DNA of 64,000 nt from Oligoflexia bacterium (GTDB lineage Bacteria; Bdellovibrionota; UBA1018), in NCBI GenBank assembly GCA_014378465.1, contig JACMNQ010000010.1, forward strand, positions 1-64,000, read 5' to 3'. Under the pieces are notes generated by a model, which saw only the letters and a list, made by a program, of their open reading frames with translations, was not told where the DNA came from and did no database searches. Each line of letters opens with the position of its first letter. The stretch's first letter is position 1. Positions 1 to 64,000 of this stretch are shown here, in pieces. The position numbers were made by a program, and so were the translations under genes.

Positions 1-103
1 GCGAGCAGCGCGGTGGAGATCTAGTTCCGACCACATTAATAGGAAGGGGAAGGGCCGCCAGAGCACTCGGGTGCCAACCTTCCCTGTTTTGAGAACGAAA
101 CCT

Positions 104-616
104 TCATTCAGTCGGAGTCTCGACCTTTTCTGATACCGCGGCGGCAACTTCTGAAGTGGCGGAGGCTTTCCCTTCAATCGAATCCATCATCGCATTGAAA
201 GCCATGGCCACGGCCTGAAAGTCATCTTTCGGACGAAGACGAACGCGTGCCGAGCGATTGCCATTTTCAATTTCATTGAAGACCCGCTTGAAGTGGTAGA
301 GCGGACCGGCGGTGCGGTGTGAGAAAAAGAGCGCCAGCACCGCAGTCACACCGACGAACAGCACTGAAACGATCAGAAGCAGTCCCAGAATCAGTTTGAA
401 ATTGCGACGGAACTCTTCCGCGTCCGAGGGAGCAAGCTTGAGCACTTCGATCATGAGGTCATAAGTGGACTGCATGAAGTGGTAGAACACGGATCCAAAG
501 ATCGTGACGAGGACACAGCCCACGAGAAGGGACCACATCATGTACTGATATTGGTATTCGGGATCAATGATCAGATTGGAAAGCTTCCGCTGAGAGGCAG
601 GACCTTTGGTTTGCAT
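104..616 (-). CDS. Two-TM protein with a HAMP-like domain and no output domain
   Basis: Two hydrophobic segments followed by HRTAGPLYHFKRVFNEIENGNRSARVRLRPKDDFQAVAMAFNAMM, typical of HAMP; only 170 aa. Confidence 0.75.
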   Translation of the reverse strand: MQTKGPASQRKLSNLIIDPEYQYQYMMWSLLVGCVLVTIFGSVFYHFMQSTYDLMIEVLKLAPSDAEEFRRNFKLILGLLLIVSVLFVGVTAVLALFFSHRTAGPLYHFKRVFNEIENGNRSARVRLRPKDDFQAVAMAFNAMMDSIEGKASATSEVAAAVSEKVETPTE

Positions 617-699
617 GAAGCCATTGTCTCATAGTTTCGCGATCTGAATACCCCTGTCATGAAAGACACAGGAGAAGTTACCGAGAGTGCGTCGAATAC

Positions 700-1200
700 T
701 TGACAATATCAGTTGATTATAGCAATCCCCTCCTTCATACTCGGAAGACTATGTGGCAAGCACCCAACAATCGCACTCGTACCCCCGGTTCACGCAAACG
801 TCTCAACGAAAGGATGCTGCGAAACATCCACATTCGGCGAGCGGAACTGGAAATAAAAATTCCCACCGGCGCTGAAGAAAAAACTTCGGTTGCGCGCATG
901 CTGCTCAGCGATCTGTCACCCGATGGGATGGCGATCTACACTTCCGTGTCGCTGACGCCAGGCCAGGAGATCAGTCTCTGCCTGAAGGATCCTCAGGAGT
1001 TTGAGATCAAGGGGCAGGTGGCCTGGTGCCAGGCTCAGACCAGCACCTATCACATTGTCAGCGCCAACCCGTTTTCATACCGGGTGGGACTGGCCCTTTC
1101 CTTTTCAACGCCCGAACAGGCCAAGGCCTTCGCGGACTTCTGCCAGCAGATGAGCGATGAGTACAATGCAATCCCCACGCAGACCGCCCAGGCCGCTTGA
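700..1200 (+). CDS. PilZ-like domain protein (possible c-di-GMP effector); the ATG at 751 is an alternative to the TTG start at 700
   Basis: RRAELEIKIP...LLSDLSPDGMAIYTSVSLTPGQEISLCLKDPQEFEIKGQVAWC resembles a PilZ fold. Confidence 0.6.
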   Translation: MTISVDYSNPLLHTRKTMWQAPNNRTRTPGSRKRLNERMLRNIHIRRAELEIKIPTGAEEKTSVARMLLSDLSPDGMAIYTSVSLTPGQEISLCLKDPQEFEIKGQVAWCQAQTSTYHIVSANPFSYRVGLALSFSTPEQAKAFADFCQQMSDEYNAIPTQTAQAA

Positions 1201-1240
1201 AACTTCTGAATATCCGACCGGGAAAGTGACCCGGAAATGA

Positions 1241-1285
1241 AAATGAAAAGGAACGCACTGAAATTCAGTGCGGCCCTTTTCATTT
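1241..1285. terminator. Bidirectional terminator-like inverted repeat between convergent genes
   Basis: AAATGAAAAGG-aa-CGCACTGAA / TTCAGTGCG-gc-CCTTTTCATTT, with A-rich and T-rich flanks. Confidence 0.7.
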
Positions 1286-1301
1286 CGGGAGTCTGAGAGC
1301 T

Positions 1302-2450
1302 TCAACCCATGAGAGTCAGGAAGTCATCCCAATGGTTCTTGAGCTTGCCTTTGAGCCTGAGAATGGCCTGAGTATGCAACTGACTCACGCGGGATTCAGT
1401 CACATCGAGCACGCGGCCGATTTCCTTCAGATTCAGATCTTCGTAGTAATAAAGGGAAAGAACCAGACGCTGCTTCTCGGGAAGGTCATGAATCGCTTCT
1501 GAAATCAGCTTCTTCACCGCCGCCACGTTGACTTCACTGTACGGAGTGGCCGCTTTCGCGCCGACTTCGCCATACCCATGAAGAGACCGTTTGTCGGCCT
1601 TTGAGAAATTGGAGACGTCATCGTAGGACAGAAGCGACACGCTTCTGACCTGATTGAGCATGTCGTGGTACTCGTTCTGAGTGATGCCGAGCTGCTCACA
1701 GACTTCCTCATCCGTGGCCTGGCGCCCCTTCTCCTGCTCGATCCGGGCATAACAGCGTTCGAGCTGCTTCGCCTTTTCACGGACGGAACGAGGAACCCAG
1801 TCCTGCGCGCGCAGTTCATCGAGAATCGCGCCGCGGATGCGGAATTCAGCGTAGGTCTTGAATTTGTTGTCGCGGGAAGCATCGTACTTCTCGATGGCGT
1901 CCATCAGACCGATCACGCCTGAAGAGATGAGATCATCGAGTTCGATGTTCGCAGGCAGACGGGCCGCGATCTTCTGCGCGATGTATTTGATGAGCGGCGC
2001 GTACTCGTTGACCAGACGATCCCGAGTGCTGTTGACCGGAGAAAAGTCTTCTTTGACGAGGCTTGAAGTCTGGGCCTGCTCTTTTTCGAGTTCTTCGGCG
2101 ATTTCAGCCTGAAGCAGCGCTTCTTCTCTCGCGGCTGCTTCAGCGGCGGCAAGTTCCTCGACGGAAGATTGAAGTCTTGCCTGCTGCTCCTTCGCCATCT
2201 TCTTCTGAGCCGGAGTCTGCGGGGGTGCTTTCACCGGAGCGGTTTTGGCTTCGACGGCCGGAGCTTTGGCCTTCACTCCCTGCTTTGAGTTCGCGGCGGC
2301 CTCGGTCTTCGCGGTCACTTTGGTGGCTTTGGCCGCCGGAGCGACTTGAACGTCTTTGACATCTGCCGGCGTACCTTTCGTGCTGCCCTTGGCAGGCGCG
2401 CTGGTCCGGGCAGTATCACGATATTTCTGAAGTCCCTGATTCAAACTCAT
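1302..2450 (-). CDS. fliA: RNA polymerase sigma factor FliA (sigma-28) with a long N-terminal extension
   Basis: NEYAPLIKYIAQKIAARLPANIELDDLISSGVIGLMDAIEKYD...FRIRGAILDELRAQDWVPRSVREKAK; sigma-70 regions 2-4. Confidence 0.95.
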   Translation of the reverse strand: MSLNQGLQKYRDTARTSAPAKGSTKGTPADVKDVQVAPAAKATKVTAKTEAAANSKQGVKAKAPAVEAKTAPVKAPPQTPAQKKMAKEQQARLQSSVEELAAAEAAAREEALLQAEIAEELEKEQAQTSSLVKEDFSPVNSTRDRLVNEYAPLIKYIAQKIAARLPANIELDDLISSGVIGLMDAIEKYDASRDNKFKTYAEFRIRGAILDELRAQDWVPRSVREKAKQLERCYARIEQEKGRQATDEEVCEQLGITQNEYHDMLNQVRSVSLLSYDDVSNFSKADKRSLHGYGEVGAKAATPYSEVNVAAVKKLISEAIHDLPEKQRLVLSLYYYEDLNLKEIGRVLDVTESRVSQLHTQAILRLKGKLKNHWDDFLTLMG

Positions 2451-3436
2451 ACTTTAACCTCGCCAAGCAAAGTTCGCCAAAACCTTGCTCCGTTTCCTGG
2501 CGCCAATCGCGCCGGTTCATCCTGAAACCGACTGGTCATCTCGCTTGACACTTTCAAGTGTGAAAGCGATCTACCTTCTTCAAGTGTATCTTCACCCATC
2601 CAACCGAGTCGATGAGATTTTAATCTTTTTGATAATAGTTCGAGGCAGGCCGTGGACCGCGCATCCGGGGCCAAATCGACGAGTATTTTCCTTTTGATCA
2701 CGGATTGTGTCACTTTTTCATCACGTTCGCAGTGACCCAGATATTCAAGTTCAACATCCAGAAAACGGGCCGCGACATCCTTGAGTTTTTGGAAGGTCTG
2801 CACGCCTTCCTTGCCGTCAGCGACCTGATTGACGAGCACGCTCACCCTTGAAACGCCAATTTCCTGACGGAGCAGCTTGATCAGGCCGTAAGCATCCGTC
2901 ATCGAAGTCGGCTCCGGCGTCAAAACCACGACACTGTGATAGATCGCGCTGTGCAGGTTCAGCACATTGGCATGAATGCCGGCGCCGATGTCGACGAGAA
3001 TGACGTCCATCTCCCAGGGGCATTTCTCGAGCATTTCGATCATGCGATTGCGAGTGAGAGTATCCTTCTGACGAAATCCCATCAGACCGCTTGATGACGG
3101 CAGAAGCCAGAGATTGGGCTCGATCCCCAGAACCGCGCTTTTCATGGATACGGTTCCTTCGAGCACCTGCTCCAGCGAAGCCTGCGCATGCACTCCGAAA
3201 ATGATGTCGAGGTTGGCCAGGCCAAAATCTCCATCAATCAGAAGAACCCGCAGCCCCGAGCGAGCGAGCAAAGTCCCGAGGTTGGCCACGAGACAACTCT
3301 TCCCCACTCCACCCTTGCCACTGGCAACGGTGATCACGTGAGGCGCGTGCCGTGTTTTTGAATAGGAGTCGCGGGCGCCGTCCTGCGCACTTCGCTGCTG
3401 CATCAATCTTCTCAAAGTGTCTGCCTGATCGCTCAT
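2447..3436 (-). CDS. flhG: FlhG/FleN-type MinD-like ATPase
   Basis: VITVASGKGGVGKSCLVANLG deviant Walker A; adjacent to flhF. Confidence 0.93.
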   Translation of the reverse strand: MSDQADTLRRLMQQRSAQDGARDSYSKTRHAPHVITVASGKGGVGKSCLVANLGTLLARSGLRVLLIDGDFGLANLDIIFGVHAQASLEQVLEGTVSMKSAVLGIEPNLWLLPSSSGLMGFRQKDTLTRNRMIEMLEKCPWEMDVILVDIGAGIHANVLNLHSAIYHSVVVLTPEPTSMTDAYGLIKLLRQEIGVSRVSVLVNQVADGKEGVQTFQKLKDVAARFLDVELEYLGHCERDEKVTQSVIKRKILVDLAPDARSTACLELLSKRLKSHRLGWMGEDTLEEGRSLSHLKVSSEMTSRFQDEPARLAPGNGARFWRTLLGEVKV

Positions 3437-3488
3437 TTTCGTTTCAATTCCATTTTATTTTCTTCAGAGGTCAGAGGTGTCCGAAATT

Positions 3489-4979
3489 TCAAAGATCCAT
3501 GATCAGGGCGGCGACGCGTTCGCGACTGGCTTCTTCAATGTCTTCAGGCACCCGCTGTCCAGTGGTGAAGTAAAGAAGTGGCAACTTCACCTTCTGCGAC
3601 ACGTTGTAGATCGCACCGAAGATGGTGGCTTCATCAAGCTTGGAGACGATGATGCCATGTGGCTTGAAGACGGAAAAGCGATTGGCCATGTCGTAGAGCT
3701 CCGCATCGCGAGTCGTCGCCGACAGAACGAGTTCCGTCTGAATGTTCGGAATGACGTTCAAAATGTCCTGCATTTCCTTCAGAGCGGCAGGATCGCGCTG
3801 AGAGCGTCCGGTCGTGTCGACGAACACGACGTCGAGAGTCTGAAAATCCTGAATCGCGGCCTGAAGATCCGCACCGGTCGCGGCGGAACGGAAGGGAACA
3901 TTGAGGATCTTCGCATAAGTCGCCAGCTGATCGAAGGCTGCCACTTTGTAGCTGTCCAGGTTGATGAGGCCAACCTTGAGGTTGCGTCTGAGAAGTGCTT
4001 CACTCGCGACTTTGGCGACAGTGGTGGTTTTGCCCACTCCCGTCGGTCCGACGAGTGCGATCACGATCGGTCCCTGAGTCCGCTTCACGCCGGGCTCAAT
4101 GTGCGCGATCGGCGAAGCGACTTCGGTCGAATTCATGATTTCACAGGCGAGCCCGTCCAATACGGCATCGATGCTGCTGTTGGAATGGGACCCCAGATCA
4201 AAGCCGACCTTCTTGATGAGTGACAGAGCGTAACGCTTGTCGATCCCATTCAATACCAGCTGCTCAAAGGCGTCCTGCAGGGCGGGAGCGCTGAAATTGC
4301 CCTGGCCCAGAAGAGCCTGGGCGCCGGAGACTGGACCCGCTTCGTCCTGTGTAGTCTTCATCTCCTCGATCATGCGCTTGAGGTGTTTGAGTTCCTCTTC
4401 CATCGCGGTGCCGCCCTGAGTGAGATTTCCGGGACGCTGAGAAGCGTTCTGCTGACTTGTGAAACCCTGCGCTCCGGACTGAACGGACTGCGCAAGCCCG
4501 GCAGCCTGGGATACACGGGACTGCTGTTGCTGCGGCGGTGGCAGAGGCATTTCAGGGGCATCGATGTCGGCGTAACGAGTGGCGGTCAGCTTCCTGGTCG
4601 GACCATTCTGAGTCGAAGTCGCGCCTGCCCCTCTGGACTTGGAGTTGGAGCTCATCTCAACACGGTCCTCATTCCCTTTTCGCATCTCGCGCTGGAGGTG
4701 CTTGTCCATGTACTTGTCATAGATGTCCGCCTGCTTCCTGGCCGGCATCTGATTGACCTGCTGCCGAGTCTCTTCAGGCAGTCGTTTTTCCGTGACCTGC
4801 TTCTTGGTCATGGACCGGTCAGAGATCGCCACCGTCACTTCGACTGAAGGACGAGACATCAGCCCGAAGCCCTTCTTGTGAGTCCTCGTCTGAAGGATGA
4901 TGGCCTCCGGACCGAGCTCACGCTTGATCGTATCCAGGGCTTCCTGCATCGTTGGAGCTTCAAATTTCTTAACCTGCAT
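3489..4979 (-). CDS. flhF: Flagellar SRP-family GTPase FlhF
   Basis: MQVKKFEAPTMQEALDTIKRELGPEAIILQTR; VALVGPTGVGKTTTVAKVA; DTTGRSQRD. Confidence 0.95.
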   Translation of the reverse strand: MQVKKFEAPTMQEALDTIKRELGPEAIILQTRTHKKGFGLMSRPSVEVTVAISDRSMTKKQVTEKRLPEETRQQVNQMPARKQADIYDKYMDKHLQREMRKGNEDRVEMSSNSKSRGAGATSTQNGPTRKLTATRYADIDAPEMPLPPPQQQQSRVSQAAGLAQSVQSGAQGFTSQQNASQRPGNLTQGGTAMEEELKHLKRMIEEMKTTQDEAGPVSGAQALLGQGNFSAPALQDAFEQLVLNGIDKRYALSLIKKVGFDLGSHSNSSIDAVLDGLACEIMNSTEVASPIAHIEPGVKRTQGPIVIALVGPTGVGKTTTVAKVASEALLRRNLKVGLINLDSYKVAAFDQLATYAKILNVPFRSAATGADLQAAIQDFQTLDVVFVDTTGRSQRDPAALKEMQDILNVIPNIQTELVLSATTRDAELYDMANRFSVFKPHGIIVSKLDEATIFGAIYNVSQKVKLPLLYFTTGQRVPEDIEEASRERVAALIMDL

Positions 4980-7050
4980 AAGCTAACCTCACCGTTCCTA
5001 CCGCTTTGACACTGATGTTCGACGTGATTTCATTGTGGGACAGGACTGTGACGTTCGGGATGAAGCGGTCCACCAGGCTCTTGAGGTGGGACCGGATCAT
5101 CGGAGAACAGAGCACGATCGGCTGACTGGACTGGCTTGCGAGCTCAATGGCCTGCTGATTGAGCTGCGCCACGAAGTTTCGGACAAATTCAGGATCGAGC
5201 GAGAGCTGCTGTCCCTGATCCGTGTGAATGATTCCGGCGGCGATCGTCTCCTCGATCGTGCGATCTAGAGTCAGGAGCATCATCTCTCCGCCCGGACTCA
5301 CGAGTTTCTTCGTGATCGTGCGAGCGAGGGACGTTCTCACGTGTTCAGTGAGAAGGGCCGCGTCCTTCATCGTGGGGGCGGCGTCAGCGAGAGCTTCCAA
5401 GATGGTCCGAAGATCGCGGATCGAAACACTCTCCCGGAGAAGATTCTTGAGAACCTTGAGTACGGTGCCCAGGGGCAGAAGATTCGGGATGATGTCATCC
5501 ACCACTTTGGGCGCGATCTGTTTGAAGGAGTCCAGAAGCGACTGAAGCTCCTGACGGCCAAGAAGTTCGGGAGCGTTCTGACGAATGAGTTCCGTGAGGT
5601 GGGTGGCAATGACTGTCGAAAGATCGACCACTGTGTAACCGGAGTAAGTCGCATCTTCCTTCTGGCGAGCGGAGATCCAGATGGCGTCAAGACCGAAGGC
5701 GGGTTCTTTGGTCGGAACGCCTGGAATCGGATCACTGACGTTGCCTGGGTCCATGGCCAGAAGATGACCGACCATGAGACTTCCCTGGCCGATCTGCACT
5801 CCCTTGAGAAGAACCTGATAATCACCCGGTTTGAGCTCCAGGTTGTCTCGAATGCGCAGGGGCGGAACGATGATCCCAAGGTCGAGTGCGAACTGCTTGC
5901 GGATGTTCGAAATGCGCTCGAGGAGATCCCCGTTCTGTTCGGCATCGACGATGTTGATCAGGCCGTAACCGACTTCGAGCTCAAGCATGTCGACGGTGAG
6001 AAGGTTTTCGAGCCTTTCTGGAGTCGGCTTGAGTTTCTCGGCCGCCGCTTTGCTTGCTTCCCCCGTGACCTTGAGCTTTTCCTTCTGGACCATCTTGTAG
6101 GAGATCGTTCCGAAGCCCACCCCGATCAGCATGAATGGAATGGTCGGAAGGCCTGGAATGAGCGCCATGAAGCCCATCACGCCGCCGGCGGCCCCGATGG
6201 CTTTTGCATTCATGAAGATCTGCTTGCCGAACTCCTGAGAATAATTGGTACTGCTGGCGGTACGAGTGACGATGATACCCGCGGCGGTCGAGATGATCAG
6301 GGCCGGGATCTGGCTGACGAGACCGTCACCGATTGTGAGAAGGGTGAAGACTTCCGCCGCACGCGCGATGTCCATGCCCTTCTGAAGCGTACCGATGATG
6401 ATGCCACCGAAGATGTTGACGAACACGATCATGATGCCCGCGATGGCATCTCCGCGAACGAACTTGCTCGAACCGTCCATGGCTCCGTAGAAATCCGCTT
6501 CACGCGCGATCTCGGAACGACGGCGACGGGCTTCATCTTCATTGATGAGGCCGGCATTCAAGTCAGCATCGATGGCCATCTGTTTACCGGGCATGGCATC
6601 CAGGGTGAAACGCGCCGCGACTTCAGCGACTCGGCCGGCGCCCTTCGTGATGACGATGAAGTTGATGATGACGAGAATGATGAAAATGACGATACCGACG
6701 GCGTAATTTCCGCCGACGACGTAGTTGCCGAAAGACTGAATCACGTGACCGGCTGCTGCCGTTCCGTTCTCAGCGCCGTGAAGCAGAATCACGCGGGTGG
6801 TGGCGACGTTCAAAGCCAGACGAAAAAGAGTCGTGATCAACAGGAGTGACGGAAAAATGCTGAAGTCGAGGGCTTTCTTAGCGTAAACCGCGGTCAGAAG
6901 CAGCAGGATTGAAGTCGCGATCCCGATCGAGAGCAACAGATCGAGAATGAACGGCGGCATCGGGATGACCATGACGGCCAGGATGCCGACCAGGCCGACG
7001 GCCAGGCCGAGATCTGAATTTCTACTGATTTTTGCAAAGAGAGAATTCAT
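4969..7050 (-). CDS. flhA: Flagellar export apparatus protein FlhA
   Basis: 693 aa; GKQMAIDADLNAGLINEDEARRRR, typical of FlhA/FHIPEP. Confidence 0.97.
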   Translation of the reverse strand: MNSLFAKISRNSDLGLAVGLVGILAVMVIPMPPFILDLLLSIGIATSILLLLTAVYAKKALDFSIFPSLLLITTLFRLALNVATTRVILLHGAENGTAAAGHVIQSFGNYVVGGNYAVGIVIFIILVIINFIVITKGAGRVAEVAARFTLDAMPGKQMAIDADLNAGLINEDEARRRRSEIAREADFYGAMDGSSKFVRGDAIAGIMIVFVNIFGGIIIGTLQKGMDIARAAEVFTLLTIGDGLVSQIPALIISTAAGIIVTRTASSTNYSQEFGKQIFMNAKAIGAAGGVMGFMALIPGLPTIPFMLIGVGFGTISYKMVQKEKLKVTGEASKAAAEKLKPTPERLENLLTVDMLELEVGYGLINIVDAEQNGDLLERISNIRKQFALDLGIIVPPLRIRDNLELKPGDYQVLLKGVQIGQGSLMVGHLLAMDPGNVSDPIPGVPTKEPAFGLDAIWISARQKEDATYSGYTVVDLSTVIATHLTELIRQNAPELLGRQELQSLLDSFKQIAPKVVDDIIPNLLPLGTVLKVLKNLLRESVSIRDLRTILEALADAAPTMKDAALLTEHVRTSLARTITKKLVSPGGEMMLLTLDRTIEETIAAGIIHTDQGQQLSLDPEFVRNFVAQLNQQAIELASQSSQPIVLCSPMIRSHLKSLVDRFIPNVTVLSHNEITSNISVKAVGTVRLAYAG

Positions 7051-7064
7051 TTTTCAGATCCCCA

Positions 7065-8156
7065 TTAAAGATTGTGGTTCTTCAACCGATAGACGTATGC
7101 GAGGACTTCTGCCACTGCCTGATAGAGAGCGCGCGGAACGGCCTGATTCAATTTGACGGTCTTGTAGAGAGTACGAGCCAACGGAACGTTCTCGACCATC
7201 GGCACTCCCGCCTCTTTGGCGATCTCGCGGATTCTCTGAGCCATGAGGTCCGCTCCCTTGGCGACGACGCGAGGCGCGGCCATGTTTTCCTTGTCGTAGC
7301 TGATGGCGATCGCGATGTGAGTCGGATTGGTGATGATGACGTCGGCCTTCTTCACGTTGGCCATCATGCGTTTGCGGGACATGTCACGCATGATGCCACG
7401 GATACGCGCTTTCATGTGTGGATCCCCGTCACGCTCCTTGTGTTCCTGCTTGGCTTCAGCCTTGGTCAGGCGGACCTGCTTGCCCCACTCCCGGCGCTGC
7501 ATGAAGAAGTCAATCGCGGCGAAAACGGCGAAAACTCCAAATAATGTGAAGAAGATCACTTTGACGGAGTGGCCGTAGGCGGCGAACTGGGAAGCGGGAT
7601 CATGAAGGATGTACTGCGGAGACTGCAGGATCTCGGTCTTGACCAGGCCATACGCGATGGCGGCCGCGATGAGCATCTTGATCATCACTCGCCCACTCTC
7701 GATGAAGTGCTTGATCGAAACAAGCCGACCGAAGCCCTTGAGAGGATCAATCTTGCTGAAATCGGGCTGGATCGGATCAAACGAAAAGACGCTGCCGATC
7801 TGCGCGAAACTCGAGACGACACCAATCACGAAACCCGCGATGCTGATCGGAAAGCCGATGGCGACGATGATCTTGAGAGCGCGCATCAGAGTGTCGCCGA
7901 GGATCTCGTTGCTTCCGAGATTCATCTTGGCGGAGACGTCGGCGCGAAAGACGTCTTTCATGTAGAGAGCAAGGTCAGAGCCGATCTTCGGCGCCATCAT
8001 GTAGGTCGTGATGGCAGCAGCCAGCAGTGCAAGCAAGCCCGTAAGCTCCTTGCTCTGTGAGACCTGACCCTTTTCGCGCATGTCATCCACGCGCTGCTGG
8101 GACGCCTCTTCCGATAGGTCTTCTGTCGACCGATCTTCCTGTCCGCCTTCTGCCAC
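7065..8156 (-). CDS. flhB: Flagellar export apparatus protein FlhB
   Basis: NPTH autocleavage motif in ADVIITNPTHIAIAISYDKENMAAPRVVAKG. Confidence 0.97.
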   Translation of the reverse strand: MAEGGQEDRSTEDLSEEASQQRVDDMREKGQVSQSKELTGLLALLAAAITTYMMAPKIGSDLALYMKDVFRADVSAKMNLGSNEILGDTLMRALKIIVAIGFPISIAGFVIGVVSSFAQIGSVFSFDPIQPDFSKIDPLKGFGRLVSIKHFIESGRVMIKMLIAAAIAYGLVKTEILQSPQYILHDPASQFAAYGHSVKVIFFTLFGVFAVFAAIDFFMQRREWGKQVRLTKAEAKQEHKERDGDPHMKARIRGIMRDMSRKRMMANVKKADVIITNPTHIAIAISYDKENMAAPRVVAKGADLMAQRIREIAKEAGVPMVENVPLARTLYKTVKLNQAVPRALYQAVAEVLAYVYRLKNHNL

Positions 8157-8238
8157 TCTTCTCTACTCCGTAAGAAACTCGGACTTGCGTCCGATGGCCC
8201 ATCCTGGACCAGTTACAAAACAGACCCACCTCACTGCA

Positions 8239-8261
8239 GAAGGTGCACTCGGTGCACCTTC
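8239..8261. other. Perfect 10-bp-stem hairpin between fliR and flhB
   Basis: GAAGGTGCAC-tcg-GTGCACCTTC; no T-tract. Confidence 0.6.
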
Positions 8262-8279
8262 AGACTTTGGGCGGTCGGG

Positions 8280-9086
8280 CTACCTGCTCGCCATCGCGAG
8301 CAAAGTCCCCTGCATCCAGTCTTCCATTCTCCCAAGGATATTGGAAGTAACAGTTTGAAATTCCGGAACGCTCATCAGCATGACCAGGAGCCCGATGAGG
8401 GCCGTGACCGACATCGACAAAACCATGACGTTCATCTGAGGCAACGCCTTGGAAAAGACACCAAAAGCCACGTTGACTGCGAAGAGGGAAATCGCGATCG
8501 GGGCAGCAAGCTGAATTCCGAAGCGAATCACCTGCCCCGTGAAAAACATCAGGCGCTGACTCATCAGCTGGGTCATCGCTCCCTGACCCAACCCCACGAT
8601 CTTGTAGCTTTCGAGCGCTGCCTTGAGCATCAGGTGGTGTCCGTCGAGCGCCAGAAAGGCGAGTGTGGCGATGGTCATCTGAATCTCGGCGACGACATGG
8701 GTCTGCGATTCCGCGTGAGGATCAAAGGTGCTGGCCATCCCGAACCCCATAAAGTTACCCGCCAGATTCGAGCCCAAATGAATGGCGTCAAATAAAAGAC
8801 GCGCTGTATAGCCCAGAGCGAGTCCCACGAGCACTTCGCTCCCGATGGTGGTGACGATGCTTCCGACTTGAGAACCCCACTTGGCGGCTTCCGCCGGATG
8901 AATCTGTCCTTGATGAACCAGAGCCGGAAAAAGCGCGAAAGTCACGCAAAGCGCCAGCAGCACTTTGAGCGGGCCCGGAACAGAACGATCTCCTACAATG
9001 GGAAGCACGGCAAAGAGCACGCTGAACCGTACCAGCACCGCGAAAAAAGTCAGGAGCTCTTCCTGATTGAAATCAAAAACTTCCAT
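8280..9086 (-). CDS. fliR: Flagellar export protein FliR
   Basis: 268 aa multi-TM protein between fliQ and flhB. Confidence 0.93.
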   Translation of the reverse strand: MEVFDFNQEELLTFFAVLVRFSVLFAVLPIVGDRSVPGPLKVLLALCVTFALFPALVHQGQIHPAEAAKWGSQVGSIVTTIGSEVLVGLALGYTARLLFDAIHLGSNLAGNFMGFGMASTFDPHAESQTHVVAEIQMTIATLAFLALDGHHLMLKAALESYKIVGLGQGAMTQLMSQRLMFFTGQVIRFGIQLAAPIAISLFAVNVAFGVFSKALPQMNVMVLSMSVTALIGLLVMLMSVPEFQTVTSNILGRMEDWMQGTLLAMASR

Positions 9087-9356
9087 TCAACGAACCCAGT
9101 CCCCTGCACTGCCCAGAATCTGGGTCGCGTACTGCTTGAGGACTTCGAGCATCCAGGGACCGCCGATGACGAGGACCAGGAGGATCGCGACCATCTTCGG
9201 AATGAAAGTCAGCGTCGATTCGTTGATCTGGGTCACGGCCTGCAGAATGCTGACCAGAATCCCGATCACCATCGCCGCCACGAGCATGGGGCCGGCCAGA
9301 AGTAGACACGTCTTGATCGCTTCGGTACCGATGGACATCACCATTTCATCTGACAT
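9087..9356 (-). CDS. fliQ: Flagellar export protein FliQ
   Basis: [55 protein letters not shown]. Confidence 0.95.
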   Translation of the reverse strand: MSDEMVMSIGTEAIKTCLLLAGPMLVAAMVIGILVSILQAVTQINESTLTFIPKMVAILLVLVIGGPWMLEVLKQYATQILGSAGDWVR

Positions 9357-10159
9357 TATCCAAAGCTCCTTACGAGACTGCCACAGACCAGTTCCCATCC
9401 GTCCACCAGGACGAACAGCAGTAATTTGAAGGGAAGCGAGATCACGACCGGAGGAAGCATCATCATCCCCATCGCCATCAGGACGCTGGCCACGACCATG
9501 TCGAGCACGAGAAACGGGAGGTAAAGCATGAAACCGATCTGAAAGGCGGTCTTGAGCTCACTGATCACGAAAGAAGGGATCAGGACGTAAGTCGGAACTT
9601 CTTCCCGATTCTTGGGTTTGGCTTCCTTGGAAAGTGAGAGAAAAAGCTCCAGATCCTTTTCGCGGGTCTGACTGAACATGAATTCGCGGATCGGGCCTTC
9701 AGCCTTGGCGAGAGCGGTTTTCTGGTCGATCTTTTCATTCATGTAGGGCTCAAGCGCATTGGTGGAGATGTTCTTCCACGTGGGAGCCATCACGAAAAAC
9801 GATAGAAAGAGCGCCAGACCCACGATCAGCTGATTGGGAGGCATCTGCTGCGTACCCAGCGCCTGCTTGAGAAAACTCAACACCACGACAATTCGAGTGA
9901 ACGAAGTCATCATGATGAGAATCGCCGGTGCAAGGGACAGCACCGTGAGCATCATGATGATGCGCAAAACCGCCACCGTGTCCGCTGGTTTCTGCTGACC
10001 GTTGCCCGCGAACGAAAGACTGAGCGACGGAAGATTGAGACCGGAGGTTCCGGGAACCAGATTGCCACCCGTTCCGTTTTCGGCCCAGGCGACCGAGGAA
10101 ACGGAAACTGAAGCGAGAGTCATTCCGAAGAGTGCGGCAATCGTGAGGAAAAACCTCAT
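9356..10159 (-). CDS. fliP: Flagellar export protein FliP
   Basis: [42 protein letters not shown]...[25 protein letters not shown]. Confidence 0.97.
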
Positions 10160-11733
10160 AACTGTTTCATCCCTTCCATGCGGTTCTTGATCTGATCACG
10201 AACGCTCGGAAGGGCGGAGCGGTTGGGGTTCTGAGCCTCGCCACGAGACTGTCCAATGTCCTGACCCTGAGCTTGACCCGAAAAGCCTGGACGAGTCGCT
10301 TCCGCCTGCAGGAGGTCTGCAAAAGGAGCATTGCCCGTGTAGCTGTCCGTACTGGTATTGACTACCGGACGGCGATTCTGCCCGTAGGTTCCATTGGGAC
10401 CGTTGCCAGGATTGAAGTTTGCGGCGGCACTGGACTGTGCGCCCGCCTTCGAGCTTCCTTGCATGTTCAAGGGAGTTCTGCGAGGTGGGAGTTCCGCCTG
10501 CTGCTGTTGGCCGCCAAAACTCGGTCCCGTCTGATGCTGACCTTGGTTCTGAAGAGACTGATTCTGATGGACCGACTGCGACGACACAAGATTTGAAGCT
10601 GCGCTTCGATAGGCCGCCGAAGCTCCTGCGCCACCCAATGCCTGAGTCAGATTGCCGGTGAACTGCGAGACATCAAAGTCCTCGCCCACTCCACCGTTCT
10701 CATCCGCGCGGAATTCGCTGATCAGATTGATGGACTCCTGAGTGCATCCCAGGACCAGCATGCGTCCCTGGATTCGGACCATCGCGATGCTCTTCTTGGG
10801 CCCGAGGTAGTGAGTGGCGACGACTTCGATCATCTTGCCCTTGCCGCCCATGGAAGTACCGAGTTTTCCGAGCAGGCCGGAGAGCCCCTTGTGCTTCTGG
10901 AGATTGGGTGTGCCCTTCACGCGCTTGATGGCGAGCATGATCATCCCGAAAAGCCCGATCACCGCCATCAGAATTCCAAGAGATCTGAACGGACTTGGAA
11001 GGGGCTTCGCACCGCCGAGAGTCTTGCGGTTTTCACGCAGGCCTTCTCCGGTGAGGAGGTGCTGCTCCTCTTTTGCGTCTTTGGCATCTTTAGCCACTTC
11101 AGCGGCTTTTTCGGCCTTCTGCTGCCTCTCCTTGGCGGCTTCACGAGCCGCCTCTTTCACCGCTGCATCTTTGAGAGCCGCTTCTTTGGCCGCACCCTTC
11201 GTGGCTTCCTTCTGCGCTTCTTTCGTTTCAGACTTGAGCACTCGGTCCAGAAGAGCTTTCTCCTGCGGGTCCGCGACTGCAGCGACTTCCGCATGCGCGG
11301 CTGACTTGCTGATCTTGTCATTGTTCGTGATCACGGCACCGCCTGAGATTCTCAGACTCAGAACCTTGCCACCCGCCTTGATCTGAAAGCGGTTCTGAAA
11401 ATCTTCCGCCTTGCCCTTCACGCTCAGACGGCAACGCACCAGCTTCGGAGCGTACTGATACGCGAAGACTTTGGTCAGATCCATGCCCGACACGGAGGTG
11501 ATCTTCGCCGGATAGACCGAAACGTCAGTCAGGCTGAGCTGAATGATGTCGTTGAAGAACTCCGTCTTGATCTGTGCCGGATTGATCTTGTTGTCAAAGA
11601 ACAGATCGATCTGAGAACCATCGGTGATCTGCACCTTTTTGAGATTGGTGACGGCAAAGGCATCAAAGCCGATGACCAGGCTGAGCGCCATGCCGAAAAT
11701 GAAATGAATAGACTTGAATCCGAGAAGCTTCAT
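10156..11733 (-). CDS. fliO: FliO-like protein with an N-terminal secreted AMIN-like beta domain and a long low-complexity tail
   Basis: Signal peptide; TM ([21 protein letters not shown]); [38 protein letters not shown] is FliO-like; located next to fliP. Confidence 0.8.
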
Positions 11734-11751
11734 GCTTCGACCTCTTTATAG

Positions 11752-11770
11752 CGGACCTTCCTGGTCCGCC
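11752..11770. other. Hairpin immediately upstream of the fliO ribosome-binding region
   Basis: GCGGACC-ttcct-GGTCCGC; on the minus strand it sits just 5' of AAAGAGG. Confidence 0.5.
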
Positions 11771-11854
11771 GAATGAACTTTGAACAACGGTACTGCACTT
11801 ATGAAGATACTGCCTGAACGGATCAACGCGAGAACTCTTGGCTGACTGAATGAC

Positions 11855-11874
11855 GTGAAGTGAAGTGAAGTGAA
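11855..11874. repeat. GTGAA x4 pentanucleotide tandem repeat
   Basis: gtgaagtgaagtgaagtgaa read directly. Confidence 0.9.
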
Positions 11875-11891
11875 TCGTTCTCCTCACCCGC

Positions 11892-12239
11892 TCATTTCAA
11901 CTGTTCAATGCGCTCCACGGGCGAAATGATGTCCGTCAGACGAATTCCGAATTTCTCATTCACAACCACCACTTCGCCTCTTGCGATGAGTTTGTCGTTG
12001 ACGAGAACCTCGAGCGGTTCACCCGCGAATTTTGAAAGCTCGATCACGGAACCCTGCGCAAGCTGAAGGATTTCGCGAATGGCCATCTTGGACCTGCCCA
12101 GCTCCACGGTCACTTTGAGCGGCACGTCCAGAATGAAGTCAAGTGACTGGACCTGGGGAGCGTTTGAGCTTCCGGTTTTAGCTGGATTTGCAGCTGCCTG
12201 TGCGTTTGCGGGCTCGAAAGCCCCTGCCATTTCATTCAT
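11892..12239 (-). CDS. fliN: Flagellar motor switch protein FliN
   Basis: DFILDVPLKVTVELGRSKMAIREILQLAQGSVIELSKFAGEPLEVLVNDKLIARGEVVVVNEKFGIRLTDI; start chosen at MNEMAG. Confidence 0.96.
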   Translation of the reverse strand: MNEMAGAFEPANAQAAANPAKTGSSNAPQVQSLDFILDVPLKVTVELGRSKMAIREILQLAQGSVIELSKFAGEPLEVLVNDKLIARGEVVVVNEKFGIRLTDIISPVERIEQLK

Positions 12240-12273
12240 CGTCGTACTCCCCTTGTTAAAAAATAAATTGACT

Positions 12274-13299
12274 TCAATTATCAGTGGACCGCGTGAGCTG
12301 AATCGCCCGATTGCCGCGGGATACACCGAAGAAACATTTGAATTTCGACACGCCTTCGATCAGAACATCCAGTTCGCCATCCGCATCCTGCGTCAGCGGG
12401 ATGATGTCTCCGACATTGAGATTGACCAGATCGCCGACGGTGATGTTGGCTGCACCCAGATTGACGACCATGTTGGCCTGGGTATTTTGAATGTGCTCTT
12501 CCATCTTGTTGACCCACTCCTGATCCGCACGGTCCGATTCAGTCTGAAAGGACGAATTCAGTTTTCCTTTGATGGGCTCGATCGTCGAATAAGGAATCAC
12601 CAGTGCGATCGTGCCGCTGGCGTTTTCCAGTTCCACTTCAAAAGTGGTCGAAATGATGACGTCAGACGGAGGCACGACGCCGACAAACTGAGGATTCACT
12701 TCAGTACGGACAAAGCTGATGTTTGTCGGATGAATCGGCGCCCAGGCATCCTCGAGGTCCTTGATCGCGAGATCCATGACCTTCTTCATGATCGAAAGCT
12801 CGATACGGGTGAATTCCTTGCCTTCGATCTTGGCGTAGGGGCGATCGGTTCCGCCGAAATAGCTGTCTACGAGCGCATAAGCGAGTTTGGATTCAAATAC
12901 GAGCAGCGCCGGTCCGCGCAGACTTTCAAAGCGCATGATGCACATGCAACTCGGAATCGGGAGAGTGTTTACGAATTCACCGAACTTCAGGAGATCCGTC
13001 GAAATGATGCTGATGGAGGCGATCTTGCGGAGGGAGTTGGAAAGCGAAATGCGGTAAAGTCGGATGAATCTTTCGTAAATGATATCCAGGGTCGGCATAC
13101 GACCGCGAATGACCCGGTCCTGGTTGGTCAGGTCATAAGGCGTGATCTCGGCGTCTTGGATCGCGTTCGGACCCCAGGAACCTTCGGCTCCGCCCGCTGC
13201 ACTGCCTGCGCCGCCGCCCGATGCCGTGTTGTCCACGCTGCCATCGGCTACCGCATTCAGGAGTGCGTCGACTTCGGATTGTGTGAGAACCTGATTCAT
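12274..13299 (-). CDS. fliM: Flagellar motor switch protein FliM
   Basis: MNQVLTQSEVDALLNAV...YDLTNQDRVIRGRMPTLDIIYERFIRLYRISLSNSLRK. Confidence 0.97.
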   Translation of the reverse strand: MNQVLTQSEVDALLNAVADGSVDNTASGGGAGSAAGGAEGSWGPNAIQDAEITPYDLTNQDRVIRGRMPTLDIIYERFIRLYRISLSNSLRKIASISIISTDLLKFGEFVNTLPIPSCMCIMRFESLRGPALLVFESKLAYALVDSYFGGTDRPYAKIEGKEFTRIELSIMKKVMDLAIKDLEDAWAPIHPTNISFVRTEVNPQFVGVVPPSDVIISTTFEVELENASGTIALVIPYSTIEPIKGKLNSSFQTESDRADQEWVNKMEEHIQNTQANMVVNLGAANITVGDLVNLNVGDIIPLTQDADGELDVLIEGVSKFKCFFGVSRGNRAIQLTRSTDN

Positions 13300-13414
13300 A
13301 ATTCAGCCATCCTTAGCTCTTCCGGTCAGCCTTGCGGCCACATCCCCATCTTGGAGATGCCCAAAACTCAGACAGATACAGAGACGAAAACCTCAATAAA
13401 CCACGAACAGAACT

Positions 13415-14053
13415 TCAGCCGCTCACAGCGAAATTGGTGAAGAAGACTCCCTTCACCTTTCCACTGATCATGAAACCATTCAAAGCGTTCTTGATCTCTT
13501 CCTTGATGAACTCACGGCCTTCGGTCGTTCCGAGATCGGCAGGCCGCTTGCTGTTGAAGAGATCGATGATCGCATTTCTGACCTGAGGCATCTTCTGAGT
13601 GACTTCGCCTTCAGCCTCGTCATTCGGAACTTCGAGTGCGATGTTCACGCGAACGAACTTCGGCGCCGCACTTCCAGGAGTGGACAGGTTCACCGTGAAC
13701 TGCTCAAGCGCCATCATCTTGCTCGAATCGCCGCCTTTTTTCTTCGCATCGCCATGTCCGCCGCCGCCATGGGCATCGCCACCGCCGTGAGCCTCAGCCG
13801 CGCCATGTCCGCCGCCACCGTGAGCATCGGGCGCGCCATGTCCGCCGCCATGTGCATCCGCGGAAGCATGAGTTTCAGCCGTGATGTCATCCACTGAAGG
13901 CTTCTTGCGATCTTTCTGAAATGAAATGAAAAGGATCGCCATCATCGCGACCACCGCGACAAGATTGACGAGCGTGAGAATCATGACAAGCTTGTTTCCG
14001 CCGCCGGAGCCGGAACCTGATGAGCTTGAGTCGTGTTTGGCATCTGCTGACAT
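13415..14053 (-). CDS. fliL: Flagellar basal body protein FliL with a His/Gly-rich insert
   Basis: N-terminal TM; C-terminal FTVNLSTPGSAAPKFVRVNIALEV...EFIKEEIKNALNGFMISGKVKGVFFTNFAVSG. Confidence 0.9.
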   Translation of the reverse strand: MSADAKHDSSSSGSGSGGGNKLVMILTLVNLVAVVAMMAILFISFQKDRKKPSVDDITAETHASADAHGGGHGAPDAHGGGGHGAAEAHGGGDAHGGGGHGDAKKKGGDSSKMMALEQFTVNLSTPGSAAPKFVRVNIALEVPNDEAEGEVTQKMPQVRNAIIDLFNSKRPADLGTTEGREFIKEEIKNALNGFMISGKVKGVFFTNFAVSG

Positions 14054-14086
14054 GTCGTGAAGGCTCTCCTGTCCTCCCCTAGATTG

Positions 14087-14102
14087 TGCAATGCAAATTC
14101 CG
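14087..14102 (-). promoter_or_regulatory. Candidate sigma-54 promoter upstream of fliL
   Basis: Minus-strand CGGAAT-ttgca-TTGCA: GG-N10-GC spacing and TTGCA match; -24 element imperfect. Confidence 0.4.
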
Positions 14103-14224
14103 CCGGGGCAAGAGAGCTTTTTGCCGAGATCGGGCCGAAATGTCCTAATCCGCTGACATCAGGCAGTTTGTGCCGGGCAGAAACGTTTGGCATGGGAGAA
14201 GCTGTCAAAGGCCTGACGTCGTTC

Positions 14225-14264
14225 AAAACAAAAAAGCCCCGTACTCCATCCTGGTGTACGGGGC
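14225..14264 (-). terminator. Rho-independent terminator downstream of flgE
   Basis: Minus strand GCCCCGTAC-accaggatgga-GTACGGGGC followed by TTTTTTGTTTT. Confidence 0.88.
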
Positions 14265-14336
14265 CTTCTGAATTTGCGGGGCCAAACTTCCTGTTCAGCC
14301 TGAATCACCTACCGGGATAACTGCCGAGAGCGACTA

Positions 14337-15620
14337 TCAGTTACGCTTGAGGGCGAGCACTTCCTGCATCATTTCGTCGGCAGTGCTGATGACCTTACTG
14401 TTCGCCTGGAAGTTTCTCTGGGAGGTCATCAGGTTGATGAACTCACTCGCGATATCGGTCGTCGAAGATTCAATGGTCTTCGACGAAACCGCACCCCGTC
14501 CACCAGACTGAGGAGCACCGATCGTGGCTTGGCCGGAGTTGCGGCTTTCGCGGAAACGATTCTGCCCGACCTTGAACATGCCTTCCGGATTTTCGAACTT
14601 CGCGAGAGCGACCTGAGCCAGGTTGACGCTTTCGCCGTTGCTGTAGATCGCGGCCAGAACACCATCGTCATTGAAGGTCAGGCTGGCGAGAGTTCCAGCG
14701 GTCGAACCATCCTGAGTGGTCTTGTAAGCTTCGGAGTTGGTTCCGTACTGGGTGACGCTGAGGCCAGTCCCGCCAGTCTTCTTGTCATCGCCGAAGTTGA
14801 ATTCAATCTTTTGATCTGGGAGCGCGCCTTTGCTGAAGTTGAATGCATTTTTGTCAGTGGTCTGTTCAGCCAAACGTCCATCGGTATCAAACTTGAGTTT
14901 TCCGGTGGCTTGCTCCAACAACTGACCGGGCTTGCCGCCTGTGATTTCTTCGCCCTTGGCCATCGCCTTCCAGGTCCACTCACCATCCGCGGTCTTGTTG
15001 AAGAACACGGAAACGACGTGCGGGCTGCCCGCGCTGTCGTAGACGGTTGCGCCAGTTGCGAAGTGGGCGGTCTGCTCAGGCTTCATCGGGTCAAACTTCA
15101 GCAGTTTGTCGGCGCGAAGATCAAGATTCATGAACAGGTTCACTTTGGAAGTCTTCTTGGCATCGACCACGCTGCGATCCACACCGATGTCAGACATCTT
15201 GGAAGTGACTTTGCCGTTTTCATCGGCTTGGAAACCCTGAACCCTGTTACCATCGGCGTTGATGAGCTTGCCATCTTTATCGAAATGGAACTGACCGTTG
15301 CGGGTGAAGCTTCTGCCGTCCTGTCCGTTCACGACGAAAAAACCATCGCCGGAGATCGCGAGATCGGTCGAAGATTCAGTCTGAACGATGGAGCCCTGTG
15401 CGAAAATGGGATTGACGGCAGCGAGGCGAGTTCCGCGACCGATCTGATTTCCGCCAAGCATCCCTTTGAGGGATTTGGCGACAACGTCTTGAAATTCCGG
15501 GCGTGAAGTTTTGAAACCGGTGGTGTTCGCATTGGCGATATTGTCGCCGTAGATGGCCAAAGCTTCGCCCTGACCCTGCAAACCCGTGATACCCGTATAC
15601 ATTGATGATAAGATGCCCAT
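14337..15620 (-). CDS. flgE: Flagellar hook protein FlgE
   Basis: MGILSSMYTGITGLQGQGEALAIYGDNIANANTTGFKTSRPEF; C-terminal EFINLMTSQRNFQANSKVISTADEMMQEVLALKRN. Confidence 0.96.
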   Translation of the reverse strand: MGILSSMYTGITGLQGQGEALAIYGDNIANANTTGFKTSRPEFQDVVAKSLKGMLGGNQIGRGTRLAAVNPIFAQGSIVQTESSTDLAISGDGFFVVNGQDGRSFTRNGQFHFDKDGKLINADGNRVQGFQADENGKVTSKMSDIGVDRSVVDAKKTSKVNLFMNLDLRADKLLKFDPMKPEQTAHFATGATVYDSAGSPHVVSVFFNKTADGEWTWKAMAKGEEITGGKPGQLLEQATGKLKFDTDGRLAEQTTDKNAFNFSKGALPDQKIEFNFGDDKKTGGTGLSVTQYGTNSEAYKTTQDGSTAGTLASLTFNDDGVLAAIYSNGESVNLAQVALAKFENPEGMFKVGQNRFRESRNSGQATIGAPQSGGRGAVSSKTIESSTTDIASEFINLMTSQRNFQANSKVISTADEMMQEVLALKRN

Positions 15621-15893
15621 GAGAAGCCTCCATGCTTTCGCATATTAAGAGTTCCTGCCGCTCTGCTCGCTCCACTTGCGCGGAGACTGAGAGTCAACAT
15701 CTGGAACTTCAAGATCTTCGCTTTCACTCCCACTTCGGAGAGCAACCGCTCGGATCATTCAATTAATTCAGCCCGTCAATCGATCGGGGCTGAGCTAAGG
15801 CTTCCCTATTGGGTCCAGCCTTTTAAAACACCACAACAACTTGCCAAACACACCAGAATCCATTCCCTGCGAGCCAGCGGCTTTCAGGTCACT

Positions 15894-16409
15894 TCAAATG
15901 ATCACAGCACCATCGATATTCGTGAAAACGTTTCCTGACAGAGAGGCTCTGTCCATCGCCGTGATCACCGTTCGGTTCTTGACACTCACGATCAGAGCCG
16001 CATCCTGGGTCAGGATGAGAGTATCATCAATCCCCTTCGCCGCCGCCTTGTCAATCGCATCATTCACCTTCAACATCGTGTTCTGATCCAACGTGATCTT
16101 GCGATCCATCAACCGCTGCGATGCATGTGCCGAAAACTTGAGCGGCGACTTGATCGAGCTGAGGTCCGTATTACCCGGCCCTTCACTCAGATTGTCACTC
16201 AGAACTTCAGGCAGATTACGCTGCTGAACTCTGGGTAGACCAGCTGACTGATTTGGCTGAGAACCCGGCGTGCCTACCGTTTCGTCAAAAACCTGGTCAA
16301 ACTCTGTCTTTACCCCCTCTTGTCTCTTCGGTTCCGCTCGGTCGCCTGGTTTTACACCCTGCTGGCCCGGCAGTGAAGTGACATTGGGGTAGAGAAACGG
16401 ATTTGCCAT
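15894..16409 (-). CDS. Flagellar operon protein (TIGR02530-like)
   Basis: LKFSAHASQRLMDRKITLDQNTMLKVNDAIDKAAAKGIDDTLILTQDAALIVSVKNRTVITAMD; strong Shine-Dalgarno GGAGG before MANPF. Confidence 0.85.
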   Translation of the reverse strand: MANPFLYPNVTSLPGQQGVKPGDRAEPKRQEGVKTEFDQVFDETVGTPGSQPNQSAGLPRVQQRNLPEVLSDNLSEGPGNTDLSSIKSPLKFSAHASQRLMDRKITLDQNTMLKVNDAIDKAAAKGIDDTLILTQDAALIVSVKNRTVITAMDRASLSGNVFTNIDGAVII

Positions 16410-16618
16410 TTCACTTCCTCCTTTCGCCTCATTTCTGAAGCTGAGAAAACTTCGGGAATCATTTCCCTCCGTCTCTCTATTCAATTTTCCAAGATCAGTC
16501 TCCTGATGACAAGCTATTTTTAAATACTTGTCTTTTCACATTCAGAAGCGTCGCTTTCTTCACGCCCTTTTAGGTCTCGTCGTCAGCACTTTCTGTTTTT
16601 TACACAATCACTGCTTAC

Positions 16619-17845
16619 TTAATTATCATTGCCGGAATTCAATCCGTTTGCAAATCCTTTTTCAGGATTTGTTGAATTTATTTTTGAATTTTGGCCTTGT
16701 TTAAGGCTGTTTTCATGTGAATTATCTGCATGGCGATTTTCTGCCTGGGCAGCATTTGCTGCGTTTGCCAGCTGACTTGCTTGCGAATAGGCCTGGGAGT
16801 TTGAAGCGCCGTTCACCTGGGAATTCGAGGCAACGGCTTCCGCCTGCGCCCCTCCGGCCTGCGCGCGCGCGATCGCCTGCAGAGTTTCGGGAGAAACGCT
16901 CGACGGATCGAGATTGGCCGAGCCTTTGCCCTTTTCGAAAGTGAAGAGATTCTGTTTTTTCCCCGCCGGAGGTACGACCCCGCCCGAAATCGGCTTCGCT
17001 CCCGGAACCACCGCGCCCCCGCCGTCTCCGTCAATGCGGATCACATTTCTCATCGTGACCTTCTGCGGATTGTTCAAGTCACCGATCAGGAACACGGCTT
17101 CGCTTCCTTCATAACTCACGCCCATCACCCGGGACTGAGACTGTGTGCTCATCGGAATTTCGTTGCCCTGCTCGTCTTTGGCTTCGACCTTGAAAATGTA
17201 GGTGCCAGTCTTGGAGGGCAAAGTGTTGGATTTGAGTCCGTCCCACGCGAAAGTGGTTTCACCCTGCTTGGTCGGACCGAGATTCTTTTCGAAAACCGTT
17301 TCTCCGGAATCGGAAATGATTTTCACGTTGACCTGCTTCGCATCCTTGGTCAGCGGAACATTCAAGGCTTCATTCTGACCTTCAGTGTGCGGAAACCTTT
17401 CGCGATCGATGGTGATCGTCTTGCCGATCATGTTGGTCATCGCCAGCCGCTCGAGCGGCGCATTCGCGGTCGTCATCTTGGTCAGACTCTGATTCATGTT
17501 CTGCATCTGCTCGACGCTCGTGAACTGCGCGAGCTGAGTGGCGAATTGTTCGGCCTTGAAGGGTTGAGTTGGATCCTGGTTTTTCATCTGAGTGATCATG
17601 ATCTTGAGAAAATCATCCTTGCCCAGGGTCTTCTTGATTTCGCGCGGCTTGTCGGCCTTTGCGCCGTACTTGGCCTGCATCTGAGTCCAGGTGTCGCCGA
17701 GCTTGGATTCCTTGGCGGACTTTTTCGCGTCCTTCTGATCGGAAAGCAGACCATTTTCACCGATGGCGGCACCACTGAGTTCAGTGTTGGCCATCTTCGG
17801 TGGAGGAGGTGCATTTTTTCCGCTGCTGATTCCCTGCATTTTCAA
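16619..17845 (-). CDS. flgD: Flagellar hook capping protein FlgD with a low-complexity C-terminal tail
   Basis: LGKDDFLKIMITQMKNQDPTQPFKAEQFATQLAQFTSVEQMQNMNQSL. Confidence 0.95.
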   Translation of the reverse strand: MKMQGISSGKNAPPPPKMANTELSGAAIGENGLLSDQKDAKKSAKESKLGDTWTQMQAKYGAKADKPREIKKTLGKDDFLKIMITQMKNQDPTQPFKAEQFATQLAQFTSVEQMQNMNQSLTKMTTANAPLERLAMTNMIGKTITIDRERFPHTEGQNEALNVPLTKDAKQVNVKIISDSGETVFEKNLGPTKQGETTFAWDGLKSNTLPSKTGTYIFKVEAKDEQGNEIPMSTQSQSRVMGVSYEGSEAVFLIGDLNNPQKVTMRNVIRIDGDGGGAVVPGAKPISGGVVPPAGKKQNLFTFEKGKGSANLDPSSVSPETLQAIARAQAGGAQAEAVASNSQVNGASNSQAYSQASQLANAANAAQAENRHADNSHENSLKQGQNSKINSTNPEKGFANGLNSGNDN

Positions 17846-17934
17846 TCCTTGCTCAAGTTATCGGAAATGGATCCGATGAGTTTCGAAAGGGGGAGAGCTC
17901 AACGAACTCTCCCCTCTCTCTGAAATAATGGAGG

Positions 17935-19749
17935 TCAAGCCATCAGATCGACACGTCCCGTGGCACTTGCTCTCGCCTGTCTGGCGTTGGCAGCCGCGGC
18001 CATGCGACTGGCCACTCCACCGTTGAAGCTGTTTGAACGCATTCCACTGTTCTGGTCAAAGGCCCTGCCGCCACCTTCCTGATTGGCACCCTTGTTCGAA
18101 TTACCGAACTGACTCCCGAATGACTGGGTGTTCTGGTTGAAATCAGGATTGTGCTGACCGCTCATCTGACTGCTTTCCGAGGGCGCCTGTGCGATGGTGA
18201 CATCGACTTTGCCCAGAGTCAGATTCTGACCCGCAAGACTCTCTCTGAGGTGGCCGATGCTCTCTTCAATGATCTTCTTGGCGTTGGCATCAGAAGCATG
18301 GATCTGAAGTCCCACTTCCCTGCCGTCGCTCATGACCTTCACATGCAGTTCTCCGAGATTCTCAGGCTTGAGACGAATTTTCATTTCGCCTCCGCCCTGA
18401 GGCCCCATCGAACGGATGTTCGAAGACATGCCGATCAGAGATTCAGTCGACAACCGGTCCTGGTCCGCGGTCCCGCGAGTCACATGGCCATTCATTTCAG
18501 GGGTCGCTGAAGCGATTCCTGAAGCGATGCCCGTTGTGGCGGCTGAACCATTTGATCCGGACTGTTGAACCGACGAACCACTCAGTTGAGAAAGATCGAA
18601 GTCCTGCTCATGAGCGCCCATGATCTTGGACTTCCCAGGGAGTGCCGGCTTCGCGGTGAGTTCAGAAATCTTGCCGTTCCCGGCAGAATTCATGCTCAAT
18701 GCACCGTTTTGACCGCCATCAAGAACCTTGAAGCCGCTTCGTCCGGCAGGACCTGCAGCCATGGCTGCCACAGTATCCTGTCCAGGACCGAAACTTTCAT
18801 CTGATCCTGATGGTGATCCCGATCTGCCCTGCTCGCCTTTCGCTCCCATGCCTTTGATGCCGTTGAGGGTGCTGAGAAACTCCGCACCGCTCAGCCCGGT
18901 GTAAGGAGCGCCTTGCGGCTTCCCTGCATCCAGACCTTTGGGGGGAGTCAGTTCAATGCTCTGAATTTCAGCGGCATCGTCCCCTTCTTCATCCCCTTGC
19001 AAAAGGGCCAAAGCCGAAAGAAAAGCTCCGACCGGATCATTGCCTGTCTCAATTGCCTCTGCGCCTCTCGAGGAATCTTCGATTCCTGCCTGTTCGGTGA
19101 CAGCGTCACCGTTCCAGGGTTTGAGTCCAGCATTCAGGGCACCAGTATTCAGACTGGAGACGGGGGTTTGACCGGGGGTCATTGCTTGAGCTTGAGCTTG
19201 AGCGTGGGTCTGGGTCTGGGTCTGGGCTTGGGCTTGGGCTTGGGCTTGGGCTTGGGCTTGGGCTTGGGTTTTGAGTTCACCTGCCTGTCCTCCATTGAGA
19301 GTCTTTGCACCAGCCTGAGCTGCCGCTCCATTCATCAATTTCGGATCAAGCCAGGGTGCCTCACCAGAACCAGTCGCTTTCAAATCCTCCGATTTGAGCT
19401 CGCTCAGTTTTGGATCCGCCTTTCCTGCCATTTGGCCTGCGAGTCCGCCAGCCAGCTGACCTTTCATTTCGACTTTTTGCCCTGCTTCAGCTCCTGCCTC
19501 TCCAACGGCTTTTGTCTGCAGCGCCAGTGATCCCGGTTTCACGGGTACTGGGGTCGCAGACAGGCTCATTGCAGCGGCGTTGGCTTCGGCCAGCTTCGTG
19601 TCCAGTTCCTGATCAAACTCCCGGTCATCGTCAGCTGCGGCCGAACTGCTCGCCGAATTACTTCCCTTTTTCTGAACTGATTTTGGAAGCAGGTTCGCGT
19701 TGTCCGCCGGACTGGACTGGGGTGTGAGTGCTTTGTTGATTTCCATCAT
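17935..19749 (-). CDS. fliK: Flagellar hook-length control protein FliK
   Basis: C-terminal GEMKIRLKPENLGELHVKVMSDGREVGLQIHASDANAKKIIEESIGHLRESLAGQNLTLGKVDVTIA; Shine-Dalgarno AAAGGAGGAG before the ATG. Confidence 0.92.
   Translation of the reverse strand: MMEINKALTPQSSPADNANLLPKSVQKKGSNSASSSAAADDDREFDQELDTKLAEANAAAMSLSATPVPVKPGSLALQTKAVGEAGAEAGQKVEMKGQLAGGLAGQMAGKADPKLSELKSEDLKATGSGEAPWLDPKLMNGAAAQAGAKTLNGGQAGELKTQAQAQAQAQAQAQAQTQTQTHAQAQAQAMTPGQTPVSSLNTGALNAGLKPWNGDAVTEQAGIEDSSRGAEAIETGNDPVGAFLSALALLQGDEEGDDAAEIQSIELTPPKGLDAGKPQGAPYTGLSGAEFLSTLNGIKGMGAKGEQGRSGSPSGSDESFGPGQDTVAAMAAGPAGRSGFKVLDGGQNGALSMNSAGNGKISELTAKPALPGKSKIMGAHEQDFDLSQLSGSSVQQSGSNGSAATTGIASGIASATPEMNGHVTRGTADQDRLSTESLIGMSSNIRSMGPQGGGEMKIRLKPENLGELHVKVMSDGREVGLQIHASDANAKKIIEESIGHLRESLAGQNLTLGKVDVTIAQAPSESSQMSGQHNPDFNQNTQSFGSQFGNSNKGANQEGGGRAFDQNSGMRSNSFNGGVASRMAAAANARQARASATGRVDLMA
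19184..19270. repeat. Hexanucleotide repeat tract encoding poly-(Ala-Gln)/(Thr-Gln) inside fliK
   Basis: gcttga x3 ... gggtct x3 ... gggctt x7 read directly; encodes QAQAQAQAQAQAQAQTQTQTHAQAQAQA. Confidence 0.95.
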
Positions 19750-20494
19750 TTTTGTCTCCTCCTTTCGTGTTTGTCTTTGCAGCCAGAGTGTCATTGTCCC
19801 GCTGCGGAGTTGCAGCGGGTTTCTTGGCGTGGGCTACACCCGCCAATAGTTCGGTGAGATGAGAAGCCTTGGAGGCCTCCATCAGATTCATGATCTTCGC
19901 GAGCTTCGCGGTGGAAATGCGGCCGATGGCGACGACAGCGAGATCTTCATCGATATTGCTGATCAGCTGCATCGCGGACTTCGGACTCATCGTTTCAAAA
20001 GTTTCGACGAGCTTGCTGACGCGTTCTTCTTCCTGCTTCTTCGCGATCCCCTGCGACTGCTTGATCTGATCGCGGACGGTATCGAGCTTCTTGAGTTCTT
20101 CTTCAACCGCGACTTCGCGCGCTTTCAGTTCCGCTTCGCGTGACGCTATTTCCCTTGATTTCTGATCCAGCTCTTCACGACGTTTCTGAATGTCGTCAAT
20201 CGCGAGATTGTCAGCAAGGCAACCCTTTGAAGCAGGAGTCGTCACGGCCGCCACTCCGGGAACGGAAGGCACGAGTCCAGCAGGCGCGCGGGCCGCATCC
20301 CCTGTTTTCGTGCCGGTTGATTTTGCTTCGCCCGCTTTTGCATCCGTGGAAACGGCGCCTGCTTTTTCAGTCGCATGTTCAGGAGTCGCTTCAGCGGCCG
20401 TTCCTTCTGAAACTGAGATCAAGGTACCGGTGACGCAGGCTGCGGCGCAGATGAGTACTCCAAAAGACCAGAGTTGAGTGACTTTCCTTTTCAT
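19658..20494 (-). CDS. MotE-like periplasmic protein (MgtE N-domain-like), overlapping fliK
   Basis: KLVETFETMSPKSAMQLISNIDEDLAVVAIGRISTAKLAKIMNLMEASKASHLTELLAG; coiled coil; between fliJ and fliK. Confidence 0.8.
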   Translation of the reverse strand: MKRKVTQLWSFGVLICAAACVTGTLISVSEGTAAEATPEHATEKAGAVSTDAKAGEAKSTGTKTGDAARAPAGLVPSVPGVAAVTTPASKGCLADNLAIDDIQKRREELDQKSREIASREAELKAREVAVEEELKKLDTVRDQIKQSQGIAKKQEEERVSKLVETFETMSPKSAMQLISNIDEDLAVVAIGRISTAKLAKIMNLMEASKASHLTELLAGVAHAKKPAATPQRDNDTLAAKTNTKGGDKNDGNQQSTHTPVQSGGQREPASKISSEKGK

Positions 20495-20997
20495 GCGCTT
20501 TCCTCTTCGAGCTCGTCATCGAATTCATTTGCCAGTTCGTCGGCATTGACGCCTGCCTGATTCAGATTCGCGCGACTGATGTAGATGTCGTCAGTCACTT
20601 TCTGTTCCTGTTTGTTCTTCTCTTTGCGGAATTCTGCAAAAGCCTTTTCGCGAAGCACTTCGATCATCTTCAGTTCCCGGCGGGTCACGAGGTAGGCGCG
20701 CAGGCATTTTTCAACGTTTTTCGATGCTTTTTTGATGAAATTTTCAGCTTGAAGAATGCGTACCCGTTGTCCGGCGAGAAAACTGTTTTCGAGCTGAAAC
20801 GCCATCACACTCGTGAATTCACGTCCCAGATTTTCGCGCCGAAGAAGGGAATCGTTGAGCGCCTGCACCAGTCGGTTTTTGAACGTGGTCGCTTCCTGAA
20901 ACATCGACTGCGCCTGCGCCAGTACGCGCAGGGCTTCGTCCTGGCGACTCTGCCGGACTTTTTCAACTGCCGTGAATTTGAATCGAAAACGTTTCAT
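20491..20997 (-). CDS. fliJ: Flagellar export chaperone FliJ
   Basis: MKRFRFKFTAVEKVRQSRQDEALRVLAQAQ, a coiled coil adjacent to fliI. Confidence 0.87.
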   Translation of the reverse strand: MKRFRFKFTAVEKVRQSRQDEALRVLAQAQSMFQEATTFKNRLVQALNDSLLRRENLGREFTSVMAFQLENSFLAGQRVRILQAENFIKKASKNVEKCLRAYLVTRRELKMIEVLREKAFAEFRKEKNKQEQKVTDDIYISRANLNQAGVNADELANEFDDELEEESA

Positions 20998-21127
20998 GAA
21001 TGCCCAAGCCTTCTCTCTCTCTAGTGTTCGATATTCGGGGAATGGAGACTAGACTGAAAGATTTGCCGGCCAGCTGAGTTCAGGCGCTGGGCAAAAGAGG
21101 CCCGGGGCGCGGCGGGAAGAGAAGAGT

Positions 21128-22549
21128 TCAGCGGCGCTGGCCCGGATTTTGACCCTGGTTCGCAAGAAACGCTTCTCCAGCTCTGACTATCCCATGCATC
21201 ATCGCCTGAGTGCTGGAGTAGTCGGCTTTGTCGTCAATCCCCTGTCGCAAAAAGGAATTGATCCGGTCAATCATCGCCACTGCCTGGTCAATCTTCGCAT
21301 TGGCGCCGCGAGTATAGGCTCCGATGTTGATCAGATCTTCGGCTTGGGCGTAGAGTGCCATCCACTCGCGCATCTGTCCCGCCCAGTGCTGCTGGTCCTT
21401 GTCAGTGACCGATCTCATCACACGGCTCGCGCTCGCCAGGATGTCGATCGCCGGAAAGTGATTCTTCTGGGCGATCTTTCGGGACAGGACGATATGACCA
21501 TCCAGAATGGACCGGGCTGAATCCGCGATCGGGTCATCCATGTCATCGCCTTCGACCAGAACGGTATAGAGGCCTGTGATGCTGCCTTTGCCCACTCCGG
21601 TTCCCGCCCGCTCGAGAAGTTTCGGGAGGGTCGCGAAGACGCTCGGCGGATAACCTTTGGATGCCGGAGGCTCACCCTGAGACAGCCCGATTTCACGTTG
21701 AGCCATGCAGAAGCGAGTCGTTGAATCCATGAGGAGCAGGACATCACTGCCGCCATCCCTGAAGTATTCGGCGACGGTGGACGCAAGAAAGGCCCCGCGC
21801 ATGCGCAGCAGCGGAGACTTGTCCGAAGTCGCGACGATCACGACGGAGCGTGCGAGGCCTTCGGGGCCCAGGTCCCTCTCAATGAATTCTCTGACTTCGC
21901 GGCCTCGCTCTCCAATGAGCGCGATGACGTTGATGTCAGCAGCCGTGTGACGGGCCATCATGCCGAGCAGAACGGACTTCCCCACCCCGGATCCGGCCAT
22001 GATCCCCACGCGCTGACCTTTGCCACACGTCAGAAGTCCATTGAGAGCGCGAACTCCAAGATCCAGGGGCTCAGTGATGACCGTTCTTTCCAGCGGATGA
22101 GTGGGATTTTGATAGAGACTGCGGTCTTCGAATGGGATGCCGTCCCAGACGATCGGACCCTTGCCATCAATCGGTTCGCCCCGGGCATCCAGAACGCGTC
22201 CGAGAAGAGCTCGACCCACGCGAATCGTGGAAGCATTCTGCTTGAGGACGACCAGACTGTCGTTATTGACTCCGCGGGCGTCGTCAAAAGGCATCAGAAT
22301 GACTTTTTTGTCCCGGAAGCCGATCACTTCGGCGTCAATACCCGGGAGACTTGCGGCTGCGCCACCGAGCTTGCGACTTTTGTTCGAATCCAGAATCCTG
22401 CAGATGCTGCCGACCGAGGCGCCGGGCATGTGTGCTTCAAAAATGAGTCCGAGGGACTTGGTCACTTTCCCAGCTTCGGAATAGAGGTTGGCATTCTCGA
22501 GGCGCTCAAGACTGCCTGAAAGGCGGTTGCCGACTTCCTGGTCCATCAC
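21128..22549 (-). CDS. fliI: Flagellum-specific ATPase FliI
   Basis: GKGQRVGIMAGSGVGKSVLLGMMARHT; ALIGERGREVREFIERDLG. Confidence 0.97.
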   Translation of the reverse strand: MMDQEVGNRLSGSLERLENANLYSEAGKVTKSLGLIFEAHMPGASVGSICRILDSNKSRKLGGAAASLPGIDAEVIGFRDKKVILMPFDDARGVNNDSLVVLKQNASTIRVGRALLGRVLDARGEPIDGKGPIVWDGIPFEDRSLYQNPTHPLERTVITEPLDLGVRALNGLLTCGKGQRVGIMAGSGVGKSVLLGMMARHTAADINVIALIGERGREVREFIERDLGPEGLARSVVIVATSDKSPLLRMRGAFLASTVAEYFRDGGSDVLLLMDSTTRFCMAQREIGLSQGEPPASKGYPPSVFATLPKLLERAGTGVGKGSITGLYTVLVEGDDMDDPIADSARSILDGHIVLSRKIAQKNHFPAIDILASASRVMRSVTDKDQQHWAGQMREWMALYAQAEDLINIGAYTRGANAKIDQAVAMIDRINSFLRQGIDDKADYSSTQAMMHGIVRAGEAFLANQGQNPGQRR

Positions 22550-23403
22550 TTGACACTCGCGATGTCAGCTGCGGGCAGTTCAGTCGTATTGCCACTCAGA
22601 GCCTGATAGACATTCTCGAGCTGAGTCTCCAGGGTCGCGTCAGTCACTCCCCAGTTGGTCTCGATCACGCATCCCCCATGCTTGAGGTGCTGTGAAGGTT
22701 CGATCGAGAAATTCTTCAGATTGGCGAACTTCTCCTTGAGTTCCGCTTTCATGCCGATGACCGCATCGAAGTCTTCATTGCCCACAAGCACACGAATGTG
22801 ATCGCGTGCGGGCGTCTTTTCGATCAGATCCTGAACCAGGCGCTTGATCTGATCCCTGTCCTGGGACAACTCCCGCAGCAGAATCATCTTTCCCATGCGG
22901 TAGATGACTTCGATCAGGTACTTTTCATTCGCGGCATAGATCTCGGTCTTGGACTCTTCGCAGGCCGTGATCCAGGCGTCAATCCGTGAAGTGAGGGCAT
23001 GAGCTTCAAGCTGAAACGCGTCGGTGGCCTCCTGATGGCCGGTGGCCAAGCCTTCCTGATAGCCCGCTTCACGTGCGTCTTCGCGAGCCTGCGCTTCCAC
23101 TTCGGCGAGCCGCGCGTTCACACGGTCATCAATGACCCGCTGAGTTTCCTCTTCGACGGACATCGTCCCTTCGAGAAGAGGGTCGATGGCAAAGCGTCTC
23201 CCCTTCCTGTTCTGAGCCACGTCAGCGGCGTCCTGGTTGACGGCCGCACGATTCTGAGCCTGGATCTTCGCCTGATTTCTTTGGCTCGCTTGAAAGGAAC
23301 CGTCCGTAAGCGGACCCGACTTCTTGAGGTCGTCGAACTCGAACGCACGCACTTCGGTCTGCTGATTGGCGTCCAACTTGAAAATTCTGAAATCACCTGC
23401 CAT
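22546..23403 (-). CDS. fliH: Flagellar assembly protein FliH
   Basis: FliH/YscL-like organisation (GYQEGLATGHQEA...); between fliG and fliI. Confidence 0.88.
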   Translation of the reverse strand: MAGDFRIFKLDANQQTEVRAFEFDDLKKSGPLTDGSFQASQRNQAKIQAQNRAAVNQDAADVAQNRKGRRFAIDPLLEGTMSVEEETQRVIDDRVNARLAEVEAQAREDAREAGYQEGLATGHQEATDAFQLEAHALTSRIDAWITACEESKTEIYAANEKYLIEVIYRMGKMILLRELSQDRDQIKRLVQDLIEKTPARDHIRVLVGNEDFDAVIGMKAELKEKFANLKNFSIEPSQHLKHGGCVIETNWGVTDATLETQLENVYQALSGNTTELPAADIASVK

Positions 23404-23460
23404 TGAAGACTCCTCGCATGAAACTCTCAGGCTTTTTCATTGAATGGCTCATTGAACGGT

Positions 23461-24471
23461 TCAGACCAGCGCATCGGCATCGCCGCCGCGGCTGATCATG
23501 ATCTTGCCTTCGGCTTCGAGACGTTTCGCGACGTTGATGATTTCCTGTTGCGCATTTTCGACGTCGGAGATGCGGACTGGCCCCATGGATTCGAGGTCTT
23601 CCTTCAGCAGATCCGCCGCACGCTTGGAAATGTTCTTGAAGATCTTTTCCTTGATCTCCTCCGGAGCGGTCTTGAGTGCCATGACCAGCTTGTCGTTGGG
23701 CACTTCCTTGAGGAGCATCTGCATGCCGCGGTCGTCGACGAACACGATGTCGTCGAAGACGAACATGAGTTTGCGGATTTCTTCGGCCAGCTGAGGATCC
23801 TTCTCCTCGACGCGGGCCAGAATGTTCTGTTCGCTCGTCTTGTCCATGACATTGAGCATTTCGGCGATCGGCTGGATGCCTCCGAGCTGCTGAGTGTCGA
23901 TGGATCCCAGAGTCGCGAGTTCCTGCTTGAGCACTTCGTCGACCTGCGCGATGAGGCTTGGGGAAATGAAATCGAGGTTCGAGATACGAAGCACGACCTC
24001 AGTCTGAATCGCTTCCGGAAGACGCTTGAGAACTTCACACTTCTTGTTGGGTTCAAGATGCGCGAGAATGAGTGCGGTGGTCTGCGGATGTTCGTTGACC
24101 AGGAAATTGGAAAGGGTTCTGGAATCGACGAGCTCGAGAGCTTCGAGAGTCCGGCTGCCTTCGACGACGGAAAGCTGTCCGAGAACGGTCTTTGCGCGCT
24201 CTTCTCCCAGAGTCTGAAGCACGAAATCACGGCCCTGCGCATGCCCGAAGATCAGCGTGTCTTCTTCCGAAATCTCGGTATAGAAAGCTTCGAGCACTTC
24301 CTTGACGAGCGGGATCGGCACCTTGGTGACCATCCCCATGGCGCTGACCAGACGTTTGACGTCGTTGTCCTTCATCTTCTTGAAGACCTGGGCGGTGACC
24401 TGGTTGCCCAGGACGTTCAATAGAAGTGCGGATCTTTCGAGTCCGCTCATTTGATCAATGCTGTCGAACAT
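23461..24471 (-). CDS. fliG: Flagellar motor switch protein FliG
   Basis: NEHPQTTALILAHLEPNKKCEVLKRLPE; MFVFDDIVFVDDRGMQMLLKEV. Confidence 0.97.
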   Translation of the reverse strand: MFDSIDQMSGLERSALLLNVLGNQVTAQVFKKMKDNDVKRLVSAMGMVTKVPIPLVKEVLEAFYTEISEEDTLIFGHAQGRDFVLQTLGEERAKTVLGQLSVVEGSRTLEALELVDSRTLSNFLVNEHPQTTALILAHLEPNKKCEVLKRLPEAIQTEVVLRISNLDFISPSLIAQVDEVLKQELATLGSIDTQQLGGIQPIAEMLNVMDKTSEQNILARVEEKDPQLAEEIRKLMFVFDDIVFVDDRGMQMLLKEVPNDKLVMALKTAPEEIKEKIFKNISKRAADLLKEDLESMGPVRISDVENAQQEIINVAKRLEAEGKIMISRGGDADALV

Positions 24472-24485
24472 GGTTCATTTCCTCA

Positions 24486-26201
24486 TCAGCCCGTTTTGGA
24501 TTTTCCAGGGCCGCCGCCCTTGTCGCCTTCGGCGCCATCTTCCTTCTTCACCGGCTCGTGCAGCCAGTCCTTCAGAATCAGGGCAGCCTTGTGTGGATTG
24601 CTGTCAACGAGAGTGATGATCTTTTCCTTGATCATCTCGCCTTCGACCTTTTCCGGATCCACGCGGTCCGGCAGGACCGGAATCGCCTCCTCGAGGCCTG
24701 GCAGAATGGCGTTCTTCTGCATGCGCTCGAGCTCTTCAAGCGTCTGCGGCAGGAACGTATCCACGCTGTCGATGGTATTCTCCGTGATCCACTTGATGAA
24801 AGGTCTGACCACGAGAAGAAAAAAGAGCACGATCGTGACGCCGATCACACTGTAGAGCACGATGTTCTGGATGTAGCTCTTGCGTTCCTTCTCCTTGAGA
24901 ACCAGCTCAGCTTCCAGAAAGTCTTCCTGCTTGAATTCCATCGTCTTGATTTCGAGGATGTCTCCCCGCTTGCGGTCCAGGCCCACGGTGCTCGCCACGA
25001 TATCTTCAAATTCCTTGAGCTTCTCGGCACTCCAGGCTTCGCTCTTGGTTTCAAACTTGCCATCGGCCGCTGGAGTGCGGGTCTGTTTGCCGTCCATCAT
25101 GACTGCAACGGAAAGCTTCTGGATCGAACCGACAGACTTCTGGGTCCGGCGTACGGTCTGGGGAACCTCATAATTGGTGGTCTCATTGGAAGTCTTCGTG
25201 TCACTCAGCTTGACGACTCCGGCGCCCGGAGTCTGACCGGGAGTGTTGGACAAGGCACCTGCCGGACCGCTGGCAGTGGGGCGGGAGCCTTCCATGGACT
25301 TCGTATCCCGCTGGACGGAGCGAACTGCTGATCCATCGGCGTCATAAATCGTCTGAGTTTCGTTGACCTGCGCGAAATCGAGATCCGCACTGATCTTGGC
25401 GATGACGTGCCCTTCTCCAACGACTCGACCCAGAATGGCTTCGACGCGCTTTTCGAGGTCGCCCTCGACCTTGCTGCGGTACTCGAGCTGCGTCGCGGTC
25501 GCCTGCGCGAGTGAATCGCTGGCGTTCTTCGAGAGAGTCTTGCCGTGATTATCGACGATCACGACGTCCGTGGTATCCATCCCCTCGACCGCACGAGCGA
25601 CCAGGGTGCCGATTCCATAAACCTGCTTTTCAGAAAGTACGACCCCCGGCTCCAGGTCGAGAACGACGGAGGCGGTGGATTTCTTCTGATCTTCGACGAA
25701 AGTGCTCTTGGTCGGAATGGCCAGATGCACGCGGGCGCGCTTCACTCCACTGATGGACTTGATGGTTCTCATCAACTCGCCTTCGAGGGCGCGCTTCTGG
25801 TTGACCTTCTGAACGAAACTTGTGGTGGCCAGGCTCTGCTTGTCGAAGATTTCATAACCGACGACGCTGTTTTCAGGAAAACCCATCGTCGCGATTTCGA
25901 GACGGAGCTGATCCAGATTCTCCGGAGTCACGGAAATGTTCTTTCCACCCTGGTCGACTCTGAACGGGATGTTCTTTTCACGCAGCAGGCGGATGATGTT
26001 CGCCGAGTCTTCAGGATTGAGGTTGGTCATGAGCGGAGAAAAGGTCTTGTCCCCTGCCCAGAAGAACATTCCGATGATGACCATGAGGATTCCGCCGCCG
26101 ACGCCGACCATCGCGAGCTTCTTGCCCGGGGAGAGTCCCGAGACGAAGTCCATGATCTGACTCGAAACTTTTGTAAAATAATCGCCCACGTTGATCCCCA
26201 T
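24486..26201 (-). CDS. fliF: Flagellar MS-ring protein FliF
   Basis: TNLNPEDSANIIRLLREKNIPFRV; EGELMRTIKSISGVKRARVHLAIP; start chosen at MGINVGDYF. Confidence 0.96.
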   Translation of the reverse strand: MGINVGDYFTKVSSQIMDFVSGLSPGKKLAMVGVGGGILMVIIGMFFWAGDKTFSPLMTNLNPEDSANIIRLLREKNIPFRVDQGGKNISVTPENLDQLRLEIATMGFPENSVVGYEIFDKQSLATTSFVQKVNQKRALEGELMRTIKSISGVKRARVHLAIPTKSTFVEDQKKSTASVVLDLEPGVVLSEKQVYGIGTLVARAVEGMDTTDVVIVDNHGKTLSKNASDSLAQATATQLEYRSKVEGDLEKRVEAILGRVVGEGHVIAKISADLDFAQVNETQTIYDADGSAVRSVQRDTKSMEGSRPTASGPAGALSNTPGQTPGAGVVKLSDTKTSNETTNYEVPQTVRRTQKSVGSIQKLSVAVMMDGKQTRTPAADGKFETKSEAWSAEKLKEFEDIVASTVGLDRKRGDILEIKTMEFKQEDFLEAELVLKEKERKSYIQNIVLYSVIGVTIVLFFLLVVRPFIKWITENTIDSVDTFLPQTLEELERMQKNAILPGLEEAIPVLPDRVDPEKVEGEMIKEKIITLVDSNPHKAALILKDWLHEPVKKEDGAEGDKGGGPGKSKTG

Positions 26202-26277
26202 CCCTGTCGTCAAATCAAGCCAACCACCCACGGGCTTCGTTCATCCTGAACGGGCCCACTCGCAACGAAACTGAAAA

Positions 26278-26673
26278 CTACACCTGCATTCTCATGATTT
26301 CCTTGTAAGCATCGAGGACCTTGTTGCGGACCTGCATCATGAGTTTCAAGGAAGCATCGGCTCTTTCAATGGTGAGCATCGTTTCGTGAATATTCTTTGA
26401 GCGGCCGGCGACCAGCTCCTTGATCGAGCGATCGGCCTGGACCTGGTCGTTGTTCACTTTTTCCATCGTGCTTGAAAGCATCTCGGAGAAATGCCCGGAC
26501 TTGTCGGGGCCCTGAAGATCAGGAACGGTCATGCCGTTGGCCCGCATCTCCGTCGTCACCCTGGCTTCAGAGGCGATCCCGCCCCCGATGCCACCGGCAC
26601 CGGTCGTGCTCGAAGCGGTTTGAGAGATCCCCTGAAGCGCCCCACTCAGATTTTCAATGCCCAGATTGCTCAT
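26278..26673 (-). CDS. fliE: Flagellar hook-basal body protein FliE
   Basis: ADRSIKELVAGRSKNIHETMLTIERADASLKLMMQVRNKVLDAYKEIMRMQV. Confidence 0.95.
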   Translation of the reverse strand: MSNLGIENLSGALQGISQTASSTTGAGGIGGGIASEARVTTEMRANGMTVPDLQGPDKSGHFSEMLSSTMEKVNNDQVQADRSIKELVAGRSKNIHETMLTIERADASLKLMMQVRNKVLDAYKEIMRMQV

Positions 26674-26679
26674 CTTGAA

Positions 26680-27117
26680 TTATCTCCCGATTTCCAAAGC
26701 TTTTTGAGCCATGGCTTTTGCCGCATTCATCGCTGTGATATTGGCTTCATAGGATCTTTGCGCGCTGATCATGTTGGCCATCTCTTCGACCGTATTGATG
26801 TTTGGCATCGCCACGTACCCTTCTTCATTCGCATCCGGATGGGAGGGGTTGTAGACCATGCGTGGCGGGCGCTGATCTTCGACGATCTCCTGAACCTGCA
26901 CGCCCTGGACGTTCTCGTCGAGCTTGTTCTCGAGGATCTCGCCGAAGCTTTCGCGGTCGGTTTCGGCCGCGAACATCGGATCCTTGCGCTTGTAGGGTCC
27001 GCCCTCTTCCGTGCGCGTGGTTTCGGCATTCGCGATATTGCTTGAAATGGTGTTCATGCGCTTGGTCTGCGCATCGAGTCCGGAAGCACTCACTCTCATG
27101 GATGAAAAGAAATCCAT
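26680..27117 (-). CDS. flgC: Flagellar rod protein FlgC
   Basis: MRVSASGLDAQTKRMNTISSNIANAETTRTEEGGPYKRKDP. Confidence 0.96.
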   Translation of the reverse strand: MDFFSSMRVSASGLDAQTKRMNTISSNIANAETTRTEEGGPYKRKDPMFAAETDRESFGEILENKLDENVQGVQVQEIVEDQRPPRMVYNPSHPDANEEGYVAMPNINTVEEMANMISAQRSYEANITAMNAAKAMAQKALEIGR

Positions 27118-27527
27118 TAACGATTACCCCCGCCTTCAGAAATCGCGTACTTGAGCATGCCGAGCTTCTTCTTGATCATTTCAGTCGAAGCATCATAAAG
27201 GAGCTGATTTTCGGCGAGTTTCGCCATTTCACTGGAGCGATCCACGGTGTTGCCATCCAGGGACTCGACGCCGTTCGGATCGTCATAGATGTCAGGATTC
27301 ACGGGATCGGTCATCTTGTGCACGATGTGATGGGCATTGTCCCCTTCCATCGGGAGCTTGCCATCGACCGCGAGAGCCTCGCGAAGTGCACCTTCGAATT
27401 CGACGGCCTTGGCCTTGTAGCCCGGGGTGTCCGCATTGGCGATGTTGGAACTGATCACGCCCTGATTGGTCAGGCGAAGATTCAGTGAAGTGTTCAGTGC
27501 GCCGATGATGGGATCAAAACCACTCAT
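27117..27527 (-). CDS. flgB: Flagellar rod protein FlgB
   Basis: LNLRLTNQGVISSNIANADTPGYKAKAVEFEGALR; start chosen at MSGFDP. Confidence 0.95.
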   Translation of the reverse strand: MSGFDPIIGALNTSLNLRLTNQGVISSNIANADTPGYKAKAVEFEGALREALAVDGKLPMEGDNAHHIVHKMTDPVNPDIYDDPNGVESLDGNTVDRSSEMAKLAENQLLYDASTEMIKKKLGMLKYAISEGGGNR

Positions 27528-27577
27528 ATCATTCCCCCGCTTTCGCTCACGACCCGAGCCGCGCGCCCACACCAGAG

Positions 27578-27593
27578 TTCAAGGAATATGCCG
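27578..27593 (-). promoter_or_regulatory. Weak candidate sigma-54 promoter upstream of flgB
   Basis: Minus strand CGGCAT-attcc-TTGAA vs TGGCAC-N5-TTGCA; -12 is GA rather than GC. Confidence 0.28.
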
Positions 27594-27762
27594 CTCTGCC
27601 GATGAGTCCCGCGCGACTGTTTTCTCAAACTGCACTTCTCCACTTTTCCGCCCTTTTCCTTCGTCTTATGAGCGGTTTTCCGCTCGTCTGTCAATTCTAC
27701 TCTCAAATTTTCAGCTCAGCAAATTCGGCTCGGTCAAAACCGGCACTCGGTCACAATGATCA

Positions 27763-27804
27763 GGCAGAAACTTCCGCTCCAGAGGATTACGGGAAGTTTC
27801 TGCC
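27763..27804. promoter_or_regulatory. Perfect 13-bp inverted repeat GGCAGAAACTTCC / GGAAGTTTCTGCC
   Basis: Read directly; 16-nt spacer; an outer GATCAG/CTGATC also pairs; between flgB and the sigma-54 activator. Confidence 0.85.
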
Positions 27805-27828
27805 GACCTTCTGATCAAGAACCGGAAC

Positions 27829-28824
27829 TCAGACGTTGATGCCGTCGCGACGGTAGTCCGCGAGCTTGTTTCTGAGAGTGCGGATGGAAATCCCAAGCGC
27901 TTTGGCGGTATGGGTACGATTGCCGGAGTGATAGGTCAAGGCGGTCAGGATCACGCTCTTCTCGATGTCATTGAGAGTGTTGCCTGGCGCCCAGCCGGTG
28001 GAATCGAGCTTGGCCGCGGAATCGCCCGCAAGAATGTCGAAACTTGCGGCCGCGCCGCCCAGCTTTGCACTATGGCGACGCTCAATGTAGATGTCCTTTC
28101 CACAGACGAGGCCGTCGTGGGCGGTGATGATCGCACGTTCGATCACGTTTTCGAGTTCACGGATGTTGCCGGGCCAGGTGTGCATTTCAAGAATCTGAAG
28201 AGCTTCCGGAGTCATGCCGGAAAGAGTCTTGCCGTTATTTTCCGCGTACGAGTTCATGAAGTGCTCGGCGACGAGCTTCACGTCGCCCAGGCGTTCACGA
28301 AGTGGAGGCATGTTCAGATTGACCACGTTGAGGCGATAGAACAGGTCTTCTCTGAAAGTTCCGTCCTTCACGCAGTCAGACAGATTGCGGTTCGTGGTGG
28401 CAATGATGCGGACATCGACCGGGATCGGCTTGCGGCCACCGATGCGATCAACTTCGCCTTCCTGAATCACGCGCAGGAGTTTGGCCTGGAGGCGGATGTC
28501 CATTTCGGAAACTTCATCCAGAAGCAGGGTTCCGCCGTTCGCGAATTCGAACTTGCCGGCTTTGCTGCTGACCGCGCCGGTGAAAGCGCCTCGTTCGTAA
28601 CCGAAGAGTTCGGATTCCAGGAGATTCTCCGGAATGGCCGCGCAGTTGATGGCCACAAAAGGCTTGCCGGAACGATTGCTGCTGTTGTGAACGAGGCTCG
28701 CCATGAGCTCTTTTCCAGTGCCGCTTTCTCCCTGAATCAGAACAGTGGCCTTGCTCGCAGCCACGGTTTTCGCCAATTGAACCAATTCCTGCATTCTACG
28801 ATCCGACGTAATCATCTCACTCAT
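27829..28824 (-). CDS. Sigma-54-dependent activator (AAA+ plus Fis-type HTH), no receiver domain
   Basis: [34 protein letters not shown] (GAFTGA loop); C-terminal [31 protein letters not shown]. Confidence 0.93.
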
Positions 28825-31790
28825 TTGCTACCGCCCTCCTTGGCAGTTTTAGAACCCGACTGACCCGCTCCCGCCAACGTTCTATTGGCGAGTTTCTTCC
28901 AAAAATCATCAACCTTGCTTTCGGCCAGCCTTTTCAGAATGACCTGAATCTCTTTCTTCTCTGCCCGATCCGGACCCGATTTTCCCAGAGTTCTTGCGTA
29001 TTCGTACAGAGCCTGGTTGCCGCCCAGGCCCGAATCAATCGCTTTTCCATAAGCATCCGCGGCTTCGCCCCAGTGCCCCTGCTTCGAGAGCAGTTCGCCT
29101 TCGGACATCAGCAGCTCTTCTGGAGCGGCCACTGATGAAACTCCCAGATGCGCTGCCGTGTCCGCTGCCGAATTCCGAAGCTCCGCGGTGAGCCTGATTT
29201 TCTGCAGTCTGCGCAGACCTTCGACCGCGAGTCCGATTTCGCCAGCCTGAGCCTGCAGGGTCGTGACCCAACTTTCAATTCTGGCCTTCTCCCCCTTCAA
29301 CGCCGAAGCGGGAAGAAGAAATTGTGCCTTTGCCGCATGACTGAGCGCTGAAGCGGCCGAACCGGTTCCCGCTGCCTTCATGTCCAGCAGTCCCAAAATG
29401 ATTTCACGCTCGTAGGAAAAAGGCGACTCCGCAATCACGTCCGCCATGCATTCTCTGATTTTCTGTTCGACCTTCACACCAGATCGCATCCAGAGTGCTT
29501 TGCCTTCGGTGAATCGTTCTTCAGATTTCTTCAAGCGAAGATCGAGATCCTGATTGTGCTCCGAAGCCAGGCCGCGTTCACTGCCCATCTGTTTCTGGTG
29601 ATCCTTGAATTCGTCGGAAATTTTCTGAGCCACGCTTCCAAGGCCGAGATCACTGGCGGCCTGAGAGAGCTTGAGGAGGTAATCCGGGGACAGGGATGCT
29701 TCCGTGCCGGCTTCCGGAACGCCGATGAGTTTCGGAATGGATCTTGCCTTCTGGTCGTAGAAACTGAGCGCTTCGTACTTCTTGCCCTGATCCAGCAGAG
29801 ACATCAGCGTGTTTCTGAAAAGATGCCGCAGGATCTGACCGATGGTTTCGCGGGCCGAAGCGTTGGAAGCTTTTTCGAATTCCTGAATTGCGACATCGAC
29901 TGCATTGAGCGAATCCCCGAACGCGATCAGTGTTCTGATACGGCTGAGCGCACGGAAGTCGTTATAGTGCTTCGTATCGACTTCCTCCTTGGGATCAAAT
30001 TTTTCCGCTTCCTCGGTGAAAAAGCTCTTTGCAGTTCCGAGATCAAAACCACCGTGATCCGCACACTGTGCCAGACGTGCCCGTGCGAGCGTCGCTCCCG
30101 GACTGAACGGAAAGCCGTTGATCGTCTGATAGAACCACTTGCGAGATTCAAGGGCGGCCTGAGCGCCCTCTCTTCTGCCCGTGATTTCGGCCAACCTCAG
30201 AGTCGCTCTCCAGCCAGCGGGATTCCCCGCGTAGTCCTTCAGAAACTCCGTGAAAGCCGTCTCGGCCCGATCGTTCTGTCCGAGCCAGTAGAGGGCTTCA
30301 GCACGATTCAGGTGAATCGACGGAAACTTCCTGGCTTCTCCCCTGAATCCCGCCATCGCCTGGTAATAGGAGGCAAGTGCGCGGTCGTACTGGGAGCGAC
30401 TCATGAAGATGTCACCCAGCCGCAGGGCGCCTTCGGCTTTGTAGCGGGCTTCCGGAGCGTTGGCGGCGATCCACTGGTATTCCTTCGCCGCGCGGTCACC
30501 CTGCTTGAGCGCGTACAGTTCTTCAGCTGCCGCCATGTGAAAGACCCAGTTCAGGCGATGAGTCGGATACCGATTCATCAGCCAGAGGTAACTTTCGAGG
30601 GTCGCGAGGTGGGAACCTTCAAGACGCTTCTGGTTCGCGAGGTAGAGAGCGGAATGCAGAGAAATCGCGGAACCCGAATACTGGGTTTTGATTTCTTCCA
30701 GCATCTGGAGTCCGGCGTCCCTGAACGACTTCTCGGTGGTTCCAAGCTTCAGGAGACTGTTCGCTCTCAGAAATTTCATTTCTTTCTGGTAGGCCGACTT
30801 TGGCTGCTCAGCCGTGAAGAAGTCGAGCGTCTTCAGCACGAGTGCGAATTTGCCCTTGCGATAGAGATCCAGCGCCAGACGAACGAAACGCGCTTCTTCG
30901 GCCCGGCTGGTGGCTCGAGCGAAGTTTTCCGTGTCCGCGGACTCTTCGGAATCAGCCCCCTCGACTTCGGCCGCTTTCTCCGTCGGCGGTTCATAATAGG
31001 AGTAGTTGGCATCGGGAGTCGTGGCTGCAAACCATTTGTCAAAATCAAACGCTTCATGAAGCGGGTTGAAAGCAAGAAAGATATCCTTGTCTTCGCTCAG
31101 GGGCTGTTCACAGAACTTCTGGATGTTCAGCGCATCAGCCTTGGCTTTTTCGCTGGCGATCTTGCGGTCCGTGCGACGCTTGATCTGATCTCCCTGATCT
31201 TTCTGATGGGCGGCTGTCAATTCATGCTTGCGGAGTTCGCGCAGCTCAGAGACGGTCGGACCCGCTTTGGGCCAGAAGTCGACGATGAAGCGCGCTGGAG
31301 ATTTCTCCCGGTACTCAAAGCGCTCCATCCTGGGATGGGCCGGGGCCTGATCCCCTTTGGGGAACTTCCACTTTCCGACCACCTTCAGGCCCGCACCGGA
31401 TTCCTGGAATCGCACTTCAGCCAGACGAGCATCCTTCAGGGTGGGCAGAATCTGGGAAAGCCAGGCTGACTCCTGGCCAATCGGAGCACCCAGGTCCGCG
31501 AGGCTGGAGCCTTTGAGAAACAGTTCGAAACCGTCGCCAGTCTCCTTCCACTGAGAATCGACTCCCAGATCGACCGCGAGGACAAGACGGCTATGAGTCT
31601 TGAAAGTGAGGAGCTGGATGGACTGTGTGGAATTTTCAGCCGCGTGAGCCCGAGGAGTGTCAGAAAGGGTCCCCAAAAGGACACCGGCGGCAGTTCCGAA
31701 AGCCACAGGGCCGGCAACGGACAATGACTGTCCAGCGAGTGCCGTCACCGAGACCGCTACGAGAATGATGGAATCTGACTTAAGTTTCAA
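28821..31790 (-). CDS. Large exported TPR-repeat protein with an N-terminal AMIN-like region
   Basis: Signal peptide; multiple TPR-like helices ([53 protein letters not shown]). Confidence 0.8.
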
Positions 31791-31875
31791 ATGAGCATCC
31801 TGCTCTACACGGTTCGATCAGTTCACTTTGCCTTGCTCCCGTCCTCATGACGAGGGCTCGACGCTACAAGACAAA

Positions 31876-31890
31876 GCAAGTGCAGTGCCA
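31876..31890 (-). promoter_or_regulatory. Sigma-54 (-24/-12) promoter of the TPR-activator operon
   Basis: Minus strand TGGCAC-TGCAC-TTGC, an exact consensus match, about 85 nt upstream of the CDS. Confidence 0.82.
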
Positions 31891-32188
31891 AACGCACGAT
31901 TTAATTTTCGAGGGCTGGGAATTCCCGCCAGGAGCGTCGTTTCAACCGGCAGAAGTTTCCGATGATGTTCATCTTTTACCTACTACTCGGTGAATGCCGC
32001 CCTCCACATTTCTGCCGATCCCGAAATCACCGTGGGCAAAAGAAACCTACAACTTTTTGACCCACCGTCAGGAAGACTACGGTTTCCGCCCGTTGTTTGA
32101 CGATCTCGAGCTCGATTCGACTTCTCAACGGGAGCTTTTTATTTTGTCCCCAATTCAATGAGGCTGAGCTACATTCAGAGGCATCACC

Positions 32189-32806
32189 ATGATCAGAACC
32201 GGATTCTCTCACTCTTCACTGCGTTTTCTGCCTCGCCTTGCTCTGGCGCTTCTGAGCGTGAGCTCTCTGACCCAATTGACCGCCTGTGGTCTGTTGGTCG
32301 GAAACATCAAGCCTGTCGACGAGAAGAACAAAGACTACCGGGTCATGGATCTTGCCAAGGCCAATCCGGACTGGAAGCGCCTTGAGCCGGTCGTGTCTGC
32401 CAATCCCGATGAGCAGAGCGATGTGAAAAAGAACAAGGAAGCCTTCGCGGCCGAGACTTCCGACGTTTCATTCCAATCCGAAAAGACCGCCTCAATCATC
32501 TCGATGAATACGGCATGCCGTGAACGCCGGGCGGACGATAGCAATCTGAAGGCGATTTCCAACCAGCTTCTGCTTGGCATTGCTGACGTCACTCAGCGGG
32601 ATGAGAAGCAGATCCAGATTCAGGGAGTTCCCGCACTGGAGACGACCATTCGCGGCAAGCTCAATGGTGAGCCGATGGCTCTGAAGACGCTGGTCGTCCA
32701 TCAGGACATCTGTGTCTACGACCTGATGTATATTGCCCGGCCAGAGCATTTCGACGCACAAGTGGCCGACTTCGACCGCTTTGCCTCTTCACTGCGACTC
32801 AAGTGA
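32189..32806 (+). CDS. Predicted lipoprotein of unknown function upstream of the MCE transporter genes
   Basis: N-terminal signal with lipobox-like LTAC. Confidence 0.7.
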   Translation: MIRTGFSHSSLRFLPRLALALLSVSSLTQLTACGLLVGNIKPVDEKNKDYRVMDLAKANPDWKRLEPVVSANPDEQSDVKKNKEAFAAETSDVSFQSEKTASIISMNTACRERRADDSNLKAISNQLLLGIADVTQRDEKQIQIQGVPALETTIRGKLNGEPMALKTLVVHQDICVYDLMYIARPEHFDAQVADFDRFASSLRLK

Positions 32807-32916
32807 ACTCAATCTTCTCGAATTGTCCTGCTTGCGTGCAGTTTTTGCACTGTGGCCGGCATGCGTTCGGATAATCCTCGCCCATTCGAGCCCACTTGAG
32901 TTAAATTGAAGGAAAT

Positions 32917-33696
32917 ATGAGCCAGGCACCCGCTACCAATTTTTCACTCATCCGGTTCCTCGGGGGTTTCGGCCTGCTTTGTGGGCAGATCTTTCGCGAA
33001 GCGATCCGCCCTCCCTACTACTTTGGCCTGATTCTCGAACAGATCTACGCAATCGGCGTTGAGTCCTTCATTCTCGTTGCAGTCACTGGACTGGCCACTG
33101 GATCAGTCATGGCCCTTCAGTTTGGCTTCGGTCTCGCCAAATTCGGCGGCACCCTTTATGTCCCCCGCATCGCCGCACTGGCCATCCTGCGTGAAATGGG
33201 GCCCGTTTTCACCAGTCTGCTGGTTGCAGGACGAATCGGCTCAGGGATCGCTTCTGAAGTTGCCTCAATGAAAGTCACTCAGCAGATCGACGCAATCCGC
33301 GCGCTGGGCACCAGTCCCGTGAAGAGAATCGTCATCCCCCGCCTGATCGCCGCCATGATCGCGCTCCCCATTCTGACTCTCTTCGCCGATTACATCGGCC
33401 TTTTCGGAGCGATGCTGACTTCGAAGGCTGAACTCGGGATCAGCCATGACTACTTCATCGCGAAGGTCATCGAAACCTTGCGCATGTATGACCTCTGGAC
33501 CGGCATGGCCAAGACTTCGGTCTTCGCTTTCTTCATTTCGATCACAGCCTGCTGGAAAGGCCTCAATACCGAAGGCGGAACTCGCGGCGTGGGCAATACC
33601 ACCACCTGGGTTGTGGTCACTTCGAGCATCTTCATCATGATCAGTGATTTTTTTCTCACCAAACTCTTCATTCTCACGGTGTATCCCAAAGTATGA
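32917..33696 (+). CDS. mlaE: MlaE-family lipid ABC transporter permease
   Basis: VAVTGLATGSVMALQFGFGLAKFGGTLYVPRIAALAILREMGPVFTSLLVAGRIGSGIASEVASMKVTQQIDAIRALG. Confidence 0.95.
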   Translation: MSQAPATNFSLIRFLGGFGLLCGQIFREAIRPPYYFGLILEQIYAIGVESFILVAVTGLATGSVMALQFGFGLAKFGGTLYVPRIAALAILREMGPVFTSLLVAGRIGSGIASEVASMKVTQQIDAIRALGTSPVKRIVIPRLIAAMIALPILTLFADYIGLFGAMLTSKAELGISHDYFIAKVIETLRMYDLWTGMAKTSVFAFFISITACWKGLNTEGGTRGVGNTTTWVVVTSSIFIMISDFFLTKLFILTVYPKV

Positions 33697-34487
33697 AAGC
33701 CACCTCCGCTTCATCAGCCGCATCAGCCCCGTCTTCGAAGTCGGACTCGCAGGTCGCTCTCGAACTGAAGGACATTCACAAGGCTTTCGGTGAAAAGATC
33801 GTTCACGAAGGTGTGAGCTTTCAACTGAAAAAAGGCGAGATTCTTTCGCTTTTTGGCGGCTCCGGCACCGGCAAGAGCGTGGTGCTCAGATCCATCATTG
33901 GACTCGAGAAGCCTGACAGCGGCGAGATTCTGTTCGAAGGCAAGGACCTGACGAAGCTGACCGAGCGGGAAATGGTTTCGTTCCGCACCAAGATCGCCTA
34001 TGTCTTTCAGGGCGGGGCGCTTTTCGATTCCCTGACGGTGGAGGAAAACCTCTCTTACCCGCTCAAGGAGCACACGAGACTCAAGCCGGCCGAGATCAGA
34101 AAGAAAGTCGACGAGATGCTGGAACTGATCGACATGAAGGACAGCAATGACCTTCTGCCGGATGCACTTTCAGGCGGCATGCAGAAGCGCGCGGGCCTCG
34201 CACGCGCCATCATTCTTGAACCCGCGGTCATCCTCTTCGACGAGCCTACGGCGGGTCTGGACCCGGTCAACACTCACCGGCTTCTCGACAACATCAAACG
34301 TCTGAAGGAAAAAGGCATCACGGGCATTTTCGTCACCCACGACATCCCCGCAGCTTTCGAAATTTCGGACCGCATCGCGATCCTCGTCAAAGGCAAGATT
34401 CACGTCATTGACACGGTAGAAAACATCAAAGCATCTCAGGACCCACTCGTGCAGTCCTTTGTCAGTGGAGCAATGAACAACTCATGA
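33693..34487 (+). CDS. mlaF: MlaF-family ABC transporter ATP-binding protein
   Basis: GGSGTGKSVVLRSIIGLEKPDSGEI; LSGGMQKRAGLARAIILEPAVILFDEPTAGLDPV. Confidence 0.95.
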   Translation: MKATSASSAASAPSSKSDSQVALELKDIHKAFGEKIVHEGVSFQLKKGEILSLFGGSGTGKSVVLRSIIGLEKPDSGEILFEGKDLTKLTEREMVSFRTKIAYVFQGGALFDSLTVEENLSYPLKEHTRLKPAEIRKKVDEMLELIDMKDSNDLLPDALSGGMQKRAGLARAIILEPAVILFDEPTAGLDPVNTHRLLDNIKRLKEKGITGIFVTHDIPAAFEISDRIAILVKGKIHVIDTVENIKASQDPLVQSFVSGAMNNS

Positions 34488-35293
34488 AGAAGAAAATGGA
34501 CAAGGATCTCAAAGTAGGAATCTTCGTCACCCTGGGCCTTGTCCTGGTGCTGGGTGCGCTTCTCACGCTGGGTGGAGCGAACAATGTCTTCACACGCCAG
34601 AACAACTACACGACTCACTTCAAATCCACGCAGGGCCTGATTGCCGGCGCTAAAGTGGTGCTTTCCGGTGTCCCGGTCGGAACCATCAAGGACGTGGATT
34701 ACGATGCCAAGGACAAGAACGTCAAAGTGACCTTCTCCGTGGCCCGCAAATACGCGCAGTATATGAAACAGGGAACGATCGTCGAGATCCTCACGCAGGG
34801 CGTGCTGGGTGACAAATTCATTTCCATCGACGCGACTCAGGCCGAGGGCGAAGAGATCGCGGATGGTTCCGAAGTTCCGACACGTGCTTCTGATGATCTG
34901 GCTCAGATCATCCCAAAAGCGGATCAGCTGATGACTTCCCTCAACAGCATCGCCGTCAACCTCGACAAAATTCTCAAGAATTTTGACAAGGGTGGACGCA
35001 GTGACACTTTCTTTCAAGGCATGACTACCACCGCAAAGAACATGGCTCAGGTCTCCGACAAGCTCAACCGACAGCTCGACGGCATGCAGTTGCCCAGGAT
35101 CTCCAAGGAGCTCAGCTCCATCATGGAAAAGGTCAACAATGGGACCGGCACTGTGGGAGCCCTGATCAATGATCCGAGCCTTTACAACGACTTCAGAGCC
35201 TTGGTCGGCGGCGCCAACCGAAACCGGATCATGCGCAATTTGGTTCGCAAAACCGTCAAAGATGGCGAAACTGCTGAAGAACCCAAAAAGTAG
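34484..35293 (+). CDS. mlaD: MlaD/MCE-domain substrate-binding protein
   Basis: DLKVGIFVTLGLVLVLGALLTLGG...THFKSTQGLIAGAKVVLSGVPVGTIKDVDYD. Confidence 0.93.
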   Translation: MKKKMDKDLKVGIFVTLGLVLVLGALLTLGGANNVFTRQNNYTTHFKSTQGLIAGAKVVLSGVPVGTIKDVDYDAKDKNVKVTFSVARKYAQYMKQGTIVEILTQGVLGDKFISIDATQAEGEEIADGSEVPTRASDDLAQIIPKADQLMTSLNSIAVNLDKILKNFDKGGRSDTFFQGMTTTAKNMAQVSDKLNRQLDGMQLPRISKELSSIMEKVNNGTGTVGALINDPSLYNDFRALVGGANRNRIMRNLVRKTVKDGETAEEPKK

Positions 35294-35310
35294 ACTAATT
35301 CAATCAACCA

Positions 35311-35339
35311 TTGACATGGGCTGTCAGATAGCATAAAAA
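35311..35339 (+). promoter_or_regulatory. Sigma-70-type promoter for the phosphatase-like lipoprotein
   Basis: TTGACA-N17-TAAAAA about 50 nt upstream of the ATG. Confidence 0.6.
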
Positions 35340-35389
35340 GCCGCTTGAATGGAGGATCTACTCTCATCCATTCGGAAACCGAGTTTTTT

Positions 35390-37441
35390 ATGAAATTCAA
35401 AACGGCCTCGCTGCTCTCGCTCATCCCCGTGATTCTCACCGCCTGCGCCGTGAGAACGGAAATTCAGAAAGGCGCTTTCGGCGCCCAGGCTGGAGTCATG
35501 ACTGGAAAGCGTTCCGGAGAACCGGCTGCTGGCATCAGTCCAAGCACCAGCGTCTCCTCTGATTCAGCTGCAGACCAGCCCCCCCCTCCTCCTGTTTCCG
35601 ATGGAGCCGGTGCTGAACCCCAGTGGAATGTGATTTTTCTCACGCTGGACGGCGTGCGCTACCAGGAGTTCTTCGAACGCCCGGGCCACCTCAGGAAATT
35701 CTTTCTCGCCAAAAAACCTCAGGTGGGTTTTCCAAAGCTCTGGGAAACCGTAGCGCAGGATATTCACAACCAGCTCTGGATCTACGGCGATCCGGCCAAC
35801 AACGAGGGCATGAAAATTTCCAATCCCTGGGCGATCAGTCTGCCCGGATATCAGAGTATTTTTGCCGGCGAAAGCCAGGGCACTCTGTGCAAGAACAACG
35901 GCTGTCCTCAGATCACCGCCGACACGTTTCCTGAACGCCTGATTCGCGAAGGTTTCGAGCGCAAGGACGTCGCCAGCATCGCTTCCTGGGAAGGCATCGC
36001 CAAAGCGGTCGAATCTCATCCCGGCACGATCTTTTCCAACTTCTCCCGTCAGCCTCTGAATGAGCCCGAGTATTCGGATCTCAATGATGCAGTTGCCGCC
36101 GACCCGACTCCCTGGCCCGGCTCCCGGTACGACAAGTACACCGGTGTTTACGCTTTGAGATACATCCAGAAGAACCATCCCCGCTTCATACACATCGGTT
36201 TTGATGATTCAGACGAATACGGTCATCGAAAGGATTACGAAAGCTACGTCAAGTCACTCAATCAGTACGACGACTACATTCAGGAACTGATGAAAATGCT
36301 CCATGAGAGCGGCGCTTATGGTTCACACACTGCACTCGTGATCACGACCGATCACGGCCGCGGAACCGGTCCCTTCTGGATCACGCATTCGAAGGAACTG
36401 ATTTCGGCTCATCAGAGCTGGGCTGTCGTGAAGATGCCCGCCGCCTACCTTGGAGCTCAGAAATCCCGTGAAAAGAAATTCGAGCATGCAGATCTTCGAC
36501 CGACCTTTGAAACTCTGCTGGGCGTGGGCCCTCTCGAACGGAGAACCGGCAAGTTGCTCTATGAAAATCGCATCCCTGTCGAGATGGTCGAACGGCTCAG
36601 GGAATTGAGAAGCCAAACTCGCACCTGGACCTCATTCTGCGAAAATCCGGCAGGTGGTCAACCCTTCATGTCTCATGGCTCCTGCCCATTTGGAGACATG
36701 ACCCTTTTCGCAGGGATTTCGTGTCTTTCAGGTGAGAAGGCACGTTGCCAGGACGTCAAGAACGCGCAGGACTCGAGCGGTCGCTGGTGGAGATCTCCAG
36801 GCACATTGGGCCATGACGGCAAGGTCACGTTCAGTCGCGACCAGGGACTGGGAGTACTGGCTTATCTGATCGCCACCCATGACACGGAAGCCGCCCTTCG
36901 CTGGCAGCATTACATTCAGACGGAAGGCCACAAGCTCGTGCTCTGCAAACAGGGGCACGGAATCTGTGATATCGATCCGGGCTTCTACAACCTCATGTAC
37001 GCTGTCTGGGGAGAACTCGGACTCGACCGCACTTTCCTGATGGGACTCAGCCAGATCATTCCTCCCGGGCTGAAGTCGATCGAGACCCTGATTTCACCCA
37101 AAGGGTATCACCATCATCTGATCGGTGTGCACCTGATGATCCGTCAGCATCTGGCGCACGCTCACGATGAGTCCACTTTCGCGGGAGAACACCTCACTGC
37201 AAAGACCCTCGCCAAAGCAAACCCACTCAATCCCTTCTTCAAATACCTGAGGGACGGCCCCACTCAGGAAGCCGCCCAGCTCGTGCTGGATCACTGCCCA
37301 CGACAGAGGCTGAAACCGGCCGAAGAAATGGACTGGTCCTGGCAGCGAAAAGATTTCGACAAGGCTTGGGAAAATGCTTCAGGACACGACTGCATCTTCA
37401 TGGTCAATCTGTTGATCGGTCCGGAAAGCTCCTCGCTCTGA
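35390..37441 (+). CDS. Lipoprotein of the alkaline phosphatase/sulfatase superfamily
   Basis: Lipobox LTAC; VIFLTLDGVRYQEFF; HIGFDDSDEYGHRKDYESYVKSLNQYDDYI; ALVITTDHGRGTG. Confidence 0.78.
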   Translation: MKFKTASLLSLIPVILTACAVRTEIQKGAFGAQAGVMTGKRSGEPAAGISPSTSVSSDSAADQPPPPPVSDGAGAEPQWNVIFLTLDGVRYQEFFERPGHLRKFFLAKKPQVGFPKLWETVAQDIHNQLWIYGDPANNEGMKISNPWAISLPGYQSIFAGESQGTLCKNNGCPQITADTFPERLIREGFERKDVASIASWEGIAKAVESHPGTIFSNFSRQPLNEPEYSDLNDAVAADPTPWPGSRYDKYTGVYALRYIQKNHPRFIHIGFDDSDEYGHRKDYESYVKSLNQYDDYIQELMKMLHESGAYGSHTALVITTDHGRGTGPFWITHSKELISAHQSWAVVKMPAAYLGAQKSREKKFEHADLRPTFETLLGVGPLERRTGKLLYENRIPVEMVERLRELRSQTRTWTSFCENPAGGQPFMSHGSCPFGDMTLFAGISCLSGEKARCQDVKNAQDSSGRWWRSPGTLGHDGKVTFSRDQGLGVLAYLIATHDTEAALRWQHYIQTEGHKLVLCKQGHGICDIDPGFYNLMYAVWGELGLDRTFLMGLSQIIPPGLKSIETLISPKGYHHHLIGVHLMIRQHLAHAHDESTFAGEHLTAKTLAKANPLNPFFKYLRDGPTQEAAQLVLDHCPRQRLKPAEEMDWSWQRKDFDKAWENASGHDCIFMVNLLIGPESSSL

Positions 37442-37491
37442 GTTTCGCCAGGCATATAGATTGCGTTCTTTCACTTGAAAGGAGATTTTTT

Positions 37492-38433
37492 ATGCCTGAG
37501 CAGAATTCATCACTCCCAAAGCCGCTTCCTTCCGTGGCGCCCATCACACCGATAGGCGCATCAGCGCAAGGAAATAGAAAGGCGGTGATTCAGCCGCCTT
37601 CCACATCCCCCATTGCTTCGAATTCATATTCATCTTCGAGGCTTCAGAACGTTGAAAACTCCTCCGTCAACTGGAGGGCGATCATTGCCGGTGTCTTCAT
37701 TTCTCTGCTCAGCTACGGCATCCTGATGAGTCTGGGGCTCGCCATCGGAGGCGCCAAGGCTCAGGGTTTCATCGCCGGCACCGATGATGCCAGCGGCTTC
37801 GGAATGGGAACTGGCATCTGGTTGGTGACCTCCGTTCTCATCTCACTTTTCATCGGCTCCTTTGCTGCGGGCAGAGCGTCCGGGCTGATCCCGATGCGCC
37901 TCGGAAGAACTCAGGGAGCGGTCATCGCTGCTCTCTTTTTCGGTATCCTGCTTTCCCAGATCGGAGGAGCGGTCGGGCTCCTCGGAAAAGGCCTGGGGTC
38001 CACCCTTGGGGCAGTAGGGGGCGCGGCTGGAAGTCTTGTGCAAAATGACCAGGTCCAGGGCATCGCCAATCGAGTCATTGGAAATTCGACGCTGCAGTCG
38101 CCTCCCGGTGTCGTGATCGAAGGTCTTGCGACTCGTCTGGTGCGGGGCGATTCCGAAGGTGCCGCCACTTATCTCTCTCAACAGACGGGCATCTCGCGAG
38201 CGGAAGCGGATCAGCGACTTCAATCCGTCAGATCAGATACGGACAGGATCGCCCGGGACGTGGGAACCAAAGCTGCCAAAGCGGTCTCCACTGCCGGCTG
38301 GACGCTCTTTGGAGCGTTGGTTCTGGGGCTGGGAGCCTCGGTACTCGGCGGGGGCTCAGGAGCGGGCTTCACGCTGAGAAAATCCATGAGTGATTCGGAC
38401 CGGCAAGCGGTGCGGATCAATCGGGCCGCGTGA
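37492..38433 (+). CDS. Conserved multi-TM membrane protein of unknown function
   Basis: NWRAIIAGVFISLLSYGILMSLGLAIGGA and Gly-rich TM segments; good Shine-Dalgarno AAAGGAG before MPEQN. Confidence 0.65.
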   Translation: MPEQNSSLPKPLPSVAPITPIGASAQGNRKAVIQPPSTSPIASNSYSSSRLQNVENSSVNWRAIIAGVFISLLSYGILMSLGLAIGGAKAQGFIAGTDDASGFGMGTGIWLVTSVLISLFIGSFAAGRASGLIPMRLGRTQGAVIAALFFGILLSQIGGAVGLLGKGLGSTLGAVGGAAGSLVQNDQVQGIANRVIGNSTLQSPPGVVIEGLATRLVRGDSEGAATYLSQQTGISRAEADQRLQSVRSDTDRIARDVGTKAAKAVSTAGWTLFGALVLGLGASVLGGGSGAGFTLRKSMSDSDRQAVRINRAA

Positions 38434-38436
38434 ACG

Positions 38437-38480
38437 AAAAAAAAGCCGGCTCTTCAGTCCATCTTGGACAAGGAGCCGGC
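38437..38480 (-). terminator. Rho-independent terminator of the second sigma-54 activator
   Basis: Minus strand GCCGGCTC-cttgtccaagatggactgaa-GAGCCGGC then TTTTTTTT. Confidence 0.88.
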
Positions 38481-38544
38481 CCTCAGTTCAAACGGCCATG
38501 AGACTGAAAGCTCTCAGGCCACAACGACTCTCAGGAACGAGAGA

Positions 38545-39627
38545 TCAGATATCGATCATGTTTCCGCCGTGATTCGGAGTCAGACCTGGAATGTTCAGGA
38601 GCTCTTCTTCACGTTTGTTGGCAGGGATGATCATTCCACGCTTGCGGAGCTTTTCCACCAGGGTCGTGCGATTCATCTGCAACAGTTCACTTGCACGATT
38701 CTTGTTGTTGCTCGTGCGAGTCAGGGCCTGGTCAATCAGGTGATTTTCAAAAGCGGCGACGATCGTCTTGAGATCGAGTCCGGCAGTCGGAAGCACCATG
38801 CGGGGAAATTCAGAACCGGAAAGTGAATCCGCGCCAGCTGGGCGGCTTTCAGCGAACTGCTGAAAGATGCGGTGAGGAAGATCACCGAGATCCACACTGC
38901 CCTGACCCTTGAGGATCACGAGGCGTTCCATGAGGTTTTCGAGCTCACGGATGTTTCCGGGCCAGCTGTAGGCCAGAAGCGCGTCCATGATTTCGCCGGT
39001 GGGAGCTTCGACGGTGTAGCTGTTCTTTTCGTTGAACTGCTTCACGAAGTGATTCACGAAAAGAGGAATGTCAGACTGGCGCTCACGAAGTGAAGGCACT
39101 TTCATCGGAATGACATTGAGTCTGTAGTAAAGGTCTTCGCGGAATTCGCGATTGGCGACGGCAGCTTCGAGATCGCGGTTCGTTGCAGCGATGATGCGAA
39201 CGTCGACTTCAATGGTTTTCGAAGATCCGACATTTTCGAAACTGCGGGTCTGAAGAACACGCAGGAGTTTGACCTGAAGCTGAAGCGGCAATTCGCCGAC
39301 TTCGTCCAGAAACAGGGTTCCGCCGTGAGCCAGTTCAAAACGTCCCTGGCGATTGGCGGTGGCGCCGGTGAAAGCACCTTTCACATGGCCGAAAAGCTCA
39401 GCTTCGAGAAGCTCAGCCGGGATGGCACCACAGTTGACAGTCACCAATGGGCGGCTGGCACGTGGGGAGTTTTCGTGGATGGCCCGAGCGATCAGTTCTT
39501 TTCCGGTACCGCTTTCACCGGTGATCAAGACGGTGCTGTCGGTCTGTGAGACCTTTTCAATCGTCTTGAAAATACTTTGAAACGCTGGACTCTCACCTAC
39601 CAAAGGCGTACGAAATGCGAGCATCAA
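38545..39627 (-). CDS. Second sigma-54-dependent activator lacking a receiver domain
   Basis: [43 protein letters not shown]-terminal Fis-like [27 protein letters not shown]. Confidence 0.92.
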
Positions 39628-40068
39628 TGCTCCTCCTTAACCCATCCCTGAGTTATTAATACGAGTTGTTATAGTTTGAACTGAACTGCTTCCCTGCTTC
39701 GACAAAAGGCCGTCGTGCCTTTCCGTCATTATCTTTCAAAGACTGAAAAACCATCTTTCGATCATTTTTCGGCGACAACCTTCCAGTTGTCCTGCGCCAC
39801 CGCTGCTGCCATTTTGGTGACATCAACCGTCTTGCTATGAAAATGCTAAGCAAACTTTGCCGCCCTGTCAAAATTTTTTCTTCTATTTTGCAATGCCCGC
39901 TCAAGGCCTTGAAACACTTTGAAATTTTGACCTGATTTGAAGTGATGCTTTTTCGACGTTCACCCGCGAAGACCGAAAAACAGTCCAAACCGAGCCGACG
40001 GCCATTCGAAAGTCGTCAATAACCTGTATTTAAAAATGAAACGGAGCGCCGATCCTTGACGCTGAAAA

Positions 40069-40103
40069 GCCTTGAGAATCCGCACCGGATACTCAAGGCT
40101 GAC
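40069..40103 (-). terminator. Terminator-like hairpin downstream of the outer membrane protein gene
   Basis: GCCTTGAG-a-ATCCG-cac-CGGAT-a-CTCAAGGC; TTTT on the minus-strand exit. Confidence 0.6.
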
Positions 40104-40158
40104 AGTATTTTGACGAAAAAACGAATTCAGAGCGTCACGGGACTGATTTTGAACCGAA

Positions 40159-40713
40159 TCAGAAAGACAGTCCGAAAGAGAACCCCAACCAGGGAGTGAC
40201 TTTGTCGCCGACCAGTCCGTACGCGGTCACGCGAAAGAGCGCGCCGCTGTCCGTGCGACTCTCGAAACCCAGACCGAAGGTGGGCGCCACTGAATCGGAG
40301 CCGAATTCATAGCCTCCGGTCTTGGATCGATAGCCCTTCACTCGGCTCGCGTTGGTGATGAGATTCACACCGCCGGTTGCGAAGAGCGAATTTCCATCGC
40401 GGACGAAATAATAATTTCCATAGACCGGAATGATCGTCGCGGTGACGCCAGTGTCCGTCGGATTGTTGCCGCGGGTTTCGGTCGAAGTGGAGCCGATGCC
40501 GAATCCCGCGACGAAGTCATCACTGAAGACCCGGTCAAACTGAACGCTGTAGCGAAGGCCGCGACCGAGCACTTCGAGTCCGAGGTAATTTGGATTGGTC
40601 ACACGAGTGTGCTCAGCGACCGCCGCTGAAGGAGCCAGGAAAAGAGCGAATGTGAAGGTCGCGGAAACTGCTGCGAGGGTGAATGAACGGATCCAAAGAT
40701 TCTTGAACGTCAT
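40159..40713 (-). CDS. Outer membrane beta-barrel-like protein
   Basis: Signal peptide; GRGLRYSVQFDRVFSDDFVAGFGIG...; C-terminal LGFSFGLSF. Confidence 0.65.
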   Translation of the reverse strand: MTFKNLWIRSFTLAAVSATFTFALFLAPSAAVAEHTRVTNPNYLGLEVLGRGLRYSVQFDRVFSDDFVAGFGIGSTSTETRGNNPTDTGVTATIIPVYGNYYFVRDGNSLFATGGVNLITNASRVKGYRSKTGGYEFGSDSVAPTFGLGFESRTDSGALFRVTAYGLVGDKVTPWLGFSFGLSF

Positions 40714-40775
40714 GATCTGAACTCCTGGGTTAACGGAACCTGCCGACACGGACCATCTGGAAATCTGAAAGCGAG

Positions 40776-40994
40776 CTACTCAAAAAGTTGACGCACCCAC
40801 TGGTCTGAATGAAGATCACCCCGGTACACGAACCACAGGGTGGTGAGCGCAATGATGGAGACGACCACTGCCCAGCACACGTACTGAACCTTGCTCTTGT
40901 TGCGATAAAAGTGCCGTCCGAGCTCACCCATGATCAACATCAAGGGGAAAGACCAAAACGGAAATGTTCTGAAAGCGAGATAAAGAAGGCGCAT
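40776..40994 (-). CDS. Small two-TM protein
   Basis: 72 aa with two hydrophobic stretches; isolated ORF. Confidence 0.45.
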   Translation of the reverse strand: MRLLYLAFRTFPFWSFPLMLIMGELGRHFYRNKSKVQYVCWAVVVSIIALTTLWFVYRGDLHSDQWVRQLFE

Positions 40995-41020
40995 TCAGAA
41001 AAGTTTAGATTGAAACCGAG

Positions 41021-42187
41021 TTATTTCAAAGCTCTGAGAACTGAAACCTGATCAGTCTTTTCCCAAGTGAACTCAGGCTCAGCGCGTCCAAAGTGTCCGT
41101 AAGCGGCGGTCTTGCCGTAAATCGGCCTGAGAAGATTCAAGGACTCGATGATTCCAGCCGGACGAAGGTGAAACACTTCGCGAGCAGCCGTTTCAAGCTT
41201 TGCGAGCTCCACTTTTTCAGTTCCGAATGCGTTGACCATGACGCTCACGGGCTCGGCCACACCGATGGCGTAAGCCAGCTGGACGAGGCAGCGATCAGCA
41301 AGTCCCGCAGCGACCAGGTTCTTGGCCACATAGCGACCCATGTAACAGGCGGAGCGATCGACTTTGGAAGGATCTTTTCCCGAGAAAGCACCGCCGCCAT
41401 GGGCCCCATGTCCGCCGTAAGTGTCGACGATGATCTTGCGACCTGTCAAACCACAATCACCCATCGGCCCGCCGACGACGAATCGACCTGTTGGATTGAC
41501 GTAAAATTTGGTTTTGCCGTCGATGTACTGAGCAGGAATGGTCTTCTTGATGACTTCTTCGATCAAGGCTTCCTGGATCTGCTTGTGAGTGACTTCTTCA
41601 TCGTGCTGGGAGCTGACGACCACTGCATCCACACGTTTGGGAACACCGTTTTCGTATTCAACCGTCACTTGGGTTTTGCCATCGGGACGAAGCCAGGCCA
41701 GGGTTCCATCTTTTCTCACTTGAGAAAGGCGATAGGCCAGCTTGTGAGAAAGATCGATCGTGAGAGGCATGAACTGCTCAGACTCGCGAACTGCGTAACC
41801 GAACATGATCCCCTGATCCCCTGCACCCTGTTCCTTCTGGTTGTTGGCCCCTTGGCCGACAGTGACACCTTGGGAGATGTCTGGAGACTGGCGATCCAAA
41901 GTCACCATGACGCCGCAGGTATTGTAATCAAACCCTTTATCGGAGGAGTCGTAACCAATCCGCTTCACCGTCTCGCGAGCGATGTGAGCATAGTCCACAC
42001 GGGCATTAGTTGTGACTTCTCCGGCGATGACAATGAGACCTGTCGTAATCAATGTTTCACAAGCCACACGAGATTTTGGATCCTGAGTCAGAAGAGCATC
42101 CAGAATCGAATCAGAAATTTGATCCGCCATTTTGTCTGGGTGACCTTCGGTGACGGACTCTGACGTGAACAAGTAATTACCGATCAT
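41021..42187 (-). CDS. metK: S-adenosylmethionine synthetase
   Basis: [64 protein letters not shown]. Confidence 0.98.
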
Positions 42188-42293
42188 TAAATGGAGCTCC
42201 AAATGAATGCACGCGTGCAAGCCCTCGAGCGCTTGTGAAAGCGCGAAGGATCGTTACGATTAAACTACCGAAAAACGAAGAGCGAAGACGAGC

Positions 42294-42422
42294 TTATCCG
42301 TCGATATGAATCGGGAACTTAGGGGTCGTTCCTTTATTCTGCTCTTTGCGTTTGCGAGCCTTGCCCTTGCGAGCGTTGCGAACTTTGCGTGCGTTACGGG
42401 TTTTCCCAGTACGTGATGACAT
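42294..42422 (-). CDS. Small Arg/Lys-rich protein (42 aa)
   Basis: MSSRTGKTRNARKVRNARKGKARKRKEQNKGTTPKFPIHIDG; AAAGAGG Shine-Dalgarno and upstream TTGACA-N17-CTAATT promoter. Confidence 0.7.
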   Translation of the reverse strand: MSSRTGKTRNARKVRNARKGKARKRKEQNKGTTPKFPIHIDG

Positions 42423-42458
42423 AAATAAACCTCTTTAAAAATTAAACCTAGGGCCGGA

Positions 42459-42487
42459 AATTAGCCCTCTTTACGGCGGATTGTCAA
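42459..42487 (-). promoter_or_regulatory. Sigma-70-type promoter for the small basic ORF and possibly metK
   Basis: Minus strand TTGACA-N17-CTAATT. Confidence 0.55.
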
Positions 42488-42596
42488 CTTGACATTGCAG
42501 CTTTCACTCACCTTTTGAGAACTGAACCTGCGACGGGCACCGAGAAAGATTAACGCACTCAGACGTCGTGGCTCGCCGTTTGCGTTAGGGGACTGC

Positions 42597-44150
42597 ATGA
42601 AAAACTCATTTGGACTCGTCGCCAGCCTCCTGATCACGTGGCTCAATCCCCTTCTTGCGTTTGCTGAAGCGCCTGTCCAGTCACCCAATTCCGGTGAACT
42701 GCCGCACACGGGACTCCCATCCAATCCGATATCAGAGCTGACTCCGCTGGTGATTGGCCAAGGAGAACAGAGACTTCTGACGGTCACCGGGCTCGTCCGC
42801 TACTCACTCGGAAATGAGCGCGTGCGAGCGGCGAAACTTCCGGCTTCGGATCTCGGCCAGACGTCCGAGTCACTGCTTCTCAAAGGCATCGAACCCGGCC
42901 TCACGGATCTCTGGGTCTGGAAACAGGACAAGAAGGTTGAACATCGAACCATCCAGGTCGAGCAGTGGTCTCCTGAAAAGAAAGATCCCTACCTTCAAAG
43001 GGCATTGAGTCGCCTCGAGGAAGTCGAAATCATTCTGAGTGGCGGCGTCGGAACGGGACCGCAATCCGTGAACGGGCTGGGGGTGGTCCTGCGCGGAAAA
43101 ATCCGCTCGCTTGATGAAAGCGCCCGCGTGGCCGCTCTGACCCGGGGCTTTCCGGATCAGGTCCGGGACGAAACAGAGCTTTCCGTGGAGCTCGTCACAT
43201 CAGGTGAAAAGCAGATTGAAGAATGGATCCGCAAGGCTCGGTACTCGGATCAGATCCGGGTCGAGAGATTTGAAGACGTGCTCTGGGTCCGGGGCCATAT
43301 CGCGAACGCCAATCAGAGAGTGAGTGTCGAAAAGAAACTCAAGGCCCTCTTTCCACAGATTCAACTGGAACTTGAATCCCTGCCTGATGCCGCTCCGACG
43401 ATCCATTTCAGGGTGTTTCTCCTTGAACTCAAGAAATCGCGCTTCTCCTCTTTTGGGATCGGGTGGCCCGGAAGTCAGGCAGGTGCCTTTCATGTCAGCG
43501 CGTGGGGAATCAAAGAAGCGCTTCAACTGGACCTCGCCATTCAGGCTCTCGAAGGCGAAGGCAGCGCACGAGTTCTTTCCAATCCTGAGCTGGTCGTGAG
43601 AGCTCCCGGCGAAGCTGAACTTTTCGCGGGAGGCGAAGTGCCGATCAAGACGCAGACCCATGTGTCTTCGAATGTGACCTGGCGAACCTTCGGACTCAGC
43701 TTGAAACTGAAAGTGACTCATGTGGCGGGCAACCAGGTCAGGCTCGACATCGCCACTGAAGTCAGTCACCTCGACCCCACCTTGAGTGCTGAGATGATTC
43801 CGGGCCTGCAGGCGAATCGCATGAAGACTCAGGTGGATGCCCGCTTCGGCGTGCCATTGCTCCTGTCCGGACTGCTTCAGGAAGGAATGAAAAAGCAGGC
43901 GAGGGGTTTGCCCTTTCTGCGTGATCTGCCCGTGCTGGGTGCACTCTTCGGCTCAGAAGATTACCAATCCGATCGCTCTGAACTCGTGGCCATCCTGTTG
44001 CCTCAGGCGGAACCACCTCCTGCACCGATGGGACGCTTCGCGAAGTTTCTTCCCAGGGGGGCAGTGCCCGCACCACGCAACTGGATATCACCGGATAAAG
44101 AACAGGGACTGCGGGCTGCCAGCGACTATCCCTGGAACGTGCTTCAATGA
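42597..44150 (+). CDS. Secretin of the Tad/type II family (CpaC/RcpA-like)
   Basis: Signal peptide; GEGSARVLSNPELVVRAPGEAELFAGGEVPI; GLPFLRDLPVLGALFGSEDYQSDRSELVAILLPQ. Confidence 0.88.
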   Translation: MKNSFGLVASLLITWLNPLLAFAEAPVQSPNSGELPHTGLPSNPISELTPLVIGQGEQRLLTVTGLVRYSLGNERVRAAKLPASDLGQTSESLLLKGIEPGLTDLWVWKQDKKVEHRTIQVEQWSPEKKDPYLQRALSRLEEVEIILSGGVGTGPQSVNGLGVVLRGKIRSLDESARVAALTRGFPDQVRDETELSVELVTSGEKQIEEWIRKARYSDQIRVERFEDVLWVRGHIANANQRVSVEKKLKALFPQIQLELESLPDAAPTIHFRVFLLELKKSRFSSFGIGWPGSQAGAFHVSAWGIKEALQLDLAIQALEGEGSARVLSNPELVVRAPGEAELFAGGEVPIKTQTHVSSNVTWRTFGLSLKLKVTHVAGNQVRLDIATEVSHLDPTLSAEMIPGLQANRMKTQVDARFGVPLLLSGLLQEGMKKQARGLPFLRDLPVLGALFGSEDYQSDRSELVAILLPQAEPPPAPMGRFAKFLPRGAVPAPRNWISPDKEQGLRAASDYPWNVLQ

Positions 44151-45166
44151 GCGCTTCATCAAAAGTTTTGGTGAACGCTTCAGTTTCACTCGCGCCCGTG
44201 CCAGGCCCCACCTCCCACTACGCCCAGAACTGGCTCAAGACACTTTTGAATGACCCGCAGGTCACCGACATCTGTCTGAATGGATCCACACACGTGTTCG
44301 CGGACCGGGGACTCGGGCTTGAGCCGATTCAAGACTGCCCGTGGTCTGACGATGAACTCAAGAGCTGGGTTCTGGAACAGCTTTCGTGGGTCGGGAAAAC
44401 CTGGGACGCAAAACATCCGTTCGTGGATGCTTCGCTGAGAAGTGGACATCGACTCCACGCCGCGTTTCCTCCCATCGCTCCTCACGGCATTCTCATTTCA
44501 CTGCGCCGACTCCCGTGTGCAGGAGTGCATGCGGAGGGCAGCAACCCGGCTGCAGAGGCGGCTCGGCGCTGGGGAAACTCACCTCTCTACTTCAAACTTC
44601 TTGAAGTCGTCGGGTCAGGAGATTCCGTGATTCTCTCCGGAGCCACCGGGAGTGGAAAGACCACGCTCGCCAACGACCTCCTCTCGCAGGTGCCCGCGCA
44701 TGAACGGATCATTGCACTGGAGGACACCGCCGAGCTAGCCCCAGCACATCCTCACTTTCTCAGTCTTCTGAGCCGACCGGCAAATGCGGATGGCTTTGGT
44801 GAAGTGAATCTCAGGACGCTCCTGAAACAGACGCTCCGCATGAGGCCAGATCGCGTGGTTCTGGGAGAATGTCGTGGAGCCGAAGTTCTTGAACTGCTGC
44901 AGGCGCTCAATACCGGACACAAAGGCGCTCTCGCAACGCTCCACGCCAATTCTCCTCGGGATGCACTCCGTCGCCTTGAACTCCTCTGCATGCTGGCTTG
45001 TCCAGGGAGCATCCCCCACTCCGTCATCCGTGAACTTCTTGCTCTGGGCATTCAGTGGATCGCGCAAGTGAAACGCGAGGGAGCGACACGCTCCATTCAC
45101 GAACTCTGGAAAATTGAAGGACGCGAAGGTGATACGATTCTCATGCGGCCATTCGTGAGCCCTTGA
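44147..45166 (+). CDS. CpaF/TadA-type secretion ATPase
   Basis: [75 protein letters not shown]. Confidence 0.92.
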
Positions 45167-45197
45167 GCCCGGTCTCAGAGTATGCGAAGCATAAAGG

Positions 45198-46259
45198 ATG
45201 TCATCCCGTCGGCCGCGCTCCCCTGGAGTCGCCAAAACTCTCACCAACGACCCCGTCTGGACCGGGCTCTCCCTTCAGATGCGTCAAGGTTTCCAGGAAA
45301 CCTGGTATCTCAAGCTCAATGACTTGAAAGGACAGCGCGCGCTGTGGATCCGATTTCACATTCTGCTTTCCAGGAACGGTTTCCGAAAAGTGGCCGAGAC
45401 CTGGTGCGTGCTCTTTCAGCGCATGGAAAACCGCGAAATTCAGAAGACTGCGCTCAAGCAGAGTTTCGATATCAGCAGATTCTCCAGCCAGAAAATCGAC
45501 GGCAGGACGGTCATCCAGATCGGTGACTGCGTGCTGGGGGCGAATTTCACGAAAGGCATGATTCAGAGCAAGGGCAAGACCATCGAATGGGATTTCAAGT
45601 TCGAGCCGATTCAGGCTTCAAAGTTCGAACTGCTGCCCGAATACCTGGCAAAGATGAAGATGGTGCGCACCGCCGCCGCGACTGTGGGGGGCGACCTCAG
45701 GTTCGATGGAACCATCCAGGTGGACTCGGCGAAAATTTCGGTGGAAAACGCCGTCGGCATGCAGGCGCATCTCGCCGGCCCGAAGAGCGCTCACTCCTGG
45801 GCATGGGGTCACTGCAGCTCCTTCGTCAACGAACAGAAGCAACCGGTGCCCTTCGTCTTCGAAGGACTCAGCATTCGTGGCCGCATCGCGACTTACCTCA
45901 AGTCCCCCCGCCTCTCGACTTTTTATTTTCTCTATCAGGGCAAATCCTACGAATTCAATCGCCTCTGGGATACTCTGCGCACTCGCTCGGAAAATACGCT
46001 GACGGACTGGGAATTTCAGGCTGATCGCGGGGACATCTCCTTTCGCGGGCACGTGACCGCGCAGCTCCGCGATTTCGTCGGGATGACTTACGAAGATACC
46101 GATGGTTCTCTTCTTTATTGTGCGGCTTCAAAACTTTCCGACATGACCATCTGGGTGTATCGCCGCGGCAAGCTCGAAACGACTCTGAAGTCCCAGGGCT
46201 CCACCGCTTTTGAAGTCACTTCGCGCACGAAGAATCCTTACGTGCCTCTCGCCCTCTGA
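45198..46259 (+). CDS. Hypothetical protein, possibly an AttH/CrtC-like lipocalin-type fold
   Basis: GFQETWYLKLNDLKGQRALWIRFHILLSR; AHLAGPKSAHSWAWGHCSSF...FVFEGLSIRG. Confidence 0.5.
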   Translation: MSSRRPRSPGVAKTLTNDPVWTGLSLQMRQGFQETWYLKLNDLKGQRALWIRFHILLSRNGFRKVAETWCVLFQRMENREIQKTALKQSFDISRFSSQKIDGRTVIQIGDCVLGANFTKGMIQSKGKTIEWDFKFEPIQASKFELLPEYLAKMKMVRTAAATVGGDLRFDGTIQVDSAKISVENAVGMQAHLAGPKSAHSWAWGHCSSFVNEQKQPVPFVFEGLSIRGRIATYLKSPRLSTFYFLYQGKSYEFNRLWDTLRTRSENTLTDWEFQADRGDISFRGHVTAQLRDFVGMTYEDTDGSLLYCAASKLSDMTIWVYRRGKLETTLKSQGSTAFEVTSRTKNPYVPLAL

Positions 46260-46460
46260 GATGACCCTTGAAAATCATCGCGGGCTCAGGCTGCAGAAGT
46301 TTCTGTGGTTTTGGGAAGATCCACGGACCTCCACCTGAAACCCACTCCAGACCGAGGGAAATGAAAAGCGTCAGAAAAGCCCACTGAAACAGGATTTTCA
46401 CCATACAAACGATCTTTCTTAGTCGAACTTTTCCGACTTCGGTTCATTCCGTTGAGAAGT

Positions 46461-47456
46461 TCAATTCCTGAGCGCTTCAAGCCAGCCCAGGTAAAGTCCG
46501 AAGCCCAGTAGCCCGAGGAGTGCCGGAGCCACGCAGCAGAAAAGAGGCTGAAGTGCGCGGGTTGCGAGTAACGCCAGCTCCCGCAGGATCTGAGCTGCGA
46601 TATCTTCACGAAGCGCGAGAAGTGCGGACTCCACCCGTTCCGTGCAGGGTCGCCCTTCCATCAGACTGACCTGGATCGCTTTTCGAATGGAATTGCCTGC
46701 GTGGAGAATCACGCTCTCCGTGGAACTGGAGGACGAGTTTGAGTGACTCGAATCTTTCGAATGCTCCCACACGGAGTGACCCCACTCCGCGGACAGTCGC
46801 GCATCCAGACACTCAAGAGACTGAGTCCACGCCAGATCTCCGGGAACTCCCGTCCTCACCAGGGCAAGAAACTTCTCACCGGCGCATTGAGAGGCCAGCA
46901 CCCAGGATCTTTTCTCAGGTTTCAGCCCGCCCCACCTTGCGTCTTCGGCCATCTTCATCAACCAGAGCGCCGCAAAGACTCCGAGAATCATCGCCCCTCC
47001 GCAGGCCAGAATCCAGACCCAGGGTCTTGAACCCACACCCGGCAGCAGCAGGTAGAGAAAGCTTCCGAAAATTGGCACGAGCCCTCCGCAGACCATCGCC
47101 TGAGCCAAGGCCTGGGAAGACTTCGCCCGAGCATCCTTGAGGCCCCTGGCGTGCGTTTCCGCAAGTGCCCGCAGGCGCCTGAGGGTCGGGAGCAATGAGC
47201 CCCCTTTCGAACGCAGGTCCTGGAGGCTCTGATGCGCGAGAGATCCCCAGGGATTCACGAGGTTTTTAAGTTCAGTCCAGGTTTCGGACGTCGGTACGAG
47301 CCCCGCCTCAAGCGTCTCCTCGAACTCATGAAAGACGTGAATCACCTTCTGCAACCGAAAGGCTTCGGCCTGAATTCCAGGAAGTTTCAGGAGGTCCGAA
47401 AAAAGGAAGGAAAGACCCAGCCCCACCAAAATAAAACTCAGCGCCCAAAGCATCAT
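46461..47456 (-). CDS. TadB/TadC-like inner membrane protein (T2SS F-like)
   Basis: N-terminal TM, charged helical region with GGSLLPTLRRLRALAETHARGLKDARAKSSQALAQAMVCGGLVPIFGSFLYLLLPG, C-terminal TM. Confidence 0.55.
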   Translation of the reverse strand: MMLWALSFILVGLGLSFLFSDLLKLPGIQAEAFRLQKVIHVFHEFEETLEAGLVPTSETWTELKNLVNPWGSLAHQSLQDLRSKGGSLLPTLRRLRALAETHARGLKDARAKSSQALAQAMVCGGLVPIFGSFLYLLLPGVGSRPWVWILACGGAMILGVFAALWLMKMAEDARWGGLKPEKRSWVLASQCAGEKFLALVRTGVPGDLAWTQSLECLDARLSAEWGHSVWEHSKDSSHSNSSSSSTESVILHAGNSIRKAIQVSLMEGRPCTERVESALLALREDIAAQILRELALLATRALQPLFCCVAPALLGLLGFGLYLGWLEALRN

Positions 47457-47541
47457 GCTTCAGGAACTGAGCAAAATCGGGACTCAGGCGAATGCGAAAA
47501 AGTAGAAAGTGAAAGCGAGAGTGTTCAACGGGGTCCGAAAA

Positions 47542-48450
47542 TCAGGCGGCGGCGGCGCCACCAGGAAGGCCCGTGCCGACGCAGGGATTTTCAGCACCAT
47601 TCGGCAGAATGAAATTGCCAGGTCTCATCACTTTCCAACCGCGATTGATCATGTCGAGGTAAGTCTGGGTAGGGCGTGGAGGTTTCTGGGCGGAATCGAA
47701 GAACATTCCATTTCCCGACTGTCCGCACGCGGAGTCCTGAAGCGAAGCTGCCAGGTCCTGAGCATTTCCGGTATCGGGAACCTGTCTCCACAGAAGCATG
47801 ATCGCGATGTGGTAGCGAGGGCCCTGATAGTAAGCGAGTTTCATCGGCATGCGAGTGGTGTAATCCATGCGAACCGCGCTCCGTGCGCAACCCATGCGGG
47901 TCGAATGCGTGCCATCGTTGTCGACGATCGTCTCAAACTGTCCGTTCGACGGATCCTGCTTCACTTCGAGCACGGCTCCATCATCGGCAAGGACCGCGAA
48001 CTGGTAGAGACCCGGGGCATCCGTATCACTCAGCTGAATCTGTGAACTCATCTGAATTCCGAACCATTCATAAAAGCCTTCGCCCTGGTCGTTCACGATG
48101 GTTCTGCCGGTCGTTGAGACGAACGGAGAATCATAGGGACGGGTCGGGACATTGACCTGGTTGAAGTAGAGATCAGCGTCCACAGGGGTTGCCTGAAGCG
48201 GATAAGATGCCGCAGTCTGAAGATGTGGGGATCCAGTTGGAGAATAGAAAAGTTTGGCGGCAAGTCCATTGGTTCTTCCGCCGTAAGCGGCTGCGAGTCC
48301 GAAAGGATCACAGACTGCGTTGGTTGATTCTACAGTCGTTCCTGAGTTTCCAACTTCGACTACCGTCGGCACGCAGCCCATGAGAAACAGAGCCGGTGCA
48401 GCGGTAAGAGCCAGGGAGAGAAGAGTCAGACCTTTAATTTGCAGCTTCAT
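47542..48450 (-). CDS. Secreted lipoprotein with a PA14-like region
   Basis: Lipobox LMGC; GFYEWFGIQMSSQIQLSDTDAPGLYQFAVLADDGAVLEV...YYQGPRYHIAIMLLWR. Confidence 0.6.
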   Translation of the reverse strand: MKLQIKGLTLLSLALTAAPALFLMGCVPTVVEVGNSGTTVESTNAVCDPFGLAAAYGGRTNGLAAKLFYSPTGSPHLQTAASYPLQATPVDADLYFNQVNVPTRPYDSPFVSTTGRTIVNDQGEGFYEWFGIQMSSQIQLSDTDAPGLYQFAVLADDGAVLEVKQDPSNGQFETIVDNDGTHSTRMGCARSAVRMDYTTRMPMKLAYYQGPRYHIAIMLLWRQVPDTGNAQDLAASLQDSACGQSGNGMFFDSAQKPPRPTQTYLDMINRGWKVMRPGNFILPNGAENPCVGTGLPGGAAAA

Positions 48451-48489
48451 GGGGCACTCCATAAAATTAAGTTTAATTAACTTTATTAA

Positions 48490-48518
48490 GTTTTATCAAC
48501 ACTCCGCGTCATTGTCAA
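48490..48518 (-). promoter_or_regulatory. Sigma-70-type promoter
   Basis: Minus strand TTGACA-N17-TAAAAC upstream of the PA14-like lipoprotein. Confidence 0.6.
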
Positions 48519-48620
48519 GGGCTCTGAAATTGTTGAGCTATTTCAATTAGAACGACCCCGAATCCCTCTCGAAGAGGAGCTGGGGCTGACTTGCCTCGCG
48601 TTCCAGCAATTCGCGATTTC

Positions 48621-50111
48621 TCATTCATTCTTCCAATACGTTTCCATGGGCACTTCGCCCCCCACGGTCAATTCAGGAATTCGCAGAGTCGGCTGGGCGT
48701 CGGTGACCGGAGCGCCCTGGCCGTCCTTTCCGCAGGTCCCCGTGGCAAAGCCGAGATCATTCCCCACTCGGTCCACGATGGAGAGAACTTTCGGACCATT
48801 GCCGACCAGAGTGGCGCCGCGAATCGGGTCTCCCAGTTTTCCATCATGAATCAGGTAGGCTTCCGTCACCGCAAAAACGAAATCACCGGTGACCGTGTTG
48901 ACCTGACCCCCACCCATCGCTTTGACATAAATTCCTTTGGCCGTGTCCTTGAGAATCTGAGCGGGATCATCTTTTCCAGGAGCGATGTAAGTGTTGGTCA
49001 TGCGCACGATCGGCTTGGACCGGAAAGTTTCACGTCTGCCGTTCCCCGTCGCCATGAGATCAAATTTCATCGCGGACAGACGATCCACGAGGTAACCCTT
49101 GAGAACGCCGTTTTCGATCAGGGTGTTTTTCTGCGAAGGTGTGCCTTCGTCATCAAAGCAGAAACTGCCTCGCTTTTCCGGCATCGTTCCATCATCAAGC
49201 ACGGTGATGAGAGGCGAAGCGACCAGCTGGCCGATTTTTCCCTGATAGACGGAAAGACCGTTGCACGCGAGATCGGCTTCAAGTCCATGTCCCACGGCTT
49301 CATGAATCATGGTGCCGCCAGCTTCGGCTGCAAGCACGACCGCCATGGTTCCTGAAGGAGCGGGCTTCGCGGTCAGGAGAACTCCAACACGTCTGGAAGC
49401 TTCCTTGCCCAGGGATTCAGGAGTGACCTGGTCGAAAAATTCAAGACCGATGTAGCCGCCGTCACTTTCATAAGCACTTTCCGTGCGTCCGGACTTTTCA
49501 CCAACGACCTGAACCATCATCTGGAGATAGGTTTTCGAATCCGTGGCGATCAGGCCGTCGCTGTTCAGAACGAGGATCTTGCGCAGGGAATCCAGAACCA
49601 CTGCGGTCACCTGCTTCGCATCCGGAAGTCCGGCACGAGCCGCTTTTTCAGCACGTTCAGCCAGTTCGATCTTTTCCGTGAGTGAAGCCTGCCGAGGGGA
49701 CCGGGCAATCGCGTAATTGGAAATTTCACCCACGGTCTGACGAGCGAGCCTCCATTCCGGTCGAGCTGGTGGCCTGGCGGACTTTGCGGCGTCCTTCACT
49801 TGAACCGCCGCTGACAATGCTTCAGCCAGCCGAACCAGTGAAGCTTCGGTCAGATCAGTCGTGTAACCGTACACGGAGCGGTTTTCAAAGATGATCCGAA
49901 GGCCGACGCCGCGGTCCGTGCCATCAATCACTTTCTCGACTCTGCCGCCTTCATAGAAGACTCTCGAAGAAGCCGTGTCCTCGAAAAAGAGTTCCGCGAG
50001 GGAGCCGCCCCGGTGAAGGGCCGCATCCAGAATCAATTGAATGCTCTCGGGAGACAGACCGGCCGAAGAGTTGCCCAGCCCAAAGGACTCAAGACTCGTT
50101 TTCAAGCTCAT
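48621..50111 (-). CDS. tldD: TldD-family metalloprotease
   Basis: EAGGTMIHEAVGHGLEADLACNGLSVYQGKIGQLVASPLITVLDDG. Confidence 0.96.
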   Translation of the reverse strand: MSLKTSLESFGLGNSSAGLSPESIQLILDAALHRGGSLAELFFEDTASSRVFYEGGRVEKVIDGTDRGVGLRIIFENRSVYGYTTDLTEASLVRLAEALSAAVQVKDAAKSARPPARPEWRLARQTVGEISNYAIARSPRQASLTEKIELAERAEKAARAGLPDAKQVTAVVLDSLRKILVLNSDGLIATDSKTYLQMMVQVVGEKSGRTESAYESDGGYIGLEFFDQVTPESLGKEASRRVGVLLTAKPAPSGTMAVVLAAEAGGTMIHEAVGHGLEADLACNGLSVYQGKIGQLVASPLITVLDDGTMPEKRGSFCFDDEGTPSQKNTLIENGVLKGYLVDRLSAMKFDLMATGNGRRETFRSKPIVRMTNTYIAPGKDDPAQILKDTAKGIYVKAMGGGQVNTVTGDFVFAVTEAYLIHDGKLGDPIRGATLVGNGPKVLSIVDRVGNDLGFATGTCGKDGQGAPVTDAQPTLRIPELTVGGEVPMETYWKNE

Positions 50112-50412
50112 AGATCGCGTCTCCTGTTTCTAGATTGAGTTCTGACTTCAGCTGATTCATCAGCGCTTCAACTTCCGCGACAAAACCGATCGGAATGAGC
50201 AGCTTCAGGTCCCGGTGCGGATCACCGGCCTGCGGGGGAATGGTGGAAAAAGTGGTGATGCCTTCCTGGGACTCAAGAATATTGCAGACGTAAGCGGCGA
50301 CTTCCTTGCGAAGGCGAAAAGTGCGCAGCACGGTGGCCTGAGGATGATTCACGGTCAGAGCGGAGGCGGGAGGCGAAAGTTTGGAAGAAGGCTTTCCTGA
50401 GGTCACATTCAA
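50089..50412 (-). CDS. Small conserved hypothetical (DUF4911-like)
   Basis: RTFRLRKEVAAYVCNILESQEGITTFSTIPPQAGDPHRDLKLLIPIGFVAEVEALMNQLK; overlaps the tldD start. Confidence 0.5.
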   Translation of the reverse strand: MNVTSGKPSSKLSPPASALTVNHPQATVLRTFRLRKEVAAYVCNILESQEGITTFSTIPPQAGDPHRDLKLLIPIGFVAEVEALMNQLKSELNLETGDAIYELENES

Positions 50413-50535
50413 GAAGATACCGTATTTTTTCAGATCCCGCGCCAGCTAAAGGAGGAAACTTTCTGCCTAGTCGGGAGCGTGCGTTTCAGGGACTCTTTGC
50501 AAGCTTGCTCTATTTCGGGCCTCTGCTTATCCTTA

Positions 50536-51483
50536 ATGGATATGAAAGCTCATCGTGTTTCCATTTCTCGCCGCAGCATGACTTTCAACCTCCGTGATCG
50601 TTTCATGACCAACACGAACTCCTCAGCAGCCCGCATGGCGCTGACAGCTGCACTGGCAGCGGCTCTCACTGCATTTCTGACGACGACTGGATGCAGCTCG
50701 CTCCGCAGGAATTCGGAAGAGCAGACGGCCATGCAGACCCAGCTTTCCGAGATGCGCACCCTCCTGACTCAGCAGAATGCCCAGCTCGAAAGCCTGGAAG
50801 TCAAATTATCGACGCTCAATCAGAAACTGAATGAAAAGACCAGTGAAGCAGCACTTCATTCCGGCTCTTCGGCCGTCGATCACGGCGCCTCCAGGCTGAA
50901 AACCACCGCCATCGCGCCTCATCCCGTGTCCCGCTCGGGAACGGATGTGGAAGCGACTCCCGCCTCAAACGATCCTGAGGCCGGCTTCGTGAGTGATCTT
51001 GCCGTCGGAAGTTTTCGGCAGGGGAAGATTCTTTTTCAGGCTGGAAAGTATCCGGAAGCCATTCTCGCCTTCTCCGCATTTCTGGAGCGTTATCCGGAAC
51101 ATCCGCTTGCCGGCTCCGCGCAGTTTCACATCGGTGACTCCTACTTCAAACAGGGTGAATTTCAGCTGGCGGTTCAGGAGTTTCAACATGTGCTCACTGA
51201 CCATCGCCTGAGCCCGCAGGTCCCGGATACCCTGAGACAGATGGCCCTGGCTGAAGACGCTTTGAAAAAGTCCGAGGATGCCGCCCAGCATCGCCAGACC
51301 CTGGCTCGCCTCTTTCCTCAATCTCCGGCCGCCCGCGAGATGCAGAACATTCCGATTCCGAAACCGGTACCTGCCGCTCATCAGAGTGCTGCAACCCACG
51401 GCGCCGCGAACACTTCAGCTTCGGCGAATCCCAATGCCGCGCTGGATGAACCGCCAGCCACTGTCCCGGGAGATGCGCAATGA
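50536..51483 (+). CDS. CpoB/YbgF-like lipoprotein with coiled coil and TPR; start uncertain (50536-50605)
   Basis: Lipobox TTGC; coiled coil; FRQGKILFQAGKYPEAILAFSAFLERYPEHPLAGSAQFHIGDSYFKQGEFQLAVQEFQHVL. Confidence 0.82.
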   Translation: MDMKAHRVSISRRSMTFNLRDRFMTNTNSSAARMALTAALAAALTAFLTTTGCSSLRRNSEEQTAMQTQLSEMRTLLTQQNAQLESLEVKLSTLNQKLNEKTSEAALHSGSSAVDHGASRLKTTAIAPHPVSRSGTDVEATPASNDPEAGFVSDLAVGSFRQGKILFQAGKYPEAILAFSAFLERYPEHPLAGSAQFHIGDSYFKQGEFQLAVQEFQHVLTDHRLSPQVPDTLRQMALAEDALKKSEDAAQHRQTLARLFPQSPAAREMQNIPIPKPVPAAHQSAATHGAANTSASANPNAALDEPPATVPGDAQ

Positions 51484-53279
51484 AGTTCAGCGCCCGCCCC
51501 CACTCACTCCGGTTTTTCACGGCCGTCCTCATCGGACTTTTCGGATTGGCCGGAGCGGCAGCCTTCCCCGCTCAAGCTTCCATCTCTCCGGAAGAGGAAG
51601 TGCTCAAACTTTCCAAACTTCTCAAGCCGATTCCGGATGAACAGTGGAATGAGATCGCGGGCACCAAGGTTTCGGAAATGTACCAGGTCAATCAGGGTGA
51701 TACCCTCTACGACATTTCCAAGCGACTTTTCGGAGACGCACGTTTCTGGCCCAAGATCTGGGCAATGAACAACGGCAAGATTCTGAATCCGCACCAGATC
51801 ACGCCCGGACGAACGATTGCGTTCATGTCGGGCACGGGAAACTCCCTCCCCTCGGTGGCCATCCAGGGCCTGGGGCCGAATATTCCCGGTGAAACGTCCG
51901 GACCCACGCAAGGTCAGGCACCCGATCCGAGAACGAGTTATCAGTCGGACCCGGTGCTTTCAAAAGGACGTTCCGGCGAATGGAAGAATCTCAAGAGACA
52001 GACCTGGGAGAACATCAACCTCACGCTCCCCCCGGAAGTCGATCCTCAGGGCTTCGATTCGCGCAACAAGATCCGCTTCAAGGTGAATACGGGATTTGAA
52101 CTCGACGCGATCGCGACCAGTGGGAAAATCCCTTACATTGGAGAACTTTCCGGCTCGCGGGCTGATCATCCAAACGTTTCGGCGGGAGATACGGTCTTCA
52201 TCGATTCCGAACAGGGACTGCAGATCGGCGAGACCTATGCCGTCACTCAGGAGCCCCAGTATCTCGAGAGTGAAGGTCCGGAAAGCGAGAAGGACGGGGT
52301 TGAAGAGTCCAAGAAGCGAGAAGGGTACTCCTACCTCGTGCTCGGCAAAGTCAAAATCCTCAGCGTGAAGGATCACCAGTACGTCGGCACCGTGATCGCA
52401 AGCAAATATCCCATCCCTCGCGGCAGCGGACTCATGAGAGTTCCTCCGCGCATTCAGAATCTTTCACCAGTTCCCGGCCCCAATGCCGTCGAAGGCCGCG
52501 TGCTGATGAATCGCTCATTTTCCGGCTACGAAACCGCACAGAACAAGCAGGTCATCATTGACCGCGGCACGCGCGATGGAGTTCGTCCCGGAATGATCTT
52601 CCGCAACTACCAAGCCAAAGACTCCATCACCAAGTCCGAACTCAAACGTTCAAACTCTCTGGTCAACGCCGACATCATGATCATTCAGAGCAGTGATGAG
52701 TTCTCTTCAGGGATTGTCCTGAGAAGCCTGTCGCCCATTCATGAACGCGAGAAGGTCACGCTCATGATGGACGTTTCCCACCTCCGCACTCGTGCCGGTG
52801 GTCCTGTCGGGATCATCGACGTCGACAAGGGTCGGAACGGTCAGAACTCCAACGAACTCGACTCCCTCGACAGCGATCTGGATGAGGGCTTGCGCTCGGA
52901 TGAAGAACGCGAACTCAAACAGCTTGAAAAATGGGAAAAGAACCCGGACAAGAGCGCTCCTTCGGCCACTCCTTCTCCCGATGCATCCGCTCCTCCTCTT
53001 ACAGAACCCTTGCCAGACGAGAAGGCCCCGAGTGAAACGCCTCCGAATGAAGCGTCACTGGATCTTGCCTTGCCTGAGCTCGCTCCCGAGCTGCCTCCGG
53101 CTCCGGAAGACACCCCGAAGAGAGCCGAACCCTTGGAAATTCCGAAAAATGGATCCGGCACCAAAGATGAGCTGGATTCGATTCTGGACTCCAACACTCA
53201 GCCCTCGGAAACCCTTCCGGTTCCGGCTCCCGCTCCGGAATCAGTGCCTGCAGATCCGTCTTTCGATCCGCCACTCTGA
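51480..53279 (+). CDS. LysM-domain peptidoglycan-binding protein with a Pro/Glu-rich C-terminal tail
   Basis: YQVNQGDTLYDISKRLFGDARFWPKIWAMNNGKILNPHQITPGRTIAF. Confidence 0.88.
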   Translation: MKFSARPHSLRFFTAVLIGLFGLAGAAAFPAQASISPEEEVLKLSKLLKPIPDEQWNEIAGTKVSEMYQVNQGDTLYDISKRLFGDARFWPKIWAMNNGKILNPHQITPGRTIAFMSGTGNSLPSVAIQGLGPNIPGETSGPTQGQAPDPRTSYQSDPVLSKGRSGEWKNLKRQTWENINLTLPPEVDPQGFDSRNKIRFKVNTGFELDAIATSGKIPYIGELSGSRADHPNVSAGDTVFIDSEQGLQIGETYAVTQEPQYLESEGPESEKDGVEESKKREGYSYLVLGKVKILSVKDHQYVGTVIASKYPIPRGSGLMRVPPRIQNLSPVPGPNAVEGRVLMNRSFSGYETAQNKQVIIDRGTRDGVRPGMIFRNYQAKDSITKSELKRSNSLVNADIMIIQSSDEFSSGIVLRSLSPIHEREKVTLMMDVSHLRTRAGGPVGIIDVDKGRNGQNSNELDSLDSDLDEGLRSDEERELKQLEKWEKNPDKSAPSATPSPDASAPPLTEPLPDEKAPSETPPNEASLDLALPELAPELPPAPEDTPKRAEPLEIPKNGSGTKDELDSILDSNTQPSETLPVPAPAPESVPADPSFDPPL

Positions 53280-53353
53280 GATCCGAACACCGCAGGGGCC
53301 AGACCTGATGCGAAACGCACGAGGCGCGCGCGACTTCTGCATCCACTGACTTC

Positions 53354-54343
53354 GTGATCACCACTTTCAGATTGAATCGACTTGAACACGGCGAACGTTT
53401 TCCCGGACTCTGGCATCCTGCAGGAACGGAACATGCGGACGTCCCTCTGCCGGATGAAGTGCACGCTCAGGGCAAACCGGAGGCTCTTGAACTTCTGAAG
53501 AAACTTCCCGAGCGCGGGCTTGCCATCGTCGGGACTCGTCACCCTCAGGGCAGATCCCTGCAACACCTTCAGCAGACGATCCAGAGGCTTGCGGGAAGTG
53601 GACTGGTGATCGTCTCCGGCTTCGCTCGAGGGATCGATGCGGCGGCTCACGAGAGCGCACTTCAGGCACGTCTGCCGACGATCGGGATTCTCGGGAGTGG
53701 TTTTGATCATCCCTACCCAGAGGAAAACTCCGAACTGCGAAAGGCGATCCTGGAGTCCGGGGGATTGCTCCTCAGCGAGTACCTTCCGGACGTGCCCCCT
53801 CAGGCTGCCCACTTTCTGAACCGCAATCGACTCATCGCCGCCTGGGCGAGCGCCGTGTGGATCGTCGAGGCAAGTTACCGATCAGGTGCCCTCAATACGG
53901 CGAGATGGGCTCGTGACTTTCATCGCACTTGCTTCACCACGCCCTGCTTTCCGGGAGACGGAGTACTGGCCGGCAATCAGATTCTTCTGGACCGCGATCA
54001 CGCCAGCGCCCTCTGGGGAGTCCACAGTCTGGGTCAGGTCTGGCTGGAACTGGCAGCGCGCCCGCGGCGCGGTTCCAGACGCCACGCCGGTTCTGAAGAT
54101 CCCGGCGCTGAAAATCAAGATAACGCAAGTCGTAACCCCGAACGCACTGATGAGGAAATTCTCGCAAGACAGGTCGGAGCATTCACCTGGGCTCGAGGAG
54201 GAGCAGACGTGCATGAACTTTTGGAATGGACACTGGGGCTTGGCTGGTCGCCCCAGCGTTATTATCTCGCACTGCAAAACTCTTTAATAACGCGACTCTT
54301 GGTTGACGTAAATGGTCTACTCTTGAAAAACTCCGCGATATAA
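53354..54343 (+). CDS. dprA: DNA processing protein DprA/Smf
   Basis: GLAIVGTRHPQGRSLQHLQQTIQRLAGSGLVIVSGFARGIDAAAHESALQA; LSEYLPDVPPQAAHFLNRNRLIAAWASAVWIVEASYRSGALNTARWA; GTG start. Confidence 0.93.
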   Translation: MITTFRLNRLEHGERFPGLWHPAGTEHADVPLPDEVHAQGKPEALELLKKLPERGLAIVGTRHPQGRSLQHLQQTIQRLAGSGLVIVSGFARGIDAAAHESALQARLPTIGILGSGFDHPYPEENSELRKAILESGGLLLSEYLPDVPPQAAHFLNRNRLIAAWASAVWIVEASYRSGALNTARWARDFHRTCFTTPCFPGDGVLAGNQILLDRDHASALWGVHSLGQVWLELAARPRRGSRRHAGSEDPGAENQDNASRNPERTDEEILARQVGAFTWARGGADVHELLEWTLGLGWSPQRYYLALQNSLITRLLVDVNGLLLKNSAI

Positions 54344-54359
54344 CATTAAAGTGAGGTCC

Positions 54360-56756
54360 ATGGCCAAAGCCAAAAAAGCACTTGTCATCGTAGAATCTCC
54401 CTCCAAAGCCAAAACCATCCAGAAATACCTGGGCCGCGACTACATCGTGAAAGCGAGCGTCGGTCACATCAAGGATCTTCCCAAGAGCAAGCTCGGGGTC
54501 GATACCGAAAATGGTTTCAAGCCCGATTATCAAGTCATTCCCGCCAAAGCGAAGATCATCGAGGAGCTCAAGAAGTTCGCCAAAAGCGTTCCTGAACTCT
54601 ACCTCGCGACCGATCCGGATCGCGAAGGCGAAGCCATCGCCTACCACATTCACGAGGAGCTCAAGGCCAAGGGCAAGATCGTGCACCGCGTGCTTTTCAA
54701 TTCCATCACGAAAGCCGCCATTCTCGAAGCCATGAGCAAACCTGAAAAGCTCAATATGGACAAGTTCCACGCCCAGCAGGCCCGTCGAATCCTTGACCGC
54801 CTTGTGGGTTACAAGATCAGCCCCATCCTCTGGGATAAGGTGCGCCGCGGTCTTTCCGCAGGACGCGTGCAGTCCGTAGCACTTCGCCTGGTCGTGGACC
54901 GCGAGACTGAGATCAAGGCTTTCAAGTCCGAAGAATACTGGAGCCTCGAAGGCATCTTCTCCAAAGACGGAATCGACTTCAGCGCGAAACACTTCAAGAC
55001 CAATGGCAAGGATCCCGAAGTTACGAACAAGGCGGCGATGGACCAGCTCCTCATCTCCCTGAAAGGTGCCGAGTGGAAGATCAGCTCCATTGAACAGAAG
55101 GAACGCACGCGCAAGGCGCAGCCCCCTTTCATCACCAGCCGCCTTCAGCAGGAAGGCTCTAGAAAACTCGGCTTCAGTGCGAAGAAGACCATGGCGCTCG
55201 CCCAGCGCCTTTACGAAGGTATGGATCTTGGAGAGATGGGAACAAACGGTCTCATCACTTACATGCGTACCGACTCGGTCCGCATCGAGCCTGTCGCGAT
55301 GGACGCGTGCCGCGATTACATCAAAGAACGCTACGGCAAAGAGTACCTCTCGGCCGAACCCAACATCTACAAGACCAAGAAAAGCGCACAGGACGCCCAT
55401 GAAGCGATCCGTCCGACTTCGATGGAGTACACCCCCGAGCGAGTGCAGCCGTTTCTGGAGAAAGATGAATTCAGACTTTACCAGCTGATCTGGAACCGCT
55501 TCATCTCATGCCAGATGACCCAGGCAATCTATGATCAGACCGCAGTCGACATCATCACGAAGGACAAGGCCGGCAACGCCCAGAACTTCAGAGCCACTGG
55601 CTCAGTCATGAAGTTCCCGGGTTTCACCAAAGTTTACACCGAAGGCCAGGACGCGGCCGATCGTCAGAAAGCTGAAAAAGCCGGGCAAACCCTGTCCGAT
55701 GACGAAGCCGTCGGAGCAGACACCGACCGCGTGCTGACTCTGCCAAAAATCAAGATCGGTGACGTCGTCGCGGCGAAGGAATTCACGCCAGCCCAGCACT
55801 TCACCCAGCCCCCTCCCCGCTACACCGACGCATCGCTCATTCGCGATCTCGAAGAAAAAGGGATCGGACGCCCATCCACTTATGCCACCATTCTTTCGAA
55901 CATCCAGGACCGTGATTACGTCGAGAAGCGCGAAAGCCGTTACTACCCTTCCGAGCTCGGCATCGTCGTCACGGAACTCCTCGTGCTTTCATTCCCGGTC
56001 TACCTGAACAGTGAGTTCACGGCCGACATGGAAACTCAGCTGGATGACATCGAAGATGGCAAAGCGGACTGGAAAAAGACGCTTGGGAAATTCTGGAAAC
56101 CTTTCGAGAAGAATCTCGAAGCCGCCAAGATCCAGATGAAGGACGTCAAGCGCACCGAAATCCCGACGGACGTGAAGTGCGAACGCTGCACGCATACCAT
56201 GCTGATCAAGTTCGGCAAAATGGGATCTTTCCTCGCGTGCTCCAATTATCCCGAGTGCAAGAATACCCAGGACTTCAGAAAAGATGACAACGGCAAGATC
56301 GAGATCGTACCGAAGGAACTCACCGACAAGATCTGCGAGAAGTGCCAGAGCGGCATGGTCGTGAAACGCGGCAAATTCGGAAGCTTTCTCGCCTGCAGCG
56401 ATTATCCGAACTGCAAGTACACGCAGCCGATCACCATCGGCGTGCACTGCCCGACCTGCGCCACGGGCGAGATCGCGCAGAAGCAGTCCAAGTACCGCCG
56501 ACTTTTCTACAGCTGCAACAAGTGGCCAGAGTGCAACTTCGCGTGCTGGGACAAACCGGTCGCGAAGCCTTGCCCGGACTGCAAGAGCCCGATTCTCACT
56601 GAGAAGGTCACCAAGAAAATGGGGTTCTTTCACAAGTGTCCGAACAAGGAATGCGGTTACATCGAGATCATCGATCCAAGCGGCGGCCAGCCGGTGGCTG
56701 AGCCATCAGAGGGTTCGAGTGGCTCAGGATCAGAAGAGAAGTCCGAAGTCGCTTGA
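54360..56756 (+). CDS. topA: DNA topoisomerase I
   Basis: KALVIVESPSKAKTIQKYLG; LITYMRTDSVRI; multiple C4 zinc motifs in the C-terminus. Confidence 0.98.
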   Translation: MAKAKKALVIVESPSKAKTIQKYLGRDYIVKASVGHIKDLPKSKLGVDTENGFKPDYQVIPAKAKIIEELKKFAKSVPELYLATDPDREGEAIAYHIHEELKAKGKIVHRVLFNSITKAAILEAMSKPEKLNMDKFHAQQARRILDRLVGYKISPILWDKVRRGLSAGRVQSVALRLVVDRETEIKAFKSEEYWSLEGIFSKDGIDFSAKHFKTNGKDPEVTNKAAMDQLLISLKGAEWKISSIEQKERTRKAQPPFITSRLQQEGSRKLGFSAKKTMALAQRLYEGMDLGEMGTNGLITYMRTDSVRIEPVAMDACRDYIKERYGKEYLSAEPNIYKTKKSAQDAHEAIRPTSMEYTPERVQPFLEKDEFRLYQLIWNRFISCQMTQAIYDQTAVDIITKDKAGNAQNFRATGSVMKFPGFTKVYTEGQDAADRQKAEKAGQTLSDDEAVGADTDRVLTLPKIKIGDVVAAKEFTPAQHFTQPPPRYTDASLIRDLEEKGIGRPSTYATILSNIQDRDYVEKRESRYYPSELGIVVTELLVLSFPVYLNSEFTADMETQLDDIEDGKADWKKTLGKFWKPFEKNLEAAKIQMKDVKRTEIPTDVKCERCTHTMLIKFGKMGSFLACSNYPECKNTQDFRKDDNGKIEIVPKELTDKICEKCQSGMVVKRGKFGSFLACSDYPNCKYTQPITIGVHCPTCATGEIAQKQSKYRRLFYSCNKWPECNFACWDKPVAKPCPDCKSPILTEKVTKKMGFFHKCPNKECGYIEIIDPSGGQPVAEPSEGSSGSGSEEKSEVA

Positions 56757-56793
56757 GGCTTGCGGTGCGCTCGCTTTCCGAGGAGCGCACTGG

Positions 56794-58400
56794 TCAAGGA
56801 TAGGGAGAGGTCGTCCACTGGGAGGTGTTGCTCTGGCACTGCAGCGGGATGCTGACTCCATATCGCAAAAGTGTTCCCGGCTGTTTCGTCTGGAGTTCAG
56901 ATAGAACTATTTCCAGACTTTTGTCACGGGTCGAGAACCAGGTGGTCATCGCTTTTTCAGGATCGGACTTCATGATGATCTTGCTGCTCGACGACAGATG
57001 GCTGGGCGTACCGTCCGGCAGAATCCCGTCCAGGACTGATAGAGAATATTTGCCTCCCGTTTCGCTGATGAGAAGCCACTGATCTCCGGAGCGACACATC
57101 TTGATCACGGGCTCGCTCACTCCAAAAGTCAGAACCGCTTTGAGGTAAACGTCACGCGTGCGATTTTTGAAATTGAGCTTCCAAGCTGCATCAATCGATT
57201 CGGCATTGAACTTCTTCGCCTTGAGAATCTGGTAGACGCCTCGTATCGATTTTGGATGGGTGTCCTTCAGTGCTCTCCAAAGTTCATCAAACGGAATTTT
57301 CGAGCTTTCGCCATCGTCATGAAGATCGACCAGGTCCCAGAGAAATCTTGAGACTCGAAGTTCATTGCCCGGACCATATTCAATATCGCATTTATTTTTG
57401 GTTCCTTGATCGTCGATGTATTCATACACATCCGAGTTGCTCTCGATGGCGTTCGACATATTACCGATCCCGTCAGGATCAGGCCGGCTCCCGTCGGGAT
57501 AGCGCTTCTTGTTGGGATGCCCGATCTTGAGCTGAACGGGGTCCGTTTCATCGACTTCATGAAACAGCATTGCCGAAATGAAGTTGGCAGATCCCTCGGA
57601 GAGCGCGAGTTCATCCCCCAGGTGACGCATCCTGAGTGCATCCCGGGGACGACCGGACTGTACCCATTTCGGATACTGAAAATGTGACCCAGCTCATGTC
57701 CAATCAGCTCATCCTGCTCATTCATGATCACGACCTGGTCCACATCCAATCGCAGACTGGAAGGATCAACCGACGTGCCAGTGGTGGCTCCAGGGGAATG
57801 GTCCTGCAGGTCGAGGAGATTCACTTCTATCGGAGAGCTGAATTTCTTCTCGCCCGTAAGCTCCAGGTAGCGGTCACCGATTGCAGTGAGAGTGGACCAG
57901 AGCCAGAGCGTCCTCCCGTGGGCTGATCGCTTTGGAAAATCAATGGTCGACTGCACTCCGCATTTGACCGCTACGGAAATCTCAACCGGGGCCCTCTTGG
58001 ATGTGATTTTGAAGCGTTCATTTTTCGGAGTGAAGACGATTTCGACCGGATCACCCGGCTTGCCGCAGGAATTCAGTTCTAATTTTCCAGCGCTGTCAAG
58101 AGTTGCGGTAACACTGCCTGCCTGAGTTCTCACCAGCACCGGCAGATTCGCAATCGCCCTGTTCTTGAGCAGAGGTGAAACCGTCACTGCGATTCGGAGG
58201 CCTTTGCAGTGACCTACTTCCTTCACTTCGGGAAGAGGATCCACCGCGATCGGCGTGGGAACTGCCTGACAGGATGAGGTGGTCCCCGACAAGTAGTGAT
58301 TCGCGACCGAGTTCAGACTCGATAGTGCTTCTTGAAAGTCTGCGGCCAAAGCCTGGACGGGACTCAGCAGCAGCATGCAGAAAATGACCTGCTCGCTCAT
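56794..58400 (-). pseudogene. Secreted gluzincin-like metallopeptidase split by a frameshift
   Basis: ORF 58400-57267 holds the signal peptide and HELGH; ORF 57630-56794 continues with DELALSEGSANFISA; the join falls near 57642-57683. Confidence 0.7.
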
Positions 58401-60047
58401 TCATTTTGCGCCTGCAGGCACACGCTTGGCGCGCTTCCCAAGCAGCGCCTGAATCTCCTTGAGCTGATTCTCGTTCTCGACGAAGTCCTTCTGCGCGCGC
58501 ACGTAAAGCTCGGGCTTCTTGAACTCCGTCAACTTCAGCCGGCTGATTCTGCTCATCGACTCACGATTTCGGAGAAAAATGCCTTCCTGCTGGATCAGAT
58601 AAGGAAGACCCCACCTCTGCGCCCAATCATTCGAAGCCTGAGAACAGGGTCTTTTCTCACCATCATAAGCGAGGGCCTGCATCAGGTGATAGGCAGTCGT
58701 TGAGCTCTGCGAGTCGATCGGAATCCTGAATTTCTTCAGCTGATCGTCGAAGTAGTCGGCATCCGCTTTCTTCCATTCAAACTTGATATGGCTTCGTTGA
58801 TACTTCTCGATGATGGCTTCATCCAGGTGAGGAGTCGAGCTGTCTTCGAGCACTGCGGGATTCCTGAGAGCGGCGGGATCTTTCTTCTTGAGTGTTTCGG
58901 CATTCTTGACCGCCATCATGCGTTCCTGAATCTTGCCGATCAGTTCCTTGGCGATCAGGTCAGCGTAGTGACGATCCGGGGGTTTGCGTTTCCCGGGCAC
59001 AAGCGCGGCCAGGTAATCATTCATGCCCTCGCCAGTATGCTTGCCGATATCGAACTGTTCACGCGAATAGCCAGGCATCTTCTCATCCGCCACCAGAGTG
59101 AGCGTCCCCCCGCAGTTGACTGGCCAATTGAACTCGAGCACGCCTTCCCCAAATTCTTCGCGGGGCCAGGCGATGGTGGTCGATCCCCGAACGAGAGGTC
59201 GGATCGCCTGAGGAATGGTGGAGTTGACCTGCTCAATCGGAATGTACCCCACGGAATCAACCTTGGAGACGACCCGAGTGTGTCCGTCTCCCAGGAGCAC
59301 CGTTCCCGGCTTGATCTGACGAGAAAGCTTGCCGGGACGTCTACAGTCGTGAAGAGAGATCGGGTAAGTCGAGTCCTTGAGGTTGTTGGTTCCGATTCCG
59401 CCGGTCATGTCCTTGATGTAGTGTCTGAAACGGACGTCGAGGAGCAGGTTCTGCTTCCAATTGAAGTCGTACCAGTCCTTGACGGTTGGAAAGGCGGCCC
59501 AGCCTTTCGCAGTGGATGCGTATTCGATCTTCTTGTCCTGAAAGAGCACCGGCAAATGATGAATCCGGGCGAAGATTGCGCGAGCGGCCACGGCGGCGTC
59601 CGCGCAATCCGTCGGGATGCTGTAGCGCTCGAAGAAGTCGTCGTCGATTTCTTTCTCAAACCATTTTGCGTAGGCGTCTTCCCACTGCGAATTCCAGCGA
59701 TTGCTGCCCACACGCCAGACAGAACCATCATCAGGAAGCGCATGAGGATCAATCACAGGAGAGACTGCGAAATTGGCTCGAGTTCCGCCGCCTGGACAAT
59801 ACCTCACATCCGAGGGAGTGAGGATGTCGAGGTCTGAGAAGGCTGACTTCCGAGACGGCGTTGGATCAAGATCAAGGGCCTTCGCGGCAATGACACCCAG
59901 CGGAGATCCAGATTCAGTGACGCTGCAATCCGAACAGACTGGCCGGGCGTGCACCGTTGGACACCCGCTCAGCATCACGATCACAAACAGCATCACCCTG
60001 CTCCCACTGAGCCATGCGCAAGTTGCCTGTGAGAGTCTGAAGGTCAT
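58401..60047 (-). CDS. Secreted protein with a putative Cys/His papain- or transglutaminase-like fold
   Basis: Signal/lipobox-like MLSGC; PTDCADAAVAARAIFARIHHLPVLFQ and LLGDGHTRVVSKV resemble Cys and His active-site segments; TGA-ATG coupled to the downstream metallopeptidase. Confidence 0.5.
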   Translation of the reverse strand: MTFRLSQATCAWLSGSRVMLFVIVMLSGCPTVHARPVCSDCSVTESGSPLGVIAAKALDLDPTPSRKSAFSDLDILTPSDVRYCPGGGTRANFAVSPVIDPHALPDDGSVWRVGSNRWNSQWEDAYAKWFEKEIDDDFFERYSIPTDCADAAVAARAIFARIHHLPVLFQDKKIEYASTAKGWAAFPTVKDWYDFNWKQNLLLDVRFRHYIKDMTGGIGTNNLKDSTYPISLHDCRRPGKLSRQIKPGTVLLGDGHTRVVSKVDSVGYIPIEQVNSTIPQAIRPLVRGSTTIAWPREEFGEGVLEFNWPVNCGGTLTLVADEKMPGYSREQFDIGKHTGEGMNDYLAALVPGKRKPPDRHYADLIAKELIGKIQERMMAVKNAETLKKKDPAALRNPAVLEDSSTPHLDEAIIEKYQRSHIKFEWKKADADYFDDQLKKFRIPIDSQSSTTAYHLMQALAYDGEKRPCSQASNDWAQRWGLPYLIQQEGIFLRNRESMSRISRLKLTEFKKPELYVRAQKDFVENENQLKEIQALLGKRAKRVPAGAK

Positions 60048-60136
60048 GCCACGGTATCGGAATTCAGCGTCAAATTCTTGAGCTGACTCCTTCGTGGAAA
60101 ATCTCCTCACGAAGTGCCTCGGCAGGCATGTCCAGG

Positions 60137-60174
60137 TTGACCCAGTGAAACATGACTCATTTTCACGGTGTCAA
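60137..60174. promoter_or_regulatory. 38-bp imperfect dyad in a divergent intergenic region
   Basis: TTGACCCAGTGAAACATGA-C-TCATTTTCACGGTGTCAA: 2 mismatches and one 1-nt bulge. Confidence 0.75.
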
Positions 60175-60210
60175 CTGAAGGTTAATTTAAATAACAGGGG
60201 TTTATTCAGA

Positions 60211-63200
60211 ATGCGTCACTCTTTCGCCCGTGTTCCTTTCATGCTCGTTTCGTTGCTGATTGCCAGCGCTCCTGCGCAGGCCAAAACCTGGAGCGAAACT
60301 TTCGACGCGATCAGAAAAGAAGTGGCGCTTCCCCTCTTGCCTGTGAGTTCCGTTTCAGAGAATTCAGTCAGAAATGCAAAGGCGCAGACCACCCCTGCCA
60401 GCGGTCCCAGCGATTACTTCGCCAATCTCCTCCGGTTTCCATCTGCCGCGACGGTTTGTTCCAGTAACAACTTTTCACGTGTGGATGCATGTTATAATGC
60501 TGTCAATCCTCCTGTCCCCAGCCTGCAGCGTTCAGTGACTTATCCGTCAGACACCGACACGACGGTGACTGCATTTCCTGGTGGAGTCGCGGCTGATGGC
60601 AGGTTTCAAGCCCTCCCTTCGAGTCGTGCCAGCAATGACGGAAGATTGATCGTCCACTCGAGCCCCATGGGAAATCTCAGCTTTCGGGTCTTCAGGCCTG
60701 AAGCGTTGAAGAGTGGCTTGCGAAATGGTTCGACCCCATCCCTGTCGCCTGAATCGGGAATGCACCCGCTCATCTTTCACAACCCCTGGGACACCTCCCT
60801 GCCCCACCTGAGCGCCGATGGGCTGACCGCCCCCGGTTGGATGAGCGGGACTTACCACTTCAACCTCTGTGATGATTCGGGAAGTGCGGCAACTGCCGCT
60901 GGACAGATCTCTCCAACGGGACGCAATCCAGTCGCCTGTCGAGCGAAGAATCGCGATTCGGACTCCTGGATGGAAGGCGATTGTTACCAGGTCACTCTCG
61001 AAGCGAACATGAATGACGGTTTTTTGAATCCTGCGGCCGAGGGCTGGGAGCTTCGAACGGTGGATCTCACCGTCTTCGTGGATCAGCCGAAGACTGTACG
61101 GGCGGGAGAACATATTCTGGTCTATCCGAGATTTTCAAGGCCGCAGGGACCTCAGAGCTGGGATCTGCCTGCCAACGAACTCTACAATTTCTACACGCTG
61201 ACCCGAATTCCCGAATCCGCGGGGGGTCCGGCTTTCTCCTGGCCCGAAGTTTTCACGGGACGCCCGAATGGCTCGGGTCCGGTGCTCTCGGCCCGCACCC
61301 TCTGTTACAATCCGAACGGCTCACGCAAGGCTGAACTGGATGCTCCCCACTGGTGTGCTTTTTTCGATGCGCAGGACCGTGTGAGAGGCAACTACGAGTT
61401 TTACAACAGTGGCCCCCTCTTTCCCCCCACTCTCTGGAGCGGCCTGAAGTGCGGCAGCTCTCCTTCTCCGAATTGTGACAACCGGACCAACCTTTTTGAA
61501 CCCAGCACCACCGCTGACGGCAAAGTGATCGTCATGAACACGATGTACGGAATCATGTACTCAGTGAATACGGTGGGAGCCTGCAAAGCCTCCGGCTGGA
61601 ACAAATATTACCCCATCAGTGCCATACCGTCAGACAGTCGTCTGGCCAACTACCCCATCTACAAGGCGCAGCGGGCGAGCAATGGCTCCAGAAAACTGTT
61701 TCGAGATGCATCCGGAAACACGATTCCCTTCGGGAGCCAGGTGGAAGGAGCCTATGGCTGGATCGACCGTGAGGCTCGCAATCTGATCTTTACCGTCGGC
61801 AATGCGCCTCGAAATGGCTTTCGCGCAAGCGGTACCGTCAATCCAGTCCCGGCAGCGGGCGACAATCCCGACTTCACCAATGGCAAAGGCTATGGTGTTC
61901 TCGGCGCCTGGACCCAGGGCAAGCTGGTGATCGTCGACAACGGCCTGAACCTGTTCGACTCCATGAGCGGAACGACAACCACCGATTATGATCTTGCGCT
62001 CTACTCCGGCAACAATGGCACGTACCGAGTCAGACCGTCGCGAGTCTCCTCCATTTTTTCATTTGAAAATCATTTCAATTTCGTCGATGCCCTCAGTCCG
62101 ACGATGCCTTTCGATGTCGTGTGGCAGGTCTCAGGCAACAATCATCGCAATGCGGAAATCGTCTTCGATGAGTACCTGATGAACAGCGCCTTCGTGATCG
62201 CGCACATGAACTCCACGGTGAATCTTCAGACCCACGCCCCCAATGACGGCTTCGTTCAAAATGGCAACGAGTGGCGGTACACCGCGACTCCGGTTCTTCA
62301 GAACGCCGCCACTTCCGACCCTTTCTTTTCGAGCAACGCCGTGACTGGCCCCCAGGTGCTGCAACTCAAGGGTGGAGCGCGCGTAGAACCGCTTTCCCAA
62401 GGGGGAGTCCTCGGCAAAGGGGTCTATCTCGATGGGGACAACGATCACATCCTGATGAGCTATCCCTCTCAGCCGTCTCGCCAGGAATGGTACCTCGGGA
62501 TCTGGCTTGATCCTCGAACTCAGAATCCTTCAGAAGTTCGTGTGCTGTATTCTTTCCCGGACGGATCCTGGATCGGTATTTCACGTGACCGGATTTTCAG
62601 CGTGGATCCGAATGCGGCTGCGGTTAACCGCGAAAAGACCGTGCTGCTGCCGGGAATCATTCCCCAGCAGGGCTACTATCATTTCGGAATGACGATTCGG
62701 ACGGCGGGAGCAGGCCTGAAGGAGCTCAAATACTTCATCAACGGCACACCCGTGATCTTTTCGGGCGCGACCCATCTCGTGAGGGCTGCAGCCTTCAATC
62801 TCATGCCGAGTCGCTTTGGTTCGCAGAACTTCATCGTGGGCAGCAACTCGTTCAAGGTCCATTCGACCACCTCAGCGGGGATGCGCCCCATCGAAGCCTG
62901 GGTGGATGAACTCCGAATTCACTCTCTTGGATCCATCGAAAATTCGGGCCGATGGTTCAATGAATTCATGTGCAATCAGGCACTGGGCTCGCTCGTCAAC
63001 GTCGCCCTCAAATCGAATGAAACTCTGACACCTCATCTGAGCGATCTGCGACAGACCGCCACTCGTCATGGAGTGGCTTCCCAGTTCAGCCAGCCTGAAG
63101 TTGCGGTTTGCGAACAGCTGGCTCTGTCTCCTCAGAATGACAGCCCCAATGATCTGCCACCTCAGGATGATTCCGCATTATACTGTGCGAATCGCACGCA

Positions 63201-64000
63201 CCGGAGTGGACACCCCGATGCCATTGCCGCTTCTCGTTGCCTGAGAGGTCAAACCCTCGATCCCGCCGGCTTCTCACACGCCCTTCGCGCGGGAAGTCCG
63301 CGTCCCGATTTTTCAGGAACGATGTTCTGCCTTTCCTGTCATGCGGCGGACGCAAAACTGCCGTCCCTCAGACTGACGGCGATCACGCAGAACACGAGCA
63401 TGGACCGCGACGTGGATACGCGCAGGCAGCCCCTCGACTGGCCCAACACCGTGAGTGGACGCTGGCCGGATTCTTACCCGGTCCGCGGCTCAAACGCAAT
63501 GCGCGCCCAATGTTCCTTGAACTCACAGCCCAACGAGTGCACGGCGATGGACTGGCTTTTTGACTTCCGGAAGAAGATGTCGTCAGCGTCGGAAGCGCCA
63601 TTGCTCTGCTCCTGCCCGGCCGGAGTCCTGGACAATGGTCGATGTGCTTTCGCCCCGGTCCCGGCGGGTGCTCAACCGTTCGTCTACAACAATCAGTTCT
63701 ATGTGATTCCCGAGCTCAGACGGTGTCCTTCCGGAAACTTCGATGGAGCCAATTGCTATCAGTCTCAGGTCCCAGCCAACGCCAATCCTTTCGTCCATCA
63801 GAACAGCTATTACTACGAGCCATTTGCCGACCGTTGCCCGGGCGGCCATTTTGATGGAGCGAACTGTCATGTCTCGACTCCTCCAGCAAACTCGCGGCCT
63901 TTCATTTACCGCAATCAGTTCTACACGACACGTGTGAACGGCGCCTGCACGACCGGATCTTTCGATGGCGCCAATTGTTACGTCGGCGGCGTGCCCTCCG
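60211..64000 (+). CDS. Very large secreted protein (5' 1263 codons, open at the window edge): LamG-like region, CLSCH motif, FDGANC repeats
   Basis: Continuous frame from ATG 60211: MRHSFARVPFMLVSLLIASAPAQAKTWSETFDAIRK...; GVYLDGDNDHILMSYPSQPSRQEWYLGIWLDP; FCLSCHAADAK; FDGANCY repeats. Confidence 0.88.
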   Translation, partial: MRHSFARVPFMLVSLLIASAPAQAKTWSETFDAIRKEVALPLLPVSSVSENSVRNAKAQTTPASGPSDYFANLLRFPSAATVCSSNNFSRVDACYNAVNPPVPSLQRSVTYPSDTDTTVTAFPGGVAADGRFQALPSSRASNDGRLIVHSSPMGNLSFRVFRPEALKSGLRNGSTPSLSPESGMHPLIFHNPWDTSLPHLSADGLTAPGWMSGTYHFNLCDDSGSAATAAGQISPTGRNPVACRAKNRDSDSWMEGDCYQVTLEANMNDGFLNPAAEGWELRTVDLTVFVDQPKTVRAGEHILVYPRFSRPQGPQSWDLPANELYNFYTLTRIPESAGGPAFSWPEVFTGRPNGSGPVLSARTLCYNPNGSRKAELDAPHWCAFFDAQDRVRGNYEFYNSGPLFPPTLWSGLKCGSSPSPNCDNRTNLFEPSTTADGKVIVMNTMYGIMYSVNTVGACKASGWNKYYPISAIPSDSRLANYPIYKAQRASNGSRKLFRDASGNTIPFGSQVEGAYGWIDREARNLIFTVGNAPRNGFRASGTVNPVPAAGDNPDFTNGKGYGVLGAWTQGKLVIVDNGLNLFDSMSGTTTTDYDLALYSGNNGTYRVRPSRVSSIFSFENHFNFVDALSPTMPFDVVWQVSGNNHRNAEIVFDEYLMNSAFVIAHMNSTVNLQTHAPNDGFVQNGNEWRYTATPVLQNAATSDPFFSSNAVTGPQVLQLKGGARVEPLSQGGVLGKGVYLDGDNDHILMSYPSQPSRQEWYLGIWLDPRTQNPSEVRVLYSFPDGSWIGISRDRIFSVDPNAAAVNREKTVLLPGIIPQQGYYHFGMTIRTAGAGLKELKYFINGTPVIFSGATHLVRAAAFNLMPSRFGSQNFIVGSNSFKVHSTTSAGMRPIEAWVDELRIHSLGSIENSGRWFNEFMCNQALGSLVNVALKSNETLTPHLSDLRQTATRHGVASQFSQPEVAVCEQLALSPQNDSPNDLPPQDDSALYCANRTHRSGHPDAIAASRCLRGQTLDPAGFSHALRAGSPRPDFSGTMFCLSCHAADAKLPSLRLTAITQNTSMDRDVDTRRQPLDWPNTVSGRWPDSYPVRGSNAMRAQCSLNSQPNECTAMDWLFDFRKKMSSASEAPLLCSCPAGVLDNGRCAFAPVPAGAQPFVYNNQFYVIPELRRCPSGNFDGANCYQSQVPANANPFVHQNSYYYEPFADRCPGGHFDGANCHVSTPPANSRPFIYRNQFYTTRVNGACTTGSFDGANCYVGGVPS
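63607..64000 (+). repeat. Tandem about 37-aa (111-bp) Cys-containing repeats in the large secreted protein
   Basis: 63607 CSCPAGVLDNGRCAF..., 63721 RCPSGNFDGANCYQSQVPANANPFVHQNSYYYEPFAD, 63832 RCPGGHFDGANCHVSTPPANSRPFIYRNQFYTTRVNG, 63943 ACTTGSFDGANCYVGGVPS... Confidence 0.92.

Follow-up and report, generated by a model that had tools for sequence, protein, structure and literature searches.

The locus analysed here, lying within a stretch of 64,000 nucleotides (the window), places a gene for a sigma-54 activator directly ahead of a row of flagellar genes and behind a promoter flanked by a short inverted repeat. The question thus raised is which protein acts through that repeat, and whether the activator encoded by the operon drives its own transcription together with that of its flagellar neighbours. 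To organize the answer, the features discussed below are summarized in Table 1.

Table 1. Positions and properties of the features of the TPR-activator-flgB region in the window
Feature	Position	Strand	Remarks
Sigma-54 promoter TGGCAC-TGCAC-TTGC(T)	31876..31890	-	window sequence; conserved in relatives
Full 15-bp dyad, CGGAAACTTCTGCCG on the minus strand	31947..31961		proposed activator-binding enhancer site; top matrix match
Half-site CGGCAGAA, read as TTTCTGCCG	32009..32017		farther upstream; 5.5 bits as full site
TPR protein ORF	28821..31790	-	989 aa, signal-peptide-like start, TTG start codon, first gene of the operon
Sigma-54 activator ORF	27829..28824	-	331 aa, AAA+ plus Fis-type HTH, receiver domain absent
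GAFTGA loop codons (residues 79-84)	28573..28590	-	deleted in family f5
Activator core segment (residues 301-321)	27862..27924	-	nearly invariant across families f1-f6
Motif copy CGGAAGTTTCTGCCT	27762..27776	-	activator-flgB intergenic region, 16.9 bits
Second, inverted motif copy GGGAAGTTTCTGCCG	27791..27805	+	activator-flgB intergenic region, 12.9 bits
Sigma-54-like element CGGCATATTCCTTGAA, GGCAT-N5-TTGAA (-12 variant)	27578..27593	-	about 54 bp upstream of flgB ATG
flgB (from likely ATG)	27117..27524	-	head of the flgBC-fliEFGHI operon

The TPR-activator operon and its promoter

The first ORF of the operon (28821-31790) was matched by TPR domains of Pfam, and the TPR protein was matched in all of the 57 other genomes searched (57/57). 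Its end overlaps the start of the activator ORF by 4 bases, and the activator is followed on the same strand by flgB, flgC, fliE, fliF, fliG, fliH, and fliI, in this order. The order TPR, activator, flgB was kept wherever the contig permitted the check, one f2 genome carrying an insert before flgB.

Upstream of the operon, TGGCACTGCACTTGCT at 31890..31875 of the minus strand was found to be a perfect -24/-12 promoter, in which GG at -24 and GC at -12 stand 10 bases apart and satisfy the sigma-54 geometry (31890-31876), at a distance of 86 bp from the TTG start of the TPR ORF. The pattern TGGCAC-N5-TTGC occurs once in the window as compared with 0.14 occurrences expected, the expectation per 400-bp one-strand intergenic stretch being 0.0004. 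In addition, the -24/-12 element was present upstream of the TPR orthologue in every readable member of family f1, where it takes the form TGGCAY-N5-TTGCT in all readable orthologues but L066 (TGGCCC), and it was also found in families f4 and f6; RpoN was encoded as a single copy in each of the 38 genomes (38/38). The initial annotation had described a consensus-perfect sigma-54 promoter ahead of this operon, and both the sequence match and the conservation in relatives confirmed this description, all of the sequences it named having been located where it had placed them. As far as sequence allows, the sigma-54 promoter of the TPR operon is thus shown to be real and conserved. Farther upstream, a second conserved block, GTCAAA-N~24-CTGACG-N4-GTCAAAA on the TPR strand, was observed at 32040-32110 and in the upstream regions of L091-L113, and may act as the regulatory region of the gene diverging at 32189.

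A 15-bp dyad shared by flagellar promoters

An expectation-maximization (EM) search without prior motif, performed on 29 orthologous TPR upstream regions of 170 bp, yielded CGGAAAYTTCTGCCG with a score of 152-157, as compared with 72 (sd 4.3, max 80.7) in 25 dinucleotide shuffles, and the same motif was recovered when this genome was left out of the training. The motif suggested by the initial annotation is therefore kept in the orthologous intergenic regions. Its consensus is CGGMANNTTCTGCCG, with the half-site CGGCAGA; dyad symmetry is evident in the outer bases (CGG-N9-CCG), and relatives also have perfect dyads, for instance CGGCAGATTCTGCCG. Within f1 the site upstream of the TPR gene varies from perfect copies to ones that can hardly be recognised, and its spacing from the promoter is not constant.

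When a matrix built from the other genomes was applied, the best match in the 64 kb was 31947-31961 (reading CGGCAGAAGTTTCCG), at 20.4 bits, followed by 16.9 bits at 27762; the best match occupies the stretch 57-71 bp ahead of the -24 element. Of the two upstream sites previously placed in enhancer position, this one stood as a full site, but that at 32009-32017 proved to be a half-site only (5.5 bits). Similarly, among the variants noted at other flagellar intergenic regions, the 27762-27805 pair was strong, whereas 14176-14189 reached only 4.2 bits, a slightly better site overlapping it at 14161 (9.5 bits).

For independent prediction, a matrix trained on the TPR upstream regions only was then applied elsewhere, with a site threshold of at least 12 bits. 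The activator-flgB intergenic regions (n = 23) contained 21 such sites versus 0.32 in shuffles (combined p 1e-22), corresponding to a density of 5.4 per kb where the surrounding 443 kb have 0.14 per kb, and the flgF upstream regions contained 18 sites versus 0.68 expected (p 3.5e-10). In most genomes the motif lies on both flanks of the TPR-activator operon, and three flagellar promoters, those of the TPR operon, flgB, and flgF, share the dyad. In this genome flgF is located on another contig, with the copy CGGAAAGTTTTGCCC at G000:C45:13738 between flgF and a divergent folD-like gene. Upstream of fliL, strong sites were seen in few genomes only, the window site being weak. A role of the motif as a functional DNA site is strongly supported. 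Chance resemblance among short GC-rich words, to which the 25 occurrences of the 7-base GGCAGAA in the window might be thought to point, is contradicted by the shuffle controls and by the sites predicted independently in two further sets of promoters, and is extremely improbable.

The two copies between the activator and flgB call for separate consideration, inasmuch as the 27762/27791 pair of the window folds as a strong RNA hairpin (z -6.7), and a strong hairpin with differing arm sequences follows right after the activator stop (27740-27830 and orthologous regions) in about 13 of 22 relatives; these two copies may thus have a second role. That they serve as the two arms of a hairpin in the intercistronic RNA and not as DNA sites is nevertheless unlikely. 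Neither a T-run nor a terminator call was found at the window hairpin (27740-27830), the copies are inverted, direct, or single depending on the genome, and the matrix from the divergent intergenic TPR upstream region fits the activator-flgB copies 39 times above background. Furthermore, a hairpin would leave the TPR and flgF upstream sites unexplained; in this genome these sites lie between divergent genes, so that the objection is not applicable to them. The RNA hairpin and DNA-site roles of the activator-flgB copies may also coexist. Many other intergenic CGGCA-N5-TGCCG dyads, which follow or separate genes, may represent terminator or other hairpins, and the recurrent AGGAAATTTCTGCCG was rejected as a regulatory site, being coding in this genome (DKEISAG reading frame) and assumed to be coding in relatives.

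No canonical sigma-54 element was found in the activator-flgB region, which instead contains a conserved GGCAT-N4-CTTGAA, present in a looser form before flgB in 13 genomes. Across 35 genomes, GGCATNNNACTTGAA gave 23 exact matches versus 3 for reversed-pattern controls, and flgB was its sole recurrent context; it was rejected as a general promoter, the contexts other than flgB looking unrelated, and a second RpoN behind the TTGAA variant was excluded by the one RpoN per genome. With its sigma-54 geometry and TTGA replacing TTGC, the flgB element is a candidate sigma-54 promoter. On the strand opposite to this element, several of its copies fit a FliA-type promoter, TCAAG-N16-CCGATR (27578-27610; L092, L099, L103, L107, and L112). 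It is possible that this promoter would read back across the enhancer pair into the activator gene, providing late negative feedback.

The neighbouring activator as the likely owner of the dyad

The gene following the TPR ORF had been annotated as a sigma-54 activator, which was corroborated by Pfam matches to the sigma-54 interaction domain (PF00158, E 4.6e-73), the AAA+ lid, and a C-terminal Fis-type HTH (HTH_8, residues 284-324), together with the presence of Walker A, Walker B, and GAFTGA. This HTH is nearly invariant between families, as is the motif. The top NCBIfam match was FlbD (NF050807), with 445.5 bits over profile positions 118-445, which falls short of the equivalog cut-off of 750 bits. 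No receiver domain was found by Pfam, and the FlbD profile match begins at position 118; the protein is thus FlbD-like without a receiver. Its closest solved structures are ZraR, NtrC1, and FlrC. A second sigma-54 activator is encoded in the window at 38545-39627 (360 aa, no receiver domain match), 7 kb from the TPR-operon activator and 43% identical to it.

In the proposed mechanism, the 27829-28824 product would bind the 15-bp dyad as a dimer via its Fis-type HTH and, from 31947-31961, would contact sigma-54 RNA polymerase at 31890-31876. Transcription of the TPR-activator operon would thereby be driven in a positive autoregulatory loop, and the activator would use the further dyad copies at the flgB and flgF operons. 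Autoregulation is the best reading of these data, given that promoter and motif are both conserved and that the motif recurs at other flagellar promoters and goes together with the activator locus. The neighbouring activator probably owns the dyad and would drive its own operon, by positive autoregulation, as well as flgB and flgF. The elements with their positions and conservation, the domains of the activator, and the correlated losses are shown directly, and from them we infer the binding by the 27829-28824 product rather than by another protein, the sign of the regulation, and the transcription starts.

The scope of the dyad was also assessed genome-wide, by pattern searches. This genome contains about 31 intergenic TGGCNY-N5-TTGC promoters (all of the searched sites except three near contig ends were inspected for the motif). 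The proteins encoded behind them mostly begin with a signal peptide or a lipoprotein start, and a strong motif copy was seen upstream of the TPR promoter alone. The co-occurrence with TGGCAC-N5-TTGC that the initial annotation proposed to look for throughout the genome was thus not observed, 1 of about 31 intergenic sites carrying the motif, and the motif was ruled out as a general companion of sigma-54 promoters. This distribution makes it a marker of flagellar promoters, not of sigma-54 promoters generally. The about 30 motif-free intergenic sigma-54-type promoters (G000 loci L001-L030, L164-L180, and L237-L256) mostly precede genes whose products are exported or are lipoproteins. A large regulon was likewise rejected on pattern counts, 133 matches with at most 1 mismatch being found versus 100 reversed controls in 35 genomes; that strong genome-wide matches are few and barely above the reversed control counts against the proposed mechanism, as do the variability of the f1 site and the capacity of the activator-flgB copies to fold as RNA.

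Sister families, rival regulators, and known flagellar systems

In the activator orthologues of family f5 (eight genomes; L117-L121 and L125-L127), neither the GAFTGA loop nor the L2 region is present and the Walker-B Asp is replaced, yet their HTH is nearly identical to that of the other families; in L127, parts of the loop region remain, though not GAFTGA. A sigma-54 element was absent from the f5 TPR promoter in 8/8 genomes and from the f5 flgF promoter in the 5/5 genomes read there. GGCAGAWTCTGCC or CGGCA-N5-TGCCG-like copies persist in several f5 members, and in our reading the dyad of the f5 TPR operon would lie in the spacer of a sigma-70-like promoter, TTGNNN-N18-CACAAT. The coincidence between the loss of the sigma-54 loops of the activator and the loss of the sigma-54 elements supports the proposed mechanism; as f5 is one clade, the loop loss may be a single event and hence one data point. 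In contrast, family f3 counts against the mechanism in that it keeps GAFTGA even though the sigma-54 element is gone from its TPR promoter, that of flgF being kept.

The other activators of the genome, such as the one at 38545-39627, also count against ownership by the neighbouring activator, and the dyad might be the operator of such a different regulator, which would then coordinate these promoters while the neighbouring activator acts elsewhere. We regard this as quite unlikely, given that the dyad occurs on both sides of the TPR-activator operon in most genomes, that the activator HTH and the motif are conserved together, that the loss of the sigma-54 loops of this very activator accompanies the loss of sigma-54 elements, and that about 30 other intergenic sigma-54 promoters lack the motif.

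Caulobacter FlbD acts through short ftr sites at flagellar promoters, which it both activates and represses (PMC3930126, PMC3096577), and it represses fliF through ftr4 (PMC3930126). By analogy, the window activator could mainly repress through the dyad and limit its own expression, as FlbD does on fliF; the dual action of FlbD via ftr sites (PMC3930126) and the position of the dyad within a sigma-70-like promoter in f5 and f3 would fit a repressor. The f1 site, however, lies upstream of and not over the sigma-54 promoter, a class needing an activator, and flgF is arranged likewise, which renders a mainly repressive role very unlikely. Returning to autoregulation by the neighbouring activator, the protein resembles FlbD as a flagellar sigma-54 activator type with AAA+ and Fis-type HTH domains and candidate short sites at flagellar promoters, but differs from it in lacking a receiver, in scoring below the 750-bit cut-off, and in having its own operon with a sigma-54 promoter and site. 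It also shares the AAA+ core of the FlrC/FleQ/FlgR type, FlrC being among its closest solved structures. FlrC and FlgR, unlike the window activator, have receiver domains and partner kinases, and FlgR is not known to need upstream sites.

Families f3, f4, and f6 conserve GGCAYGCCGATTGCT or a closely similar sequence at the flgF promoter, as does f1 apart from two exceptions. T[CA]AAG, exact or with one mismatch, precedes CCGATT by exactly 16 bases in 15 genomes of these four families, the chance of a match of at least 4/5 to T[CA]AAG at a fixed place being 0.04. A FliA promoter and a sigma-54 promoter (GGCAY-N5-TTGC) thus interleave at flgF (loci G000:C45:13738-14004 and L291-L319). FliA-type sites were enriched in nine genomes (56 versus 15 controls); at the flgF of this genome, the FliA boxes were lost and GGCAC-N5-TTGC was kept. 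FliA (sigma-28) promoters of Bdellovibrio have the form TTAAG-N16-CCGATA (PMC3627812), which the T[CA]AAG-N16-CCGATT of the clade's flgF promoters resembles, with the difference that the latter boxes interleave with the sigma-54 element GGCAY-N5-TTGC.

Activators devoid of GAFTGA that work at sigma-70 promoters are exemplified by NtrC of Caulobacter and Rhodobacter and by VspR of V. cholerae (PMC10274813). The f5 orthologue is similar to these in its deleted L1 loop, its retained HTH, and its sigma-70-like target promoter, and dissimilar in being a flagellar activator, in having also lost the L2 loop and the Walker-B Asp, and in that two loci show the change of promoter. We tentatively propose, as a scenario that is possible although somewhat short of even odds, that the flagellar activator has been rewired in this order of bacteria. 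In one family the loops that contact sigma-54, along with the Walker-B Asp, would have disappeared while the HTH and its sites were kept, the targets passing from sigma-54 to sigma-70 with the dyad in the spacer; in other families, a superimposed FliA/sigma-54 promoter at flgF and a backward FliA-type promoter from flgB into the activator gene could allow FliA to share and then shut down the targets of the activator.

Control of flagellar genes by FlbD-type proteins through short sites is already known; less usual are the interleaving at the flgF promoter and the apparent rewiring in the sister family. Flagellar regulons are poorly mapped beyond the classical models, and here sequence alone sufficed to name a short dyad and its likely owner, with three promoters as targets and f5 as a natural loss-of-function control. 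The regulatory logic of the dyad and the activator is directly testable, and f5 is a clear example of a sigma-54 activator seemingly switched to a different polymerase with its sites retained.
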